A stretch of DNA of 64,000 nucleotides from Nocardia rhamnosiphila NBRC 108938. GTDB taxonomy: Bacteria > Actinomycetota > Actinomycetes > Mycobacteriales > Mycobacteriaceae. The stretch is from the NCBI RefSeq assembly GCF_000720425.1, contig NZ_JOAJ01000005.1, positions 1 through 64,000 of the forward strand. The letters run 5' to 3'. The first letter of the stretch is position 1, and every line of letters starts with the position of its first letter. Of the stretch, positions 1-64,000 are shown piece after piece. The notes below the pieces were generated by a model. The model was given only the letters and a program-made list of their open reading frames with translations. It did not search any database and was not told the origin of the DNA. The position numbers and the translations under genes were made by a program.

Positions 1-477
1 TCGCGCCGGGGTCGGTCACCGATGCCAGGCTCGCGATGTACGGGTGGCGCTCCTCCGCGTCGAAGGTGTGGAACAGGCCGCAGTCCAGCACAGTGTCGAA
101 TTTTCGATCGATCCTGCCCAGTTCGAGCGCGTCGGCGGCGACGAATTCGGCGTCGATTTCCCGGTCGGCCGCCTTGGCCCGGGCGGTTTCCAAGGCTGTC
201 TCCGCCACGTCGGCGCCGAGTACCGGCAGACCCAGCGCGGCGATGTGCACGCGTTCTCCCCGGTTCCGCAGCCCGCGTCGAGTACCGATCCGGTGAAACC
301 GCCTTCGGCGGCCACGCGCACCACGGCGGGTTGCGGGCGGCCGGTATCCCATGGGGCGGGCCCATCCCGGTAGGAGGCGTCCCACGGCAGCCCGGTACTG
401 CGCTCGTGGCTGGTGGGTCGTCTGCCGCCGAGCGGATCGTGGGCGCGGTCTCCCCGCTGTCCGGGCAATGCCGTCAC
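1..477 (-). pseudogene. Class I SAM-dependent methyltransferase, frameshifted and truncated by the window edge
   Basis: The N-terminal part carries the SAM-binding motif I (LDAGCGTGEN) after the family lead-in PWDASYRDGPAPWDTG. Right after this motif the frame breaks. The neighbouring frame then continues to the window edge with HIAALGLPVLGADVAE and later FDTVLDCGLFHTF, exactly as a methyltransferase should. One missing base near position 249-250 would rejoin the halves. The C-terminus lies outside the window. The most upstream in-frame start is a GTG at 475-477, but it lies too close to a GGGAGG to be certain. Either a genuine pseudogene or a sequencing error; the substrate is unknown. Confidence 0.7.
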
Positions 478-566
478 CTCCCTGTCCGGGCCCCTTCACC
501 ACATGGTGGCACGGCCGGCGGCGAATACCGAGGATCGACCGGCACCTGTCGGACCTCTGCTGTTCA

Positions 567-1958
567 ATGCGTGGTGTGGACACTGTGGACTTCGCGCGGG
601 TCGTAGCGGAATTCGGTGCCGGCTCAGCGCTGCTCGTCGAACCGGGGACCTCGGCCGCCGCGCACGTCCCCGCACACTGGGCCCCGATCGCCGGTGCCCG
701 CGACTCCCGCGCCCGGAGCGCGGCCGCGGTGGCACTGTGGAATCTCGATATGTTCGAGCTGGTGCCCCGGTTCGGTGCGGTCTTGGCCGAATGTCTCGAC
801 GATGTGCGGGTCTGTCTGCTGCGTGGCGACTGGGTGTTGCTGTACGCGCTGCGGAAACCCTTCCAGCCGCACGAGTTCCGTATCGGCTGGGATCCGGAGA
901 CATTCGGCGCCGATGTGCCGCGCCACTGGGATGCGCTGCCGGAGCCGCTGCGGGTATTCCTCGGTATGGTCCATGCCGGGTTCACCGATCTCGACGGCGT
1001 CTCCTTCGGCCCCACCCGCCCGCGCGATATGCAGACCTATGACGAGCTCGGCCTGGCCGAATCGGTGCGGAACCGGGATACCGACGAACGAATTCCGGGC
1101 GACCGGGCGATGCTGATCGCCAAGGGCCTGGGTGATACCAACTACTTCGCCTCACCGGACCTGCCCGTTGACACGGTCGGCTGGGAGTACGGCGGCGATA
1201 TGGAACGGCCCATGGATTTCGGCCGCACCCTGGACGACCTGATGGGCTACGGTTTCCAGCTGGAACGCGACCTCTCGCCCGAACCCGCCGCGCCGGTCAC
1301 GCCGGACGAACTTCGGCGGCGGGTCGCCGCTCTGTCGACCGTGCGAGCGGCACGAGCGATCGTGTGGAACCGCGAACTCACCGAGGACACCGCTCGCGCC
1401 CGCATCCGCGAAATCGTCACCGAACTGCTCGACGCGCTCGACGGCCAGCTCGGCGCCCGGCCCCAGGACGGTCCGGACGGGGAGACGATCCTGCCGTGCG
1501 ACGACGACGCCGGAAACCTCTACCAGGTGGATCGGCTCGAAGCCCGCTATTTCCTCGATCCGCCACCACCGGACCGGCCGCAGGCCTATCTGCCGTTGAT
1601 CCTCGAGCAGCGGCGGACGCTCGGTCACGGCTCGTCGGCCACCGGGTCCGCGTTCACTGTCGCACGACGACGTACTCACCGGGGTTCTCCTGGAACTCGA
1701 CCGCTGCCGCGATGGCCGGATCATCGAGATCGGGGCTTTCCGGCGGGACGACCACCAATTTGTCGTCATCCTCGTACAGCCGGTGGACGATTGCGATACA
1801 CCTGCCCCGGGCGGCGGCCAGCGGCTTGTCCGGACCGAGATAGTAGGCGTCCAGTTCCTGACCATCCGGCGCGAGCGTCCCGGGGACGTAGCCGTAGTTC
1901 ACCGTGTAGAGGAACCCACAGCGCGGGTGCCGGCTTCCGTACGGGCGATCGAAGGTGA
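567..1958 (+). CDS. Hypothetical protein of unknown function
   Basis: I do not recognise this family. The protein begins MRGVDTVDFARVVAEFGAG and reads as normal acidic/hydrophobic globular sequence, with no signal peptide or membrane segment, up to about residue 360 (…YLPLILEQRRTLGHG). The last roughly 100 residues are Arg/Pro-rich and lie antisense to the pyrophosphatase gene, so they look like read-through rather than native sequence; a frameshift near 1630-1650 or a badly placed stop is possible. GTG codons at 576 and 585 are alternative starts. It is divergent from the methyltransferase remnant and convergent with the next gene. Confidence 0.55.
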   Translation: MRGVDTVDFARVVAEFGAGSALLVEPGTSAAAHVPAHWAPIAGARDSRARSAAAVALWNLDMFELVPRFGAVLAECLDDVRVCLLRGDWVLLYALRKPFQPHEFRIGWDPETFGADVPRHWDALPEPLRVFLGMVHAGFTDLDGVSFGPTRPRDMQTYDELGLAESVRNRDTDERIPGDRAMLIAKGLGDTNYFASPDLPVDTVGWEYGGDMERPMDFGRTLDDLMGYGFQLERDLSPEPAAPVTPDELRRRVAALSTVRAARAIVWNRELTEDTARARIREIVTELLDALDGQLGARPQDGPDGETILPCDDDAGNLYQVDRLEARYFLDPPPPDRPQAYLPLILEQRRTLGHGSSATGSAFTVARRRTHRGSPGTRPLPRWPDHRDRGFPAGRPPICRHPRTAGGRLRYTCPGRRPAACPDRDSRRPVPDHPARASRGRSRSSPCRGTHSAGAGFRTGDRR

Positions 1959-1992
1959 GGTCGACGGTGCGGCCGAGGAAGGGGCGGGCCAT
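1654..1992 (-). CDS. Small inorganic pyrophosphatase-like protein
   Basis: A 112-residue protein beginning MARPFLGRTVDLTFDRPYGS. The segment VNYGYVPGTLAPDGQELDAY matches the type I pyrophosphatase active-site region (YGxxPGT…DGxxLDxY), and DDDKLVVVP matches the family's second acidic strand. It is shorter than classical Ppa (about 160-170 aa) and belongs to the compact form common in actinobacteria, so hydrolysis of PPi is likely but another phosphoanhydride substrate is possible. It lies 38 bp downstream of the TetR gene on the same strand. Its 3' half overlaps the C-terminal extension of the opposite gene. Confidence 0.75.
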   Translation of the reverse strand: MARPFLGRTVDLTFDRPYGSRHPRCGFLYTVNYGYVPGTLAPDGQELDAYYLGPDKPLAAARGRCIAIVHRLYEDDDKLVVVPPESPDLDDPAIAAAVEFQENPGEYVVVRQ

Positions 1993-2030
1993 GGTGAGCG
2001 ATACCGAATCATGTTCCGCGCTCCGATCCG

Positions 2031-2651
2031 TCACCGGATCACGCTCCGAGTCGGGACGCCATCGCCTGGCCATCCGTCGGTGGCGATCGTCGACAGCTGA
2101 TCGAGGGTTTCGCCGATCAGCGTGGCGAAATCGGTGTCCGGATGCGCCGGTACTGCGAAAACCGCCGCGAATGCCGCACCGACCACTGCGCCGACCAATG
2201 CGCGGATCGCGGGGTCCCCGGGGTCGGCGCCGGTGCGGTCGGCGACCAGTTGGGCGATCGTGTGCCCGGTACCGACCAACTGGTCGAGCAGCATGGCCCG
2301 CAGCGGTGGCACCGATGTCATGAGCACCACCCGTTCCCGCAGCCGGCGCTGTTCGGGGGGAGGGAGGTCGGTGAAGGTCTCCTTCAGCGTCGCCCGGACG
2401 GCTTCGAATGCGCCGACGGTGGCCGGCTGCGCATGGAACCGTTCGGCGAACGATAGATCGAGTGTGTCCCAGGCCACGACATCTTCCTTGGTGGGGAAGT
2501 ACCGGAAGAAAGTTCGCTCGGCGACCTCCGCGGCCGCCGCGATCTGTTTGACCGTCGTGTTCTCGTAACCGTCGCGGGCGAACAGCCGCAGTGCCGCCTC
2601 CTGGATCGCCAGCCGGGTGCGCTCCTTCTTCAGCTCGCGTAATCCGGTCAC
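2031..2651 (-). CDS. TetR family transcriptional regulator
   Basis: 206 residues. The N-terminal HTH spans about residues 8-60 (AALRLFARDGYENTTVKQIA and AERTFFRYFPTKEDVVAW). The C-terminal ligand domain is helical and not assignable. The GTG start overlaps the stop of the amidohydrolase gene (GTGA), so the two are translationally coupled and form one operon. It most likely represses that operon through the perfect palindrome at 3653-3670. The ligand is probably an aromatic acid or related metabolite handled by the amidohydrolase, which is inference from context. Confidence 0.88.
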   Translation of the reverse strand: MTGLRELKKERTRLAIQEAALRLFARDGYENTTVKQIAAAAEVAERTFFRYFPTKEDVVAWDTLDLSFAERFHAQPATVGAFEAVRATLKETFTDLPPPEQRRLRERVVLMTSVPPLRAMLLDQLVGTGHTIAQLVADRTGADPGDPAIRALVGAVVGAAFAAVFAVPAHPDTDFATLIGETLDQLSTIATDGWPGDGVPTRSVIR

Positions 2652-3622
2652 GGAACCAGGCCCAGGAGTCGTTCGGCGTTGTGCTGCGCGATACGTTCCC
2701 GATCGGCCGGGGCGACCGGGAGCCGGTCCAGGAAGGCGCGAGCCGTGTCCATGGACCCGTAGGGGTGGTCGGTGGCGAACAGGATCCGTTCCACACCGAC
2801 CTCGAACAGCAGGTTGAGGAAGGTGGGCGTCCAGTTGAAGGCTGCGAACGTGTAGTGGAGGTTGGTGCGGAAGTACTCGCCGATCGGGCGTTCCAGCCGC
2901 ACGACCCGGGACATGACCTGTTCGAACCTGGGCAGCATGAACGACAATCCTTCGCCCATATGACCGACCACCAGTTGCAGATCGGGGAAGCGGTCGAACG
3001 CCCCGCTCAGCACGATCCGCAGCGCATGGGTCGCGGTTTCGATATGCCATCCCCAAGCGCTGGTCGCGAAGGCCTGCGCCACCTCGGCCGGGTAGTTGCC
3101 GAGATAGGACGCCTCGATCACGGCCTGCGGCGGCGGTGTCGGGTGCAGGTAGATCGGCACCCCCAGTTCGGCGGCGCGTGCCAGTATCGGCCGGAAGCAT
3201 TCGTCGTCCAGATAGCGGCCCCGGGTGTGCCCGTTGATCATCGCGCCGACGAAACCGTATTCGCGCACGACACGGTCCAGTTCGTCGGCGGCGCTCTCCG
3301 GTGCCGGAGTGGGCAGTGTGGCGAATGCGGCGAATCGATCCGGGTGTCGCCGAACCGCCGCGGCCACCTGATCATTCGCGTCCCGGGCGAGGGCCACGGC
3401 TTCGGCGGGGTCGGACTGTTCGACACCGGGGGCGGTCAACGACAACACCTGCACATCGATGCCGGCCCGGTCCATGGCAGCGATCCGCTCGTCGCCGAGA
3501 TCGGCCAGCATTTCCGGCAGATGTCCGACGCCCGCTGCCCGCGCCTGTTCGGCCGTCGTGCGTCCGGGACCCGCCAAGAACGCCGGGGTCGCGAAATGTT
3601 CCTCGAGGGCGATCGTCCGCAC
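2648..3622 (-). CDS. Amidohydrolase family protein (gamma-resorcylate decarboxylase/ACMSD-like)
   Basis: 324 residues in the amidohydrolase-2 fold. The E-x-H metal motif at the N-terminus (ALEEHFATP, residues 6-14), a His at about 160 (VPIYLHP), a His at about 221 (VVGHMGEG) and the Asp at about 285 (FATDHPYGS) match the metal and catalytic ligands of 2,6-dihydroxybenzoate decarboxylase and ACMSD-type enzymes. It probably decarboxylates or hydrolyses an aromatic or cyclic acid in the cytoplasm. The GTG start is supported by an excellent GGGAGGA ribosome site 6 nt upstream. It is the first gene of an operon with a TetR regulator, and the operator lies 31-48 bp upstream of the start. Confidence 0.85.
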   Translation of the reverse strand: MRTIALEEHFATPAFLAGPGRTTAEQARAAGVGHLPEMLADLGDERIAAMDRAGIDVQVLSLTAPGVEQSDPAEAVALARDANDQVAAAVRRHPDRFAAFATLPTPAPESAADELDRVVREYGFVGAMINGHTRGRYLDDECFRPILARAAELGVPIYLHPTPPPQAVIEASYLGNYPAEVAQAFATSAWGWHIETATHALRIVLSGAFDRFPDLQLVVGHMGEGLSFMLPRFEQVMSRVVRLERPIGEYFRTNLHYTFAAFNWTPTFLNLLFEVGVERILFATDHPYGSMDTARAFLDRLPVAPADRERIAQHNAERLLGLVP

Positions 3623-3652
3623 AGTTCCTCCCGAAACAATATTTACTTTCTT

Positions 3653-3670
3653 TTGGCAGTCTACTGCCAA
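3653..3670. promoter_or_regulatory. Perfect palindrome, probable TetR operator
   Basis: TTGGCAGT-CT-ACTGCCAA is an 8-bp perfect inverted repeat with a 2-bp centre. On the minus strand a -35-like TTGGCA lies within it and an A/T-rich -10-like TAAATA follows, ahead of the amidohydrolase start. The size and placement fit autoregulation by the operon's TetR protein. Confidence 0.65.
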
Positions 3671-3713
3671 TTTGTCGATGCCGGAGGCTTCGTGGTTCGC
3701 GGTGGGGAATGAC

Positions 3714-3744
3714 TTGTGTCTCCCCCCAGGGGAGACAGCAGTCT
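3714..3744 (+). promoter_or_regulatory. MerR-type promoter and operator with 19-bp spacer
   Basis: A 9-bp perfect inverted repeat (TGTCTCCCC / GGGGAGACA, 3717-3737) sits between a -35-like TTGTGT (3714-3719) and a -10-like CAGTCT (3739-3744). The spacer is 19 bp, the overlong spacing typical of MerR-activated promoters. Transcription would begin at about 3751-3752, exactly at the ATG of the MerR gene, giving a leaderless autoregulated mRNA. Confidence 0.7.
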
Positions 3745-3751
3745 GGTGCCC

Positions 3752-4720
3752 ATGGACGACGAGACGCTCTACACGATCGGGGCCCTGGCCGAACGGACCG
3801 GACTCTCGGTGAAAACGATCCGGTTCTACGCCGATCGGGGAATCGTCCCGCCGACCGCCCACAGCCCGGCCGGCTACCGGCTCTACGACACACACGCGCT
3901 GGCACGCCTGGAACTGGTCCGCACACTGCGCGCGCTCGATATCGACCTCGCGACAGTGCGCGCGATCCTGGCCCACGAGACCTCCCTGCGTGAGGTGGCG
4001 GCCGCGCACGCGGAAGCCCTGGACGTGCAGATACGCAGTCTGAGGCTCCGGCGTGCGGTGTTACGAGCGGTGGCCGACCGGGATTCGAATCCGCAGGAGA
4101 TGGAACTGATGCACGAATTGGTCAACCTGTCCGCAGCCGAACGGCACCGCCTCGTCCACGATTTCGTCGACGAAACGTTCGGCACGGTCGACGCGAACCC
4201 AGCTGTCGTGGGATTGCTGCGATCGAGCATGCCGGACCTACCGGCCGAGCCCACCACCGAACAGGTCACCGCGTGGATGGACCTGGTGGCACTGGTGCGG
4301 GACGAGACCTTTCGTGCCGCGGTGCGCCGGATGGCCGAATACCAGGCGAAGGAACGAGCCGCGGGCGACGACACCGGACTGCACCATGAGCTCACGGAAG
4401 CCGTGCGCGATGAGGTGACCGGGGCGCTGGAAGCGGGTATCGACCCGGGCACGGCTGCGGCCTCCCCGATAGTCGATCGGCTGGCCGGGCGCTATGCCGA
4501 GACTTTCGGCAGGTCGGACGACAGCGTACTCCGGGGCTGGATCCTGGAAAGGCTGGAGGTGGCCGATGATCCCAGGGTCGCCCGGTACTGGCAGTTGGTG
4601 TCCGCGGTCAACGGGTGGCCGGCACCGCCGGATCTGGGACCGGTGTTCGCCTGGTTCGCTCGTGCGCTCTGCGAATCCCTGTCTCGGTATCGGACGCCGG
4701 AATCGCCGGGCACTGCCTGA
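3752..4720 (+). CDS. MerR family regulator with C-terminal TipAS-like effector domain
   Basis: 322 residues. The N-terminal winged helix (LYTIGALAERTGLSVKTIRFY, then PAGYRLYDTHALARL) is classic MerR, followed by a coiled dimerisation helix to about residue 110. The rest is a helical effector domain, resembling TipA-type drug sensing domains in length and Trp/Arg content but not clearly assigned. The ATG at 3752 is preferred because it coincides with the predicted transcription start of the MerR-type promoter just upstream; a GTG at 3746 with a GGGGAGA site is the alternative. It is divergent from the amidohydrolase operon. Confidence 0.82.
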   Translation: MDDETLYTIGALAERTGLSVKTIRFYADRGIVPPTAHSPAGYRLYDTHALARLELVRTLRALDIDLATVRAILAHETSLREVAAAHAEALDVQIRSLRLRRAVLRAVADRDSNPQEMELMHELVNLSAAERHRLVHDFVDETFGTVDANPAVVGLLRSSMPDLPAEPTTEQVTAWMDLVALVRDETFRAAVRRMAEYQAKERAAGDDTGLHHELTEAVRDEVTGALEAGIDPGTAAASPIVDRLAGRYAETFGRSDDSVLRGWILERLEVADDPRVARYWQLVSAVNGWPAPPDLGPVFAWFARALCESLSRYRTPESPGTA

Positions 4721-4869
4721 GCGCGCCCGGTGCGATGGCGGAACAGGCAGATCCCGTCGCGCCTCCCGGAACCTGCGCGACTACCGCACTAGCATCCTGG
4801 CCGTCGGTCGACGCTGTTCGCGGTCCGGGATGACGGCGCAGCGGCCATTCAGCCTCCGGAAGCAGGTTC

Positions 4870-5625
4870 ATGAAAACTGCGCTCGCCGTGCTCGCCCGAT
4901 TCGCTGTTGTATCGCTGGGCTGCGTAGCCGCGGCGCTGCCGCTCGGCGTCGCTCGTGCCGAGCCCGCGCCGGCGAATCCTGTCCTGGTCATCGGTGGTTT
5001 CGATGCCGACCGGGGCATTCTGGAGAATCTGCGGGCGGAACTCGCCGACCGTGGTTACCGGGCCTACTCCATGGTGCTGCCCGCGGCGCCCGCCGGGTCC
5101 TCGGGGACCGAGGGGATCGCGGATTCGGCGGCAGTGGTCGCCGGCGAGGTCGCCGAGATCCGGCGGACCACCGGTGCCCGGCGGGTGGATCTGGTCGGGC
5201 ACTCCATGGGCGGGCTGGCGCAGCGGCACTATGTGAAGTTCCTCGGCGGCAGCGATTCGGTGGGAACCTATCTCGACTTCGGCACCCCGAACTACGGTCA
5301 GCCGCTCGGGTTTCTCTGCGCGCCGCTCTTTCCCGGATGTCGTGACATAGCCCCGGACTCGGAGTTCCTACAGCAACTGAACACTCCGCCGGCGCTGCCG
5401 CCCGGTCTCCCGGCCTATCACCTCTACTCGGAGAACGAGGGACCCGAACGCCTGCACCTGCCGGGTGCGGTGAACGCCGGCGTCCAGCAGTTCTGTTCCG
5501 GCCGCCATGTCATACATCGCGACGAACCGCAGGACGCGGCGTTCCAGGATCTGATCGATTCGGCGCTGCGCGGCGGGCCGCTCGCCACGGACTGCCCGCG
5601 GCAGTTCTTCCTCAGTTCGCGGTAG
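4870..5625 (+). CDS. Secreted triacylglycerol lipase/esterase
   Basis: 251 residues. A Sec signal peptide covers about residues 1-30 (hydrophobic core, then VARAEPAPA). The mature protein has an alpha/beta hydrolase fold with the nucleophile elbow GHSMGG (Ser about 112) preceded by VDLVG, plus four or more cysteines suggesting disulfides in the exported enzyme. The late conserved His is probably in GRHVIHRD. It resembles actinobacterial extracellular lipases of the EstA/LipB class, which release fatty acids from acylglycerols outside the cell. It is monocistronic, between the MerR gene and a convergent DinB-type gene. Confidence 0.82.
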   Translation: MKTALAVLARFAVVSLGCVAAALPLGVARAEPAPANPVLVIGGFDADRGILENLRAELADRGYRAYSMVLPAAPAGSSGTEGIADSAAVVAGEVAEIRRTTGARRVDLVGHSMGGLAQRHYVKFLGGSDSVGTYLDFGTPNYGQPLGFLCAPLFPGCRDIAPDSEFLQQLNTPPALPPGLPAYHLYSENEGPERLHLPGAVNAGVQQFCSGRHVIHRDEPQDAAFQDLIDSALRGGPLATDCPRQFFLSSR

Positions 5626-5663
5626 TCCGTCGCGGTGGTGGATCGCTCGACCGGAACACCGGA

Positions 5664-6233
5664 TCATGCCCCGGTCCAGGCAGGGTCCCGGCCGATGAAT
5701 GCCATCAACCGGTCCTGTGGAGACGCGTCCGGGGCGACGGGGACGGCGGTACCGAATTGGCCGCTGTCGCGCAGCATCTGCTCCACCGGCTCCATATCGG
5801 CCAGGGCGGCCGCGCAACGGTCCTGGCCCAGGTCCGGTTCGCGGCCGAGGGCTTTGGCCAGATCCCAGGAATGCATCCAGATATCCGGGGTGTAGAACTC
5901 GTCGATGGCCTCCTCCACAGGCCGCTGCCCGAAGTGCGGGTTGCGCAGAACCCGCCCCGCGGGGTTGTCGAGTATCGCCTGTATATCGGCGACGTGTCGT
6001 TTCCACGCGGCTACCGGGTCCGCGGCGACGTCCAGGGGGGTGAGGTCGATATCGGCGCCGCCGAGCAGCCCCCGGGACCACTCGACCAGATGCGCGACGA
6101 TATCCAGAGCCGTCCACTCCGCGACCGGGCTCGGGCGCGACCAGTCGCCGGGGCCGGCGGATTCGACGAGTTCGGTGAACCGGGCCGCTTCGGATGCGTG
6201 CCGATCGGCCGGGCCGGTGGGTGCCGCCGCCAT
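5664..6233 (-). CDS. DinB/maleylpyruvate isomerase-like protein (TIGR03086 type)
   Basis: 189 residues of a mostly helical DinB-like four-helix bundle. The early motif SPVAEWTALDIVAHLVEWSR holds the first metal-type His of mycothiol-dependent MPI-like proteins, and DIWMHSWDLAKALG the second His pair. The actual thiol or small-molecule substrate is unknown. Its ATG overlaps the stop of the SRPBCC gene (ATGA), so it is the last gene of the arsR-SRPBCC-dinB operon, a gene order common in actinobacteria. Confidence 0.82.
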   Translation of the reverse strand: MAAAPTGPADRHASEAARFTELVESAGPGDWSRPSPVAEWTALDIVAHLVEWSRGLLGGADIDLTPLDVAADPVAAWKRHVADIQAILDNPAGRVLRNPHFGQRPVEEAIDEFYTPDIWMHSWDLAKALGREPDLGQDRCAAALADMEPVEQMLRDSGQFGTAVPVAPDASPQDRLMAFIGRDPAWTGA

Positions 6234-6709
6234 CAGGAACGCTCCGCGAGCAGTTCGTCGAGCTTGGCGTAGCCCTCTTCCACCCCGACATTCATCCCGC
6301 TGGCCAGCATGCCGTCGCGGATTTCGAAACTCTCGACCACGCTCAGGACCCGCAGCCGGGTGCGTCCGCCCGGCAGGCGTTCGAAGGTCACCTTTTCCAG
6401 TGCGACGCCGTCGGGTTCGCCCTCGTAGGTGAAGGTCCAGACGATGCGTTCGTCGGGCCGGATCTCGTGGAAGCTGCCGAAGAAGGTGGCGATTTCGACG
6501 CCGTCCCGATCGTTGGCGAAGGCCCAGGCGCCGCCGGTGCGGGCGTCCCAGGCGGTGATCCGGGTGGTGATGTCGCGCGGCCCGACCCATTGCGCGTAGA
6601 GCTCGGGGTCGACGTGGGTGCGGAAGACCTGCTCCGGGGCGGCGTCGAACTCCCGGATGATCTCGATGGTCGGGACCTTCTCGTCCGCGATGATCTCGGT
6701 GGTGGTCAT
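6233..6709 (-). CDS. SRPBCC/AHSA1 domain protein
   Basis: 158 residues. The START-like SRPBCC fold is recognised from IIREFDAAPEQVFRTHVDPE, the W-V-G-P motif and the C-terminal helix GYAKLDELLAER. These proteins bind hydrophobic ligands and are very often encoded beside an ArsR regulator. The ATG follows an AAGGACG site. Its start overlaps the arsR stop by 3 nt and its stop overlaps the next ATG. The ligand is unknown. Confidence 0.87.
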   Translation of the reverse strand: MTTTEIIADEKVPTIEIIREFDAAPEQVFRTHVDPELYAQWVGPRDITTRITAWDARTGGAWAFANDRDGVEIATFFGSFHEIRPDERIVWTFTYEGEPDGVALEKVTFERLPGGRTRLRVLSVVESFEIRDGMLASGMNVGVEEGYAKLDELLAERS

Positions 6710-7065
6710 GATGCGTCCTTCTTTCGCGGGTCGTCGGTATCGGTCATGCGGTTCAGCAGGGCGTCGAGGCGCTGATAGCGCTCCTCGGCCTTCATCCGGT
6801 AGCGCTCGATCCACTTGGTCATCAGGCCGAACACCTCCGCGTTCAGGTGAACGGGCCGGCGTTGGGCCTCCCGGCTTCTGGTGACCAGACCGGCCTCCTC
6901 CAGGACTTTCACATGCTTGGAGATCGCCTGAAGGCTCATGTCGTACGGTTCGGCCAGCTCGCCCACGGAGGCATCGGCATCGGCGAGCCGGGCGACGAGA
7001 TTGCGCCGGGTCGGGTCGGCCAGTGCCGCGAACGCTCGGTTGAGCTGTTCGGTGTCCTCGTCCAC
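6706..7065 (-). CDS. ArsR family transcriptional regulator
   Basis: 119 residues with a winged helix-turn-helix (AFAALADPTRRNLVARLADA, then MSLQAISKHVKVLEEAGLVT). There is no CxC metal motif, so it is the non-metal ArsR class usually paired with SRPBCC proteins. The GTG start has a GAGGAA site 5 nt upstream. It leads a three-gene operon with the SRPBCC and DinB genes. Two matching palindromes just upstream (7071-7094 and 7117-7140) are its probable operators. Confidence 0.88.
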   Translation of the reverse strand: MDEDTEQLNRAFAALADPTRRNLVARLADADASVGELAEPYDMSLQAISKHVKVLEEAGLVTRSREAQRRPVHLNAEVFGLMTKWIERYRMKAEERYQRLDALLNRMTDTDDPRKKDAS

Positions 7066-7070
7066 TATGG

Positions 7071-7140
7071 TTCCTCAACTACTTGGTTGAGTAAGACCAT
7101 AGCGCGTCGGGCCGGGTTATTCAACCATGTGGTTGAGGAA
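7071..7140. promoter_or_regulatory. Paired inverted palindromes, probable ArsR operators
   Basis: Two 24-bp sites, 7071-7094 with core CTCAACTACTTGGTTGAG and 7117-7140 with core TTCAACCATGTGGTTGAG, are each palindromic. They are also inverted copies of each other, about 21 of 24 positions matching. They flank the likely arsR promoter, the arrangement expected for cooperative autorepression. Confidence 0.65.
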
Positions 7141-7248
7141 GGTTCTCGCCTCGGCCCGAAGACCTCGGCGACGCCGAGTCCGGTGTGGAAGATGTTGGTT
7201 ACGCGGCAGCGCGGGCGGCGGCCTTCTCGTGCACCGGTATGCCCGACA

Positions 7249-7298
7249 CCGCGTATATACGCGGCTTGCTCACCCACACGGTGTGGGTGAGCAAGCCG
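7249..7298. repeat. Two adjacent perfect palindromes
   Basis: A 16-bp perfect palindrome CCGCGTATATACGCGG (7249-7264) overlaps the start of a second one with 18-bp perfect arms (7262-7279 and 7281-7298) around a single G. No T-tract follows on either strand, so this is not a standard intrinsic terminator. It lies in the 319-bp gap between arsR and the hydratase gene. It could be a terminator for the hydratase transcript, a regulator site or a mobile-element relic. I see no gene in the gap. Confidence 0.7.
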
Positions 7299-7384
7299 GT
7301 CTGTCCAGGCGACCGATCCACTGCCGGATGAGAACGGTTGCTCGCCGGCCATGAACGTGTCCGGTCGGCTCCTGGGAACAGTGG

Positions 7385-8248
7385 TTACCGGGCGTAGTCG
7401 AGCACCACGTCTCCCAGCACCGGTGCGCCGTCACGTTCGACAGCGGTGGCGCTGATGATCAGCTGCCCCGGCTCCCGCCAGATCCGCGACCGCAGCGTCT
7501 CCCCGGGGAACAGCACGCCGGCGAACCGCGCCTTGAACCCGGTCACCCGGCCGGCGACGGAGTCCAGCACCGTATCGGTAGCGGTCTTGCAGATGATCCC
7601 GTAGGTGCACAGACCGTGCAGGATCGGCGCCGGGAAACCCGCGCCCTTCGCGAATTCTGGGTCGGAGTGCAGCGGGTTGCGATCGCCGCAGAGGCGGTAG
7701 AGCAGGGCCTGCTGCGGCAGGGTCGCGGTGGTGACGTCGAAATCCGGCGCACGGTCGGGGAGTTCGGCCTTGCTGCTCGGGCCGCGCTCACCGCCGAATC
7801 CGCCTTCGCCGCGGGCGAAGATGGAGGACCGTTCGGTCCACAGCGCTTCGCCGTCGGAACCGGTCACGGTGAACTCCTGCACGATCACCGCGTTGGCGCC
7901 CTTGTCCCACAGTTCGCTGATCCGGCCCGTACGGGTCGCCTTACCCGAGGCGGGCAGCGGCCGGTGTACCTGCACTTCCTGCGAACCGTGCACCACTTTG
8001 GCCAGGTCGATATCGACGCCGGGGAACTTCACCTTCGGCGGGTCGGTATCGCGCAGGGTGTGGGCGACGGTGGCGAAAGTGGGCAGTACCTGCGGTTCCC
8101 GGTCGTCGAGGTAGCGCAGTTCGGCCGGCTCGGTCCACCGGTGACCGGCGCCGATGCCCAGGTGGTAGAGCTGGACATCGGAGGCGGTCCAGGAGAATTC
8201 TTTGCTCGGCAGTTCCGCTCCGAGCGCGACTTTCGGATCGATGGGCAT
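7385..8248 (-). CDS. MaoC-like (R)-enoyl-CoA hydratase, Rv3538-like
   Basis: 287 residues with two hotdog halves. The second half holds the hydratase-2 motif (YRLCGDRNPLHSDPEFAKGA, Asp and His catalytic), followed by GFPAPILHGLCTYG. The opening MPIDPKVALGAELP…FSWT closely resembles M. tuberculosis Rv3538, a hydratase next to kstD proposed to act in beta-oxidation of the cholesterol side chain. It lies 21 bp downstream of kstD on the same strand, so it should be KstR-controlled. The exact chain-shortening round is inference. Confidence 0.88.
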   Translation of the reverse strand: MPIDPKVALGAELPSKEFSWTASDVQLYHLGIGAGHRWTEPAELRYLDDREPQVLPTFATVAHTLRDTDPPKVKFPGVDIDLAKVVHGSQEVQVHRPLPASGKATRTGRISELWDKGANAVIVQEFTVTGSDGEALWTERSSIFARGEGGFGGERGPSSKAELPDRAPDFDVTTATLPQQALLYRLCGDRNPLHSDPEFAKGAGFPAPILHGLCTYGIICKTATDTVLDSVAGRVTGFKARFAGVLFPGETLRSRIWREPGQLIISATAVERDGAPVLGDVVLDYAR

Positions 8249-8269
8249 ACGGATTCTCCTCGGATCGGC

Positions 8270-9949
8270 TCAGGCCGCGGTCTTCTTGCGGTCGATGATG
8301 TCGTGGACCGCGAGGTAGCCGAAGGCGATCGCCGGTCCGATGGTGGCGCCGGGGCCCGCATAGGTGTGGCCCATGACCGGGGTCGACACGTTGCCGGAGG
8401 CGTACAGGCCCTCGATCGGGGTGCCGTCCTCGCGCAGGACCCGCGCCGCGGTATCGGCTACCAGGCCGCCCTTGGTGCCGAGATCGCCGGGAACCATCTT
8501 GGCCGCGTAGAACGGGCCCTGGACCAGGGACGCCAGGCACGGGTTCGGTTTCACGGTCGGGTCGCCGTAGTACCGGTCGTACTGGCTGTCGCCGCGGCCG
8601 TAGTCCTCGTCCTTACCGGTTTCGGCGAATGTATTGAACCGCTCCACCGTGGCCGCCAGCTTGTCGGCGGGCACCCCGATCTTCTCGGCCAGTTCCGGCA
8701 GGGTCGCGGCCTTCACGATGAGGTCGTTCTCCATCCACCGCGACGGGAACTTCAGGCCCGGCTGCAAGCTGGCGAACATGTAGCGGTTGCGGTAGCGCTG
8801 ATCGAAGACGAGCCAGGTCGGGATGTTCTCGCCGGGGCCCTCACCCTGCCCGTACTCACCGCCGTACATGGTGTGCACGGCCTCGACATAGGGCGCGGAC
8901 TCGTTGCCGAACCGCTCACCCCGCGGGTTGATCATGATGGAACCGGGCAGGTTGCGCTCGGACAGCGCGAACCAGGGCTTGCCGCCCTTGAAGATGGTGG
9001 GCCCCCACCAGGCGTCCTCCATGAAGCCGATAGCGGCGCCCGCGTCCATGCCGGCGACGATGCCATCACCGGTGTTGGTGGCGGCACCGGTTGTCCACTC
9101 AGTGGTAATCGGTTCGCGCTGGTACTTGGCCCGCATCTCGGCGTTGTGCTCGAACCCGCCGCTGCCGAGCACCACACCGTGGCGCGCGGTGAAGGTGACC
9201 GTTTCGCCCTTGTGGGTGGCCTCGACGCCGGTGACCTTGCCGTTCTCGACGACCAGTTTGGTCATGGGGGTGTCGAGCAGCAGGGGCACGTTCGCGTCCA
9301 TCAGGCCCTTGCGCATACCGGCGATGACCGCCTGCCCCATCACCATCAGATGTTTGTTGGTGAACTTCGCCCAGTAGGTGCGCGCCCCGACGCGCAGGGC
9401 CCGCAGCATGCCCTTCGGGTGGCGGCGGATCAGGTTCAGCCGCACGAAGTCGGCCTGGGTGACCGCCACGTTCAGCGGCGCCTTGGAATAGGGCGGATGG
9501 ATATTGAACCGCTCGTCGCCGAGGATTTTGGCGTTGAACGGCTTCGGCTCGCAGGATCGCCCGCCCGCCCGGCCGCCGGGGGCCTCGGGGTAGTAGTCGG
9601 AATAGCCCTTGACCCAGGTCATCTTCAGCGGCGAGTGCGCGAGGACGAAATCCATGGCTTCGGCGCCGCGGTCGATATAGGTATCGATCCGCTCGGCGGG
9701 CACCACATCACCGATGATGCTGTGCAGGTACCGGCGCGCTTCCTCGCGGTCGTCGGGACCGCCGGATTCGCGCAGGGCCTTGTTACCGGGGATCCACACC
9801 CCGCCCCCCGAGCGCGCGGTAGATCCGCCGTAGTACGGCGCCTTCTCCAGGATCACCACACTCAGCCCGTTGTGCGCGGCGGTGAGGGCGGCGGTCATCC
9901 CGGCGGCGCCGCTGCCGACCACCACCACATCGTATTCCCGATCGTTCAT
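8270..9949 (-). CDS. kstD: 3-ketosteroid delta1-dehydrogenase
   Basis: 559 residues. The FAD-binding GxGxxG (VVVVGSGAAGMTAA) lies at about residues 8-21. The family segments YYGGSTARSGGGVWIPGN and the C-terminal GHTYAGPGATIGPAIAFG, holding a catalytic Tyr-Gly pair, identify KstD. The enzyme introduces the C1-C2 double bond into 3-keto-4-ene steroids such as androstenedione, so that with 9-alpha-hydroxylation by KshA ring B opens. It is the first gene of an operon with the MaoC hydratase. A perfect KstR box abuts the ATG on the upstream side. Confidence 0.95.
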   Translation of the reverse strand: MNDREYDVVVVGSGAAGMTAALTAAHNGLSVVILEKAPYYGGSTARSGGGVWIPGNKALRESGGPDDREEARRYLHSIIGDVVPAERIDTYIDRGAEAMDFVLAHSPLKMTWVKGYSDYYPEAPGGRAGGRSCEPKPFNAKILGDERFNIHPPYSKAPLNVAVTQADFVRLNLIRRHPKGMLRALRVGARTYWAKFTNKHLMVMGQAVIAGMRKGLMDANVPLLLDTPMTKLVVENGKVTGVEATHKGETVTFTARHGVVLGSGGFEHNAEMRAKYQREPITTEWTTGAATNTGDGIVAGMDAGAAIGFMEDAWWGPTIFKGGKPWFALSERNLPGSIMINPRGERFGNESAPYVEAVHTMYGGEYGQGEGPGENIPTWLVFDQRYRNRYMFASLQPGLKFPSRWMENDLIVKAATLPELAEKIGVPADKLAATVERFNTFAETGKDEDYGRGDSQYDRYYGDPTVKPNPCLASLVQGPFYAAKMVPGDLGTKGGLVADTAARVLREDGTPIEGLYASGNVSTPVMGHTYAGPGATIGPAIAFGYLAVHDIIDRKKTAA

Positions 9950-9950
9950 G

Positions 9951-9964
9951 TAGAACACGTTATA
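9951..9964. promoter_or_regulatory. KstR box upstream of kstD
   Basis: TAGAACACGTTATA fits the mycobacterial KstR consensus TnnAACnnGTTnnA at every fixed position. It lies 1 bp upstream of the kstD ATG, so a bound repressor would cover the start region. Confidence 0.82.
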
Positions 9965-10027
9965 GAATGATAGCGCTGTTGGTCTATGTTGTCTGGCAGA
10001 AGACTTGTTCTGCGGCGTAAACAGCAG

Positions 10028-10041
10028 GGAAACTCGTTTCA
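10028..10041. promoter_or_regulatory. Degenerate KstR box upstream of the second KstD-like gene
   Basis: GGAAACTCGTTTCA matches the KstR consensus except for the first T. It lies 20 bp before the ATG of the divergent flavoprotein gene, suggesting that this gene is also steroid-regulated. Confidence 0.5.
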
Positions 10042-10061
10042 GTTTGTGGTGGAGTTGGTAG

Positions 10062-11738
10062 ATGACGCACGAATGGGACCTGGCCGCGGACGTGGTGGTC
10101 GTGGGATACGGCGCGGCGGGCGCGGCCACGGCCTTGCAGGCCACCGAGGACGGTGCGCAGGTACTCGTGCTGGACCGCTTCACCGGAGGGGGCGCGACCG
10201 CGCTCTCCGGCGGCATCATCTACGCCGGTGGGGGCACCTGGGTGCAGCGCGCGGGTGGGGTCGAGGACACCCCGGAACTCATGCTGGCCTACCTCGAACG
10301 CGAGGTCGGTGACGCGGTCTCCCCGGCGACACTGCGGCGTTTCGTCGACGGCAGTCCCGCCATGATCGACTGGCTCACCGGGCACGGGGTGCCGTTCGAG
10401 GCGTCGCTGTGCCCGTACAAGACCTCCTACCCGAACAACGACTACTACCTCTACTACTCCGGCAGCGAGATTTCCGGCGCGTTCGCCGATATCACCCCTG
10501 CTCAGCGCGGCCACCGGGTCAAAGGCTGGGGCACCTCCGGCAAGAAGCTGTTCGCCCCGCTGGCCCGATCGGCGGAGCGGCGGGGCGTGCGGGTGGAAAC
10601 ACTGACCACCGCTACCGCCCTGGTCACCGATGACACCGGCGCGGTCGTCGGAGTCGAATGCCGGAGCCTGCGCAATGCGCCCGCGCGCGTCAAGGCCCGT
10701 TACGCGCGGCTGGCCGCGATCGCCGCCAAACCCGGTATCTACTACCCGCCGCTGCGCCGGGCGCTCGAGAAACGGCTGACCCGGCTGGACCGCAGGTACG
10801 CGACCACGCTCCGGGTACTGGCCCGGCGCGGCGTGGTGCTGACCGCGGGAGGTTTCATCGCCAACCGCGAGATGCTGCACGCCCACGCGCCCGCCTACAA
10901 GAACGGGCTGGCCCTGGGCAGCTCCGGCGACGACGGCAGCGGGATCGAACTGGGCCGCAGCGTAGGCGCCGCGACCGACCGGATGGGCAATGTCTCGGCC
11001 TGGCGATTCCTGCTGCCACCGAGCTCGTTGGCCGGCGCGATGCTGGTCGACGGAAAGGGACAGCGGGTCATCGACGAGACCCGCTACGGCGCGGCCGTCG
11101 GCGACGCCCTGATCAACCGGCACGACGGTATCGGCTGGCTGCTCGCCGACGACGCGCTCATGCGTACCGCCATCTCCCAGATCGGACCACAAGCCGCCTG
11201 GTTCCAGCGCATGCAGTTCGAAGTGATGCGCCGGAAGGCCAAGCGCGGGAAAACCCTCGACGAGGTCGCCGCCGCCGCGGGTGTCGACCCGGCCGGATTG
11301 CGGGAGACCGTCGCCGCGCACAACAGCGCCTACGCGACGGGCGCACCCGACCCGGTGGGAAAACCGGCCGAATACGTGCGCCCGGTGGGCACCGGCCCGT
11401 ACTGGATGCTGAACGTCTCGATCGAACCGAGCCTGACCAATCCCTGCCCGATGTTCACCGTCGGCGGACTGGTGGTCGACGAGGAGACCGGGGCGGTGCG
11501 CGATATCCACGGCGAGGAGATCCGGGGCCTGTACGCGGCGGGCCGGACGGCCGCGGGCATCTGTGTGAACTCCTATGTGAGCGGGCTTTCGCTGTCGGAC
11601 TGCGTTTTCTCCGGCCGCCGGGCGGGGCGAAACGCGGCGGGCGAGGCATCGGTGGTGGAAGGCGTGGCCGGAGCGCGGTCGGTAGGTGGCGTGCCGGAGG
11701 GCGGGCCCGGCTCGCCACCCGACTCGGTGCGGGCCTGA
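10062..11738 (+). CDS. FAD-dependent oxidoreductase of the KstD/fumarate reductase flavoprotein family
   Basis: 558 residues. The dinucleotide motif VVVVGYGAAGAATALQATEDGA is followed by GGATALSGGIIYAGGG, aligned with the GGSTARSGGGVW of KstD. The C-terminal block (GLYAAGRTAAGICVNSYVSGLSLSDCVFSG) keeps the FAD-binding pattern and a Tyr-x-x-Gly. It belongs to the 3-oxosteroid-dehydrogenase-like clade but diverges strongly in the middle and has an unusual Arg-rich stretch at about 205-260. Divergent pairing with kstD and a near-KstR box suggest a steroid substrate. Specificity is unknown; it may be a delta4- or alternative delta1-dehydrogenase. Confidence 0.8.
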   Translation: MTHEWDLAADVVVVGYGAAGAATALQATEDGAQVLVLDRFTGGGATALSGGIIYAGGGTWVQRAGGVEDTPELMLAYLEREVGDAVSPATLRRFVDGSPAMIDWLTGHGVPFEASLCPYKTSYPNNDYYLYYSGSEISGAFADITPAQRGHRVKGWGTSGKKLFAPLARSAERRGVRVETLTTATALVTDDTGAVVGVECRSLRNAPARVKARYARLAAIAAKPGIYYPPLRRALEKRLTRLDRRYATTLRVLARRGVVLTAGGFIANREMLHAHAPAYKNGLALGSSGDDGSGIELGRSVGAATDRMGNVSAWRFLLPPSSLAGAMLVDGKGQRVIDETRYGAAVGDALINRHDGIGWLLADDALMRTAISQIGPQAAWFQRMQFEVMRRKAKRGKTLDEVAAAAGVDPAGLRETVAAHNSAYATGAPDPVGKPAEYVRPVGTGPYWMLNVSIEPSLTNPCPMFTVGGLVVDEETGAVRDIHGEEIRGLYAAGRTAAGICVNSYVSGLSLSDCVFSGRRAGRNAAGEASVVEGVAGARSVGGVPEGGPGSPPDSVRA

Positions 11739-11757
11739 CTGCCGCGTCGCTGTCGCG

Positions 11758-12027
11758 CTACTCGTCGTAATGTCCGCCGACTCCGATTACTACCAATTCG
11801 GTCTCGGTCACGTAGTAGATCAGCCGGTGCTCGCGGGTGATCCGTCTCGACCATTTGCCCGCAAGCTGGTGTTTCAGCGGCTCGGGCTTGCCGATACCCG
11901 CGAAGGGGTCGGCAAGTGCGGCGGAGATCTGCTTGTTGGCGGCTCTGAGCACCGAGCGATCCCGGGCGAGCCACGATGTGTAGGCCTCCCAGCCGTAGGC
12001 CGTGAACACCAGCTTGCGCTCAGGCAT
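11758..12027 (-). CDS. yoeB: Txe/YoeB-family type II toxin (mRNA interferase)
   Basis: 89 residues, the usual YoeB length. Family marks are FTAYGWEAYTSWLARDR near the N-terminus, the KPEPLKHQLAGKWSRRI loop and the C-terminal HRLIYYV…HYDE. YoeB toxins bind the ribosome and cleave mRNA in the A site. The ATG overlaps the antitoxin's 3' end by 8 bp, so the pair is co-translated. It is convergent with the KstD-like flavoprotein gene, 19 bp away. Confidence 0.92.
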   Translation of the reverse strand: MPERKLVFTAYGWEAYTSWLARDRSVLRAANKQISAALADPFAGIGKPEPLKHQLAGKWSRRITREHRLIYYVTETELVVIGVGGHYDE

Positions 12028-12277
12028 CGGGATCCAGCAGCTCCTGAGTCTCGAACCGCCCCTCTTCGGCGTCACGCGCGGATTCGAGCAGCCGGACTCC
12101 GCCATGTGTCGCCAGGACGTAGAGCGTCTCCTGAATGGAGTTCCAGTCGGATTCCGACACCAGCACAGCGTTCTGACCGCTTTTGGTGACGACCGTGACA
12201 GTGTCATGGTCGTCGTTCACCTGCTGGACCAATGAGAACAACTGCTGACGGACGGTGGAGATGGGTAGTGCGGTCAT
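12020..12277 (-). CDS. yefM: YefM/Phd-family antitoxin
   Basis: 85 residues. The N-terminal MTALPISTVRQQLFSLVQQV and the following VVTKSGQNAVLVSESDWNSI are the Phd/YefM DNA-binding fold. The acidic C-terminal tail is the toxin-neutralising part. It is upstream of and overlaps the YoeB toxin. The start is supported by a GAGGGG site. A palindrome 23 bp upstream is the probable autoregulatory operator. Confidence 0.92.
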   Translation of the reverse strand: MTALPISTVRQQLFSLVQQVNDDHDTVTVVTKSGQNAVLVSESDWNSIQETLYVLATHGGVRLLESARDAEEGRFETQELLDPDA

Positions 12278-12299
12278 GTAGGCGCCCCTCGGTTGATTC

Positions 12300-12315
12300 G
12301 TACGACATATCGTAC
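12300..12315. promoter_or_regulatory. Probable YefM operator
   Basis: GTACGA-CATA-TCGTAC is a perfect 6-bp inverted repeat just upstream of the yefM-yoeB pair. GTAC-centred palindromes are typical of YefM-YoeB autoregulation. The remaining gap to about 12650 shows no convincing gene. Confidence 0.6.
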
Positions 12316-12652
12316 AACTCGGCGCCTGGTCCGGTCTATCCGTGTGGCTGCGATCGTCAGCTGCGAGACGTTGTTGTCTGCGGGGCGTGACACGTCAGGA
12401 CGTCTATCGCCGAGGGTGAAGGGGCACGCGGGTCGACCTCCTGATTCGGCGTAGGTCATAACGCCGAACAGTTTCCCGTACTGCCGAGGGCGACGGGGTC
12501 GGACGTCGAGAAACCCCCCGCCTCACGACGCCTGGAGTAGCCGAAGGCCGGTGGTCAAATTCGAATGGGAAAAAGGCGCACTGACACCATAGTCCTTCAT
12601 CGGACCCTGCGGCGGGTGCTCACCGGAAAACCGATGCCAGGAGCGGGGAATA

Positions 12653-12802
12653 ATGTGCGCAACGACGCTGCCGTCCAGAGTTCGAGGCGAGACCGATATC
12701 CCGGACGGGATCGCCTGGACCGTCCCGACGATTGTTCAGCTGGAGCATCTGCTGAAGGTGATGCGGCGGTGGGCGGAGATAGCCGAGGATCGCCGTGGCT
12801 GA
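12653..12802 (+). CDS. Small hypothetical protein (49 aa)
   Basis: Starts MCATTLPSRVRGET and ends RWAEIAEDRRG. The start is supported by a strong AGGAGCGGGG site. The middle holds an amphipathic helix (TIVQLEHLLKVMRRWAEI). Its 3' end overlaps the next ORF's GTG by 8 bp. I do not recognise the family. It heads a set of three tiny, overlapping genes, which speaks for real translation. Confidence 0.5.
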   Translation: MCATTLPSRVRGETDIPDGIAWTVPTIVQLEHLLKVMRRWAEIAEDRRG

Positions 12803-13124
12803 CCGGGTGGCCTTGCCGCCGGCCGTCGCACTGATCCGGCTGAACCTCCCGATGAGCGATATCGACCTGCACGAGCTCGCCGCAAGACACGGATACCGGC
12901 TGGTGTACACGGTGAAGACGGATACCGTCTCACGGCTCGCCATGCATGCGCTGGCCCGGCACGCCGCCGAGGCCGGAGCCGAGGCGGTCGTGGTACCGAA
13001 CTTCGAGCATGCCGACGACCTCCGCCACCTCATCACCGAGAATGCCGCCCTCATCACGCCGGTACAGATCTACCCCCGTGGGCATCGATGGCACGGCGCA
13101 GATCCCGAACGAGGGAGAGCATGA
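12795..13124 (+). CDS. Hypothetical protein (109 aa), resolvase-fold-like
   Basis: The sequence has a compact alternating pattern: LHELAARHGYRLVYTVKT, then LARHAAEAGAEAVVVPNFEHADDL, then LITPVQIYPRG. This resembles the N-terminal alpha/beta half of serine-recombinase-like folds seen in small actinobacterial proteins, but no catalytic Ser is evident. The GTG start overlaps the upstream small ORF and its stop overlaps the next ATG (ATGA). The function is unknown. Confidence 0.6.
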   Translation: MADRVALPPAVALIRLNLPMSDIDLHELAARHGYRLVYTVKTDTVSRLAMHALARHAAEAGAEAVVVPNFEHADDLRHLITENAALITPVQIYPRGHRWHGADPERGRA

Positions 13125-13333
13125 TGTGGGCCGATGCGGTGCCGGTACTACTCGTAGCCGCCCTGGTCGGTCGCACGCTTCGGCCGGGACCCAGACCCTC
13201 ATCACGCTGGGCCCCGGCCGAGAAGCGCACCAGAACGATGGTTATACCCGCGCCGACACTTCGACCTCCGCGGGCTCATCCGGGCCGGCGGAATCCCTAC
13301 CGCCACGCAGCTTCCGGACCACCATCGCGATGA
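13121..13333 (+). CDS. Small hypothetical protein (70 aa) overlapping tctA tail
   Basis: ATG-ATG start directly after a GAGGGAGAGC ribosome site, coupled by ATGA to the preceding gene. The first 20 residues ([20 protein letters not shown]) form a possible membrane segment. The remainder is Pro/Arg-rich and the last 92 bp are antisense to tctA, so the true product may be short or the ORF spurious. Unknown function. Confidence 0.35.
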
Positions 13334-14786
13334 TCGGCCACAGCAGAATCGCCGCGATGATTGTGTAAACAATTCTGGCGAACCAGGTGTCGACCAGTCC
13401 GCTCAGCGAACCGTCACTGATCTGCAGTGCCCGCCGCATCTGCATCTCCGCGTTCGGCCCCAGGATGACGCCGATGATCGCGGGCAGCAGCGGCAACCCG
13501 AATCTGCGCATGATGAAACCGATGACGCCGATCACCAAGAGCAGTACCAGGTCCACTACATCGCCGGATACCGCGTACGCACCGACGCTGGCGAAGAACA
13601 GGATCCCCGCGTACAGGTAGGGCCGTGGGATGCGCAACAGCTTCGCCCACACCGGAGCCAGCGGCAGATTCAGCACCAGCAGCAGGACGGTGCCGATGAA
13701 CAAGCTCGCGATGAGCGTCCACACCAGCTCCGACTCGCGTTGGAACAAAAGAGGTCCTGGCTGGATTCCGTACTGCTGGAACGCTGCCAGCATGACCGCC
13801 GCGGTCGCCGTGGTCGGCAGACCGAGGGTCAGCATGGTGGTCAGCGTGCCCGCCGCCGATGCGCTCGCGGTCGACTCCGGGCCGGCAACGCCTTCGATCG
13901 CCCCTTTGCCCCACTCGTCCTTGTGCTTGGAGAGCCGCTTCTCGGCCGCATACGACAGGAAGGTCGGGATCTCCGCACCACCGGCCGGCACCGCGCCGAA
14001 CGGGAATCCGATAAGAGGCCCACGCAACCAAGACTTCCAGGACCGGTCGAAGTCCTGGCGGCTCAACCAGGCTCGGCCCACCGGAATCGCCGTGCCCGGG
14101 CGCCGGCGCAGATGCGCGGCCACCCACAGGGCCTCGCCGACCGCGAAAAGCCCTACTGCGACTATGATCACGTCGATGCCGTCGGCCAGTGGCAATGACC
14201 CGAAGGTCAGCCGCTGCTGGCCGGTGATCGGGTCCAGCCCGATCAGCCCGAGCGTCAAACCGATTCCGAGCGACGCGAATCCGCGTACCCGCGAGCTGCC
14301 GAGCACCGAGGTGACAGCGATGAACGCCAGCAACATGATCGCGAAGTAGTCGGGTGCGCCGATATTCACCGCGAACTTCGCCACCAGGGGCGCGGTCAGC
14401 ACCAACAGTGCGGTGCCGGCGATACCTCCCACGAAGTGGCCGATAGCCGCGGTCGCCAGCGCTTGCGCGCCCCGGCCCCGTTTGGCCATCGGATGGCCTT
14501 CGATGGCGGTGACCACCGCGGCGGTTTCGCCCGGGGTGTTCAGCAGGATGGAGGTGGTGGACCCGCCGAACATACCGCCGTAGTAGATGCCGGCGAACAT
14601 GATGAACGCACCGGTCGGCTCCACGCTGTAGGTGAGGGGAAGCAGCAACGCCACCGCCATCGCCGGCCCGATACCGGGCAGCACACCGATCGCGGTGCCG
14701 AGCAGCACACCCACCGCGGCGAGCAGCAGATGCACAGGCGTGAGAGCAGTGCCGAAGCCTGCCACCAAATTGGTCAACGCGTCCAC
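13242..14786 (-). CDS. tctA: Tripartite tricarboxylate transporter, large permease subunit TctA
   Basis: 514 residues, about 12 membrane segments. TctA signatures are [20 protein letters not shown] at about 38-57, [20 protein letters not shown] at about 68-87, and the repeat-related [21 protein letters not shown]. It forms the large membrane channel for solute-binding-protein-delivered tricarboxylates or related acids. The GTG start has an AAGGAG site and sits 1 bp after tctB. It is the last gene of tctC-tctB-tctA. The 3' end overlaps the small ORF on the opposite strand. Confidence 0.93.
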
Positions 14787-14787
14787 G

Positions 14788-15345
14788 TCAGAGGACTCCT
14801 TCCAAAGGCCCGCCCGGCAACGTGACGCCCAGCAATTCGCCGAACACCACATAGGTCACCAGAGCCAGCGCCACCGCGATGAGCGGGTCGCGCACCCAGT
14901 GCCTGCTGCCCAGCGCGAACGCCGCACCCCAGAACAGGAGAGTGCCCGCGATCGGGAACCCGACGATGTCGATCAGCACGATGTTGGCGACGAACACCCC
15001 GACCAGTAGGGCGACGGTCCGCCATTCGGGCGGTGTGGACAGGTCCACGTCCTCGCCGCCTTCGGCGTCACCGCGGCCACCACGCAGCACATCGACGGCC
15101 AGCGCGACCGCGACGAGTACCAGCAACGCGCCGACCACCAGCGGCATCGCCATCGGCCCGACCGGGCCGCGCTGGGTGAAGCCGGTCGGCATCCGCATGG
15201 CGTCGATGATCACCACGGCGCCCGCACCGGCGAGTAGCGCAGAGACGACCAGTTCGGAGCGGTCTTGGAACCAGCCGGCTCGTGGTTCCGGGACGCTGCG
15301 CTGCGGCCCGCCGACGTCTCCCGGCTCTGGGGCTGCCGAACTCAT
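14788..15345 (-). CDS. tctB: Tripartite tricarboxylate transporter, small permease subunit TctB
   Basis: 185 residues with four predicted membrane helices (about 31-52, 65-86, 110-132 and 155-175) and a long, soluble N-terminus. This is the standard TctB topology. Its ATG overlaps the tctC stop (ATGA), and tctA follows after 1 bp. It partners TctA in the cytoplasmic membrane. Confidence 0.9.
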
Positions 15346-16319
15346 GCCAGCCCCAGATCTTTCAGCACGGCGCCGCACTGGTCGGTCTGCTGCTGGATGA
15401 AAGTGCCGAACTCCGCGCCGGACAGGAACGCGTCGCCCCAGCCGTTGGCGCGGACTGCTTCTTTCCATTCCGCGGAATCGTGCATCTCGGTGTACGCGTC
15501 GATCAGGGCCTGGCGCTGTTCGTCGCTGATGCCGGGCGGTGCGACCACACCACGCCAGTTGGTGAACTCCACATCGATGCCGGACTCTTTCAAGGTCGGC
15601 GCGTTCACGCCGTCGATGCGTTCGGGGCCGGTCACCGCGAGTACGCGCAGTTCACCGGCCTGGATCTGGTCCAGGTATTCGCCCACGCCCGACACGCCGA
15701 AGGCGATCTTGTTGCCGAGCACCGAGGCGAGCAGCTCACCGCCGCCGTCGAACGGGACGTAGTTCACCGCCTTCGGTTCGATGCCGATGGCCTTGGCCAC
15801 CAGCATGGGCGCCAGGTGATCCGGACCGCCGGGCGAGGAACCGCCGCCGACCGGGACCGCGCCCGGGTTCGCCTTCCACTCCGCGACCAGCTCGTCGATG
15901 GAGGTGTACTTGGAGTTCTTGGAGACCACGATGATGTCGGGCTCGTCGATGAGCCGCGCGATCGGCGTGGTGTCGGTCAGCCCGGAGGGCGACTTGTTCG
16001 TATATACGCTGCCCACGACGCCGAGCCCCATCTGCATGACCAATTTGCCGTTGCCCTTCTCCCCGACCAGTCGGCCCAGGCCCACGGTGCCGCCGGCGCC
16101 GGGCAGGTTGAAGACCTCGACCGAGCGGGCGATACCGGCGTCTTCCATGGCTTTGGCCGAGGTGCGGGCGGTGATGTCGTAGCCGCCGCCGGGCGAGTTC
16201 GGGACCATGATCCGGACTCCGGACAGCTTGTCGGCCGAGCCGCCCACGCCATTGCAGGCGGTCAGGGCGACGGCCGCGAAAACACCGACGAAGGCCGTCA
16301 GCAACTTCCGAGTTTTCAC
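15342..16319 (-). CDS. tctC: Tripartite tricarboxylate transporter solute-binding lipoprotein TctC
   Basis: 325 residues. A lipoprotein signal peptide ends with the lipobox LTAC (Cys 22). The mature part has the Bug/TctC pattern: VRIMVPNSPGGGYDITAR, NLPGAGGTVGLGRL and VNYVPFDGGGELLASVLG. It captures the substrate outside the membrane and feeds TctAB. The GTG start is preceded by GAGGAG. It is divergent from the histidine kinase gene, with a 174-bp gap that must hold both promoters. Confidence 0.92.
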   Translation of the reverse strand: MKTRKLLTAFVGVFAAVALTACNGVGGSADKLSGVRIMVPNSPGGGYDITARTSAKAMEDAGIARSVEVFNLPGAGGTVGLGRLVGEKGNGKLVMQMGLGVVGSVYTNKSPSGLTDTTPIARLIDEPDIIVVSKNSKYTSIDELVAEWKANPGAVPVGGGSSPGGPDHLAPMLVAKAIGIEPKAVNYVPFDGGGELLASVLGNKIAFGVSGVGEYLDQIQAGELRVLAVTGPERIDGVNAPTLKESGIDVEFTNWRGVVAPPGISDEQRQALIDAYTEMHDSAEWKEAVRANGWGDAFLSGAEFGTFIQQQTDQCGAVLKDLGLA

Positions 16320-16493
16320 GGGAGCTCCTCATCTATCATCATTGAATCGGAAGAGATTGTGAGCTGGCCCACGTCGTTCTGTCTGCTTTGCGTCCACAAC
16401 GTAGGTTGTGGTCATAGTGTTCACGCCGAACACGACCTATTTCGGCTGGTTTGCGGCGACACTTGCGGCGGGCGAGTTTCACAGGAGGTAGGC

Positions 16494-18053
16494 GTGGGCA
16501 AGAGAGGCTCACTGGCGCGGCGGCTGCTTGCCCTGCAGTTGCTGATCGTGTTCGTGCTGCTCGCCGCGATCGCCGCGGTGGTGGTAGTGCAAGTGAGCGA
16601 GACGTTCCGCAATACCGAGTCACGGCGGATGCTCGGCATCGCCGAGGACGTCGCCGCAAACCCGAGCCTGCGGGTGCTGCTGGCCGACCCGAAGCAGCAT
16701 CTGCGGCTGGCGCCGTTCGCGACCTCCGCGCAGGTCGCCTCCGGCGCCGATGAGGTCGTCATCGCGCGGGCCGACGGCAAGGTCCTCACCTCGCAGGACC
16801 CGACGGAGATCAACAAGCCACTGCGGCCGGCCGGCTCCACAGTCGGCGAGGGCGGGGCCTGGGTAGGCGAGATCGACGGTGCGGTGATCGCGCGTGTGCC
16901 GGTGATCGGGCAGGGCGATCACCAGGTCGTCGGTTATGTCGCGGCGAAGAAGGCGCAGCCCGCGATCTGGCATGTCCTCACCGGATCCTTCCCCGGGCTA
17001 CTCGGCCTGCTCGGGATCGCCACCGGGGTCGGGATCGTCGGATCGCTGTCGCTGTCCTGGTGGGTGAAACGGCAGACCTTCGGGTTGGAGCCCGCCGAGA
17101 TCGCGGCGCTCGTCGAACATCGCGAGGCCATGTTGCACGGTGTCCACGAGGGGGTGGTCGGTATGGATCAGCAGTACCGGGTCACCCTCCTCAACGATCA
17201 AGCCAAAGAGCTACTGTCCCTCGGTGATGTGGCCGGGCGCAGCGTGTACGAGCTGGGGCTCAATGAACGCCTGCTCGACGTGTTCACCGGCAGAGCCGAG
17301 GGCACCGACCTGATCGGCCTGCGCCGCGGCAGAGTACTGGTGATGAACCGGACTCCGATCCAGTGGGATCAACGCACGCTGGGAGCCGTTGTGACACTGC
17401 GGGATCGGACCGAGCTGGTACGGATGCAGGATCAGCTCACCGAAAATCGCAATACCGCTGATTCCTTGCGCGCGCAGGCGCACGAGTTCAGCAACCGGCT
17501 GCACACCATTGCCGGGTTGATCGAGCTCGGCGAGTACGACGAGGTCGCCGGCTACATCACGCGGGTCAGCGCCAGCCGCGATCAATGCCAGGCCGAGGTG
17601 ACCGCGCGGATCGCCGATCCCGCGGCGGCCGCCTTGCTCATCGCGAAGTCCAGCTTGGCTGCCGAACAGAGTGTCGGACTGAGGCTTTCGGCTACCAGCT
17701 CGTTGCCGAAGGTGGACGCCGGACTATCCGGCGACATCGTCACCGTGGTCGGCAATCTGGTCGACAACGCTCTCGACGCGCTCTCCGGTCCCGGCTGGAT
17801 CGAAGTCGACCTCCGGGTGCTGGATTCCGCTGTGCACGTGATGGTCCGGGATTCCGGCCCCGGGGTCGCCCCCGAACTCGCCCGTGAGGTCTTCCGTCAT
17901 GGCTTCACGACCAAAGCCGCGGCGGGCGGTCAGCGCGGACTCGGCCTGGCCATCACCCGTCAGGCCTGCGTCCGTCGCGGCGGCACCGTCTCGGTATACA
18001 ACGCCGACGGCGCGGTCTTCACCGCGACCCTGCCCATGGGGATTCACATATGA
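16494..18053 (+). CDS. Sensor histidine kinase, CitA/DpiB/TctE-like
   Basis: 519 residues. Two membrane segments (about 11-33 and 161-190) flank a periplasmic-type PAS/CACHE sensor. A cytoplasmic PAS (about 205-310) follows, then the phospho-acceptor His about 330 in AHEFSNRLH, the N box VGNLVDNALDAL and G boxes DSGPGV and QRGLGLAI. This is the citrate-sensing kinase class. The GTG start follows a near-perfect AGGAGGT site. Divergence from tctCBA suggests that it senses the transporter's substrate. The 3' end overlaps the regulator gene (ATGA). Confidence 0.92.
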   Translation: MGKRGSLARRLLALQLLIVFVLLAAIAAVVVVQVSETFRNTESRRMLGIAEDVAANPSLRVLLADPKQHLRLAPFATSAQVASGADEVVIARADGKVLTSQDPTEINKPLRPAGSTVGEGGAWVGEIDGAVIARVPVIGQGDHQVVGYVAAKKAQPAIWHVLTGSFPGLLGLLGIATGVGIVGSLSLSWWVKRQTFGLEPAEIAALVEHREAMLHGVHEGVVGMDQQYRVTLLNDQAKELLSLGDVAGRSVYELGLNERLLDVFTGRAEGTDLIGLRRGRVLVMNRTPIQWDQRTLGAVVTLRDRTELVRMQDQLTENRNTADSLRAQAHEFSNRLHTIAGLIELGEYDEVAGYITRVSASRDQCQAEVTARIADPAAAALLIAKSSLAAEQSVGLRLSATSSLPKVDAGLSGDIVTVVGNLVDNALDALSGPGWIEVDLRVLDSAVHVMVRDSGPGVAPELAREVFRHGFTTKAAAGGQRGLGLAITRQACVRRGGTVSVYNADGAVFTATLPMGIHI

Positions 18054-18721
18054 TCCGGGTCCTGGTCGTCGACGACGACTTCATGGTCGCCAAGGTACAC
18101 AGCGGATACGTCAGCAAAACGCCGGGTTTCACCGTCGCCGGCGTCGCGCGCAGCGGCGCAGAGGCTCTCCGCCTGATCGACGACCTGCAACCCGACCTGA
18201 TCTTGCTCGACATCTATCTCCCCGATCTGGACGGGCTCACCGTCTTGCGCGGTATCCGCGAAACCGCCGAAGCCACCGACGTGATCATCATCAGCGCCGC
18301 CGACGATGTGAACACCATCCGCACCGCCATGCGCGGCGGCGTCCTCCACTACCTCATCAAGCCCTTCACCTACGGCGCTCTCTACGACCAACTCCAGCAC
18401 TTCGCCGCCCTGCACACAAAACTCGGTGAGCTCTCCCACGCCGCCCAATCCGATGTCGACCAGGCCTTCGCCGGCCGCCCCCGCACCGCCCTCGCCCTTC
18501 CCAAGGGCCTGACCGCACAGACCGCCCTCCTCGTCGAAACCGTACTTCGCGCCAACGATTCCGATCTCTCCGCCCGAGAATGCGCCGACGCCACCGCCCT
18601 ATCCCGGGTCAGCGCACGCCGGTACCTGGAATATTTCGCCGAAACCGGTAGCGCGGAGGTGCGGTTGCGCTACGGTGCCACCGGCCGACCCGAACGCCGC
18701 TACCGCTGGATTGGCGCCTGA
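18050..18721 (+). CDS. Response regulator, CitB/DpiA-like
   Basis: 223 residues. The receiver domain has the acidic pocket (VVDDD), the phosphorylated Asp 54 (LLDIYLPDLDG) and the Lys of YLIKPFTYG. The C-terminus has an HTH (LSARECADATALSRVSARRYLEYF) like DpiA/CitB regulators. It is translationally coupled to the kinase. The pair should control the divergent tctCBA operon in response to external tricarboxylate. Confidence 0.92.
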   Translation: MIRVLVVDDDFMVAKVHSGYVSKTPGFTVAGVARSGAEALRLIDDLQPDLILLDIYLPDLDGLTVLRGIRETAEATDVIIISAADDVNTIRTAMRGGVLHYLIKPFTYGALYDQLQHFAALHTKLGELSHAAQSDVDQAFAGRPRTALALPKGLTAQTALLVETVLRANDSDLSARECADATALSRVSARRYLEYFAETGSAEVRLRYGATGRPERRYRWIGA

Positions 18722-18765
18722 TTCCGGGATCCGCGCGACGGATCCCGGGTTACACCCGGCAACTG

Positions 18766-19377
18766 TCAGCTCCGCGGCCGGCGGCCCAGGTAACGCAGCA
18801 ACTGGTCCGTGCTGGAACCCTCGCCCTCGACGATCGGGCCGTAGGCGCCCCAGTCGCGCAGCGGTTCGATCCGGCCCTGGGCCGCGGCGAGGATCGGGGC
18901 CGAGAGTTCATCGGTCAGCGGCGATTCCTGACCGGTGGCGACCGCGATATCCCAGGCGTGCACCGCCGCGTCCAGGGCGCACAGCACTGCGGCCACCGGA
19001 GTGGGCAGCGGGCCGAAGGGGAGCGGGGTGGGGACGCTTTCGGTGCTGTCGGTGACGGTGGACCAGGCGGTTGCTGTCTCCGCGAGGGCGGCGGTGACCA
19101 GGGCGACGGGTCCGTCGGCGACCGTGCCGGTGGGGGAGAAGGGGTCGTAGGCCGGGCCGGCGCCCACGCCGAGTGCGGCAGCGAAGGCCCGCTGATCCCC
19201 GGCGGCGTGCTCGGCGACCTGCGCGACATTCCAGTCCGCGCACGGGGTCGCCAGCTGCCACTGATCGGAATCGACTCGCGCGATCACCGCACGCAGCGCG
19301 TCGTGGGCGGAGGTCAATACCTCGCGCCAGATCGGGGCGAGCTGAGCGGTGACGTTCTGTGCGGCGGTGGTTTCCAT
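18766..19377 (-). CDS. DinB/TIGR03086-family protein
   Basis: 203 residues. The motif WQLATPCADWNVAQVAEHAAGDQ holds the first metal-type His, and LDAAVHAWDIAVATG the second, as in mycothiol-dependent MPI-like DinB proteins. The activity is unknown. It is divergent from the WYL regulator gene across a 97-bp region with an inverted repeat, so it is the likely regulated partner. It is distinct from the DinB gene at 5664. Confidence 0.85.
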   Translation of the reverse strand: METTAAQNVTAQLAPIWREVLTSAHDALRAVIARVDSDQWQLATPCADWNVAQVAEHAAGDQRAFAAALGVGAGPAYDPFSPTGTVADGPVALVTAALAETATAWSTVTDSTESVPTPLPFGPLPTPVAAVLCALDAAVHAWDIAVATGQESPLTDELSAPILAAAQGRIEPLRDWGAYGPIVEGEGSSTDQLLRYLGRRPRS

Positions 19378-19438
19378 TGTTCTGCCTCTCGGTCGTTTTC
19401 GGCGTTGAACTCAGACTATGGCCCTATTAGGCTCGTTT

Positions 19439-19455
19439 TGTTCCTGATAAGAACA
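19439..19455. promoter_or_regulatory. Inverted repeat in the DinB/WYL divergent promoter
   Basis: TGTTC-CTGATAA-GAACA, a perfect 5-bp inverted repeat in an A/T-rich patch between the DinB-like gene and the WYL regulator. It is a candidate operator for the latter. Confidence 0.4.
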
Positions 19456-19474
19456 CCGCGGAAACGAGAAATTT

Positions 19475-20428
19475 GTGACCTCCACCACAACCCGAGTGCT
19501 CCGGTTGCTGTCGCTGCTCCAGGACCGCGGATACACCGGTCCCGAACTGGCACAACGGCTCGGTATCACCGACCGCACCCTGCGCCAGGACATCGCTCGC
19601 CTGCGCGAACTCGGCTACCCGGTACACGCCACCCGGGGCCCGGTCGGCGGCTACCGCCTCGGTCAGGGCGCCACCATGCCGCCGCTGCTGCTCGACGACG
19701 ACGAAGCGGTCGCGGTCGCCCTGGCCATGGGCCTCGCCGAGGACGGGTCCACCGGTATCGCCGATATAGACCACAGCGTCAAACGGACTCTCGCCAAATT
19801 GGAACGGATCCTGCCCAAGCGTTTACAGCGCACCGTCAACGCATTGCGCGAGACCACCGCGGTCGGCCCGGCGACGATCGGCTCCCGGGAACCGGACGCG
19901 CCGGTGCCCGCGGAAACCCTCGCCACGATCGCGGCGGCGATCCGCGCCGCCCGGGAACTCGAACTCGACGATCTCCGGGTCGAGCCGTACCGGCTGGTCA
20001 GCTGGCAGCGGCGCTGGTACCTGGTCGCCTACGACCTCGATACACACGCCTGGCGCGCGTTTCCGGTGGCGAACCGGCGCCGGGTGGTGACGGGCACTCG
20101 TCGCTTCGCTGCCCGGACCCCACCCGAGAGCGATCTCGTCGCCTTCGTACTCCGGGAGGTGGCCTCGGCCGGTTACGCCGTGCACGCCCGGGTCACGGTG
20201 CTGGCACCCGCGGAGACCGTTATCGCCCGAATCAATCCGGCGGTCGGGGTCGTGGTGCCGGTCGACGAGGACTCGTGCCTGCTGCTCACCGGCGCGGACG
20301 CGATGGAGACGATCGCCATCTACCTGAGCATGCTCATGATGGATTTCCGTATCGACGGCCCACCGGAACTGGTCGAGCACATCCGCACCCTGGGCCGGCG
20401 GTACCGGGAGGCGGTCGCCCATCTCTGA
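19475..20428 (+). CDS. WYL-domain transcriptional regulator (DeoR-type HTH)
   Basis: 317 residues. The N-terminal HTH (LLQDRGYTGPELAQRLGITD, then RTLRQDIARLRELGYPV) and GPVGGYRLG mark the HTH_11/DeoR class. The middle WYL domain includes LRVEPYRLVSWQRRWYLVAYD with the R-x-WYL core, and a WCX-type C-terminus follows. WYL regulators sense nucleic-acid or small-molecule ligands. The GTG start is immediately followed by MTSTTTRVLRLL. It probably controls the divergent DinB gene. Confidence 0.9.
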   Translation: MTSTTTRVLRLLSLLQDRGYTGPELAQRLGITDRTLRQDIARLRELGYPVHATRGPVGGYRLGQGATMPPLLLDDDEAVAVALAMGLAEDGSTGIADIDHSVKRTLAKLERILPKRLQRTVNALRETTAVGPATIGSREPDAPVPAETLATIAAAIRAARELELDDLRVEPYRLVSWQRRWYLVAYDLDTHAWRAFPVANRRRVVTGTRRFAARTPPESDLVAFVLREVASAGYAVHARVTVLAPAETVIARINPAVGVVVPVDEDSCLLLTGADAMETIAIYLSMLMMDFRIDGPPELVEHIRTLGRRYREAVAHL

Positions 20429-20638
20429 CAGGGCCGGGCCTGTGTGTCGAGCGGTACCGCGGCCGGCCGGTGAACCAGCGGTTATACACGCCGGGAGGAT
20501 GTCGCCGGTCGGCCATGCAGCGAAGGACATCGATTCGGGTGGTGACCACCGGACCGGTCGCCGGCCGGTCCCGCCCACGCGTACGGATCCCATACCGTCG
20601 GAAATACGCGGCCCGCTGGGCTTCCGGATACCGAATGC

Positions 20639-21733
20639 TCAGGCGGTCGCCGCGAGGGTCGGATAATCCGTGTAGCCCTCGGCCCCGCCCACGTACATCA
20701 GGTGCGCGTCGCGGATCGCGTTGAGCGGCGCGCCGCGGCGCAGGCGTTCGACCAGGTCGGGGTTGGCCAGGAAGGCACGGCCGAGCGCGATGTGGTCGGC
20801 TCCGGCGGCGAGCAGGCGCTCGGCCCCGTCGAGGATGGCGCCGGAGTCGCGGGCATCACCCGCGGGATTGGCGACGAGGCTGCCGGGCCACAGTTCACGG
20901 AGCCGGCCCAGCAGTGGATCGTCCGCGTCGACCCGGACGATGTGCAGGTAGGCGAGACCCAGCCCGGCGACCGCGGTGACCAGCGCCGGATAGATGGCCT
21001 CGGTATCGCCCTCCGCTATGCCGTTGACCGGATTGGCCGGCGAGATGCGCAATCCCACCCGCTCCGGGCCGATGGCCGCCGCCACCGCGGCGACGACCTC
21101 GACCGTGAACCGGATGCGGTTCTCGACCGGACCGCCGTACGCGTCGGTGCGGTGGTTGGTGTTGCTGGCCAGGAACTGGTGCAGCAGGTAACCGTTGGCG
21201 CTGTGGACCTCGACCCCGGCGAAACCGGCATCGACGGCATTGCGCGCGGCGGTGACGAAATCGGCTACTGTCCCGTGGATCTCGTCGACCGTGAGTTCCC
21301 GCGGCGTCACGGCCGGCTGATGGCCCGACGGCGTGTGCACGGTATCGGGCAGCGGGATCGGCGAGGGCGCGACCGGGACCAGGCCGCTGTTGTCGGGATG
21401 GCCGACCCGGCCGCCGTGCTGGAGTTGCAGGAACATATGGCCCCCGGCCGCCCGGACGGCCTCGGTGACGCGGCGCCAGCCGGCGATGTGCTCGGCACGG
21501 TGGATACCGGGGATATTGGCGTAGGTCTGACCCACCTGGTTCGGGGTGGCGGCCTCGGCGATGATCAGGCCCGCGCCGGCCCGCTGGGCGTAGTAGGTCG
21601 TCATCAGGTCCGACGGCGTGCCGTCCGCCCCCGCGCGGTTACGCGTCAAGGGGGCCATCACCAGGCGGTGCGGAAGCTCCAGACCGGCGAGGCGAGCGGG
21701 AGCGAATAGATCACGGGGCGCTGTGGTTGTCAT
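20639..21733 (-). CDS. Old yellow enzyme family NADH:flavin oxidoreductase (alkene reductase)
   Basis: 364 residues, an FMN-binding TIM barrel. Marks are LVMAPLTRNRAG near residue 25, the substrate-binding H-x-x-N pair in VEVHSANGYLLHQFL, and the conserved R-T-D-x-YGG downstream. It reduces activated C=C bonds with NAD(P)H, as in NemA/OYE. It is divergent from a small MerR gene, whose 65-bp spacer probably holds a redox- or electrophile-responsive promoter. Nothing ties it directly to steroid degradation. The 210-bp gap to its left holds no gene I can support. Confidence 0.92.
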   Translation of the reverse strand: MTTTAPRDLFAPARLAGLELPHRLVMAPLTRNRAGADGTPSDLMTTYYAQRAGAGLIIAEAATPNQVGQTYANIPGIHRAEHIAGWRRVTEAVRAAGGHMFLQLQHGGRVGHPDNSGLVPVAPSPIPLPDTVHTPSGHQPAVTPRELTVDEIHGTVADFVTAARNAVDAGFAGVEVHSANGYLLHQFLASNTNHRTDAYGGPVENRIRFTVEVVAAVAAAIGPERVGLRISPANPVNGIAEGDTEAIYPALVTAVAGLGLAYLHIVRVDADDPLLGRLRELWPGSLVANPAGDARDSGAILDGAERLLAAGADHIALGRAFLANPDLVERLRRGAPLNAIRDAHLMYVGGAEGYTDYPTLAATA

Positions 21734-21746
21734 GCCTGGACGGTAA

Positions 21747-21769
21747 GACCTGACATTGATGTGAAGTTC
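21747..21769. promoter_or_regulatory. Candidate MerR operator between OYE and merR
   Basis: GACCT…AAGTTC forms an imperfect inverted repeat. On the minus strand it lies between a -35-like TTGAAC and a -10-like TTACCG with a spacer of about 19 bp, the MerR-type spacing, aimed at the OYE gene. Confidence 0.35.
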
Positions 21770-21798
21770 AAGCCCGAACAGGAAAATGCGAGGTGAGC

Positions 21799-22176
21799 AT
21801 GCGAATCGGAGAATTGGCGCAGCGGACCGGGGTCAGCGAACGATCACTGCGCTACTACGAAGAGCAGCGGTTGCTCACCGCCGACCGCACTCCGGGCGGA
21901 CATCGCGACTACCCGGAGCACGCCGTGGACCGGGTCGTGCACATCCAGGAGCTGTTCGCGGCCGGACTGTGCAGTAAGAAGATTGTGGAGATCCTGCCCT
22001 GCATGCGGGACGCCGACGGCGGCGCCAACGAATTCGCCACGCCCGCGCTGGTGAACGAGCTACAGGTCGAACGGGACCGGATCGACCGCATGATCGCCGA
22101 TCTGCTCCGCTCCCGCGAGGTACTCGACGAGGTCATCGAGCGGGCAGGGGCGGGTTTGACGGCGACGGCTGCGTGA
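21799..22176 (+). CDS. MerR family transcriptional regulator
   Basis: 125 residues. MRIGELAQRTGVSERSLRYYEEQRLL and TPGGHRDYPEHAVDRV are the MerR winged helix; a coiled dimerisation helix and a Cys (AGLCSKKIVEILPCMRD) follow. Two cysteines about 13 residues apart could be redox or electrophile sensors. The ATG at 21799 is preferred over the GTG at 21793 because GAGG lies at a good distance. It is divergent from the OYE gene, its likely target. Confidence 0.88.
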   Translation: MRIGELAQRTGVSERSLRYYEEQRLLTADRTPGGHRDYPEHAVDRVVHIQELFAAGLCSKKIVEILPCMRDADGGANEFATPALVNELQVERDRIDRMIADLLRSREVLDEVIERAGAGLTATAA

Positions 22177-22416
22177 GCTTCATCGAATAGACCCTGCCGC
22201 GTTCGGCATCCGTATCCGACACCGGACATGGCGCTGCGCCGGTGAGTATCCGGCCTCCAGCGGTCCGCGCCGGTGGCATCCCGTGAAACCGGGAAGCGGC
22301 CGAACCGATCCCGTCACGTCCAACGTTCCAGCGAAAATTCACGTGCCGATTCTGCCGGCCCCGCGTCCGCCCCCGGCTACACTCGGGCCCACTGTCCCCG
22401 AGTCAGGTGGTGACTC

Positions 22417-23166
22417 ATGGCGTTCGCGGTGTGGGTACGGTCGGTTCCGGTTTTCACGTCGCTGCTGGTGACGGCGCTGAGTGGCTGTGCGTCGCCGAGC
22501 GGCGGCGACCCCGGCGCGGTGGTCTCCTCGACCGCGCCACCGGGAGCGGCGCAACCGTCCACGGCCGCGGCGACCGAGGATCAGCAACCGTCGGACCCGC
22601 CGCCCACCACAGTGGTTTCCCTGGTCGCCGTCGACGGATCCGGCCGGCCGGCCGACGGTTTCGATGTCTCCGGTACCGCCCCCGCCGGTCGGCTCGACTG
22701 CACCAACGGCATATCCAGTCGTTCCGCGACCAGCCCGGGTATCTACCACTGCGGTGCCTCCGCCGACGCCGCCGATATCTGCTGGGCGAGGGCGAGTGGA
22801 GCCGAACTGCTGTGCGCCGATGATCCCTGGAACCGTGAACTGCGCTGGTACAGCGTCGAGCCCCGGCTCGAACCGATCGGGAAAACCGCCGATCCCGAAC
22901 CGTGGGCGCTCGAATTGGCCGACGGCCGCCGCTGCCGTATCCGGGTGGGCGGGGCATGGGGCGGCCGGGCCGACGGCCTGGTGGGCGCCTACTCGTGTAC
23001 CGGCGGCGCCGAGGTCGTCCTGCAACCGTCCGACGCTCGGACCGCCATCGACACCTCGGCCCCCACCTGGCATATCCGGCTGGGTGAACTCGGCGCGGGC
23101 TCTCCCGAACTACCCCCGCCGACGATCGTGGATGTACAGACGGCCTACTTCGCGGCCGCGTCCTGA
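22417..23166 (+). CDS. Putative lipoprotein of unknown function
   Basis: 249 residues. A short signal peptide ends in the lipobox LSGC (Cys 24). A Pro/Ser/Thr/Ala-rich linker runs to about residue 65, then a beta-rich domain has six or more cysteines (LDCTNG, IYHCG, ICWAR, LLCADD, RRCRIR, YSCTGG), probably disulfide-bonded outside the cell. I do not recognise the family. It is monocistronic, with a 240-bp upstream gap that holds no other gene. Confidence 0.72.
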   Translation: MAFAVWVRSVPVFTSLLVTALSGCASPSGGDPGAVVSSTAPPGAAQPSTAAATEDQQPSDPPPTTVVSLVAVDGSGRPADGFDVSGTAPAGRLDCTNGISSRSATSPGIYHCGASADAADICWARASGAELLCADDPWNRELRWYSVEPRLEPIGKTADPEPWALELADGRRCRIRVGGAWGGRADGLVGAYSCTGGAEVVLQPSDARTAIDTSAPTWHIRLGELGAGSPELPPPTIVDVQTAYFAAAS

Positions 23167-23232
23167 CACGGTTTCATCGCAGCCTCCCGGACCGAGCCGG
23201 CCGGTGGCCGAGCGGGTCGGCGGTCGGGCCGT

Positions 23233-23646
23233 CTACTCGGCGGCGACTTGCTGGCGAGGTGGGTTGCCGTCGGGTACCGCCGGCGCCGCGGCCGGCTGCG
23301 GATGGACACGTGCGGCGCCGACTCGCGCGATGCGGTCCCGCCCCCACGCGCCGAGCGGTTCGAGCGCGGTATTGAGGGAGCGGCCCAGATCGGTGAGACG
23401 GTATTCCACCCGAGGCGGAACCTCCGGGTAGACCTTCCGGTCGATCAACCCGTCTTCCTCGAGCTCACGTAGCTGCTGGATGAGCATCTTCTCGGACACC
23501 CCGGGGAGCCCGCGACGTAGCTCACCGAACCGCCGTACGCCGTAGTTGTCCAGTTCCCAGAGAATCAACCCTTTCCATTTACCGCTGATCACATCCATGG
23601 CGGCATCGATCCCGCAGAAATACGGCCCGAACCTTTTTTCGCCCAT
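23233..23646 (-). CDS. HxlR family transcriptional regulator
   Basis: 137 residues. YFCGIDAAMDVISGKWKGLI and RRFGELRRGLPGVSEKMLIQ are the HxlR winged helix; the conserved Cys 11 is a possible redox sensor. The last 25 residues are a low-complexity Ala/Pro tail. It is divergent from the imine-reductase-like gene, and two GTAGGTAC direct repeats lie between them. Confidence 0.9.
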   Translation of the reverse strand: MGEKRFGPYFCGIDAAMDVISGKWKGLILWELDNYGVRRFGELRRGLPGVSEKMLIQQLRELEEDGLIDRKVYPEVPPRVEYRLTDLGRSLNTALEPLGAWGRDRIARVGAARVHPQPAAAPAVPDGNPPRQQVAAE

Positions 23647-23678
23647 GTCGACCTCGCTACCTGTTCACACACCTTTTG

Positions 23679-23705
23679 GTAGGTACCTCACCGAATAGTA
23701 GGTAC
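23679..23705. promoter_or_regulatory. Direct GTAGGTAC repeats, probable HxlR operator
   Basis: GTAGGTAC occurs at 23679-23686 and 23698-23705, 19 bp apart (about two helical turns). They lie in the 142-bp region between the hxlR gene and the oxidoreductase. HxlR proteins commonly bind such repeats. Confidence 0.5.
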
Positions 23706-23788
23706 TTGTCCCGACAGCCTGTGTTGGCCATCGTTGGTCCCGGCGCGCCCAGCAGATGACCATTCGCTTCAGCAAGGAGTCGGCAGAA

Positions 23789-24670
23789 ATGACCGCAAAC
23801 GAGCAGACAACCGTGGCCGTGCTCGGTCTCGGACCTATGGGCCGGGCCATTGCCACCACCCTGGTGAAGGGTGGGAATCCCACCACCGTGTGGAACCGCA
23901 CGCCGGGGAAGGACGCGGAACTGGTGGGCCTGGGCGCCGTGAGCACCCCCGATACCGCGTCGGCGATCGATTCCGCCGCCGTGATCGTCGCCGTCCTCGG
24001 CGATCACGCATCCGTGCACGAGGTGCTCGACCCGGTGGCCGACCGGCTGCGCGGCAAGGCGCTGATCAACCTGACCAGCACCGCTCCGGAGGACTCCCGG
24101 GAACTCGCCCGCTGGGCGGCCGGGCACGGAATCGACTTCCTCGACGGCGGCATCATGGCGGTACCGCCGATGATCGGCGGGCCGGGGGCCTCCATCCTCT
24201 ACAGCGGCTCGGAATCGGTTTTCCAGCGCTTCCGTTCGGACCTGGAGAAACTGGGTGCGGCGGATTACTTCGGCGCCGACGCCGGAACCGCGGCGCTCTA
24301 CGACTTCGCCCTGCTGGCCGGTATGTACGCGATGTTCACCGGTTTCTTCCACGGGGCCGCCATGGTGCGTTCGGCCGGTATCAGCGCCACCGAGTTCGCT
24401 CCCCGGGCGACCGCCTATGTCACCGCCATGGCGGAGTTGCTCCCGGAGTACGCCGGGGTGATCGACAGCGGCGACTACTCCCGGTCGATCCAGTCCATGA
24501 AGGTGCACAAGCCCGCCTTCGACGCCATTGTCCGCGCCAGCCGTGACGCGGGGGTCGCACTGGATATCGTCGGCCCGATCAAGAACCTCATCGACCGGCA
24601 GATCGCGGACGGCGGGGTGGATCTGGGCCTGGAGCGGGCCGTGGAGGAATTGGCGGGATCGCGCAAATAG
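23789..24670 (+). CDS. NAD(P)-dependent oxidoreductase, imine reductase/6PGDH-like
   Basis: 293 residues. The Rossmann motif VAVLGLGPMGRAIATTLVKGG begins at about residue 8, followed by TVWNRTPGK as in beta-hydroxyacid dehydrogenases and imine reductases. The helical C-terminal domain contains DFALLAGMYAMFTGFFHGAAM, typical of IREDs. The catalytic Lys of true hydroxyacid dehydrogenases is not apparent, favouring an imine or keto-reductase role. ATG 23789 has an AAGGAG site. It is divergent from hxlR and probably repressed by it. Confidence 0.82.
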   Translation: MTANEQTTVAVLGLGPMGRAIATTLVKGGNPTTVWNRTPGKDAELVGLGAVSTPDTASAIDSAAVIVAVLGDHASVHEVLDPVADRLRGKALINLTSTAPEDSRELARWAAGHGIDFLDGGIMAVPPMIGGPGASILYSGSESVFQRFRSDLEKLGAADYFGADAGTAALYDFALLAGMYAMFTGFFHGAAMVRSAGISATEFAPRATAYVTAMAELLPEYAGVIDSGDYSRSIQSMKVHKPAFDAIVRASRDAGVALDIVGPIKNLIDRQIADGGVDLGLERAVEELAGSRK

Positions 24671-24747
24671 CGGTTCGGGCCCGGACGACCGCAGTGGCTT
24701 CCGCGCCGGGGCTCGACCTGTCGGTGGCGAACGGCATGATCCGGGCC

Positions 24748-25173
24748 ATGTCGTTCACCAATCGGATCGAGGTACGGGTCTCCGATCTCGACCTGCAGGG
24801 GCACGTAACCGGAGCCGCGTATCACCAGTACGCCGACCATTCCCGGTTCGCATGCGTACAGGGCGCGGGGATTTCGGTCGAGGAGATGATCGCGGCGGGC
24901 TTCGGCCCGGTGAACCTGGAAACGGTCCTGCGCTTCCAGCGGGAGCTGCGCGGCGGCGACTTCGTCGACATCACCTGCGACTGGGTGTGGGGGGCGGGCA
25001 AGACCTACCGGGTCGAGCACGTCCTCACCCGACCGGACGGCGAGGTCGCCGCGACGGTGACGCACGTCAGCGGGCTACTGGACCTGACCACCCGCCGCCT
25101 CGTCGCCGACCCGGCCCGGCAATGGCGGTCGATGGCGAGCCGGCCCGAACTGCTGCAGCTTGTCCGATACTGA
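24748..25173 (+). CDS. Acyl-CoA thioesterase, 4HBT hotdog family
   Basis: About 141 residues from MSFTNRIEVRVSDLDLQGHV. The pattern VSDLDLQGHVTGAAYHQYADHSR is the 4-hydroxybenzoyl-CoA thioesterase active-site region (usual D-x-x-GHVNN variant). It should hydrolyse acyl-CoAs in the cytoplasm. Upstream ATGs at 24694 and 24736 are in frame, and none has a clear ribosome site, so the start is uncertain. It follows the oxidoreductase gene on the same strand and could be co-transcribed. Confidence 0.8.
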   Translation: MSFTNRIEVRVSDLDLQGHVTGAAYHQYADHSRFACVQGAGISVEEMIAAGFGPVNLETVLRFQRELRGGDFVDITCDWVWGAGKTYRVEHVLTRPDGEVAATVTHVSGLLDLTTRRLVADPARQWRSMASRPELLQLVRY

Positions 25174-25205
25174 TGCACGTATGAAGGTTTGCGCCATCAA
25201 GCCTG

Positions 25206-25622
25206 TCAATCTGCTGTGCCAGGCCGGACTACCCATCGCGTAGGTTGTCCCGTGACCGCAGCGATCATGTCGTAGTCGCCGTCGTAGTGCAGCACAGTGG
25301 TGTGGTGCCGTTCGGCGACGGCGGCAATGACGAGATCGGCGACCGACAGTGCGCGCCAATTTCCGCCCTCTATCAGCAGGCTCTGAATCTCGACGGCGCG
25401 ATCCCAGGCTTCGTCGGGGGTCGGCAACCAGTCGAAACCACGCAATTCCTCGCGAATCCGCTGGGCGTCGGTCTTCGACCGGGCCGAGTGCAATATCTCC
25501 AGCTCGACCGCCCCGCAGATGGCCAGGAGACCGGCATTGTGCAAGGGGTCGACAACCGCCCGGACGGCAGGTTTCGGGTAGCGAGCGAACGCCGACTTAT
25601 CGATGAGGTATCGGGTGGGCAC
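25206..25622 (-). CDS. vapC: VapC-type PIN-domain toxin
   Basis: 138 residues. PIN-domain acidic residues are visible: Asp 8 (RYLIDKSAF), Glu in GAVELEILHSAR, Asp in LSVADLVIAAVAE and Asp in HYDGDYDMIA. VapC toxins cut tRNA or rRNA. The GTG start lies 2 bp after the VapB stop. The pair sits between a thioesterase and the hsaB end of the steroid operon and is probably a recent insertion. Confidence 0.9.
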   Translation of the reverse strand: MPTRYLIDKSAFARYPKPAVRAVVDPLHNAGLLAICGAVELEILHSARSKTDAQRIREELRGFDWLPTPDEAWDRAVEIQSLLIEGGNWRALSVADLVIAAVAERHHTTVLHYDGDYDMIAAVTGQPTRWVVRPGTAD

Positions 25623-25624
25623 CT

Positions 25625-25837
25625 TCAGGCCGCGCCTTGACCGGCCGGCGGATCGACTGGGCCGGTCAGGTCCGGGAGGCCGCCTGCACCGATCCAGTCG
25701 AGGAAGGATTGTCGCCGGCGGCGCTTGATCGCGTCCTCGAGGGCGGCATTCACGGTCGCGACCTTGGTCGTCGTTCCGAAAATCTCGGCTGCGGCGGCCA
25801 GCTTTTCGTCGTCTACGTCGATGACAGTTCGTGCCAT
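25625..25837 (-). CDS. vapB: VapB-type antitoxin
   Basis: 70 residues. The N-terminal ribbon-helix-helix (MARTVIDVDDEKLAAAAEIF…TTKVATVNAALEDAIKRRR) is the VapB type used in actinobacterial VapBC. The C-terminal half wraps the toxin. The ATG has a perfect AGGAGGTGAT site, stronger than the toxin's, as expected for an antitoxin. TGATATC repeats upstream are the likely operators. Confidence 0.9.
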   Translation of the reverse strand: MARTVIDVDDEKLAAAAEIFGTTTKVATVNAALEDAIKRRRRQSFLDWIGAGGLPDLTGPVDPPAGQGAA

Positions 25838-25852
25838 GGGCGTATCACCTCC

Positions 25853-25902
25853 TGATATCGGAACACCTCAAATGATATCGCATACGCCCGAGGTTGATAT
25901 CA
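25853..25902. promoter_or_regulatory. Triple TGATATC repeats, probable VapB operator
   Basis: TGATATC starts at 25853, 25873 and 25895, about two helical turns apart, in the vapB promoter and leader region. The spacing fits cooperative binding of a ribbon-helix-helix antitoxin. Confidence 0.6.
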
Positions 25903-25911
25903 TTCGGCCGC

Positions 25912-26535
25912 CTACAACCAGGTGTCCAGGGTCGTGGTGGTGAGGAAGTGGTCGAGGTCGGCGCGCCAGGGGGCCGGGGTGGTCTTCTCCGGTTCGATGG
26001 CGGTGTACTGGCCCCGGTAGAACAGCAGCGGGCGGCCGTTGGTGGCGGCGGGGGTCTCCGACATGGCCAGCACGCGGCCGATGACGATGAAGTGGTCGCC
26101 GCCGTCGACCACACTGTCCACCCGGCATTCGATGGTCGCCAGGGAATTGTCCAGCCGGGGCAGGCCGAGCTCGGAGGTGTGCCAGTCGGTTCCGGCGAAC
26201 TTGTCCGGTTCGCGAGAGCCGAATTTCGCGCAGACCGGTTGCTGTTCCTCGGCGAGTACGTTCACGCAGAATCGGCCGTTGGCCTCGATGGCGGCCCAGG
26301 ACCGCGAACCCTTGGTCGGGCAGAACAGCACCAGGGGTGGTTCGAGGGAGAGGGCGGCGAAGGACTGGCAGGCGAAACCGATCGGGGTTTCGTCATCGGT
26401 GAGCGTGGTGATGACCGTGATGCCGGTGCAGAACTGCCCGAGGATATTGCGGAACTGCCGGGGGTCGATGGTGGCCTGCTCCGCGGCCGCTTCGCCCGCG
26501 CCGTCGGCCGGATCCGCTGGTGCCGTCACGTTCAT
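25912..26535 (-). CDS. hsaB: HsaB, flavin reductase component of 3-HSA monooxygenase
   Basis: 207 residues. The flavin reductase domain has QFCTGITVITTLTDDETPIG, FAALSLEPPLVLFCP and KFAGTDWHTSELGLP. It supplies FMNH2/FADH2 to HsaA for hydroxylation of 3-HSA to the 3,4-catechol in the A/B-seco steroid pathway. It is the last gene of hsaA-hsaD-hsaC-hsaB, 92 bp after hsaC. An extended Ala/Glu-rich N-terminus of about 22 residues precedes the domain. Confidence 0.93.
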   Translation of the reverse strand: MNVTAPADPADGAGEAAAEQATIDPRQFRNILGQFCTGITVITTLTDDETPIGFACQSFAALSLEPPLVLFCPTKGSRSWAAIEANGRFCVNVLAEEQQPVCAKFGSREPDKFAGTDWHTSELGLPRLDNSLATIECRVDSVVDGGDHFIVIGRVLAMSETPAATNGRPLLFYRGQYTAIEPEKTTPAPWRADLDHFLTTTTLDTWL

Positions 26536-26627
26536 ACCGTCCTCGCCTCGTTCATGGAGCTGCCGGCGGACGGGCCGCCGGATTCAGCCGGACCCGATGC
26601 GAGTATCGCACCGGGTCCGGCCGGAGA

Positions 26628-29571
<2,944 letters not shown>

Positions 29572-29645
29572 CTCCGGCCCCTGCTCCTGCCTGGTCGTGT
29601 GCTAACCGGTAGTCATCTGCTCGGCGCAGAATTTACCTCTGAGAC

Positions 29646-29659
29646 TAGAACAGGTTCTC
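29646..29659. promoter_or_regulatory. KstR-type box upstream of hsaA
   Basis: TAGAACAGGTTCTC matches TnnAACnnGTTnnA except for the last base. It sits in the hsaA-proximal part of the 214-bp hsaA/kshA divergent region. Confidence 0.65.
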
Positions 29660-29748
29660 GTTCATGTCGAGAACCGGTGTCGGTGGGCCGCATATATGCG
29701 ACATGTGCTGGATGTGGCGTGAATAGCTGGCGTTCGGGGCGTCAGTTT

Positions 29749-29762
29749 TGTAACGTGTTCTA
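29749..29762. promoter_or_regulatory. KstR box upstream of kshA
   Basis: TGTAACGTGTTCTA fits the KstR consensus at all fixed positions, 23 bp before the kshA ATG. Confidence 0.82.
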
Positions 29763-29785
29763 GTACAGCAGGAGGAGGAATTGCG

Positions 29786-31003
29786 ATGGCAGCAACCACG
29801 CCGGGCGGCGGTGCGAAGGTCCGGGAGCTCGACGTCGGCTCGGTTCCCACCCGGTACGCGCGCGGATGGCATTGCCTGGGGTTGGCGCAGAATTTCCGGG
29901 ACGGCAAACCGCATTCGGTGCAAGCGTTCGGAACCAAACTGGTGATCTGGGCCGACAGCGCCGACGAATTGCACGTACTCGACGCCTACTGCAGGCATAT
30001 GGGCGGCGATCTCAGTATGGGTGAGATCAAGGGCGACGACGTCGCCTGCCCGTTCCACGATTGGCGCTGGGGCGCGACCGGTAAATGCACGTCCATCCCC
30101 TACGCGCGGCGGGTCCCGCCACTGGCGCGTACACGGCGCTGGACCACTCTCGAGCGCAACGGCCAGCTCTTCGTCTGGCACGACCACGAGCGCAACGAAC
30201 CGCCGCCCGAGGTCACCATCCCCTATATCAAAGGTCCCTACACCGATGCCGACGGCAATCCGGTGGAGGACCTCGACAGTGGCTGGACCCAGTGGACCTG
30301 GAACTCGTTGCTGATCGAGGGCGCGAACTGCCGTGAGATCATCGACAACGTCGTGGATATGGCCCACTTCTTCTATATCCACTACGCCTTCCCCACCTTC
30401 TTCAAGAACGTTTTCGAGGGACATGTCGCCACTCAGTTCCTGGAGACCAAGGGTCGGCCCGATGTCGGGATGGGCGCCAAATACGCGGGCGATCAGCTCC
30501 TGAAATCGGAGGCCTCGTACTTCGGGCCCTCCTACATGATCAATCCCCTGGTCAACAGCTACGGCGGTTACGAGATCACGGTCAACCTGATCAACTGCCA
30601 CTATCCGGTGTCGCAGGATTCGTTCATGCTGCAGTGGGGTCTTACCGTCGAGAAGCCGAAGGGCCTCGACGACGAGACCGCGCAGAACCTCGCGAAGACC
30701 ATGGCCGATTTCTTCGGTGACGGCTTCCTGCAGGACGTGGAGATCTGGAAGCACAAGTCCAAGGTCGAGAACCCGCTGCTCTGCGAGGAGGACGGCCCGG
30801 TCTACCAGTTGCGGCGCTGGTACGACCAGTTCTACGTCGATGTCGCCGACGTGACCGAGAAGATGACCCAGCGGTTCGAATTCGAGGTCGACACCGCCAA
30901 GGCGAACGAGGCATGGGAAGCCGAGGTCGAAGAGAACCTGCGGCGTAAACGCGAACAAGAGGCGGCCGCGGCGGACGCCGACCAAGCGGAGGCAGGAGTC
31001 TGA
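29786..31003 (+). CDS. kshA: KshA, 3-ketosteroid 9-alpha-hydroxylase oxygenase component
   Basis: 405 residues. The Rieske centre is Cys 69-x-His 71 and Cys 88-x-x-His 91 (YCRHMGG…CPFHDW). The mononuclear Fe ligands are in NVVDMAHFFYIHY, His 194 and His 199. With a reductase KshB (not in this window) it inserts oxygen at C9, which with the KstD reaction triggers ring B opening. The start has a strong AGGAGGAGGA site. It has its own KstR box and a small Cys-containing protein gene 1 bp downstream. Confidence 0.95.
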   Translation: MAATTPGGGAKVRELDVGSVPTRYARGWHCLGLAQNFRDGKPHSVQAFGTKLVIWADSADELHVLDAYCRHMGGDLSMGEIKGDDVACPFHDWRWGATGKCTSIPYARRVPPLARTRRWTTLERNGQLFVWHDHERNEPPPEVTIPYIKGPYTDADGNPVEDLDSGWTQWTWNSLLIEGANCREIIDNVVDMAHFFYIHYAFPTFFKNVFEGHVATQFLETKGRPDVGMGAKYAGDQLLKSEASYFGPSYMINPLVNSYGGYEITVNLINCHYPVSQDSFMLQWGLTVEKPKGLDDETAQNLAKTMADFFGDGFLQDVEIWKHKSKVENPLLCEEDGPVYQLRRWYDQFYVDVADVTEKMTQRFEFEVDTAKANEAWEAEVEENLRRKREQEAAAADADQAEAGV

Positions 31004-31004
31004 T

Positions 31005-31334
31005 ATGACCCGCTGGGCAAAAGCACCCGATTTCGCCGACCAGCCCGCCCGGCAGGCCGCGGTGCGGGCCCAGACGGTCGTGGATCAGCAGCGATACCTG
31101 GAGGACGGCCTGACACCGCTGCGGTGTCAGGCCTGCGACGCCGAGGTACGGGTCCGTAAGAGCAGTTCCCGGCAGACCTCGGTGCAGTGGGCCGAGAACC
31201 CGGCCACCCGCTGCCCGGTTTTCGCCGAACTCAGCGCCGAGGGGTACGGGCCCGGTCGGCCGGATACCTGTGAGCGTTTGCAGAAGACCATCAAATGGGC
31301 CGTAGACGAAGGTTTGCTCGAGGTTCCGGAGTAG
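31005..31334 (+). CDS. Small conserved protein co-transcribed with kshA
   Basis: 109 residues. The central CQACDAEVRVRKSSSRQTSV, with a later TRCPVF and DTCERL, gives a C-x-x-C pair plus further Cys, possibly a metal site or a small scaffold; it is not a recognisable ferredoxin. ATG is 1 bp after the kshA stop, so they form one transcript. Similar small proteins follow kshA in related actinobacteria (recalled, not checked). Function unknown, possibly assembly of or electron delivery to KshA. Confidence 0.72.
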   Translation: MTRWAKAPDFADQPARQAAVRAQTVVDQQRYLEDGLTPLRCQACDAEVRVRKSSSRQTSVQWAENPATRCPVFAELSAEGYGPGRPDTCERLQKTIKWAVDEGLLEVPE

Positions 31335-31712
31335 CCGTGCGGAGTCCCTGGATCTCCGGAGACTTCAGGTATCACCCGGCCGTGCGTATTCTCCCGAGAA
31401 TGCCATGGAATGCGTCCTCCGAGCACAGCGTCGGCCGTACCGGCCGTGGTTCGTTGCGTGGGACGCTCACACTCGACGGGAACTGGGATTCCAGGGAGAC
31501 GAACGAGGCGATAGCCGACGAGTTCGATACTTCCGGCGCCGGTCACTCGTGACACCCGGGCGCCGGACGTCCCGAATGCCGATACCGCAGGTTCGGTGAG
31601 TCGTGGATCGGGCCGAGGTATAGGCGCAGGAGAAAGCAGATCGTACGCAACAACCACTCCAGAAGACTGGAGTGGCCGCCGCTTCTCCGGTGTGGCGCAC
31701 CTGCCCGTGCGG
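31335..31712. other. Gap without a convincing gene
   Basis: No supported gene. A 50-codon frame at 31400-31552 ends RGSLRGTLTLDGNWDS…IADEFD, vaguely like the C-terminal tail of a Phd/VapB-type antitoxin. It has no credible N-terminal DNA-binding domain and may be a decayed fragment. Confidence 0.4.
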
Positions 31713-32759
31713 TCAGCGCCGGGAGCCGCGCTCGCGATACATGCGCCGCTGTTCCTTGGCGATACCCCGCCACACCTTCTCGCGCTCGGCCTGGAGCCGT
31801 TTGTCCGACCGCGCTTCCATCCAGGCGTTCTCCTTGCCCAGCTTGCGATAGCTGCGCACCCGCCGTTCGGGTATCTCGCCGGATTCGACGGCTACACGGA
31901 CGGCGCAACCCGGTTCGGCGTCGTGGGCGCAGTCGGCGAACCGGCAGTCGGCGGCCAATTCCTCGATATCGCTGAAGGTCCGGCTGATGCCCTCGGCCGC
32001 GTCCCACAGTCCGATACCCCGCAGTCCGGGGGTGTCGATGAGGGTGCCGCCGGTGGGTAGCGGACGCAGTTCGCGGTGCACCGTGGTGTGCCGGCCCTTC
32101 TTGTCGGCCGCGCGCACCGTATCGGTGGCGAAGACCTCGGCGCCGAGCAGTGCGTTGGCAAGTGTGGACTTACCCGCGCCGGACGGTCCCAGCAGAACCA
32201 CCGTGCCGCTCAGTACCGCGACCAGTACATCGAGGCCGAGTTCGGCAGTCGCGCTGACCGCCAGCACCGGGGCACCGGGCGCAACGGCACGGACCTCGTC
32301 GAGCGGTAGATCCTCGGTGGTATCCGCCTTGGTGAGTACGACCACGGGCTGCGCGCCGCTCTCCCAGACCAGGGCGAGCATCCGTTCGATGCGCCCCAGA
32401 TCCACATCGCCGTCGGCGGGCGCGCAGATCAGCACCGTATCGACATTGGCGGCCAGTACCTGACTCTCCGACCGTCCGGACGCGGCGGAACGGGTGATGG
32501 CGGTACGGCGGGGCAGCAGGGCCCGGATATGTGAACGGGCGTCCAGGCTCACCCAGTCGCCGGTGCACAGACCGCTCACCGCGGAGTCCGCGCGCGGACA
32601 GGTGGCCCGGGCGGGCCCGGTGGGGGTCACCACATCGCATTCGCCACGATCCATCCGGACGATGCGGGCGGGGACGCAATCGGCGTCGAGGAGCGGGAGG
32701 TACTGCTCGGCTACGTTTTCTGTCCAGCCGAAAGGGACGAGTGGGTCGAAGTCGACCAT
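31713..32759 (-). CDS. rsgA: Ribosome small-subunit-dependent GTPase A
   Basis: 348 residues. Circularly permuted GTPase motifs run in the order G4 (LTKAD), G5-like SA, G1 (GPSGAGKSTLAN) and G3 (DTPGLRG). A C-terminal zinc knuckle CRFADCAHDAEPGC and a basic tail follow, as in RsgA/YjeQ. It helps the final maturation of the 30S subunit. It is a housekeeping-type gene lying among steroid genes, on its own transcript. The promoter is in the 32760-33000 gap, which holds no other gene. Confidence 0.9.
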   Translation of the reverse strand: MVDFDPLVPFGWTENVAEQYLPLLDADCVPARIVRMDRGECDVVTPTGPARATCPRADSAVSGLCTGDWVSLDARSHIRALLPRRTAITRSAASGRSESQVLAANVDTVLICAPADGDVDLGRIERMLALVWESGAQPVVVLTKADTTEDLPLDEVRAVAPGAPVLAVSATAELGLDVLVAVLSGTVVLLGPSGAGKSTLANALLGAEVFATDTVRAADKKGRHTTVHRELRPLPTGGTLIDTPGLRGIGLWDAAEGISRTFSDIEELAADCRFADCAHDAEPGCAVRVAVESGEIPERRVRSYRKLGKENAWMEARSDKRLQAEREKVWRGIAKEQRRMYRERGSRR

Positions 32760-33002
32760 GAGGGAGGAAATCCTTCGCCGGGCGCCGAGCCCGACCGGGC
32801 TCAGCGAGTGGAGTTCGAGAGGGAGAACGACGGGGCGGTACGAACCGGTGCGGTTCGCCGCGCCACGGCAATCCGGGCGACCGTCACGTTCTCCACCTCC
32901 TTCACGACTCGCTGCTGCCGGTTACTTTTACATGGCGCCCGCGTCCGCGCAATCCTTTTTCCACACCGCGCGCCCCAGTGCGGCGCCGCTGCCCACGGAT
33001 GC

Positions 33003-33131
33003 TCACGAAGCCGCTGTGGTCATCTCGCTCAGGCGATCGCGTTCGCCGAGCCCGGGTTCGAGCAGATCGAAGACCCGCCCGGCTTCGTCGGTCACTCTCG
33101 CCGCGATGTGCTCGGGCGAGTGCTCGAGCAT
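33003..33131 (-). CDS. Possible small protein (42 aa)
   Basis: ATG with an AGGAG site 7 nt upstream. The reading MLEHSPEHIAARVTDEAGRV continues to LLEPGLGERDRLSEM with high third-position GC. The frame continues upstream as plausible protein, so it may be the tail of a decayed gene. It sits 106 bp after the fadE33 stop on the same strand. Family unknown; weak call. Confidence 0.35.
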   Translation of the reverse strand: MLEHSPEHIAARVTDEAGRVFDLLEPGLGERDRLSEMTTAAS

Positions 33132-33237
33132 CGTCAGCTCCTGCGCCCGCTGGAACAGCGGGCGATGCGCGGCGCCCGGCTGGACGGCAGCGGCCCGCCG
33201 GTCTCCTCTCGCCGGCGGCCACCGGGCCGCCGTGCTC

Positions 33238-34290
33238 TCAGCTGTTGACCAGCGGACGCCGCGGTACGCCGAAGAGTTCGGCGTCGCCGTGGGCGCGCTT
33301 GAAGTACAGGTGCGCGTCGTGCTCCCAGGTGATGGCGATACCGCCGTGCAGCTGGATGGTTTCCGCGGCGATCGTGGAGAACGATTCGGAGCACTGCCGG
33401 CGGGCGGCCCAGACGTCCTCGGCGGCGGACGGCGCGTCCTCGGCCACCGCGAAGCCGGCGGCCAGGGCGGCCGATTTCGCCGACTCGGCGAGTACGTACA
33501 TATCGGCCATCCGGTGCTTGAGGGCCTGGAAACTGCCGATGGCCCGGCCGAACTGCACCCGGGATTTGGTGTATTCGACCGTGGCCTCCAGGCAGTATTC
33601 GGCCGCGCCCACCTGTTCGGCGGCGACCGCGGCCCACGCGACGCGGTGCAGACGTTCGATGATCGGGGCGGGGTCCGCGTCACCCAGCCGGCGCGCGGGC
33701 GTCGCGGTGAACGAGATCTCCGACAGGGCGCGGGAGGGGTCCATGGCGGCGACCCGGCGCCGCTCGACACCGTCGGCGGTCGGGTCGACCTCGAAGAGTC
33801 CGGTTTCGGTGACCACGATCAGAGTGTCGGCTACGGTGCCGTCGAGCACGTAGTGGGCCGTACCGTCGAGGGTTTCCCCCTCGGCCCGCACCCCGAAGTC
33901 GTCCCAGCCACGGGCCGAGGCCCAGCAGACGGCGAGGGTGCGCCGCCCCTCGGCGACCTCGGGCAGCAGCCGCGCGCAGGCCTCTTCGTCACCGGAGAGC
34001 AGTACCGCCTGCACGCCCAGTACCGCCGAGCCCAACATCGGCACATCGGCGAGCGTCCGGCCGAGTTCGCCGACCACCAGCAGGGATTCGACCAGGCCCG
34101 CGCCGAACCCGCCGAACTCCTCGGGTACGGCCAGCGCGGCCACGCCGACCTGTTCGCACAGCTGCGCCCACAACTGTGGGTCGTAGCCCAGGTCGGTGTC
34201 CATGGCCTTACGAACGCCGGCTCGCGCGTCACGTTTGGCCAGCAGTCCCCGGACCGCCGCCACCAGCTCCTGCTGTTCCTCGCTGATCAT
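33238..34290 (-). CDS. fadE33: Acyl-CoA dehydrogenase, FadE33-like
   Basis: 350 residues, shorter than canonical acyl-CoA dehydrogenases as in FadE32/33. Marks are VGVAALAVPEEFGGFGAGL, YTKSRVQFGRAIGSFQALKH and IQLHGGIAITWEHDAHLYFKR, with the usual catalytic Glu position not obvious. FadE31-FadE32 and FadE31-FadE33 form alpha2beta2 complexes in mycobacteria, so this subunit probably pairs with FadE31 to act on a late ring-derived CoA ester. ATG follows GGGAGAAG. Last fadE of the operon. Confidence 0.82.
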   Translation of the reverse strand: MISEEQQELVAAVRGLLAKRDARAGVRKAMDTDLGYDPQLWAQLCEQVGVAALAVPEEFGGFGAGLVESLLVVGELGRTLADVPMLGSAVLGVQAVLLSGDEEACARLLPEVAEGRRTLAVCWASARGWDDFGVRAEGETLDGTAHYVLDGTVADTLIVVTETGLFEVDPTADGVERRRVAAMDPSRALSEISFTATPARRLGDADPAPIIERLHRVAWAAVAAEQVGAAEYCLEATVEYTKSRVQFGRAIGSFQALKHRMADMYVLAESAKSAALAAGFAVAEDAPSAAEDVWAARRQCSESFSTIAAETIQLHGGIAITWEHDAHLYFKRAHGDAELFGVPRRPLVNS

Positions 34291-34365
34291 CTCTTCTCCC
34301 GTGGTTTCGGACGGACACCGGCAGCGCAACCCCAGCGTTCTCGCCGCTGCCTGCCGGTTCTCCGG

Positions 34366-35400
34366 TCAGGTGAGCGCGCCGGCCGGATCCGCGGCGGGCC
34401 CGGTGCGCAGCGCCTCGGCGATCCGCCCGCGGTGCAGATCCGGGGTGCCCCAGGCGGTGCGCAGGGCGGTGACCCGGGTCAGCCACAGCGACAGGTCGTA
34501 TTCGGCGGTGTAGCCGATGGCGCCGTGCACCTGCAGTGCGGCGCGGGCCGCCCGGTAGGCGGCGTCGGCGCAGGCGACGGCCGCGGCGGAGGTGTCACGG
34601 GCCCGGTTGGTCGTCGCGGTGGTCAGCGCGGCCCGATACAGCAGCGGTTCGGCGAGGTCGAGCCCGATGAGGACATCGGCCAGTTTCTGCTTGACCGCCT
34701 GGAATTCACCGATCGGGCGCCCGAACTGTTTGCGCTGTTTGACGTAATCGGTCGACGCGTCGAGCAGCGCCTTGCCCGCGCCGAGCAGCTGGGCCGCGTT
34801 GGCCAGGGTCCCGGCGTCGAAAGCCGCCGCGACGGCCTCGGCGGCCCGCGGGCCCTCGGCGAGGAGTTCATCGGACTCGACCGTGAACAGCCGGCGTGCG
34901 GGATCCACCGAGCGCACCGATTCACCGACCCGTCCCGTGCCGATCCGGTCGCCGTCGGCCACCAATACGAGATCGACCCGGTCGGCGTCCACGGCGATCG
35001 CCCGGCCGCCCGTACCGGTGAAGGCGACGGTGGCCGACACCGTGCCCTCGGAGATCCCGGGCAACCAGCGCCGGGCCGGCTCGGGGTCCGTGCCGGCGAG
35101 CGTCTGGAGCAGCGCGGGGACGGCGGCCGCCGACTCCACCAGCGGCCCGGGGGCCGCGGCCCGGCCGATCTCGACGAAGGCCACCACCTGGTCCAGCGGT
35201 TCGGCGTCGAGACCGCCGAACTCCTCGGTGATGGTCAGGCCGAACGCTCCCGCGGCGGCCAGCTGTTCGATCAGTGCCCGGCCGGGCGCCGGATCGCCGG
35301 CGCTCCACGCCCGCACCGCGGCGGTCGTGGAACCGGACTCGAACAGTTTGCGGATACTGGCCCCGAAGTCCTGATGCTCCGGGCTGAGCGCGAATTTCAT
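34366..35400 (-). CDS. fadE32: Acyl-CoA dehydrogenase, FadE32-like
   Basis: 344 residues. FAD-domain pattern AFGLTITEEFGGLDAEPLDQV and the C-terminal helix VKQRKQFGRPIGEFQAVKQK, then LQVHGAIGYTAEYDLSLWL. ATG overlaps the fadE31 stop (ATGA), so they are co-translated, consistent with a FadE31-FadE32 hetero-complex. It acts in degradation of the HIP-derived rings, C/D part of the pathway. Position fadD3-echA-fadE31-fadE32-fadE33 matches the order in M. tuberculosis Rv3561-Rv3564 apart from the inserted echA. Confidence 0.85.
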   Translation of the reverse strand: MKFALSPEHQDFGASIRKLFESGSTTAAVRAWSAGDPAPGRALIEQLAAAGAFGLTITEEFGGLDAEPLDQVVAFVEIGRAAAPGPLVESAAAVPALLQTLAGTDPEPARRWLPGISEGTVSATVAFTGTGGRAIAVDADRVDLVLVADGDRIGTGRVGESVRSVDPARRLFTVESDELLAEGPRAAEAVAAAFDAGTLANAAQLLGAGKALLDASTDYVKQRKQFGRPIGEFQAVKQKLADVLIGLDLAEPLLYRAALTTATTNRARDTSAAAVACADAAYRAARAALQVHGAIGYTAEYDLSLWLTRVTALRTAWGTPDLHRGRIAEALRTGPAADPAGALT

Positions 35401-36536
35401 CGGTTGCTTCCCCTCGGTAGGCCGAGGAGCCGCTCGGCGATGATGTTGCGTTGGATCTCGTTGGTGCCGGCGTAGATCGGGCCCGACAGCGAGAACAGAT
35501 ACCCGTCGGTCCAGCGGCTCGCCTGCTCGGCTTCGGGTCCGAGCAGATCCAGTGCGGTTTCGTGCATGGCGATATCGAGTTCGGACCAGAACACCTTGGT
35601 GATCGACGATTCGGCGCCGAGCTTGCCGCCCTGGTCGAGCCGCGTGACCGTCCCGAAGGTGTGCAGCCGGTAGGCCTCGCTGCCGAGCCAGGCATCCACC
35701 ACCGCGTCGCGGGCCGCGGTGCCGGTATCGCCGCGTTCGGTCCACAGGTCGATCAGCCGCTGCGCGGTCGCGCTGAACCGGCCGGGGCTGCGCAGCGAGA
35801 GACCGCGCTCGTTGCTGGAGGTGCTCATGGCGACCCGCCAGCCCTCGTTGGGGGCGCCGATCACATCGCTGTCGGGAACGAAGACATCGTCGAGGAAGAT
35901 CTCCGCGAAGCCGGGCTCTCCGTCGAGCTGGGGGATCGGGCGGACGGTGACGCCGTCGGCGTCGAGCGGGAACATCAGGTAGGTGAGGCCGCGGTGCCGT
36001 TCGGCGGCGGGGTCGCTGCGGAACAGGCCGAAGGCCCGGTCGGCGAACGCCGCCCGGGAACTCCAGGTCTTCTGACCGCTGAGTACCCAGCCGCCCTCGG
36101 CGCGCCGGGCGGTGGAGCGGATACCGGCCAGATCGCTACCGGCCTCCGGCTCCGACCAGGCCTGGGCCCAGATATCGTCGCCGCGGGCCATCCGCGGCAT
36201 GATCCGCTCCAACTGCTCGGGGGTGCCGTGCTCGAACAGAGTGGGGGCCAGCAGGAAGATACCGTTCTGACTCACCCGGCCCGGGGCGCCCGCCGCGTAG
36301 TACTCCTGCTCGAAAAGCACCCATTCGAGCAGCGACGCGTCCCGCCCACCGAACTCGCGCGGCCACGACACCACCGACAACCGTGCCTCGGCCAGCGTGC
36401 GTTCCCAGGCGCGATGGGCTTCGAAACCGGCCTCGGTGTCCATGGACGGCAGCGGTTCCGCGGGCACGTTCGCGGCCAGGAATTCGCGGACCTCCCGCTG
36501 GAATTCCCGGGTGCCTTCGTCGAGATCGAGATCCAT
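35397..36536 (-). CDS. fadE31: Acyl-CoA dehydrogenase, FadE31-like
   Basis: 379 residues, full length. FAD and substrate motifs WAQAWSEPEAGSDLAGIRST, WVLSGQKTWSSRAAFADRAF and YAGTNEIQRNIIAERLLGLP are those of the larger actinobacterial FadE subunits. It is the large partner for FadE32 and FadE33. The start abuts the echA stop. The operon runs from the KstR2 box at 39086. Confidence 0.86.
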   Translation of the reverse strand: MDLDLDEGTREFQREVREFLAANVPAEPLPSMDTEAGFEAHRAWERTLAEARLSVVSWPREFGGRDASLLEWVLFEQEYYAAGAPGRVSQNGIFLLAPTLFEHGTPEQLERIMPRMARGDDIWAQAWSEPEAGSDLAGIRSTARRAEGGWVLSGQKTWSSRAAFADRAFGLFRSDPAAERHRGLTYLMFPLDADGVTVRPIPQLDGEPGFAEIFLDDVFVPDSDVIGAPNEGWRVAMSTSSNERGLSLRSPGRFSATAQRLIDLWTERGDTGTAARDAVVDAWLGSEAYRLHTFGTVTRLDQGGKLGAESSITKVFWSELDIAMHETALDLLGPEAEQASRWTDGYLFSLSGPIYAGTNEIQRNIIAERLLGLPRGSNR

Positions 36537-37460
36537 TCAGTCTTTCCCGTCCGTATTCTTCGCGTCGGCCGAAGTCGCCTGCGCTTTCATCGTTCTGGCG
36601 TTCATACCGCCCAGGGAATCCGCTCCGACCTCGGCGTTGTGCGCGTGTGCGAAATGGTGGAGTCCGAACACCGAATCCATTCCGGCCCGCATCCCCATGA
36701 GATCCTCGGACTGGTTGACCGCTTTCTTCGTCAACGCGAGCCCGAACTGCGGCATGGCGGAGATCTTCTCGGCCAGCGCCATGGTCTCCGATTCCAGGTC
36801 GGCGCGCGGCACGACCCGGTTGACCATGCCCCACTCCTTGGCCTGCGCGGCATCGAACCGGTCACCGGTGTACAGGAATTCCTTGGCGGCCCGGGGACCC
36901 ATCACCCACGGATGGGCGAAGTATTCGACACCCGGAATCCCCATGCGCACCACGGGGTCGGAGAAGAAGGCGTCGTCGGCGGCGACGATCAGATCGCAGA
37001 CCCAGGCCAGCATGAGGCCGCCCGCGATACAGGCACCCTGCACCATGGCGATGGTCGGCTTGGGGATCTCCCGCCAGCGGCGGCACATCCCCAGATACAC
37101 CTCCATCTCGCGGGCGAAGCGCTGGTCACCGCCGGGGCGGTCGATATGGTCCCACCACAGCGCGGCCTTGTTCGGGTACTTCACATGATGGTCGCGGCCG
37201 GGGGTGCCCAGGTCGTGGCCCGCGCTGAAGTGCTTCCCGTTGCCGGCCAGCACGATGACCTTGACCTCGGGGTCCTCGACCGCCCGCTCGAACGCGGCGT
37301 CGATCGCGTAGGTCATCACCGAGTTCTGGGCGTTGCGGTAGCCGGGCCGGTTCAAGGTGACCACCGCGATCGCGCCGCGGCGTTCGTAGGTCACCACATC
37401 GGGTTCGTAGGGAATGCTCCCGTCGCCGTTCGCGGGGTGCGCGGCAGGGCTGTCCGACAT
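36537..37460 (-). CDS. Enoyl-CoA hydratase/isomerase family protein
   Basis: 307 residues, crotonase fold. Oxyanion-hole motifs AGNGKHFSAGHDLGTPG and IAGGLMLAWVCDLIVAADD are clear. The usual second catalytic Glu region reads VVRMGIPGVEYFAHPW, with an acidic residue retained. It has an N-terminal extension of about 20 residues and a long Lys/Ala C-tail. It is not EchA20, which lies at 52733. Insertion between fadD3 and fadE31 is not in the mycobacterial order as I recall it. It probably hydrates an enoyl-CoA in the ring-degradation part of the pathway. ATG overlaps the fadD3 TAA. Confidence 0.83.
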   Translation of the reverse strand: MSDSPAAHPANGDGSIPYEPDVVTYERRGAIAVVTLNRPGYRNAQNSVMTYAIDAAFERAVEDPEVKVIVLAGNGKHFSAGHDLGTPGRDHHVKYPNKAALWWDHIDRPGGDQRFAREMEVYLGMCRRWREIPKPTIAMVQGACIAGGLMLAWVCDLIVAADDAFFSDPVVRMGIPGVEYFAHPWVMGPRAAKEFLYTGDRFDAAQAKEWGMVNRVVPRADLESETMALAEKISAMPQFGLALTKKAVNQSEDLMGMRAGMDSVFGLHHFAHAHNAEVGADSLGGMNARTMKAQATSADAKNTDGKD

Positions 37461-39025
37461 TACGAATTCTCCTCACGTAGCTGGCGTTTGAGCACCTTGC
37501 CGCTGGCGTTGTAGGGCAATTCGTCGCGGAATTCGACGAAGCGCGGCACCTTGAAATTGGCCAGCACCTTGGTGGCATAGGAGAACACCTGGTCCTCGCT
37601 GAGCGCGGCACCCGGTTTCCGGACGATATAGGCCTTACCCACCTCACCCATCCGGGTATCGGGCACGCCGATCACCGCGACGACGGCGACACCGTCCAAT
37701 CCGGCCAGGGACTGTTCGACCTCGGCCGGATATACATTGAATCCGCCGCTGACGTACATGTCCTTGAGCCGGTCGGTGATCTTCAGATAGCCGCGGTCGT
37801 CGATCACGCCGATATCGCCGGTGTGCAACCAGCCGTCCGCGTCGATCGTTCTGGCGGTGCTCTCCGGATCATCCAGATAACCGAGCATGACGTTGGGTCC
37901 GCGCAGCAGGACCTCACCCGCCTCACTGAGTTTCAGTTCGAATCCGGCCATGGGGCGGCCGCTGGTGGCGGAGATGGTCTCGGCGTCGTCGTCGACCCGG
38001 CACATGGTGCCGAACCCGGTGGATTCCGAGAGCCCGTACGCGGTGAGCACCACATCGAAATCCAGTTCCCGGCGCATCCGCTCCACCAGCACCACCGGTA
38101 CCGGCGCCGCGCCCGTGACGGCCACGCGCAGGCTCGCCAGCCGGTACCCGCCGCGGTCCGGGAAATCCAGGATGGACTGGTAGATGGTGGGCGGGCCGGG
38201 CAGGACGGTGATCTGCTCCTGATCGATGAGCCGCATGGTGGTCGGTACGTCGAAAACGATCTGCGGGACCATGGTCGCCCCGGTGAGCAGGCAGGCGATG
38301 ATTCCGGCCTTGTAGCCGAAGCTGTGGAAGAACGGGTTGACGATCAGATAGTTGTCGTCGCTGTTCAGCGTCGAACATTCGGTCCAGCCGCGGACCGCGG
38401 ACAGGGTCTGCCGGTGTGCGATGAGGACGCCCTTGCTGCGGCCGGTGGTGCCGGAGGTGAACAGGATGTCGGACAGGTCGTCGGGGCTGATCGATTCCGC
38501 CCGCTCACGCGCCTGCTCGCGGGTGACTCCGGCGCCGGCCGCGGCCAGCTCGGACCAGTTCAGCGCGTCCTGCACGGGCTCCTCGGTGCCTTCGACCGGG
38601 AGCACGATCACAGTGCCGATCCGCAGGTCCGGCGCGGCCGCGCGCAACTCGGCCAGCCGGTCGCGTTTGAGGAAGGTGCCCGCGATGAACAGGCCCTTCG
38701 CGTCGACCCGTCGCAGCACATCGGCCACCTCGTCGGCGACGTAGCGGGTGTTCAGCGGGACCAGTGTCGCGCCGGCGTAGTGGGCGCCGAGGGCGGCGAT
38801 CACCCAGTGATGGGTATTGGGCGACCAGATGCCCACGCGGTCACCGGTTCGGATGCCGCGGGCGAGCAGGGCGCGGGCCACGTCCTGGACCTGTTCGAGC
38901 AGTTGGATCCAGTCGAGCCGGACCGGTCCGTCGGCCAGCGCGGGCGCGGCGCCGTAGTTCTGGGCGGCGGCGTGCAGGGCCAGCGGAGTGGTCCGGTCCG
39001 TCGGGATGTGCGCAGGGGGTGTCAC
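37460..39025 (-). CDS. fadD3: FadD3, HIP-CoA ligase
   Basis: 521 residues, ANL superfamily. P-loop ILFTSGTTGRSKGVLIAH, A5 AYGLSESTGFGTM, A7-A8 LHTGDIGVIDDRGYLKITDR and DMYVSGGFNVYPAEVEQ, and the catalytic Lys in NASGKVLKRQL near the C-terminus. FadD3 activates the C/D-ring acid HIP with CoA and ATP, starting degradation of the last two rings; HIP-CoA is also the KstR2 inducer. GTG start. Divergent from fadE30 across a KstR2-type box. Confidence 0.93.
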   Translation of the reverse strand: MTPPAHIPTDRTTPLALHAAAQNYGAAPALADGPVRLDWIQLLEQVQDVARALLARGIRTGDRVGIWSPNTHHWVIAALGAHYAGATLVPLNTRYVADEVADVLRRVDAKGLFIAGTFLKRDRLAELRAAAPDLRIGTVIVLPVEGTEEPVQDALNWSELAAAGAGVTREQARERAESISPDDLSDILFTSGTTGRSKGVLIAHRQTLSAVRGWTECSTLNSDDNYLIVNPFFHSFGYKAGIIACLLTGATMVPQIVFDVPTTMRLIDQEQITVLPGPPTIYQSILDFPDRGGYRLASLRVAVTGAAPVPVVLVERMRRELDFDVVLTAYGLSESTGFGTMCRVDDDAETISATSGRPMAGFELKLSEAGEVLLRGPNVMLGYLDDPESTARTIDADGWLHTGDIGVIDDRGYLKITDRLKDMYVSGGFNVYPAEVEQSLAGLDGVAVVAVIGVPDTRMGEVGKAYIVRKPGAALSEDQVFSYATKVLANFKVPRFVEFRDELPYNASGKVLKRQLREENS

Positions 39026-39085
39026 GGGTGTCCTCGATGTCGTGCGGCCGTGGGCGGTGCGCGGTCTGCGAGTTGCGGTCTACAA

Positions 39086-39099
39086 AGCAAGTGCTTGGT
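39086..39099. promoter_or_regulatory. KstR2 box, fadD3/fadE30
   Basis: AGCAAGTGCTTGGT fits the KstR2 consensus AnCAAGnnCTTGnT at all fixed positions. A -10-like TATCCT (39104-39109) follows and the fadE30 GTG begins 7 nt after it, so the message is probably leaderless and the box blocks the polymerase site. Confidence 0.82.
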
Positions 39100-39115
39100 A
39101 GGTTATCCTACCGGC

Positions 39116-40375
39116 GTGGGTGCTATCCAGACCTCAGAATCCGGTACCGGTCGCGACGGCGGACGGCAATCGGCCGAACACGCCGCCAGAGCGCGGCCTA
39201 CGGCCGAACGGACCAGCGTGGCCGCCCTGAGCGACGGCGAATTCGCCGAGCAGGTGCGGAGCTGGCTCGACGAGCAGCTCAACGGTGAATTCCGGGAACT
39301 GCGCGGGCTGGGCGGCCCCGGCCGCGAACACGAGGCCTTCGACGAACGCCTGGAATGGGACCGCGCGCTGGCCGCCGCGGGCTGGACCTGCCTGGGCTGG
39401 CCGGTGGAATACGGCGGGCGCGACGCGAGCGTCGCGCAGCAGATCATCTTCCACGAGGAGTACGCGAAGGCGAACGCGCCCGCGCGGGTCTCGCACGTGG
39501 GTGAGGAACTACTCGGCCCGACCCTGCTGGCCTTCGGGACCGACGCCCAGCGCGACCGTTTCCTGCCGGGAATCCGCACCGTCACCGAACTATGGTGCCA
39601 GGGCTACTCGGAACCGGGCGCCGGCTCCGATCTCGCCGCTGTGTCGACCTCCGCACGCCTGGACGGTGACCAGTGGTCGATCAACGGGCAGAAGATCTGG
39701 ACCTCGCTGGCGCATGTGGCCGACTGGTGCTTCGCGGTCTGCCGCACCGAACCGGGCTCGAAACGCCACAAGGGCCTTTCGTATCTGCTGGTGCCGATGG
39801 ACCAGCCCGGTATCGAGGTCCGGCCGATCGTGCAGCTCACCGGCACCTCCGAATTCAACGAGGTGTTCTTCGACAACGCGCGCACCGAGGCCGACCTGGT
39901 CGTGGGCGAACCGGGCGACGGCTGGCGGGTCGCGATGGGCACGCTGAACGTCGAACGCGGTATCTCCACACTCGGCCAGCAGATCCGCTTCGCCCGGGAA
40001 CTCGCGGCGATCGAGAACCTGGCCCGCGAGTCCGGCGCCCTCGACGATCCGCTGCTGGCGGACAAGATAGATCGTGCCTGGGTGGGGCTGCGGGTGCTGC
40101 GCGCCCACGCGCTGCGCACCATGGCCGAGACCGCCGACGATGGCGGCCAGGCCTCGGTGGGCAAACTGCTCTGGGCCAATTGGCATCGCGGGCTCGGCGA
40201 ACTCGCCATGGCGGTGCGCGGCGCCGCCGGACTCGTCGCCGCGGACGGTGATCTCGACGAATGGCAGCGGCTGTATCTGTTCACCCGCGCCGACACGATC
40301 TACGGAGGTTCGAACGAAGTGCAGCGCAACATCATCTCCGAGCGAGTGCTCGGTCTCCCTCGTGAGGCCCGGTAG
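39116..40375 (+). CDS. fadE30: FadE30, acyl-CoA dehydrogenase of ring degradation
   Basis: 419 residues from GTG 39116, chosen because it lies exactly 7 nt after the -10-like element; a GTG at 39220 would give a more typical N-terminus. Motifs GWPVEYGGRDASVAQQII, GYSEPGAGSDLAAVSTSA, NGQKIWTSLAHVADWCF and YGGSNEVQRNIISERVLGL. In mycobacteria FadE30 dehydrogenates the 5-OH-HIC-CoA intermediate. Overlaps ipdF by 1 bp. The first 35 residues are poorly conserved-looking and may not be translated. Confidence 0.87.
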   Translation: MGAIQTSESGTGRDGGRQSAEHAARARPTAERTSVAALSDGEFAEQVRSWLDEQLNGEFRELRGLGGPGREHEAFDERLEWDRALAAAGWTCLGWPVEYGGRDASVAQQIIFHEEYAKANAPARVSHVGEELLGPTLLAFGTDAQRDRFLPGIRTVTELWCQGYSEPGAGSDLAAVSTSARLDGDQWSINGQKIWTSLAHVADWCFAVCRTEPGSKRHKGLSYLLVPMDQPGIEVRPIVQLTGTSEFNEVFFDNARTEADLVVGEPGDGWRVAMGTLNVERGISTLGQQIRFARELAAIENLARESGALDDPLLADKIDRAWVGLRVLRAHALRTMAETADDGGQASVGKLLWANWHRGLGELAMAVRGAAGLVAADGDLDEWQRLYLFTRADTIYGGSNEVQRNIISERVLGLPREAR

Positions 40376-41172
40376 TGAGCGGGCCGCTGTCGGTCGCGCC
40401 CCCGCAGACTCCGGCGCACAACCTGCTCACCGGCCGCCGGGCCGTGGTCACCGCGGCCGCCGGTACCGGGATCGGATCCGCGACGGCCCGCCGGCTGCTC
40501 GCCGAAGGCGCCGATGTGGTGGTCTCGGATTGGCACGAACGGCGGCTGGAGGCCACGCGTGCCGAACTGTCCGCGGAGTTCACCGACCGCAAGGTCGCCG
40601 CGATCGCCTGTGATGTCACCAGCACCGGACAGGTCGACGAACTGGTCCGTGGGGCGGCCGCGGCGCTGGGCGGTGTCGATATTTTCGTCAACAACGCCGG
40701 CCTCGGCGGCGAGACGCCGGTGGTCGATATGACCGACGAACAGTGGGACCGCGTCCTCGACATCACCCTCAACGGCACCTTCCGCTGTACCCGGGCCGCG
40801 CTGAACTACTTCCGCGACGCGAAACACGGCGGCGTGATCGTCAACAATGCGAGCGTGCTCGGTTGGCGGGCTCAGTACGGTCAGGCGCACTACGCCGCCG
40901 CGAAGGCCGGTGTGATGGCGCTGACCAGGTGCAGCGCGGTCGAGGCGGCCGAGTTGGGCGTCCGGATCAACGCGGTGTCGCCGAGCATCGCCCGGCATGC
41001 GTTCCTGGACAAGACCAGCTCCAGCGAACTGCTCGACCGGCTCTCCGAGCGCGAGGCCTTCGGCCGGGCGGCCGAACCGTGGGAGGTCGCGGCCACCATC
41101 GCGATGCTCGCCAGCGATTACACCACCTACCTCACCGGCGAGGTGGTCTCGATCAGCAGCCAGCGCGCCTGA
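40375..41172 (+). CDS. ipdF: IpdF-like short-chain dehydrogenase (5-OH-HIC-CoA reductase)
   Basis: 265 residues, classical SDR. The cofactor motif is VVTAAAGTGIGSATARRLLAEGA, an unusual TAAAGTGIG in place of TGxxxGIG. NNAG lies in IFVNNAGLGGETP and the active-site Ser…Y-x-x-x-K in VNNASVLGWRAQYGQAHYAAAKAG. The position after fadE30 matches Rv3559c/IpdF, the reductase that acts early on HIP-CoA. GTG start overlaps fadE30's TAG. The 157-bp gap after it holds no gene. Confidence 0.85.
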   Translation: MSGPLSVAPPQTPAHNLLTGRRAVVTAAAGTGIGSATARRLLAEGADVVVSDWHERRLEATRAELSAEFTDRKVAAIACDVTSTGQVDELVRGAAAALGGVDIFVNNAGLGGETPVVDMTDEQWDRVLDITLNGTFRCTRAALNYFRDAKHGGVIVNNASVLGWRAQYGQAHYAAAKAGVMALTRCSAVEAAELGVRINAVSPSIARHAFLDKTSSSELLDRLSEREAFGRAAEPWEVAATIAMLASDYTTYLTGEVVSISSQRA

Positions 41173-41329
41173 GGGGAACCCGTGCGCGCGGTGTCGCCCG
41201 AGGCCACTTCGGTGTCGGCCGGTGGCCGCGCCGGCGCCGGTCGGGGATTCGTGCGCCGGGGTCGGTACCGCCGGGCGCGGTGCTGCCCGCAAGGGGTTCG
41301 CGTGCCCGACGAAGTCCGGGAGGAGCGGG

Positions 41330-41836
41330 TCAGGCGCGGGTGAGCGCGAAGATACGCAGGTCCCGGTCGGTGCGGTGCCGGTAGGTGGCGTACGCGCCGG
41401 TGATCTCGACGAAACGCTGGAAGATCGATTCCGCCGCGGCACCCTCGACCCGGGTGGCGGTGACCGGAATGCGTTCTCCCGCGATGGCCACGGTCGCGCT
41501 CGGTTCGGCGAGGAGGTTGGCCGTCCAGGCCGGGTGGCGGGCGCCACCGAAGTTGCTGCCGATGACGTAGAGGGTGGCACCGTCGTGCACGCACAGCAGC
41601 GGCTGGGTGCGCGGCTGTCCCGATCGGCGACCCGTGGTGGTCAACAGGATCACCGGTGCCCCGATCGGCCCGAGCGCGGTGTAGCGGGCGCCGGTACGTT
41701 CGAGTACCCGGCGGTCCAGCGGGGTGAGGGCCCGGACCAGCCGAGAGCCGAACTTCGTGCCGGCGAACCTGTCTGCCGCACGGGCCAGTGGACTTTCCGG
41801 GGAACCCCACTGGCGCTGCGGGAACGGCGTCGTCAT
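41330..41836 (-). CDS. Deazaflavin (F420)-dependent nitroreductase family protein, Ddn-like
   Basis: 168 residues. The DUF385/Ddn family core LLTTTGRRSGQPRTQPLLCV, YVIGSNFGGARHPAWTANLL and VEITGAYATYRHRTDRDLR is clear. It probably uses F420H2 to reduce quinones or similar acceptors. In M. tuberculosis ddn (Rv3547) is embedded in the same cholesterol region, next to fadA5. Here it is between ipdF and kstR2. ATG 41836 lies 5 nt after a -10-like TATATT on the minus strand, suggesting a leaderless message. Confidence 0.82.
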   Translation of the reverse strand: MTTPFPQRQWGSPESPLARAADRFAGTKFGSRLVRALTPLDRRVLERTGARYTALGPIGAPVILLTTTGRRSGQPRTQPLLCVHDGATLYVIGSNFGGARHPAWTANLLAEPSATVAIAGERIPVTATRVEGAAAESIFQRFVEITGAYATYRHRTDRDLRIFALTRA

Positions 41837-42108
41837 CCGGCGAATATACCGACGGCCCCGGCGCGCCCTCCGGTATGTGCCAGGCACGGCCCCGCGGACG
41901 TACATCTCGCGGCGATCGGCAGTTCTCCGATTCGGTCGCCGGAATTCGGTATCCGGCGGAACCGGTTCCGGCTACCGGCCGTCCAAATAATCGGAAGCAG
42001 TGCGGAATTCGTATCTCTTCCGCGACGCGGGCCCGAGGGGTCCGGCTCCGACAGGGAGGGGGGAGCCGGAAACCTCGGGCCCGCCGGTCGCACACCGCCC
42101 ATGGACCA

Positions 42109-42122
42109 AGCAAATGCTTGGT
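42109..42122. promoter_or_regulatory. KstR2 box upstream of kstR2
   Basis: AGCAAATGCTTGGT matches AnCAAGnnCTTGnT except one G. A -10-like TATCAT (42125-42130) and the kstR2 GTG 7 nt after it follow, so the gene seems leaderless and autoregulated. Confidence 0.75.
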
Positions 42123-42136
42123 TGTATCATGGCGGG

Positions 42137-42748
42137 GTGACCGCACCCGACCCCTCGAAATCGGCCCGGCGAACCGAACTACTCGATATGGCGGCAGAAC
42201 TGTTCGCCGAACGGGGCGTGCGCGCCACCACGGTGCGTGATATCGCCGACGCGGCGGGCATCCTCTCCGGCAGCCTGTACCACCACTTCTCCTCGAAAGA
42301 GGGGATGGTGGACGAGATCCTGCGCGGATTCCTCGACGAGCTGTTCGGACGCTACCGCGAGATCGTCGCCGCCGGGCTGAATTCGCGTGCCACGCTGGAA
42401 GCCCTGGTGCTGGCCTCCTACGAGGCCTTCGACCGATCCCATGCGGCGGTCGCCATCTACCAGTCCGAGGCCAAACGCCTCCGGGCCGCCGAACGTTTCG
42501 CCTACATCGACGACTACAACCGCGAATTCCGTGAGCTCTGGCGCCGCGTCCTCACCAGCGGCGTCGCCGACGGCAGCTTCCGCCCCGAACTCGATATCGA
42601 CCTGGCCTACCGCTTCCTGCGCGACACGGTCTGGGTCGCGGTCCGCTGGTACCAGCCCGGCGGCGGGTCGATCACCGTCGACACGCTCGCCAAGCAGTAC
42701 CTCACCATCGTGCTCGACGGGCTCACCGTGCCGGGCCACACCGATTAG
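42137..42748 (+). CDS. kstR2: KstR2, TetR-family repressor of HIP catabolism
   Basis: 203 residues. HTH (LDMAAELFAERGVRATTVRD, then ILSGSLYHHFSSKEGMVDEI) and helices close to mycobacterial KstR2 (FRDTVWVAVRWYQPGG). KstR2 represses the ring C/D genes and is released by HIP-CoA. GTG start at the predicted transcription start. A related palindrome lies just upstream. fadA6 follows after 10 bp, so repressor and thiolase share one transcript. Confidence 0.92.
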   Translation: MTAPDPSKSARRTELLDMAAELFAERGVRATTVRDIADAAGILSGSLYHHFSSKEGMVDEILRGFLDELFGRYREIVAAGLNSRATLEALVLASYEAFDRSHAAVAIYQSEAKRLRAAERFAYIDDYNREFRELWRRVLTSGVADGSFRPELDIDLAYRFLRDTVWVAVRWYQPGGGSITVDTLAKQYLTIVLDGLTVPGHTD

Positions 42749-42758
42749 GAGAAAATCC

Positions 42759-43946
42759 ATGGCAACAGCTGCCCGCCGCCCCTATGCACCGTTGCGTGAG
42801 GCGTACGTGATCGATGCGGTGCGCACCCCGATCGGGAAGCGCGGTGGTGCGCTGGCGGAGGTCCATCCGGCCGATCTCGGCGCGGCCGCGTTGCAGGGCC
42901 TGCTCGGCCGCAATTCGATCGACCCCGCCCGGGTCGACGATGTGATCGTCGGCTGCGTCGACAATGTCGGCCCGCAGGCCGGCAATATCGGCCGGACGAT
43001 GTGGCTGACCGCCGGATATCCGGAAGAGGTCCCCGGCGTCACCGTGGACCGGCAGTGCGGGTCCAGCCAGCAGGCCATCAACTTCGGCGCCCAGGCCATC
43101 ATGAGCGGTACCGCCGAGGTCATCGTGGCCGGCGGAGTGCAGAACATGAGCGCTATCCCGATCTCCGCGGCCATGATCGCCGGTAAGGAGTACGGCTTCG
43201 ATTCGCCGTTCGTCGGCGCCAAGGGCTGGGATCACCGCTACGGCACCGGCGAGGTCTCGCAGTTCCGTGGCGCGCAGTTGATCGCCGAGAAGTGGGGGAT
43301 CACCCGCGAGGACATGGAGCAGTGGGCGCTGCGCAGCCACGAGCGCGCCCGCGCCGCCATCAAAGCGGGCCGGTTCGACAACGAGATCGTGCCCGTGGGG
43401 GATTTCTGGATCGACCAGGGTCCGCGCGAGACCAGTCTGGAGAAGATGGCCTCGCTGCCCGCGCTGGAAGAGGGCAGCCCGCTGACCGCCGCGGTCGCCT
43501 CGCAGATCTCCGACGGCGCCAGTGCGACCCTGCTCGCCTCGGAATGGGCGGTCGAGGAATACGGTCTCACCCCGCGCGCCCGCATCATCCACGTCAGCGC
43601 TCGCGGCGCCGACCCGCTGTACATGCTCACCGCGCCGATCCCCGCCACCCGGTGGGCGCTGGAGAAGACCGGCCTGACCATCGACGATATCGACGTGGTC
43701 GAGATCAACGAGGCCTTCGCCCCCGTGGTGCTGGCCTGGTTGAAGGAGACCGGCGCCGACCCGGAGAAGGTGAACGTGAACGGCGGCGCGATCGCACTGG
43801 GCCATCCGCTCGGCGCGACCGGCGCGAAACTCTTCGCCACCCTGCTGAACGAACTGGAGCGGATCAACGGCCGCTACGGCCTGCTCACCATCTGCGAGGG
43901 CGGCGGCACCGCCAACGCCACCATCATCGAGCGGCTCGACCGCTGA
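42759..43946 (+). CDS. fadA6: FadA6, thiolase of the last steroid-ring steps
   Basis: 395 residues. The thiolase residues are visible: nucleophile Cys 100 (VDRQCGSSQQAI), His 349 ([11 protein letters not shown]) and Cys 379 (ICEGGGTAN). NEAFAP is also present. It thiolytically cleaves a 3-oxoacyl-CoA from the ring-opened C/D fragment. ATG has AGGAG at 10 nt. It ends in a strong convergent terminator shared with the P450 gene. Confidence 0.92.
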   Translation: MATAARRPYAPLREAYVIDAVRTPIGKRGGALAEVHPADLGAAALQGLLGRNSIDPARVDDVIVGCVDNVGPQAGNIGRTMWLTAGYPEEVPGVTVDRQCGSSQQAINFGAQAIMSGTAEVIVAGGVQNMSAIPISAAMIAGKEYGFDSPFVGAKGWDHRYGTGEVSQFRGAQLIAEKWGITREDMEQWALRSHERARAAIKAGRFDNEIVPVGDFWIDQGPRETSLEKMASLPALEEGSPLTAAVASQISDGASATLLASEWAVEEYGLTPRARIIHVSARGADPLYMLTAPIPATRWALEKTGLTIDDIDVVEINEAFAPVVLAWLKETGADPEKVNVNGGAIALGHPLGATGAKLFATLLNELERINGRYGLLTICEGGGTANATIIERLDR

Positions 43947-43979
43947 CGATGTGGTGGCGGTGAGGCCGCCACCACATCG
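43947..43979. terminator. Bidirectional terminator hairpin
   Basis: 14-bp perfect stem (CGATGTGGTGGCGG and its complement, 43966-43979) with a 5-nt loop, between the convergent fadA6 and P450 genes. Confidence 0.7.
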
Positions 43980-43985
43980 GCTCTG

Positions 43986-45206
43986 TCAGTGGACCCGGAC
44001 CGGCACGTTGGCCCAGCCGGCGACATTGGTGACCGTGGCCCGGCGCAGACCTGCCCGGTCCACGGTGTAGTCGGGCATCACGTCGAGCAGTGCGTCCAGT
44101 GCGATCCGGCCTTCCAACCGGGCCAGCGCGGCACCCAGGCAACTGTGGATGCCGTAACCGAAGCCCAGGTTGTGCCCGGAATGCGGCCGGTCGATATCGA
44201 AGCTTTCGGCGTCGGGGAACGCCTGCTCGTCGCGCGTGGCCGAGGCGAGCAGCATCAGCACGTAGCTGCCCTGCGGAATGGTCCGGTCGTGCAGCCGTAC
44301 CTCGGTACGGGTGTAGCGCAGGTCGTACTGCACGGGCCCGTCGTAACGCAGCACTTCTTCGAAGGCCGCGGGGATCTTCGACCGATCGGCGCGCAGGGCT
44401 CGCCACTGCTCCGGGTGGTCGGCGAACAGGACGGCCGCGATGCCGACGAGCTTGGCGACGGTTTCGGCGCCCGCCCCGCCCAGCAGCGAGATGAAACCGG
44501 CGATCTCGATATCGGTCAACGCGGTCTTCGTCCCGTCACCGCGGTCGACCTCGGCCGCGATCAGATGGCTGATCATGTCGTCGCGCGGGCGGGCCCGTCG
44601 CTCGAGGATCAGTTCGAAGTAGTACTGCCCGGCTTCCCGGATCGCCTCCGCCGCTTCGGGCCGCATCCCGGTCTCCCCGGGGCGGCGTTCCAGCGGGAGA
44701 GCGTGTAATTCGCGCAGCCGGGCCCGGTCCGGTGCCGGGACGCCGAGCATGGAGCTGATCACCTCGATCGGGAAATGGTTCGAGAAGTCCGCCACCACAT
44801 CGAATTCGCCGCCGGGCAGCCGTTCGACGAATGTCGCGACGGTCTCCCGGACCATGGGTTCCAGCGCCGCTATCGCGCGCGGGGTGAACACCTTGCGCAC
44901 CAGGTTGCGCATCCGGGTGTGCTCGGGCGGGTCCATCATGATGATCATCGGCACGGACGGTTTCGGATGGCCGGGGTCCAGGACCATGTCCAGGGTGATG
45001 CCCTCGGCCGAGGAGAAGGTGTCGAAATTCTTCATCCCGGCCGCGACGTCGGGGTAGCGCGACAGCGACCAGAGGCCGTATTCGGGGTTGAAGTGGACCG
45101 GGGCCTGCGCGCGTAGGCGGCGATAGATTTCGTGCGGGTCGGAGAAGAATTCGTCGGAGAACGGGTCGAAGACGATCCCGTCGCCGGATACACAGGTGTC
45201 CGTCAT
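43986..45206 (-). CDS. Cytochrome P450
   Basis: 406 residues. Heme loop FGYGIHSCLG with Cys at about 356, I-helix GGAGAETVAKL, and the K-helix E-x-x-R (FEEVLRY). PPEHTRMRNLVRKVFTPRAI is the typical actinobacterial C-helix region. ATG 45206 has GAGGTGAG in place. It is divergent from a TetR gene and therefore probably ligand-inducible. No KstR or KstR2 box is visible upstream, so a steroid role is unproven. CYP family not assigned. Confidence 0.92.
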   Translation of the reverse strand: MTDTCVSGDGIVFDPFSDEFFSDPHEIYRRLRAQAPVHFNPEYGLWSLSRYPDVAAGMKNFDTFSSAEGITLDMVLDPGHPKPSVPMIIMMDPPEHTRMRNLVRKVFTPRAIAALEPMVRETVATFVERLPGGEFDVVADFSNHFPIEVISSMLGVPAPDRARLRELHALPLERRPGETGMRPEAAEAIREAGQYYFELILERRARPRDDMISHLIAAEVDRGDGTKTALTDIEIAGFISLLGGAGAETVAKLVGIAAVLFADHPEQWRALRADRSKIPAAFEEVLRYDGPVQYDLRYTRTEVRLHDRTIPQGSYVLMLLASATRDEQAFPDAESFDIDRPHSGHNLGFGYGIHSCLGAALARLEGRIALDALLDVMPDYTVDRAGLRRATVTNVAGWANVPVRVH

Positions 45207-45347
45207 CGGACTCACCTCGATACAGCTGGAGCTGGATGGAATGTGCCGCGCGGGGCTGTCCGTACGATTCGATGGTGGCCGCCGGAATGCGGGTTCACCA
45301 GCTGAAACGGTCTACCGGACCGGCCCTGTCGGTACTCGATAGAGTGT

Positions 45348-45371
45348 TACACAACTTACAAAAAGTGTAAA
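45348..45371. promoter_or_regulatory. Inverted repeat between P450 and TetR genes
   Basis: TTACAC (45348-45353) and GTGTAA (45366-45371) frame an A/T-rich centre in the divergent promoter. It is a candidate operator for the TetR regulator. Confidence 0.5.
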
Positions 45372-45379
45372 GGATGTAA

Positions 45380-45928
45380 ATGTCGTCATCGGATGCCAAC
45401 TCGAACGGGCCGACCCGGGAGCGAATCCTGCGCGCGACCTTCGAGGTGCTGAGCCGCCACGGCCACAGCAAGCTGAACCTGTCCGATGTCGCCGCGGCGG
45501 CCAAGGTCTCCCGGCCGACGCTGTACCGGTTCTTCTCCTCGAAGGACGAACTGCTCGCCGCCTTCGGGCGCTACGAACAGCAGAACACGCAGGATGCCTT
45601 CGCGGCCGCGACCGAGGGTCTCGCCGGCGCCGCCCGGCTGGACGCGGCGCTGCGGTACATGGTCGATCATCAGGAGTCGTATTCGCTGGGCCGGCTGGTC
45701 GATGTGGAACCGGACCATGTGCTGGCCGAACTCGCCCGCGTCATGCCGATCATGCGTGCGCTCATCCGGCCGATGGTCGAGGGGGCCGACGCCGATATCG
45801 TCGCCGCGGCGATCATCCGGCTGGCGGCCTGTCACTACGTGGTCCGGGGCGACGACCGGGCGACCTTCCTCGCGCAGCTGCGGCATGTGGCGGGCATCCC
45901 ACCGGGCGGCCTGGAAATAGATAGTTAG
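45380..45928 (+). CDS. TetR family transcriptional regulator
   Basis: 182 residues. HTH segments ILRATFEVLSRHGHSKLNLS and KVSRPTLYRFFSSKDELLAA. The C-terminal helical domain is not assigned. It is divergent from the P450 with a symmetrical A/T-rich operator, so it likely controls the P450 and itself. The downstream MarR gene begins 19 bp after the stop. Confidence 0.9.
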   Translation: MSSSDANSNGPTRERILRATFEVLSRHGHSKLNLSDVAAAAKVSRPTLYRFFSSKDELLAAFGRYEQQNTQDAFAAATEGLAGAARLDAALRYMVDHQESYSLGRLVDVEPDHVLAELARVMPIMRALIRPMVEGADADIVAAAIIRLAACHYVVRGDDRATFLAQLRHVAGIPPGGLEIDS

Positions 45929-45947
45929 CCTATGTAATAATATTTGG

Positions 45948-46418
45948 GTGCAGCCGAACCCGGTGACCGATGTGGACGACACCGTCGTCGATCTACTGGT
46001 CACCGCGAGTCGGCTCACGCGCGCGGCGGGCATGCTCAGCGTCGACGACCTGCCGCGCGCCACCGTGCGCGCACTGGCAGTGCTCGAGGAACACGGTTCG
46101 CTGCGGGTCAGCGAATTCGCTCGAATCGATCGCACGTCGCAACCCACGGCGACCGCGCTCATCGCCCGCCTGGTGGGGGAGGGATACGCCTCCCGGCACC
46201 GCGACCCGGACGATTCGCGCGCGGTCGTCGTCCAACTCACACCGGCCGGGCGTGCCCGGCTCGCCGCCACCCGCGCCTCCATGCGCGAGGCGCTGTCCGG
46301 CCCGCTACCCGGCTTCGACGCCGAACGCCTGACCGGACTCGCAGCCGATCTACGGGAGCTGCTGGCGGCGATCCGCGAATCGGCCGGGCACCACACGCAA
46401 TCGAGGAAAGACCGATGA
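45948..46418 (+). CDS. MarR family transcriptional regulator
   Basis: 156 residues. The winged helix includes TVRALAVLEEHGSLRVSEFA, then QPTATALIARLVGEGYASRH and the wing DPDDSRAVVVQLT. GTG 45948 follows closely after a -10-like TAATAT, so it may be leaderless. It overlaps the MFS gene (ATGA), a standard MarR-efflux operon. Confidence 0.9.
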   Translation: MQPNPVTDVDDTVVDLLVTASRLTRAAGMLSVDDLPRATVRALAVLEEHGSLRVSEFARIDRTSQPTATALIARLVGEGYASRHRDPDDSRAVVVQLTPAGRARLAATRASMREALSGPLPGFDAERLTGLAADLRELLAAIRESAGHHTQSRKDR

Positions 46419-47656
46419 GCACCACGACCAGGACGGCGATCGAGCCGACCAGCACATCGACCGGGCAGCCGAAGGCGGTCTGGGCCGTCGCCTTCGCCAG
46501 CGTTATCGCGTTCATGGGCATCGGCCTGGTCGATCCGATTCTCAAACCCATCGGGGAACAGCTCCACGCGTCGCCGCCGCAGGTATCGCTGCTGTTCACC
46601 AGCTATATGCTCGTCACCGGCGTCGCCATGCTGGTCACGGGCGTGGTCTCCAGCCGGTTCGGCGCGAAGAAGACTCTGCTCGCCGGCCTCGCGCTGATCA
46701 TCGTCTTCGCGGCACTGGCCGGTATGTCGGAAACGGTCGGCCAGATCGTCGGCTTCCGCGCGGGCTGGGGGCTCGGCAACGCCCTGTTCATCGCAACCGC
46801 GCTGGCCACCATTGTCGGTGCCGCCAGCGGCGGGGTCGCGCGCGCGATCATCCTCTACGAGGCGGCGCTGGGCATCGGTATCGCCACCGGGCCGCTGCTG
46901 GGCGGCGTGCTCGGCGGGATCAGCTGGCGCGGGCCGTTCTTCGGTGTGTCCGTCCTGATGGCCGTCGCCTTCATCGCGATCGTCGTGCTGCTGCCCGAGG
47001 GGCCGAAAGCCGCGAAACCGACCTCACTGGCCGCACCGTTCAAGGCGCTGCGCCACCGCGGCCTGCTGGTCGTGAGCATTACGGCGCTGCTGTACAACTT
47101 CGGTTTCTTCACCTTGCTCGCCTACACCCCGTTCCCGCTGGACATGGGCACCTACGCGATCGGCTTCATATTCTGCGGCTGGGGCATCCTGCTCGCCGTG
47201 GCCTCGGTCTTCTTCGCGCCCAAACTGCAGCACCGTTTCGGCACGCTGCCCATGATCGCGGTGGCGGTCGGGCTGTTCGCCGCGGATCTGGCGGTGATGG
47301 CATTGTTCGCCGAGCACAAGCCGGTGCTGATCGCCGGCGTCGTCCTCGCGGGTCTGTTCCTCGGCGTGAACAACACGCTGATCACCGAGGCCGTGATGAT
47401 CTCCGCCCCGGTGGAACGCTCGACCGCGTCGGCGGCCTACAGCTTCGTCCGCTTTGTGGGCGGCGCCGCCGCACCGTGGCTGGCAGGCAAACTCGGCGAG
47501 ACCAGCGTTTCGCTGCCGTTCTGGGTGGGCGCGGTCTGCACCGCCGCCGGTGTGGTGGTGCTGCTGGCCGGCCGCTCGGCACTGGCCCATATCGACGACC
47601 ACGACCCCGCTCCCCACAGTGTGGAGGAAGCGCAGGCGGTCACGGTCGGTGACTGA
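46415..47656 (+). CDS. MFS efflux transporter
   Basis: 413 residues with about 12 membrane segments. The A-motif is VVSSRFGAKKTLLAG at about 76-90, and a conserved GLVDPILKPIGEQL lies in TM1-2. The MarR partner and topology suggest drug or toxic-metabolite export. The start overlaps the marR stop, with a GAGGAAAG site. A strong terminator follows after 19 bp. Confidence 0.9.
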   Translation: MSTTTRTAIEPTSTSTGQPKAVWAVAFASVIAFMGIGLVDPILKPIGEQLHASPPQVSLLFTSYMLVTGVAMLVTGVVSSRFGAKKTLLAGLALIIVFAALAGMSETVGQIVGFRAGWGLGNALFIATALATIVGAASGGVARAIILYEAALGIGIATGPLLGGVLGGISWRGPFFGVSVLMAVAFIAIVVLLPEGPKAAKPTSLAAPFKALRHRGLLVVSITALLYNFGFFTLLAYTPFPLDMGTYAIGFIFCGWGILLAVASVFFAPKLQHRFGTLPMIAVAVGLFAADLAVMALFAEHKPVLIAGVVLAGLFLGVNNTLITEAVMISAPVERSTASAAYSFVRFVGGAAAPWLAGKLGETSVSLPFWVGAVCTAAGVVVLLAGRSALAHIDDHDPAPHSVEEAQAVTVGD

Positions 47657-47675
47657 CCTCCACAAGAGGTCTTTC

Positions 47676-47709
47676 GCGGGCCCCGCCGACAGGCGGGGCC
47701 CGCTCTTTT
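47676..47709 (+). terminator. Intrinsic terminator after the MFS gene
   Basis: 12-bp perfect GC stem (GCGGGCCCCGCC and its complement) with GACA loop, followed by TCTTTT. Confidence 0.9.
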
Positions 47710-47751
47710 CGTGACCATCCGGACAACCTGCCCGGCGTAGGGTCGGGGAGT

Positions 47752-48495
47752 ATGACCGAAGCGCAGCGAGACGAGGTCCGGGTCGAGACGATCCAGAAGC
47801 GAGTGCGGGTCTACCTCGGCGGACATCTGGTCGCCGATACCGTCCGCCCCGCGCTGGTCTGGGAGAACCCGTATTACCCGGCCTACTACATTCCGGTCGG
47901 CGATCTGCGCGCGAAACTCGAGTTCGACGGCAGCACGCGCACCTCCGCCCGCCTCGGGGAGGCGACCGGTTACAACGTCGTCGTGGACGGCACCACGGCC
48001 GCCGGCGCCGCCCTGCGCTACGCGGATCCGCCGTTGCACGATCTGGTGCGGTTGGACTGGGACGCGATGGACGAATGGTTCGAGGAGGACGAGCCGATCT
48101 ACGTCCACCCGCGCAACCCGTACTCGCGCGTGGATATCCTGGCCAGTTCCCGGCATGTCCGGGTGGAACTCGACGGGGTGACCGTGGCCGATTCGCGGTC
48201 CCCGCGGATCCTGTTCGAAACCGGGCTCCCCGCCCGCTTCTACCTGCCGCTCACCGATATCAGAATGGACCTGCTGCGGCCGTCGGACACCCACACGAGC
48301 TGTCCGTACAAGGGCAATGCCGACTACTGGAACATCCGCGTCGGCGAGACCGAGCATCCGGATCTGGTGTGGATCTACCGGACCCCGACCCCGGAGAGCC
48401 AGAAGATCGCGGGACTGGCCTGCTTCTACAACGAGAAGGTCGATATCTATATCGACGGTGAGTTGCAGGAGCGGCCGCGGAGCCCGTTCGGCTGA
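47752..48495 (+). CDS. DUF427 family protein with tandem domains
   Basis: 247 residues with two related halves: RVYLGGHLVADTVRPALVWE early and VRVELDGVTVADSRSPRILFE later. This is the DUF427 pattern, followed by CPYKGNADYWNIRVG. The domain folds as a small beta-tent; biochemical function is unknown. It is monocistronic, 43 bp after the MFS terminator. Confidence 0.85.
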   Translation: MTEAQRDEVRVETIQKRVRVYLGGHLVADTVRPALVWENPYYPAYYIPVGDLRAKLEFDGSTRTSARLGEATGYNVVVDGTTAAGAALRYADPPLHDLVRLDWDAMDEWFEEDEPIYVHPRNPYSRVDILASSRHVRVELDGVTVADSRSPRILFETGLPARFYLPLTDIRMDLLRPSDTHTSCPYKGNADYWNIRVGETEHPDLVWIYRTPTPESQKIAGLACFYNEKVDIYIDGELQERPRSPFG

Positions 48496-48587
48496 GCAAA
48501 CCCGCGGGCAGCCGCCCCGTGGCTCGGCGGCCATCCGCGCCGGTACCGCGGCCCGGATCTTCCGCCGGGCCGATGCGGCGATGCCGT

Positions 48588-48968
48588 TCAGCCGACCGGA
48601 CCGCCACCTTTCGATACCGCCGGGTCCGCGCGCGGGGGACCGATCTCGATACCGTCCCGGGTCGCCAGCGTCCCACCCCAGTCGTAGAGCGCCTGCAGGA
48701 CCGGCCGGAGTCCGGGATCGATCAGCCGGTAGGTCACGGTGCGGACCGGGCCCTCGTGCACCGTCCGCTCGACAAGACGGGCGGCCTCGAGTTCGCGCAG
48801 CCGCTGGGTCAGCATCTTCTCGGTGATCTCGGGAACGAGTCGGCGCAGTTCGCCGTAGCGCCGCGGCCGCTCCTTCAGGTAGCCGAGGATCACGACCGCC
48901 CACTTGCCGCCGATGGTGTCCATCGCCAGTTCGACCTGGCAGGAGTAGAAGGTCCGCCGCACGCTCAC
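48588..48968 (-). CDS. HxlR family transcriptional regulator
   Basis: 126 residues from GTG 48968. Pattern CQVELAMDTIGGKWAVVILG with the conserved Cys, RRYGELRRLVPEITEKMLTQ and LRELEAARLVERTVHEG. An upstream ATG at 49019 would add about 17 residues that look unlike the family. It is divergent from the ABM-haemoglobin gene, its probable target, and may sense redox or NO-type stress (inference). Confidence 0.85.
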   Translation of the reverse strand: MSVRRTFYSCQVELAMDTIGGKWAVVILGYLKERPRRYGELRRLVPEITEKMLTQRLRELEAARLVERTVHEGPVRTVTYRLIDPGLRPVLQALYDWGGTLATRDGIEIGPPRADPAVSKGGGPVG

Positions 48969-49021
48969 GCACCACAAAGTACGTTCTTGTGCCGTTGTTC
49001 CCAAGATGGTCGACTTCATCC

Positions 49022-49762
49022 ATGATCACCGAGTACATCCGGTACCGCGTTCCCGATCCGGCCGCGTTCGAGGTTGCCTATCGCCGCGCCGCGGTGTCGT
49101 TGCAGTTCTCGCCGTACTGCCGGACCTACGATCTGGACCGGTGCGTCGATGACCCGGAGGTCTATATCCTCCGGCTCACCTGGACCTCGGCGAGCGATCA
49201 TCTGGAGAAGTTCCGCAACAGCTCGCACTTCCGGGAGTTCTTCGCCCAGATCAAGGATTACGTCACCGGTATCGAGGAGATGCGGCACTACGAGCCGGTC
49301 GCGTTGGTGCCGTCGCTCTACGACTGGGCGGGCGGCGCGGAGGCGTTCGGGAAGCTCTTCGATACCTTCTACGACCGGGTACCGGAGGATCCGGTGCTCG
49401 GCCCGGTTTTCGAGGGCATGCACCCCGACCACGCGAAGCATGTAGCCGCCTGGCTCGGCGAGGTTTTCGGCGGGCCCGCCGTCTACTCGGAACGGCACGG
49501 CGGCCACCAGCACATGATCTCCCGCCACCGGGACCGGTCCTTGACCGAGGAACAGCGTCAGCGCTGGGTGAGCCTCCTGATCGAGACCGCCGACCGGGTC
49601 GGCCTGCCCGCCGACGCCGAGTTCCGGGCGGCATTCGTGGGGTATCTGGAATGGGGAACCCGGATGGCGCTGCTGTTCTCCGGGCCCGACGCCCCGGCGA
49701 GCGACAGCGAACCCATGCCCACCTGGGGCTGGGGTGAGGTACGCCCCTGGCCGCGGTATTGA
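49022..49762 (+). CDS. ABM monooxygenase-like domain fused to a group II truncated haemoglobin
   Basis: 246 residues. N-terminal dimeric alpha/beta-barrel (ABM-type) domain to about residue 95 (YIRYRVPDPAAFEVAYRRAA, VYILRLTWTSASDHLEKFR). A group II truncated globin follows: SLYDWAGGAEAFGKLFDTFY, AKHVAAWLGEVFGG, and a Trp in RQRWVSLLIETAD, with His-rich GGHQHMISRHRDRSL. The fusion may use O2 or NO chemistry at haem on a small substrate bound by the ABM domain (inference). It is divergent from an HxlR gene. The 49763-49956 gap holds no supported gene. Confidence 0.87.
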   Translation: MITEYIRYRVPDPAAFEVAYRRAAVSLQFSPYCRTYDLDRCVDDPEVYILRLTWTSASDHLEKFRNSSHFREFFAQIKDYVTGIEEMRHYEPVALVPSLYDWAGGAEAFGKLFDTFYDRVPEDPVLGPVFEGMHPDHAKHVAAWLGEVFGGPAVYSERHGGHQHMISRHRDRSLTEEQRQRWVSLLIETADRVGLPADAEFRAAFVGYLEWGTRMALLFSGPDAPASDSEPMPTWGWGEVRPWPRY

Positions 49763-49956
49763 GCGCGGACCCGGGCCGCTGAGATACACGCGCGCACGGT
49801 GCGCGCAAGCCACGGCCCCGGCCGACACCGTCCTGCCGGTACGGTCGCGGCCGCGGGCCGGCGCACCGCGGCGCTGCACCGACGCCACCGGCGGCTGCGG
49901 TCGCCGGCCGCGCGGCCGCGGTTGCCCGACCGGTTCGGCAAAGCGTCTCCGAGACG

Positions 49957-49990
49957 AAAAGGGGCCCGTCCACCGATAGTGGACGGGCCC
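49957..49990 (-). terminator. Intrinsic terminator after ipdC
   Basis: 12-bp perfect stem GGGCCCGTCCAC (49962-49973) and its complement (49979-49990), followed on the minus strand by CTTTTCG. It ends the echA20-ipdABC operon. Confidence 0.88.
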
Positions 49991-50003
49991 GGAGCCGGAT
50001 GTC

Positions 50004-51086
50004 TCAGCTCTTCGATTCGGTGCTCTGGGGCAGTCCGGCGAGGGTGCCGATCCGGGCGACCGCGTCCGCGACGATCCGGTCGATCAGCTCCTGGCAGGTC
50101 GGCAGATCCTCCAGGATGCCGCTCACCTGGCCCGCCGCCAGCACCCCGGCCTCGGTATTGCCCTCGACCAGCCCGGCGCGCAACAGCATCGGGGTGTTGG
50201 CCGCCATGATCACCTGGGACCAGGTGAGGTCCTTGGCCTTACGCATGGCCAGACCGTCGCGGACCAGCGTGGACCATTTCATCCCGGTCATGCTCTTGAA
50301 CCGGGCCGCATTGCCCACGGCGGCCGTGAGGCCACGGACCCGCCCCGAGTTCTCCAGCTTCTGCACGAGTTCGGTGTTGAGCACCCGGTGCGGCATACCG
50401 TCGACTTTGGTGGACACCACTGTTTCGCCCAGTTGGCGGCGCAGGTATTCCTGCTTCACCGAATCCGGGACGCTGCTTTCCTGCGTGAGCAGGAAACGAG
50501 TGCCCATCGCGACCCCGGCGGCGCCGTAGGCGAGGGCGGCGGCGAGGCCGCGTCCGTCGAAGAAGCCGCCGGCCGCGACCACCGGGATATCGACCGCGTC
50601 CAGGACCGACGGCAGCAGCAGGGTGGTGGCCACCGGCCCGGTGTGCCCGCCGCCCTCACCACCCTGGACGATCACGGCGTCCGCGCCCCAGGAGGCGACC
50701 TTCACCGCGTGCTTGGCGGCGCCGATCGACGGAACCACCACCACGCCGGCGTCTTTCAGCTTGGCGATGAGGTCCTTCTTCGGCGCCAGGGCGAAGGAGG
50801 CGACCTTGACGTTCTCGCGGATGAGCAGATCGATCCGCTCGGGCGCGTCCGAGGCGTCGGCACGGATGTTCACCCCGAACGGTTTATCGGTCTGCGCCTT
50901 GGTTTTGGCGATGGCCGTTTCCAGCTCGTCGTAGGTCATGGTGGCCGAGGCCAGAATGCCCAGCCCGCCGGCATTGGAGGTGGCCGAGACCAGGCTCGGT
51001 CCCGCCACCCAGCCCATACCGGTCTGCACGACGGGATGTTCGATCCCGACCAGTTCGGTCAGCGGGGTCCGCAGCCGGGGTGTCAC
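50004..51086 (-). CDS. ipdC: IpdC, nitronate monooxygenase-like FMN enzyme of ring degradation
   Basis: 360 residues, NPD/2-nitropropane dioxygenase TIM barrel. FMN-site patterns HPVVQTGMGWVAGPSLVSAT, DAVIVQGGEGGGHTG and VVAAGGFFDGRGLAAALAYG. In M. tuberculosis Rv3553 (IpdC) is a 5-OH-HIC-CoA oxidoreductase that forms HIEC-CoA rather than a nitronate enzyme. GTG start overlaps ipdB (GTGA). Last gene of the operon, before a strong terminator. Confidence 0.9.
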   Translation of the reverse strand: MTPRLRTPLTELVGIEHPVVQTGMGWVAGPSLVSATSNAGGLGILASATMTYDELETAIAKTKAQTDKPFGVNIRADASDAPERIDLLIRENVKVASFALAPKKDLIAKLKDAGVVVVPSIGAAKHAVKVASWGADAVIVQGGEGGGHTGPVATTLLLPSVLDAVDIPVVAAGGFFDGRGLAAALAYGAAGVAMGTRFLLTQESSVPDSVKQEYLRRQLGETVVSTKVDGMPHRVLNTELVQKLENSGRVRGLTAAVGNAARFKSMTGMKWSTLVRDGLAMRKAKDLTWSQVIMAANTPMLLRAGLVEGNTEAGVLAAGQVSGILEDLPTCQELIDRIVADAVARIGTLAGLPQSTESKS

Positions 51087-51841
51087 TGCGGGACCTCCCG
51101 GTCGCGGATCTTCTTCGGATCCAGGACCTCGCGGATGATCCGCAGTTCCTCGGTGGTGGGCAGCCGGGACTCTTCGGCCGTGCCCAAGTCGGCGATCTCG
51201 AACGAGGTGTTCTCCGCGACCTCACCGGCGGTGACCCCGGGGTGCAGACTCAGCGCGCGCATCGTGTGGTCCGGGCCGTTGAAATCGAAAACGCCCAGGT
51301 TGCTGACCACCCGGTGGATGTGATGGAAGCGGAACGCGGGATTTTCCGGGTCGACCTTGTCATAGCCGACGCCCGCGACGATATCCACCTTCTCGCCGAA
51401 CACCCGCCTGGTGTGCCGTCCGACCCAGTAGCTGGTGGGGTGGTTGATGGTGTTGCCGGGGGCGCCGCGGACGCCGAACATCTGCCGGGTCGGCTGCTGT
51501 AGCGGGCCGAAGGCCGAAAGGTTCTGGTTGCCGTAGCGGTCGATCTGGTTGGCGCCCATGACCACATGGCGGCGGCCCGAGGCCAGCACATCGAACACCT
51601 TGCGGAACGGGATCCAGCCCTCCACCGGCGCCTTACCGCCGATGGGCGGGGTCTCGGCGAGGAAGAACGCTTCGCCGTCGGAGATCAGCAGATCGGGTTC
51701 GAAGGTGAGTTTCGCCAGCCGCGCGCCCAGCTGTGCCATCGGCGACATGGGACTGGCGAAGATCTCTCCGGCGTCGCGGAAGATCTCGGCGCAGGCGACC
51801 GCGCACACCTCCGCGCGGGTGATGGTTTCGGTGCTGGTCAC
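51083..51841 (-). CDS. ipdB: IpdB, beta subunit of COCHEA-CoA ring-opening hydrolase
   Basis: 252 residues, class I CoA-transferase-like fold (CDPDLLISDGEAFF-type region and VVMGANQIDRYGNQNLSAFG). IpdB with IpdA forms a heterotetramer that opens the last steroid ring hydrolytically rather than transferring CoA. GTG start overlaps the ipdA stop. Its stop overlaps ipdC. Confidence 0.92.
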   Translation of the reverse strand: MTSTETITRAEVCAVACAEIFRDAGEIFASPMSPMAQLGARLAKLTFEPDLLISDGEAFFLAETPPIGGKAPVEGWIPFRKVFDVLASGRRHVVMGANQIDRYGNQNLSAFGPLQQPTRQMFGVRGAPGNTINHPTSYWVGRHTRRVFGEKVDIVAGVGYDKVDPENPAFRFHHIHRVVSNLGVFDFNGPDHTMRALSLHPGVTAGEVAENTSFEIADLGTAEESRLPTTEELRIIREVLDPKKIRDREVPQ

Positions 51842-52716
51842 CGCTCCTCCTTGAATCGCGCGACGGCGGCCTGGTAGTCGGCTTCGGAACCGCTGAGGTA
51901 GGTGTCGACGAAGGTCTGCCAGGTCTCCGGCGACCCGGCGGCTTCGACATAGTGCCGCTGGAATTTCTCGTCCCGGCCGTAGCTCTCACCACCGAGGGTG
52001 AAATGCGCGCCGTTGGGGGCTTCGACCACCGCGTCCACCATCATGCGGTTGAGCAGCAGCGCCTGCTGGGGCACGGTTTTCACCAGTTCCTCGGTCTCCA
52101 CGAGGCGTTCCACCGAGAGGTAGCGCTTCTCGGCGGCCAGGCAGAACAGGTCGTCCATGTAGGGGTCCACGCCCTGGTAGGCGGCATTACCGTACGCGTC
52201 GCCGATATTCAGGTGCACCAGCGCGGCGTCGAGGTTCAGGGCCGGCATGGCGATCAGGGTTTCCGGACGGCCGCCCGGGCCCGGGTACGGCGAGGTCACG
52301 GTCCGGAGTTCGCCGTCCCAGAAGTTCGGTACATCCGAGCCCAGGCCGGCGCGGATCGGCAGGAACGGCAGTCGCGCCGCGGCCGCCTCGAGCCCGCATT
52401 TGAGCATGCCCTCGTCCATCTCGCGGGCGATGATCTGCCCGGAGGTGCGGGCCTTCGCGAACCAGGGGTCGTAGAACGGCGCCGAGTCCAGGGAGACGAA
52501 CCCGTAGTAGGCCTTGCGGACCTTCCCGGCCGAAAGCAGCAGCCCCAGGTCCGGCCCCCCGTAGGTGACCACCGTCAGGTCGGTGACGTCCGACCGCAGC
52601 AGGGCGCGCACCAGGGCCATCGGCTTACGCCGGGAACCCCAGCCGCCGATGCCGATGGTCATCCCGCTGCGCAGTTCGCCGACGATCTCGTCCAGCGTTT
52701 TCCGCTTGTCTCGCAT
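51838..52716 (-). CDS. ipdA: IpdA, alpha subunit of COCHEA-CoA ring-opening hydrolase
   Basis: 292 residues from ATG 52716 (MRDKRKTLDEIVGELRSGMT); a GTG at 52731 is possible but the family starts at the ATG. Signatures GMTIGIGGWGSRRKPMALVR, VVTYGGPDLGLLLSAGKV and MDEGMLKCGLEAAAARLPFL match mycobacterial IpdA closely. It works with IpdB on COCHEA-CoA. In the operon after echA20, coupled to ipdB. Confidence 0.92.
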   Translation of the reverse strand: MRDKRKTLDEIVGELRSGMTIGIGGWGSRRKPMALVRALLRSDVTDLTVVTYGGPDLGLLLSAGKVRKAYYGFVSLDSAPFYDPWFAKARTSGQIIAREMDEGMLKCGLEAAAARLPFLPIRAGLGSDVPNFWDGELRTVTSPYPGPGGRPETLIAMPALNLDAALVHLNIGDAYGNAAYQGVDPYMDDLFCLAAEKRYLSVERLVETEELVKTVPQQALLLNRMMVDAVVEAPNGAHFTLGGESYGRDEKFQRHYVEAAGSPETWQTFVDTYLSGSEADYQAAVARFKEER

Positions 52717-52732
52717 GGTCTTCCGTTCCACG

Positions 52733-53509
52733 TCAGTTCTTGTCCTTCTGCGCCGCCAGGTCTTCGTCGAAGCGTTCGCGGATCTCGTCGGAGGCTCCGG
52801 AAAGATTCAGTTCGAAGGTGAACCCCTGCTCGAAGCGGTAGCTGCGGTGCACGTCCTGCAGGTCGATGCCGTTGAGGGCGCGTTTGGCGGCCCGGATGAC
52901 CCGGCCGTCCTTGGCCGCGATGCTCTCGGCGACCTTCAGCGCGGTGGCGTCGAGTTCCTCCCGGGGGACCACCTCGAGTACGGAGCCGTAATGGTGCAGC
53001 TGCTGGGCGGTGGCGGTGCTCGCGGTGAAGAAGAGCGCGCGCATGAGGTGCTGGGGGACCAGCCGGGCGAGGTGGGTGGCGGCGCCGAGCGCACCGCGGT
53101 CGACCTCGGGTAGGCCGAAGGTCGCGTCGTCGGAGGCGATGATGATGTCGGAGTTGCCGACCAGGCCGATCCCGCCGCCCAGGCAGAAGCCCTGGACCGC
53201 GGTGACCACCGGGACCGGGCAGTCGTAGACCGCGCCGAATGCCTCGAAGCATCCGTGGTTGGCGTCGATGAGCGCCTGATGCCCGGGTTTGCGCTGGATC
53301 TCCTTGATATCGACGCCCGCGTTGAAGCCGCGGTTCTCGGCGCGCAGCACCACCACGCGGGTCTGCGGGTCGCGCCCGGCGGCGCGAATCTCGTCGGCGA
53401 GGGCGAACCAGCCGTCCGAGGGTATGGCGTTGACCGGCGGATAGTCGACCGTGACCACGGCGATACCGGCGGATTCCGAATGGCGCTTGATCCCCATCGC
53501 GTATCCCAT
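52733..53509 (-). CDS. echA20: EchA20, HIEC-CoA hydrolase of the crotonase family
   Basis: 258 residues. Crotonase oxyanion motifs NRGFNAGVDIKEIQRKPGH and GFCLGGGIGLVGNSDIIIAS, then LPEVDRGALGAATHLARL; VDYPPVNAIPSDGWFALAD matches mycobacterial EchA20 strongly. EchA20 opens ring D hydrolytically to give COCHEA-CoA. An alternative ATG is at 53497. First gene of echA20-ipdA-ipdB-ipdC, with a KstR2 box in the divergent promoter. Confidence 0.92.
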   Translation of the reverse strand: MGYAMGIKRHSESAGIAVVTVDYPPVNAIPSDGWFALADEIRAAGRDPQTRVVVLRAENRGFNAGVDIKEIQRKPGHQALIDANHGCFEAFGAVYDCPVPVVTAVQGFCLGGGIGLVGNSDIIIASDDATFGLPEVDRGALGAATHLARLVPQHLMRALFFTASTATAQQLHHYGSVLEVVPREELDATALKVAESIAAKDGRVIRAAKRALNGIDLQDVHRSYRFEQGFTFELNLSGASDEIRERFDEDLAAQKDKN

Positions 53510-53535
53510 CTCGCATCTCGAGCATCTTGGCTAAG

Positions 53536-53551
53536 CAAGCAATTGCTTGGT
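53536..53551. promoter_or_regulatory. KstR2 box, echA20 / SDR divergent promoter
   Basis: CAAGCAATTGCTTG (53536-53549) is a perfect 14-bp palindrome; the KstR2 14-mer AGCAATTGCTTGGT (53538-53551) has one mismatch in the fixed bases. On the plus strand a -10-like TAGGTT (53551-53556) and the SDR GTG 7 nt after it follow, so the SDR message is probably leaderless. Confidence 0.78.
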
Positions 53552-53562
53552 AGGTTAACACG

Positions 53563-54360
53563 GTGGCACTCGAAATCGACCTGTCCGATCGCGTCGTTCT
53601 GGTAACCGGCGGCGTCCGCGGCGTCGGCGCCGGGATCAGCCGCGTCCTGCTCTCCGCCGGGGCGACCGTGGTGGCATGTGCCCGCCGTCCCGGCGATACC
53701 CCGGTCGAGGTGGACGGGCGGGAGATCGACTTCCTGCCGTGCGATGTCCGCGACCCGGCAGCCGTGGCGGAGTTGATCGCCGAGATCGTCCGGCGGCACG
53801 GGCGGCTGGATCACGCGGTGAACAATGCCGGTGGCGCCCCCTATGCCCTGGCGCAGGACGCCAGCCCCAAATTCCACACCAAGATCATCGAGCTGAATCT
53901 GCTCTCCGCCCTGCACGTCGCCCAGGCGGCACACGCGGTGATCAGCAGGCAGGAGGACGGCGGCTCGATCGTCAATATCTCCAGCCTCAGCGGCCACCGG
54001 CCTTCCCCGGGCACGGCCGCCTACGGGGCGGCCAAAGCGGGAGTAGACGCACTGACCGTCTCCCTCGCCGCGGAATGGGCCCCGAAGGTCCGGATCAACT
54101 CACTGGTGGTCGGCGCGGTGGAAACCGAATTGAGCGCTCTGCACTACGGTGACGCCGACGGAGTGGCCGCCGTCGGCCAGACCATCCCGATGGGGCGGCT
54201 GGCCCGGCCCGAGGATGTCGGCAACGGCGTGGCCTTCCTGCTCTCCCCACTGGCCGGGTACATCTCCGGGGCGACCCTGCAGATCCACGGCGGCGGCGAA
54301 CCCCCGGCCTTCCTGTCGGTGGCGACCGCCGGCCACTCCGATGCCGCGGCGAAGGCCTGA
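53563..54360 (+). CDS. Short-chain dehydrogenase, Rv3549c-like
   Basis: 265 residues. TGGVRGVGAGISR is the cofactor loop, NNAGGAPYA the NNAG motif, and SISSL…Y-x-x-x-K (INISSLSGHRPSPGTAAYGA, then AKAGVD) the active site. Divergent from echA20 and followed by a second SDR gene, the same layout as Rv3549c-Rv3548c. The substrate is unknown, probably a CoA ester from rings C/D. GTG start at the predicted transcription start. Confidence 0.86.
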   Translation: MALEIDLSDRVVLVTGGVRGVGAGISRVLLSAGATVVACARRPGDTPVEVDGREIDFLPCDVRDPAAVAELIAEIVRRHGRLDHAVNNAGGAPYALAQDASPKFHTKIIELNLLSALHVAQAAHAVISRQEDGGSIVNISSLSGHRPSPGTAAYGAAKAGVDALTVSLAAEWAPKVRINSLVVGAVETELSALHYGDADGVAAVGQTIPMGRLARPEDVGNGVAFLLSPLAGYISGATLQIHGGGEPPAFLSVATAGHSDAAAKA

Positions 54361-54403
54361 CCTCACCTCGAACAGATATCGACCATCGACGATAGGAACG
54401 GAC

Positions 54404-55315
54404 ATGGCAACCGAGGGCATCTGCGCCGGACGGATCGTGATCATCACCGGCGCCGGCCGGGGTATCGGCCGGGCGCACGCCCTGGCCTTCGCCGCCGAGG
54501 GAGCGAAGGTCGTGGTGAACGATCTCGGCTCGACCCTCAGCGGTGAGTCGACCGCGGAAACCCCCGCCGAGCAGGTGGTCTCGGAGATCCGGGCGGCCGG
54601 CGGCGAGGCCGTGGCCAACGGCGACGACGTGGCGAGCTGGGAGGGCGCACAGCGGCTCATCCAGCAGGCCGTGGACACGTTCGGCGGCTTGGACGTCCTG
54701 GTCAACAATGCCGGATTCGTCCGCGACCGGATGCTGGTCAATCTCGCCGAGGACGAATGGGATTCGGTGGTCCGCGTCCACCTCAAGGGTCATTTCGCCA
54801 CCATGCGGCACGCGGCCGCGTACTGGCGCGCGGAATCCAAGGCGGGTCGTACGGTGGACGCCCGGATCATCAACACCAGCTCCGGCGCCGGTCTGCAGGG
54901 CAGTGTCGGCCAGGGGAACTACGGTGCCGCCAAGGCGGGTATCGCCGGTCTCACCCTGACCGCCGCGGCCGAATTCGGGCGGTACGGCGTCACGGTGAAC
55001 GCGATCGCCCCCTCGGCACGCACCCGGATGACCGAAACCGTCTTCGCTGACATGATGGCCGCACCCGATGACGGGTTCGACGCCATGGCGCCGGAGAACA
55101 TCTCACCGATCGTGGTGTGGCTGGGCAGCGCGGAATCGGCCGGTGTCACCGGCCGGATGTTCGAGGTCGAGGGCGGTCGCCTCGCCTTGGCGGAGGGCTG
55201 GCGCCACGGGGTGCCGGTCGACCGCGGCGCGCGGTGGAATCCGGCCGAACTCGGCACCGTGGTCTCGGAGCTGATCGCGAAAGGCGCGACCCCGGAACCC
55301 GTATACGGCGCGTAA
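54404..55315 (+). CDS. Short-chain dehydrogenase, Rv3548c-like
   Basis: 303 residues. IVIITGAGRGIGRAHALAFA and VVVNDLGS match the hydroxyacyl-CoA-dehydrogenase-like SDRs (HSD17B4 type). The active site is INTSSGAGLQGSVGQGNYGA then AKAGIAG. The C-terminal EGGRLALAEGWRHG is shared with Rv3548c. Probably NAD-dependent oxidation of a steroid-derived hydroxyacyl-CoA. 43 bp after the other SDR, with AGGAACGG site. Followed by a terminator hairpin. Confidence 0.87.
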   Translation: MATEGICAGRIVIITGAGRGIGRAHALAFAAEGAKVVVNDLGSTLSGESTAETPAEQVVSEIRAAGGEAVANGDDVASWEGAQRLIQQAVDTFGGLDVLVNNAGFVRDRMLVNLAEDEWDSVVRVHLKGHFATMRHAAAYWRAESKAGRTVDARIINTSSGAGLQGSVGQGNYGAAKAGIAGLTLTAAAEFGRYGVTVNAIAPSARTRMTETVFADMMAAPDDGFDAMAPENISPIVVWLGSAESAGVTGRMFEVEGGRLALAEGWRHGVPVDRGARWNPAELGTVVSELIAKGATPEPVYGA

Positions 55316-55330
55316 GGATTCACCACTGTT

Positions 55331-55377
55331 CGAACGGGCCCCTCCCGTCGTCGGCCGACGACGGGACGGGCCCGTTT
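55331..55377 (+). terminator. Intrinsic terminator after the SDR pair
   Basis: Long imperfect stem (AACGGGCCC…GTCGTC and its complement) around GGCC, ending GTTT; it closes the KstR2-controlled SDR operon. Confidence 0.75.
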
Positions 55378-55631
55378 CGATAGGAATGTCCGACTGTCCA
55401 GCTACTGGACCCCGCACCGGGGTGTTGTGATCTATTCCATGCTCTCCGGGGCGCTGTCCGCTGTGTACTGGCGCCCGAGCAGCGGATAGCCGGGACCGTT
55501 CGCTCCGTGTCGCCACTTCGTCATGCACCGGTGAGGGTGCTGGTTTACCATGGGCAACCATCTGTTCGTTCTACCCGGAAGGCGTCATCGCCGGGCGAAT
55601 CCGCACTATCGATCGAGGGGTTGACCGGCGC
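55378..55631. other. Intergenic region before the repeat protein
   Basis: About 250 bp with no gene. It should contain the promoter of the repeat-protein operon; no clear -35/-10 pair or palindrome is evident. Confidence 0.5.
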
Positions 55632-56966
55632 ATGGCCGTGGGGCGCATCAAGCGATTGCTTGCAGTAGCCGGAGCGGCCGGATGCCTGGGGCTGGTCGGC
55701 GGGCCGGCACTCGCTCAAGCGAATCCGGGCCGGGGGCCGATGACCGAACAGGGCCCCTCCGGCAGTGGCGGCGACGGCCTCGCCCCGCCGCTCCCGGGCG
55801 CGCAACCTCCCGAGGGCGGCCCGCTCGCCATACCGGGCAGCGAACCGGAGTCGGGCGATGAGACCGGAGAGCGAGCTTCGACCGAATCGGGCGCACCCAC
55901 CGGTCTCGGAATGGGTAGCAGTGCGCCGGTGCCGGATTCCGGTTCCGTTGGTAGCGGTGCGGATTCCGGTGACATCGCGCAGTGGCAGCCCCTGGGCATC
56001 CCCGGCCGGGTCCAGGAGCCGGAAGCGGTCGACACCGCCGAGCCGGCGCCGGACGCTGCTCCGCGACCGGATCCTGCGCCGGTTGCCGAACCTCTCGGCC
56101 CGGTGGGGTTGGGCACCGCTCTGGGTACCATTCTGGCCACCGGTTCGGCCGCCGTCGGTTCGGCCGCCGCGGCGCCCCTGGGGGTCACCGGCTCCGCCGC
56201 GCTCGGGGCCGGATCGGCAGTCCTCGGAACGGGTTCCGCCGCAGCGGGTTCGGCCGGACTCGGAGTGGGTGCGACCGGTTCCGCCGCACTGGGCAGCGGT
56301 TCGGCAGCGCTCGGTACCGGTTCGGCCGCGGTGGGTTCGGCCGGAGCCGGGGTACTGGGTACGGGATCCGCCGCGCTGGGTTCGGCGGGAGTCGGAGTGC
56401 TCGGCACCGGTTCGGCCGCGACGGGCTCGGCCGGGTCCGGGATACTCGGCACCGGTTCGGCCGGTGTGGGTTCGGCTGCCGTGGGCTCCGCGGCTACCGG
56501 GTCCGCTGCCGCCGGTTCGGCGGCGACCGGCTCCGCCGCGCTGGGTTCGGCCGGTGTGGGTTCCGCGGCCCCGCTGCTGCTCCTGCTGCTGCCGGCGCCC
56601 CCGGTTCCGGCGCCCCCGGTCGGGCCGCCACTGGCATTACCGGCGCCCGGCGGCGGTGCGGGTGCCGGTGCTCCGGCAATCGGTGTGGCCGTTCCGGTGC
56701 CCGCGGTCGCGCCGCCGGCCGTCCCCGCGGCGCCCGCTCCCGGTGGATCCGCGCCGTCGGTCGCCGCCGCGCCGCCGAATCATGCGGTGCGTCCGACGAA
56801 CGCCGAGGGTCTGCTGCCCGAACCCAAGGTCCTGTCGGTGATCGGCGGGCTGATCGCCTTGGCCATCGCCGGCGGCGGTTCGGCCGTGATGAGCTATCAC
56901 AGCGCCGCACAGGCACAGGCGCGGGTCGATGCCGCGCGGGCCGAATTCTTCGGAACGGGTGCGTGA
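55632..56966 (+). CDS. Secreted/surface Gly-Ser-Ala repeat protein
   Basis: 444 residues. Signal peptide 1-30 (ALAQANPG cleavage region). Residues 31-165 are a Pro/Glu/Ser/Asp-rich linker. Residues about 168-313 are repeats of GSAA/GSAG (for example LGTGSAALGSAGVGV), with three near-exact 15-residue units at 239-283. A Leu6 run and a Pro/Ala/Val-rich stretch follow. Residues about 400-421 form a membrane helix (VIGGLIALAIAGGGSAVM), with a short amphipathic tail. Likely tethered outside the membrane. Function unknown. First gene of a three-gene set. Confidence 0.8.
   Translation: MAVGRIKRLLAVAGAAGCLGLVGGPALAQANPGRGPMTEQGPSGSGGDGLAPPLPGAQPPEGGPLAIPGSEPESGDETGERASTESGAPTGLGMGSSAPVPDSGSVGSGADSGDIAQWQPLGIPGRVQEPEAVDTAEPAPDAAPRPDPAPVAEPLGPVGLGTALGTILATGSAAVGSAAAAPLGVTGSAALGAGSAVLGTGSAAAGSAGLGVGATGSAALGSGSAALGTGSAAVGSAGAGVLGTGSAALGSAGVGVLGTGSAATGSAGSGILGTGSAGVGSAAVGSAATGSAAAGSAATGSAALGSAGVGSAAPLLLLLLPAPPVPAPPVGPPLALPAPGGGAGAGAPAIGVAVPVPAVAPPAVPAAPAPGGSAPSVAAAPPNHAVRPTNAEGLLPEPKVLSVIGGLIALAIAGGGSAVMSYHSAAQAQARVDAARAEFFGTGA
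56139..56571 (+). repeat. GSA-coding tandem repeat array
   Basis: The DNA encodes a 15- to 45-bp periodic array of GGTTCGGCC/GGCTCCGCC-like units. Three consecutive 45-bp units (about 56346-56480) are the clearest copies. This type of array is prone to copy-number change. Confidence 0.75.
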
Positions 56967-56971
56967 TCGCG

Positions 56972-57484
56972 ATGACGCAGAGCCGGACACAGAGCGCCCG
57001 GGCCTATCGGCGGGTCGCCGCCGCGGTCGACGCGGTGTGCGCGATCGCCGCCGATGCCGACGCCACCACCCTCGATGAAGTGGTGGACGCGGTGGCCGCC
57101 GAGCGGGGCCGACCGATCGAAATCGCCGATGCCGACCTCGGTCCCGGCGTCTGCGGCCAGCGTCGCTACTACCCGACCAAGGACATCATCGTGCTCGCCA
57201 GTGCGCTGCCGAGCCGGGACCATACGCTGGCCCACGAACTGGGGCATATCGTCTTCGATCACGAGGGCGCCCCGGCCCCCGAGGTGACACTGGAGGTGAG
57301 CGACGAGCTCATCGCCTACATGCTGAGTCAGCGCGCCCATCAGACCGCACTCGAGGACGGCGAGGACGATCAGTCCGAATGGGAGGCCGAAACTTTCGCC
57401 GCCATGCTGATGACGCGGCTGCGCGTGTTCAACAGCCGGGGCGCGGGCGTCTCGGTCCTTCGATTCGATGAGGCTCTGGGATGA
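56972..57484 (+). CDS. ImmA/IrrE-type zinc metallopeptidase
   Basis: 170 residues. The zinc-binding HELGH motif is at residues 88-92 and the third ligand Glu lies in EWEAETFA at about 138-140. YYPTKDIIVLASALPSRDHT before it is typical. ImmA/IrrE peptidases usually cleave a transcription repressor of the XRE/DdrO class. A GTG at 56963 overlapping the upstream stop is an alternative start. Coupled downstream to a membrane protein (ATGA). An EspR-like HTH gene sits convergent 1.25 kb away. Confidence 0.88.
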   Translation: MTQSRTQSARAYRRVAAAVDAVCAIAADADATTLDEVVDAVAAERGRPIEIADADLGPGVCGQRRYYPTKDIIVLASALPSRDHTLAHELGHIVFDHEGAPAPEVTLEVSDELIAYMLSQRAHQTALEDGEDDQSEWEAETFAAMLMTRLRVFNSRGAGVSVLRFDEALG

Positions 57485-58503
57485 CGTTCTGGTTGACCGC
57501 CCTGATCGTCTGGGTCGCCGCGGGCGCACGGGTGGGACGGGTACTCGTCAAGCCCGCGACCACCGCGCGGGTGGCGATAGTGATGGCCGTTTCGGCGGTC
57601 GCGCTGGCCTGTACCGCCGCGGTGCCCGATGTGGCATTGGCCGTCGACAACTTACTGCCCGGCGGATTGCCGGCGGGCCGGCTGTCGGAAGGGCTGGTGG
57701 TCTCCGCCTGGCTGCTCTTCGCTGCCGCGACCTCGGTGGTCGCCTCGGCGGCCTGGCCGGTGGTTTCGCGACGTAATCTGCGCCAGATCGCCGGGGGCAT
57801 ATACGGAACCGGGCTCTGCGCCGTCGCCGGCACCCTCAGCGCATCGTTCACCGCGGGGTGGGTGGTCACCGCGGCGGCCGGTGCCTTCATCGTGGTGACC
57901 GGTCTGCGCAACCTGAGCTGGACTGCGCTCGGCCGGGGTATCGCCGTCTACGTGACGGGGACCGCGCTGGTGGTCGCGCTGGCCGTCGGGCAGGTACAGC
58001 GGGGGCTCACCGGAGCTACCCGTTCCGGGCCGGGCGAGCCGGCCTGGGCCTGGCCGCTCTGGCAGCTGGCCGCATTGCTCGTCGCTTTCGGCGCGGTGTG
58101 GATCGTGGTGGAAATGTGGGTGCGGGCACGGTTGTTGTTGCGCCGGGTGCAGACGTTGCACAAAGTCCTGGTCGAACGCTTTCCGGAGGTCGTTCAGGAG
58201 GAGACCGGGACATCGACCCAGCTCAAGGCGTCGGATCGGGTCGCGCAAATCATGGATGCGCTGTATCTGCAGTCGGGCGGCGGTGTCGAGATCGCGGCTG
58301 CCGGGGAGCCTTCCGCCGCGGTGTCCGCCCGTGCGGAACGGGTGGCGCAGTGGGCCCGGAATCCGCTGGGCCGGGCCGTGGTGGACTCCCGCTGGATCGC
58401 ACCGCCGGAGGGCATCAGCCCGCGCGGATGGGTGCAGGCGATCGCCGCGGCGTTCGATGCGCAGCCGGAACCGACCGAGCGACCGACGGTCACGGTTACG
58501 TAG
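57481..58503 (+). CDS. Polytopic membrane protein, MAB_1171c-like
   Basis: 340 residues with about seven membrane helices in the first 230 residues (for example MTFWLTALIVWVAAGARVGR, AWLLFAAATSVVASAAWPVV, VVTAAAGAFIVVTGL), then a cytoplasmic helical tail. It resembles the actinobacterial putative transporter family often encoded beside ImmA/IrrE and HTH genes. Start overlaps the peptidase stop (ATGA). Substrate unknown. Confidence 0.78.
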   Translation: MTFWLTALIVWVAAGARVGRVLVKPATTARVAIVMAVSAVALACTAAVPDVALAVDNLLPGGLPAGRLSEGLVVSAWLLFAAATSVVASAAWPVVSRRNLRQIAGGIYGTGLCAVAGTLSASFTAGWVVTAAAGAFIVVTGLRNLSWTALGRGIAVYVTGTALVVALAVGQVQRGLTGATRSGPGEPAWAWPLWQLAALLVAFGAVWIVVEMWVRARLLLRRVQTLHKVLVERFPEVVQEETGTSTQLKASDRVAQIMDALYLQSGGGVEIAAAGEPSAAVSARAERVAQWARNPLGRAVVDSRWIAPPEGISPRGWVQAIAAAFDAQPEPTERPTVTVT

Positions 58504-58685
58504 TTGCCCGAGGTATGCGGTACGCCCGTTACGTCACTGTGATTATCCCCGGCGAGGCCCAGTAATCGTGCCGAGCGGTCGGTCTGCATTCTTCCGTGCC
58601 GCGGAACTTCGGGCGCACCGAGAGCCTCGCCGAAGGAATTTTTCCCGTCCACGGGAACATCGTGCGGGGATTTCCGGGGCACAGG

Positions 58686-58729
58686 CGTCGGCGCGGTGCG
58701 ACCCCGATGGGGATCGCGCCGCGCCGACG
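58686..58729. terminator. Hairpin between convergent genes
   Basis: Near-perfect stem of about 20 bp (CGTCGGCGCGG… and complement) around GAT, directly downstream of the EspR-like gene and convergent with the membrane-protein gene. Confidence 0.6.
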
Positions 58730-58736
58730 GGGTCTG

Positions 58737-59153
58737 CTATTCGGTGCCGTCCGGCGGAATTTCGGGCAAGCCTTCGCTCGCGCGCAGTTTTTCCGCCATG
58801 GAGGTGAGCAGGTTCTGCGACTCCTCCGACAGGTCGAAGGCCCGGCTGGACAGCCGCCGCAGACCGTAACCCTGTAGCTGCGATAGAAGTTCCAGGTCGT
58901 GGTCGATCTTCGCGGCGTAGATGTCGTTGAAGAAGTAGTCGGGCTTCACCTTGAAGAACTTCGCCAGCGCCGCAACCGTCTCGTCGGAAGGATTCGTACG
59001 CTGGCCCGACCGTAACTGCGACAGATACGGTTTGGAGATCGGATGACCGGATGCCGTCAGGGCGGCCGCTACCTCTGCATTGGTATGCGGCTTTCGCCCC
59101 GGGGGATGCACGGTTTCGAACAGCTTGTTCAGCCGCGCCGCGAAATCAGCCAT
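58737..59153 (-). CDS. EspR-like XRE family regulator
   Basis: 138 residues. FAARLNKLFETVHPPGRKPH, then SKPYLSQLRSGQRTNPSDET and AALAKFFKVKPDYFF is almost diagnostic of EspR, the mycobacterial nucleoid-associated regulator of ESX-1 and PDIM genes; it has the HTH at about 25-60 and a C-terminal dimerisation helix. ATG 59153 was preferred over GTG 59177 for family fit. Convergent with the ImmA operon. The promoter region (59154-59220) is A/T-rich. Confidence 0.85.
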   Translation of the reverse strand: MADFAARLNKLFETVHPPGRKPHTNAEVAAALTASGHPISKPYLSQLRSGQRTNPSDETVAALAKFFKVKPDYFFNDIYAAKIDHDLELLSQLQGYGLRRLSSRAFDLSEESQNLLTSMAEKLRASEGLPEIPPDGTE

Positions 59154-59510
59154 TGTGAGCCGCCCAATTCCCTTCACTGTACTAACAGACGTTATCTCGG
59201 ATACCTATCATTGATATTAGCGGCTCAGTAACTGAAAACCTACGCCTGAATCAGGATTTCCTTGAAGCTTCCAGGCGCATATCAGGGGAAGTGGACCGCG
59301 GTACCGCGTTTGCGGGTTGCCCGCACCGGACTTGTGGACCTCTGATACGGCCAGGTAGCCGCCCGTCGCGGGGGTCTTCCCGGGCGGGCGGCCAGTAGCC
59401 TCTGGATAGCTGGTATCCCTTCCGGAGCTGTGCCGAAGCCATTGTGTGGCGTACGACACGTCTACCGAAAACTGAGATGAACGTTCAACCTACCGGCTGA
59501 ATTTTGTGAA

Positions 59511-59560
59511 GGACACTGGGCCCGTACGGGTCCGACTGTGGTCCGTACGGGCCGATGTCC
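59511..59560 (-). terminator. Intrinsic terminator after fadA5
   Basis: Stem of 11 bp (GGCCCGTACGG / CCGTACGGGCC) extended by GGACA/TGTCC, lying 28-77 bp past the fadA5 stop; an A/T-rich stretch follows on the minus strand. Confidence 0.72.
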
Positions 59561-59587
59561 TGTCGCAATAGGGAATTGGAGGCGCCA

Positions 59588-62166
<2,579 letters not shown>

Positions 62167-62178
62167 CAACCTGCGCTT

Positions 62179-62215
62179 CTTCCGGCCCCGAGCACCAGGT
62201 GTTCGGGGCCGGAAG
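62179..62215 (+). terminator. Terminator hairpin after cyp125
   Basis: 18-bp near-perfect stem (CTTCCGGCCCCGAGCACC and complement), 12 bp past the stop codon. Confidence 0.7.
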
Positions 62216-62251
62216 TGTAAGTACGGGGTGATCCGCGAGTGGACTCCGGAC

Positions 62252-62294
62252 GAACCGAGCCCCGCACACCGGTGTGGTGTGCGGGGCTCGGTTC
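62252..62294. terminator. Second hairpin, 19-bp perfect stem
   Basis: Arms at 62252-62270 and 62276-62294 with GGTGT loop; no T-tract on the plus strand. Probably terminates the minus-strand KSI-like transcript, which ends at 62347. Confidence 0.7.
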
Positions 62295-62346
62295 ATACCC
62301 CGGTGGTGAGGCGGCCGGGCCGGGAGGGAAACCGGCCGGCCACGAC

Positions 62347-62763
62347 TCAATCGACCGGTGTGGCTGTCGCCATGGCCCGCTCTACTTCCCAGAAAGCGCG
62401 CAGGGCGGCGATCTTGCCCGACTCGTCCACCTTGTAGGTGAAGACGCCTTCGGCGTCGATGCGATGCCCGCCGAGGGTGGTGCGGATCGTCCCGGTGAAG
62501 GCGACCTCCGCACCGCAGGCGAAGGAATCACCGAACAGGAACTCGATCGAATCCGTTCCCGCGATGGCCTTGTCCCAGAAGGCGCCGATGGCCTCCGGCC
62601 CCCGGTGTCCTTTGCCCTCGGGGTCGAAACCGGACGGTCCGACGGGATCTTCCACAATGCCGTCCACGGCGAACAACGCGAGCCAGGCGTCCTTGTCCCG
62701 GGCGCGCACGGCGGCCTGTGAGGCCAGACCGGCCGCGCGCGCGGGATGTTCCTCGCTGCTCAT
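62347..62763 (-). CDS. SnoaL/ketosteroid isomerase-like protein
   Basis: 138 residues, NTF2-like fold: RARDKDAWLALFAVDGIVED then PVGPSGFDPEGKGHRGPEAI and TGTIRTTLGGHRIDAEGVFT. The active-site Asp/Tyr of true ketosteroid isomerase is not certain. In steroid clusters such proteins are often delta5-delta4 isomerases or accessory proteins. ATG has AAAGGAACCA. 55 bp downstream of the F420-type gene on the same strand, so probably one operon. Confidence 0.85.
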   Translation of the reverse strand: MSSEEHPARAAGLASQAAVRARDKDAWLALFAVDGIVEDPVGPSGFDPEGKGHRGPEAIGAFWDKAIAGTDSIEFLFGDSFACGAEVAFTGTIRTTLGGHRIDAEGVFTYKVDESGKIAALRAFWEVERAMATATPVD

Positions 62764-62818
62764 TGGTTCCTTTCGGCAAAGCGGTGTGCCACCACTTTCG
62801 TGGCGGCACACGCGGAGG

Positions 62819-63700
62819 TCAGTTGATCGGGTTCTGGATGTACTCTTCGGCGAACTTGCGCAGCGCATCCTGCTTCGCGGCGAGTTCACCGTCGAATCCG
62901 ATACCGGCGGCCAGCCAGGGGATCACGATCGCATCGGTGACACCGGCGTCGTACTGCTCCTGGTAACCGTCGCGGCCGAACTTGTCGATGCAGACCGCCT
63001 GGATCTCGAACGGCACCTCGGCCCGCCCGTATTCGGCCCGCAACTCACCCAGCCGGGCAATGGTGGTCTGCAGATCGTCGAACTTCATCATGGCCGAGGT
63101 CCAGCCGTCCCCGACCTTCGCGGCGCGGCGCAGTGCCACCTCGGTGTGGCCACCGATGTAGAACGGGACCGGTTCGCTCGGTGCCGGGCTCATCTGCAGT
63201 TCGTCGAAATCGAAGAATTCGCCGTGGAATTCGACCATACCGCCCGCGAGAACCTTCTTGATGACCTCGATCATCTCGTCGACCCGGGCGCCGCGGCGCG
63301 CGTAGGGCACGCCGCACCACTCGAATTCCTCCGGCGCCCAGCCGATACCCACCCCGAACCCGAACCGGTTACCGGACAGATTCGCCACCGACCCGACCTG
63401 GCGGGCGAGTAGCAGCGGATTGCGGGACCCGAGTTTGAGCACATTGGTGTAGAAGCGCAGCCGGGTGGTCACCGCGGCCATGGCGGTCGCGGCGATGAGC
63501 GGATCCACCCACGGCGTGTCCGGACCCCAGAAACGGCTGCCGTCCGGGGTGTAGGGATACTTCGCCGCCTGGGATTTCATGTAGAACAGCGAATCCGGCA
63601 GGGCGATCGAGGTGAACCCGACCTCCTCGGCGGTCCGGGCGAGCGCGGGCAGCTGGTCCAGCGGGCTCAGCGCGATTCCGAGGCTGAACTGCAGGGTCAT
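62819..63700 (-). CDS. LLM-class F420-dependent oxidoreductase
   Basis: 293 residues, luciferase-like TIM barrel: SLGIALSPLDQLPALARTAE, GFGVGIGWAPEEFEWCGVPY, VPFYIGGHTEVALRRAAKVG. It resembles Rv3520c, an F420-type oxidoreductase in the mycobacterial cholesterol region. It probably uses F420 to oxidise or reduce a steroid-derived carbonyl. ATG start. First gene of a pair with the KSI-like gene. Confidence 0.87.
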   Translation of the reverse strand: MTLQFSLGIALSPLDQLPALARTAEEVGFTSIALPDSLFYMKSQAAKYPYTPDGSRFWGPDTPWVDPLIAATAMAAVTTRLRFYTNVLKLGSRNPLLLARQVGSVANLSGNRFGFGVGIGWAPEEFEWCGVPYARRGARVDEMIEVIKKVLAGGMVEFHGEFFDFDELQMSPAPSEPVPFYIGGHTEVALRRAAKVGDGWTSAMMKFDDLQTTIARLGELRAEYGRAEVPFEIQAVCIDKFGRDGYQEQYDAGVTDAIVIPWLAAGIGFDGELAAKQDALRKFAEEYIQNPIN

Positions 63701-63799
63701 CGGCGTTCCGCCTCGGAGACCCCACCGTTTACGGCGGCGAGGACAAGGCGGATGTGCCTATTGTGCAGCATGTCAGTGCCTTTCGCTAGGGTCGAAAGT
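63701..63799. other. Gap before tnpB
   Basis: About 100 bp without a gene, holding the promoter of the F420-type gene and possibly the left end of an IS200/IS605-like element; I see no clear terminal hairpin. Confidence 0.4.
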
Positions 63800-64000
63800 A
63801 TGGGCGAGGTGGTGCGGTATGTGTACAGACTTCGGCCTGGTCGCAGGGCCGAGGCCGCGTTGCTGGCCGAGTGGGGGCGGTGCCGATGGTTGTGGAACGA
63901 AGCTGTCCACCAACAGAAATCTGGGAACAAGCCGACGTTGGCGAAACTCGGGAAACTGCTCACGGGAGCACGAGCGAAGATGCCCTGGCTGCGGGAAGGA
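63800..64000 (+). mobile_element. TnpB (OrfB)-like protein, IS200/IS605 type, cut by window edge
   Basis: The visible N-terminus MGEVVRYVYRLRPGRRAEAA continues LLAEWGRCRWLWNEAVHQQK, the usual start of TnpB/OrfB family RNA-guided nucleases. The rest lies outside the window. An in-frame ATG at 63770 could add ten residues. No TnpA is visible on this side, so it may be a TnpB-only (IS1341-type) element. Lower GC and different codon use than its neighbours are consistent with transfer. Confidence 0.8.

What the first reader, a model, noticed from the sequence alone, without database searches (positions are those of the whole stretch)
55632..59153. GSA-repeat surface protein coupled to ImmA peptidase, membrane protein and convergent EspR-like regulator
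An exported, repeat-rich, membrane-anchored protein is followed by an IrrE-like peptidase and a polytopic membrane protein, opposite an EspR homologue. ImmA peptidases normally cleave HTH repressors. This could be a signal-to-proteolysis-to-transcription circuit with an extracellular sensor or structural component. It is the least explained module here.
Basis: inference. Interest (0 to 1): 0.7.

Follow-up and report, generated by a model that had tools for sequence, protein, structure and literature searches.

The report
EspR gene with conserved protease-membrane module
In Nocardia and many related bacteria, including mycobacteria, the gene for the DNA-binding regulator EspR sits beside a conserved set of genes for a protein-cutting enzyme, a membrane protein and usually a surface protein, which suggests that EspR is controlled by being cut in response to a signal at the cell envelope.

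Summary
Four genes lie at 55632-59153: A, an exported repeat protein with one membrane span; B, an ImmA/IrrE metallopeptidase; C, a polytopic membrane protein; and, convergently, D, an EspR homologue. A, B and C overlap as a coupled operon.

The module is old and conserved. In a sample of 301 family genomes, all 89 with an orthologous B have D within 3.5 kb, in 11 genera and two gene orders. D also occurs without B (49 of the 138 genomes with D). Across 22 Nocardia relatives D is 98.6-100% identical, while B and C drift.

B models as the IrrE fold and keeps HExxH in all 29 sequences aligned. D column 103, just before an arginine as in the Leu|Arg bond at which PprI/IrrE cuts DdrO, is Ala/Ser in 120 of 120 D proteins from genomes with B, against 12 of 62 without an orthologous B. 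The phylogenetic control is weak.

Best reading: B cleaves D in its dimerisation domain under control of C, plus A where present. Cleavage is inferred, not shown. It is a new variant of the XRE/ImmA repressor-protease pair, with EspR as the partner.

The parts
55542..55559 (+). conserved element GGTTTACCATGGGCAACC upstream of A, near-palindromic, with a TANNNT -10-like core; possible promoter or operator
   Evidence: kept at the same place upstream of A in the aligned Nocardia relatives except a more diverged copy in L132 (11 sequences aligned); single occurrence in the window at up to 3 mismatches; role inferred
55632..56966 (+). gene A: exported low-complexity protein, 444 aa, 24 GSA triplets, one C-terminal membrane span
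   Evidence: ORF directly upstream of B in relatives
56127..56585 (+). GSA-rich repeat region of A (about residues 166-318)
56829..56963 (+). membrane span (about residues 400-418) and conserved cytosolic-looking tail (421-444, ...AQARVDAARAEFF...) of A
   Evidence: tail pattern recovered by rule in 94 of 101 loci; orientation from arginines in the tail, inferred
56972..57484 (+). gene B: ImmA/IrrE (M78) metallopeptidase, 170 aa; alternative GTG start at 56963
57233..57247 (+). HELGH catalytic motif of B (residues 88-92)
57481..58503 (+). gene C: polytopic membrane protein, 340 aa, with C-terminal soluble part
   Evidence: AlphaFold model pLDDT 80, pTM 0.70; distant relative of MAB_1171c/DUF6545 proteins by profile
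58682..58736 (.). strong hairpin between the convergent genes, likely bidirectional terminator
   Evidence: role inferred
58737..59153 (-). gene D: EspR homologue, 138 aa (alternative GTG start at 59177)
   Evidence: PDB EspR E 6e-38; 98.6-100% identical in 22 Nocardia relatives
58842..58847 (-). codons of D residues 103 and 104 (Ser-Arg), predicted cut site
   Evidence: association with B; position by analogy with DdrO Leu|Arg; inferred

Best explanation
A-B-C and D are one regulatory module. D is a DNA-binding EspR-type regulator. B is a soluble ImmA/IrrE metallopeptidase. C is a membrane protein with a soluble C-terminal part, and A is an envelope-exposed protein whose short tail faces the cytosol. 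A signal at the envelope, taken up by C (with A where present), lets B cut D in its C-terminal dimerisation domain, most likely at the bond before Arg104, so that D can no longer dimerise and its target genes change expression. Shown by computation: the gene set, its linkage over the family, the fold and active-site motif of B, the near invariance of D in Nocardia, and the association of D column 103 with the presence of B. Inferred: that B cuts D, where it cuts, what the signal is, and that A and C control B.
Against: No cleavage was shown. D is kept at 100% identity in G004 and G005 without B or C and occurs without orthologous B in 49 of 138 family genomes and about 80 of 198 Mycobacterium-like genomes, so most of its conservation is not owed to B. 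Genomes without B are largely clustered: on the D tree B and column 103 each change 7 times, and the independent-pairs test had only 2 well-supported pairs and no significance, though none went the opposite way. Twelve of 62 D proteins without B keep Ala/Ser, so loss of B is not always followed by change. EspR-like partners of other ImmA proteins carry Leu or Met at this place, so Ala/Ser is not a general rule for ImmA substrates. A was not evident in 3 of 5 Mycobacterium loci and in the Skermania locus, so A is not essential to the module. One Mycobacterium-like genome (G442, 63% complete) has B and no D found.
Confidence: 0.6

Rival explanations
1. D is a housekeeping nucleoid-associated regulator that controls the A-B-C operon, and B acts on another substrate (for example the A tail or C), so that A-B-C is a target of EspR and not its controller.
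For: D is near invariant in Nocardia whether or not B is present; Mtb EspR binds near many genes of cell wall function and autoregulates (PMC3315491, passages); the A tail is conserved across genera.
Against: B belongs to a family whose known members cut HTH repressors; D column 103/104 tracks the presence of B, which this reading does not predict.
Confidence: 0.25
2. The module is a DNA-damage or phage-defence switch of the CapH-CapP type.
For: PADLOC capP and capH models match B and D weakly; CapP is among the closest folds.
Against: None of 10 neighbouring proteins matched PADLOC; the neighbours are steroid catabolism genes; CapH-CapP as I recall it has no A or C component.
Confidence: 0.08
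3. The genes are only neighbours by descent, with no common function.
For: D survives without A-B-C in G005 and in many other genomes.
Against: Linkage in 89 of 89 genomes over 11 genera with two gene orders and different surroundings; joint duplication and joint loss of A-B-C.
Confidence: 0.03

Closest known systems
PprI/IrrE with DdrO (Deinococcus)
   Same: M78 metallopeptidase with HExxH and IrrE fold; HTH repressor with C-terminal dimerisation domain; Arg just after the known or predicted cut
   Different: here the protease gene is followed by a membrane protein and preceded by a surface protein; D is EspR; PprI carries a further GAF-like domain that B (170 aa) is too short for; no cleavage shown here
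CapP/CapH (CBASS-associated protease and repressor)
   Same: PADLOC capP and capH matches; CapP fold match
   Different: no defence genes among the 10 neighbours tested; A and C added
EspR of Mycobacterium tuberculosis
   Same: D is a sequence homologue over nearly its whole length; Mycobacterium-like loci carry the same B-C set beside EspR
   Different: the Mtb locus itself was not examined; from memory no gene lies between Rv3849 and Rv3850, so A-B-C would be absent there; the PDB Mtb sequence has Gln at column 103 (alignment)
MAB_1171c family / DUF6545 membrane proteins beside ImmA and XRE genes
   Same: C aligns by profile with such proteins (probability 97.6, E 4.6e-12); other Nocardia loci have EspR-like XRE, ImmA and a MAB_1171c-type protein together
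   Different: C is far below the curated cut-off (10.2 bits against 100) and has no DUF6545 match; those loci have no A

Membership tests
ImmA/IrrE metallopeptidase (M78) | sequence match above curated cut-off | tested here: met
   Peptidase_M78 27.3 bits, cut-off 22
ImmA/IrrE metallopeptidase (M78) | HExxH and downstream Glu | tested here: met
   H88, E89, H92, E136 and E140 invariant in 29 aligned sequences; which Glu binds metal is recalled from the family, not tested
ImmA/IrrE metallopeptidase (M78) | IrrE fold | tested here: met
ImmA/IrrE metallopeptidase (M78) | cleavage of an HTH regulator | not testable with these tools
   needs an assay
EspR | homology over HTH and C-terminal domain | tested here: met
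   E 6e-38, residues 3-129
EspR | nucleoid association and dimerisation | not testable with these tools
   reported for Mtb EspR (PMC3315491, passages)
EspR | single close homologue in the genome | tested here: met
   one match at E <= 1e-3 in the window's genome; several relatives have extra, more distant copies
MAB_1171c family / DUF6545 | match above curated cut-off | tested here: not met
   NF042915 10.2 bits against 100; no DUF6545
MAB_1171c family / DUF6545 | profile similarity to members | tested here: met
   hhalign 97.6%, E 4.6e-12 over 229 columns; two of the eight proteins in that profile are themselves below the cut-off
CBASS CapH-CapP | neighbouring defence genes | tested here: not met
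   10 neighbouring proteins, no PADLOC match at E <= 1e-3

The most novel reading that the evidence does not exclude
EspR, known as a nucleoid protein and virulence regulator of mycobacteria, began as, and in many Mycobacteriaceae still is, the substrate of a membrane-controlled ImmA-type protease that reports on the cell envelope; lineages that lost the protease set EspR free to become a constitutive nucleoid protein, and the old cut site then drifted.
Probability: 0.4. Interest if true: 0.85.

Novelty: new variant of a known kind. Interest (0 to 1): 0.7.

Why it matters
EspR is studied as a virulence regulator and nucleoid protein, with no protease partner in the papers searched (whole-word searches 'EspR' with 'IrrE' and 'EspR' with 'ImmA' found 0 papers each in the held library; most subscription papers are not held). 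If the reading is right, EspR has an ancestral off-switch linked to the envelope, which makes its regulation testable in harmless relatives, and gives a named cut site, a named protease and a candidate sensor. It would also be a case of an ImmA/IrrE switch wired to the cell surface.

Tried and rejected
Considered and rejected: the GSA repeat as the essential feature (its sequence is not kept outside Nocardia, and G021 lacks it); a steroid-specific role (the steroid neighbours are shared with Skermania and genus g36 but not with the Rhodococcus-like, Gordonia or Mycobacterium-like loci); a defence island; a known RNA (no Rfam match 54000-61000). Fold comparison of C gave nothing firm (best PDB E 0.15; best viral-library E 0.0097), so it says only that C is a helical membrane bundle. 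A phylogenetic test of column 103 was too weak to be significant. A first script counted four Nocardia loci without D as contig ends; two (L148, L162) are, and two (L161, L169) instead hold a second A-B-C copy where D would lie within the fetched stretch. Rows dropped: 33 of 122 family genomes with only weaker ImmA matches (81.9 bits or less) were not counted as orthologous B; five of the 20 non-Mycobacterium genomes called 'without B' carry such a weaker ImmA. The paralogous module loci were picked because D and B matches lay close together, so they are not a random sample. Paper searches by prefix for EspR and ImmA returned unrelated medical papers.

Full report
What is there. The window is Nocardia: the closest named relatives by B are N. 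fusca, N. testacea, N. sienata and N. grenadensis (98%). At 55632-59153 lie four genes. A (444 aa) has a signal-like start, 24 GSA triplets against a shuffle mean of 2.0 and maximum of 8, and one C-terminal hydrophobic span. B is an M78 peptidase, C a polytopic membrane protein, D an EspR homologue. A-B and B-C overlap by four bases (A-B if B starts at GTG 56963); B-C overlaps in 13 of the 21 aligned loci, and in the other eight C starts 16-245 bp after B. C and D converge on a strong hairpin.

Conservation in the genus. Of 23 same-genus relatives, 21 have a match for C at E <= 1e-3 (20 nearly full length, plus a 36-residue remnant in G005), 20 have B at 1e-81 or better, and 22 have D at 98.6-100%. 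G023 has none of the three at orthologue strength. In the 20 genomes with all of B, C and D they lie together. D differs from the window's by 0-2 residues while carrying 18-64 nucleotide changes, nearly all at third positions (22 relatives). Identity to the window in the same loci: D median 100%, B 81.9, C 66.1, steroid thiolase 83.3, CYP125 80.3. In G005 A-B-C is gone and D remains between the flanking steroid genes, with the remnant of C. In G004 D lies at a contig end and neither B nor C was found.

Beyond the window's relatives. A scan of named genomes with the B alignment kept the best 80 of 132 loci, 78 Nocardia and 2 Antrihabitans. C was found in 79, and D in 76. Of the four without D, L148 and L162 end at or soon after B, while L161 (N. 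nova NBRC 15556) and L169 (N. elegans) hold a second A-B-C copy in the downstream stretch, so that D, if present, lies beyond it. In 301 family genomes, 122 had some ImmA match; 89 stood apart at 116.8 bits or more, the rest at 81.9 or less. All 89 had D within 3.5 kb: 81 convergent and 8 on the same strand with D upstream, the latter all in genera g25 and g38. In ten g39 genomes the distance is about 3.0-3.4 kb; in the one fetched (L228) a G6PD-like gene and a small reading frame lie between. D was present in 138 of 301 at E <= 1e-28. In 198 g45 genomes B was present in 118 and D in 196; 113 of the 118 have D within 2.5 kb, two have it on another contig, two have it at a place not printed, and one (63% complete) has no D found.

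The surface protein. Upstream of B in other genera is usually a reading frame with a signal-like start, low-complexity middle (Thr/Pro-, Asn/Gly- or Ser/Asp-rich rather than GSA), a membrane span and a tail of the type Q-x-R-[IV]-x-A-A-R-x-E-F-F. A rule for span plus tail found it in 94 of 101 loci; the rule may let in false hits (L225, where one search showed no clear A). No clear A was seen in three of five Mycobacterium loci; in the other two the tail is shorter and more different.

Does B cut D? I compared D from genomes with and without orthologous B. Of 127 columns, number 103 ranks first for residues in genomes without B that are unseen in genomes with B of the same clade: 90% in Mycobacterium-like and 55% in other genera. 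It is Ala or Ser in 114 of 114 D proteins with B and in 11 of 40 without. Added later: 6 of 6 with B; 1 of 8 and 0 of 14 without. Arg104 is present in 120 of 120 with B and 47 of 62 without. PprI cuts DdrO between Leu108 and Arg109 (PMC4374696, passages) in a C-terminal loop (PMC10904395, passages), and EspR dimerises by its C-terminal domain (PMC3315491, passages). So the bond 103|104 is the best guess for a cut. Against this: genomes without B are clustered, the tree-based test is not significant, and EspR-like partners of other ImmA proteins have Leu or Met here.

Verdict. The four-gene set is a real, old, functional module (near certain). That B cuts D is likely but unproven. The kind is known (repressor plus ImmA-type protease); the EspR partner, the membrane protein and the surface protein make it a new variant. 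In the held library no paper joins EspR with IrrE or ImmA, and DUF6545 is in none; MAB_1171c is in one, on antibiotic tolerance and biofilm in M. abscessus (PMC8707978, passages).

Noticed in passing
L161 and L169 (N. nova NBRC 15556, N. elegans): A-B-C appears twice in tandem; in L169 a remnant of the SDR gene end lies between the copies. D was not within the fetched stretch.
   Followed up: partly
L108, L109, L116: Three of the other Nocardia sets with a MAB_1171c-type membrane protein lie beside a gene that looks like a cytochrome P450 (recognised by eye).
   Followed up: no
many assemblies, e.g. L123, L140, L145, L147: Contigs end a few hundred bases upstream of B, as if the GSA repeats of A break assemblies.
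   Followed up: no
window 55542-55559: Near-palindromic element upstream of A kept in most aligned Nocardia relatives.
   Followed up: partly
window 50004-63700: The surroundings are steroid catabolism genes; the thiolase passes the curated model for steroid 3-ketoacyl-CoA thiolase (716.7 against 515 bits).
   Followed up: partly
G009 C169, G017 C75, G001 C5: Extra copies of D at 88, 84 and 66% identity, one of them in pieces with a stop.
   Followed up: no
model of C: Weak fold similarity to membrane proteins of actinobacterial phages, such as one of Gordonia phage Sephiroth (E 0.031, TM 0.68 on the target).
   Followed up: no
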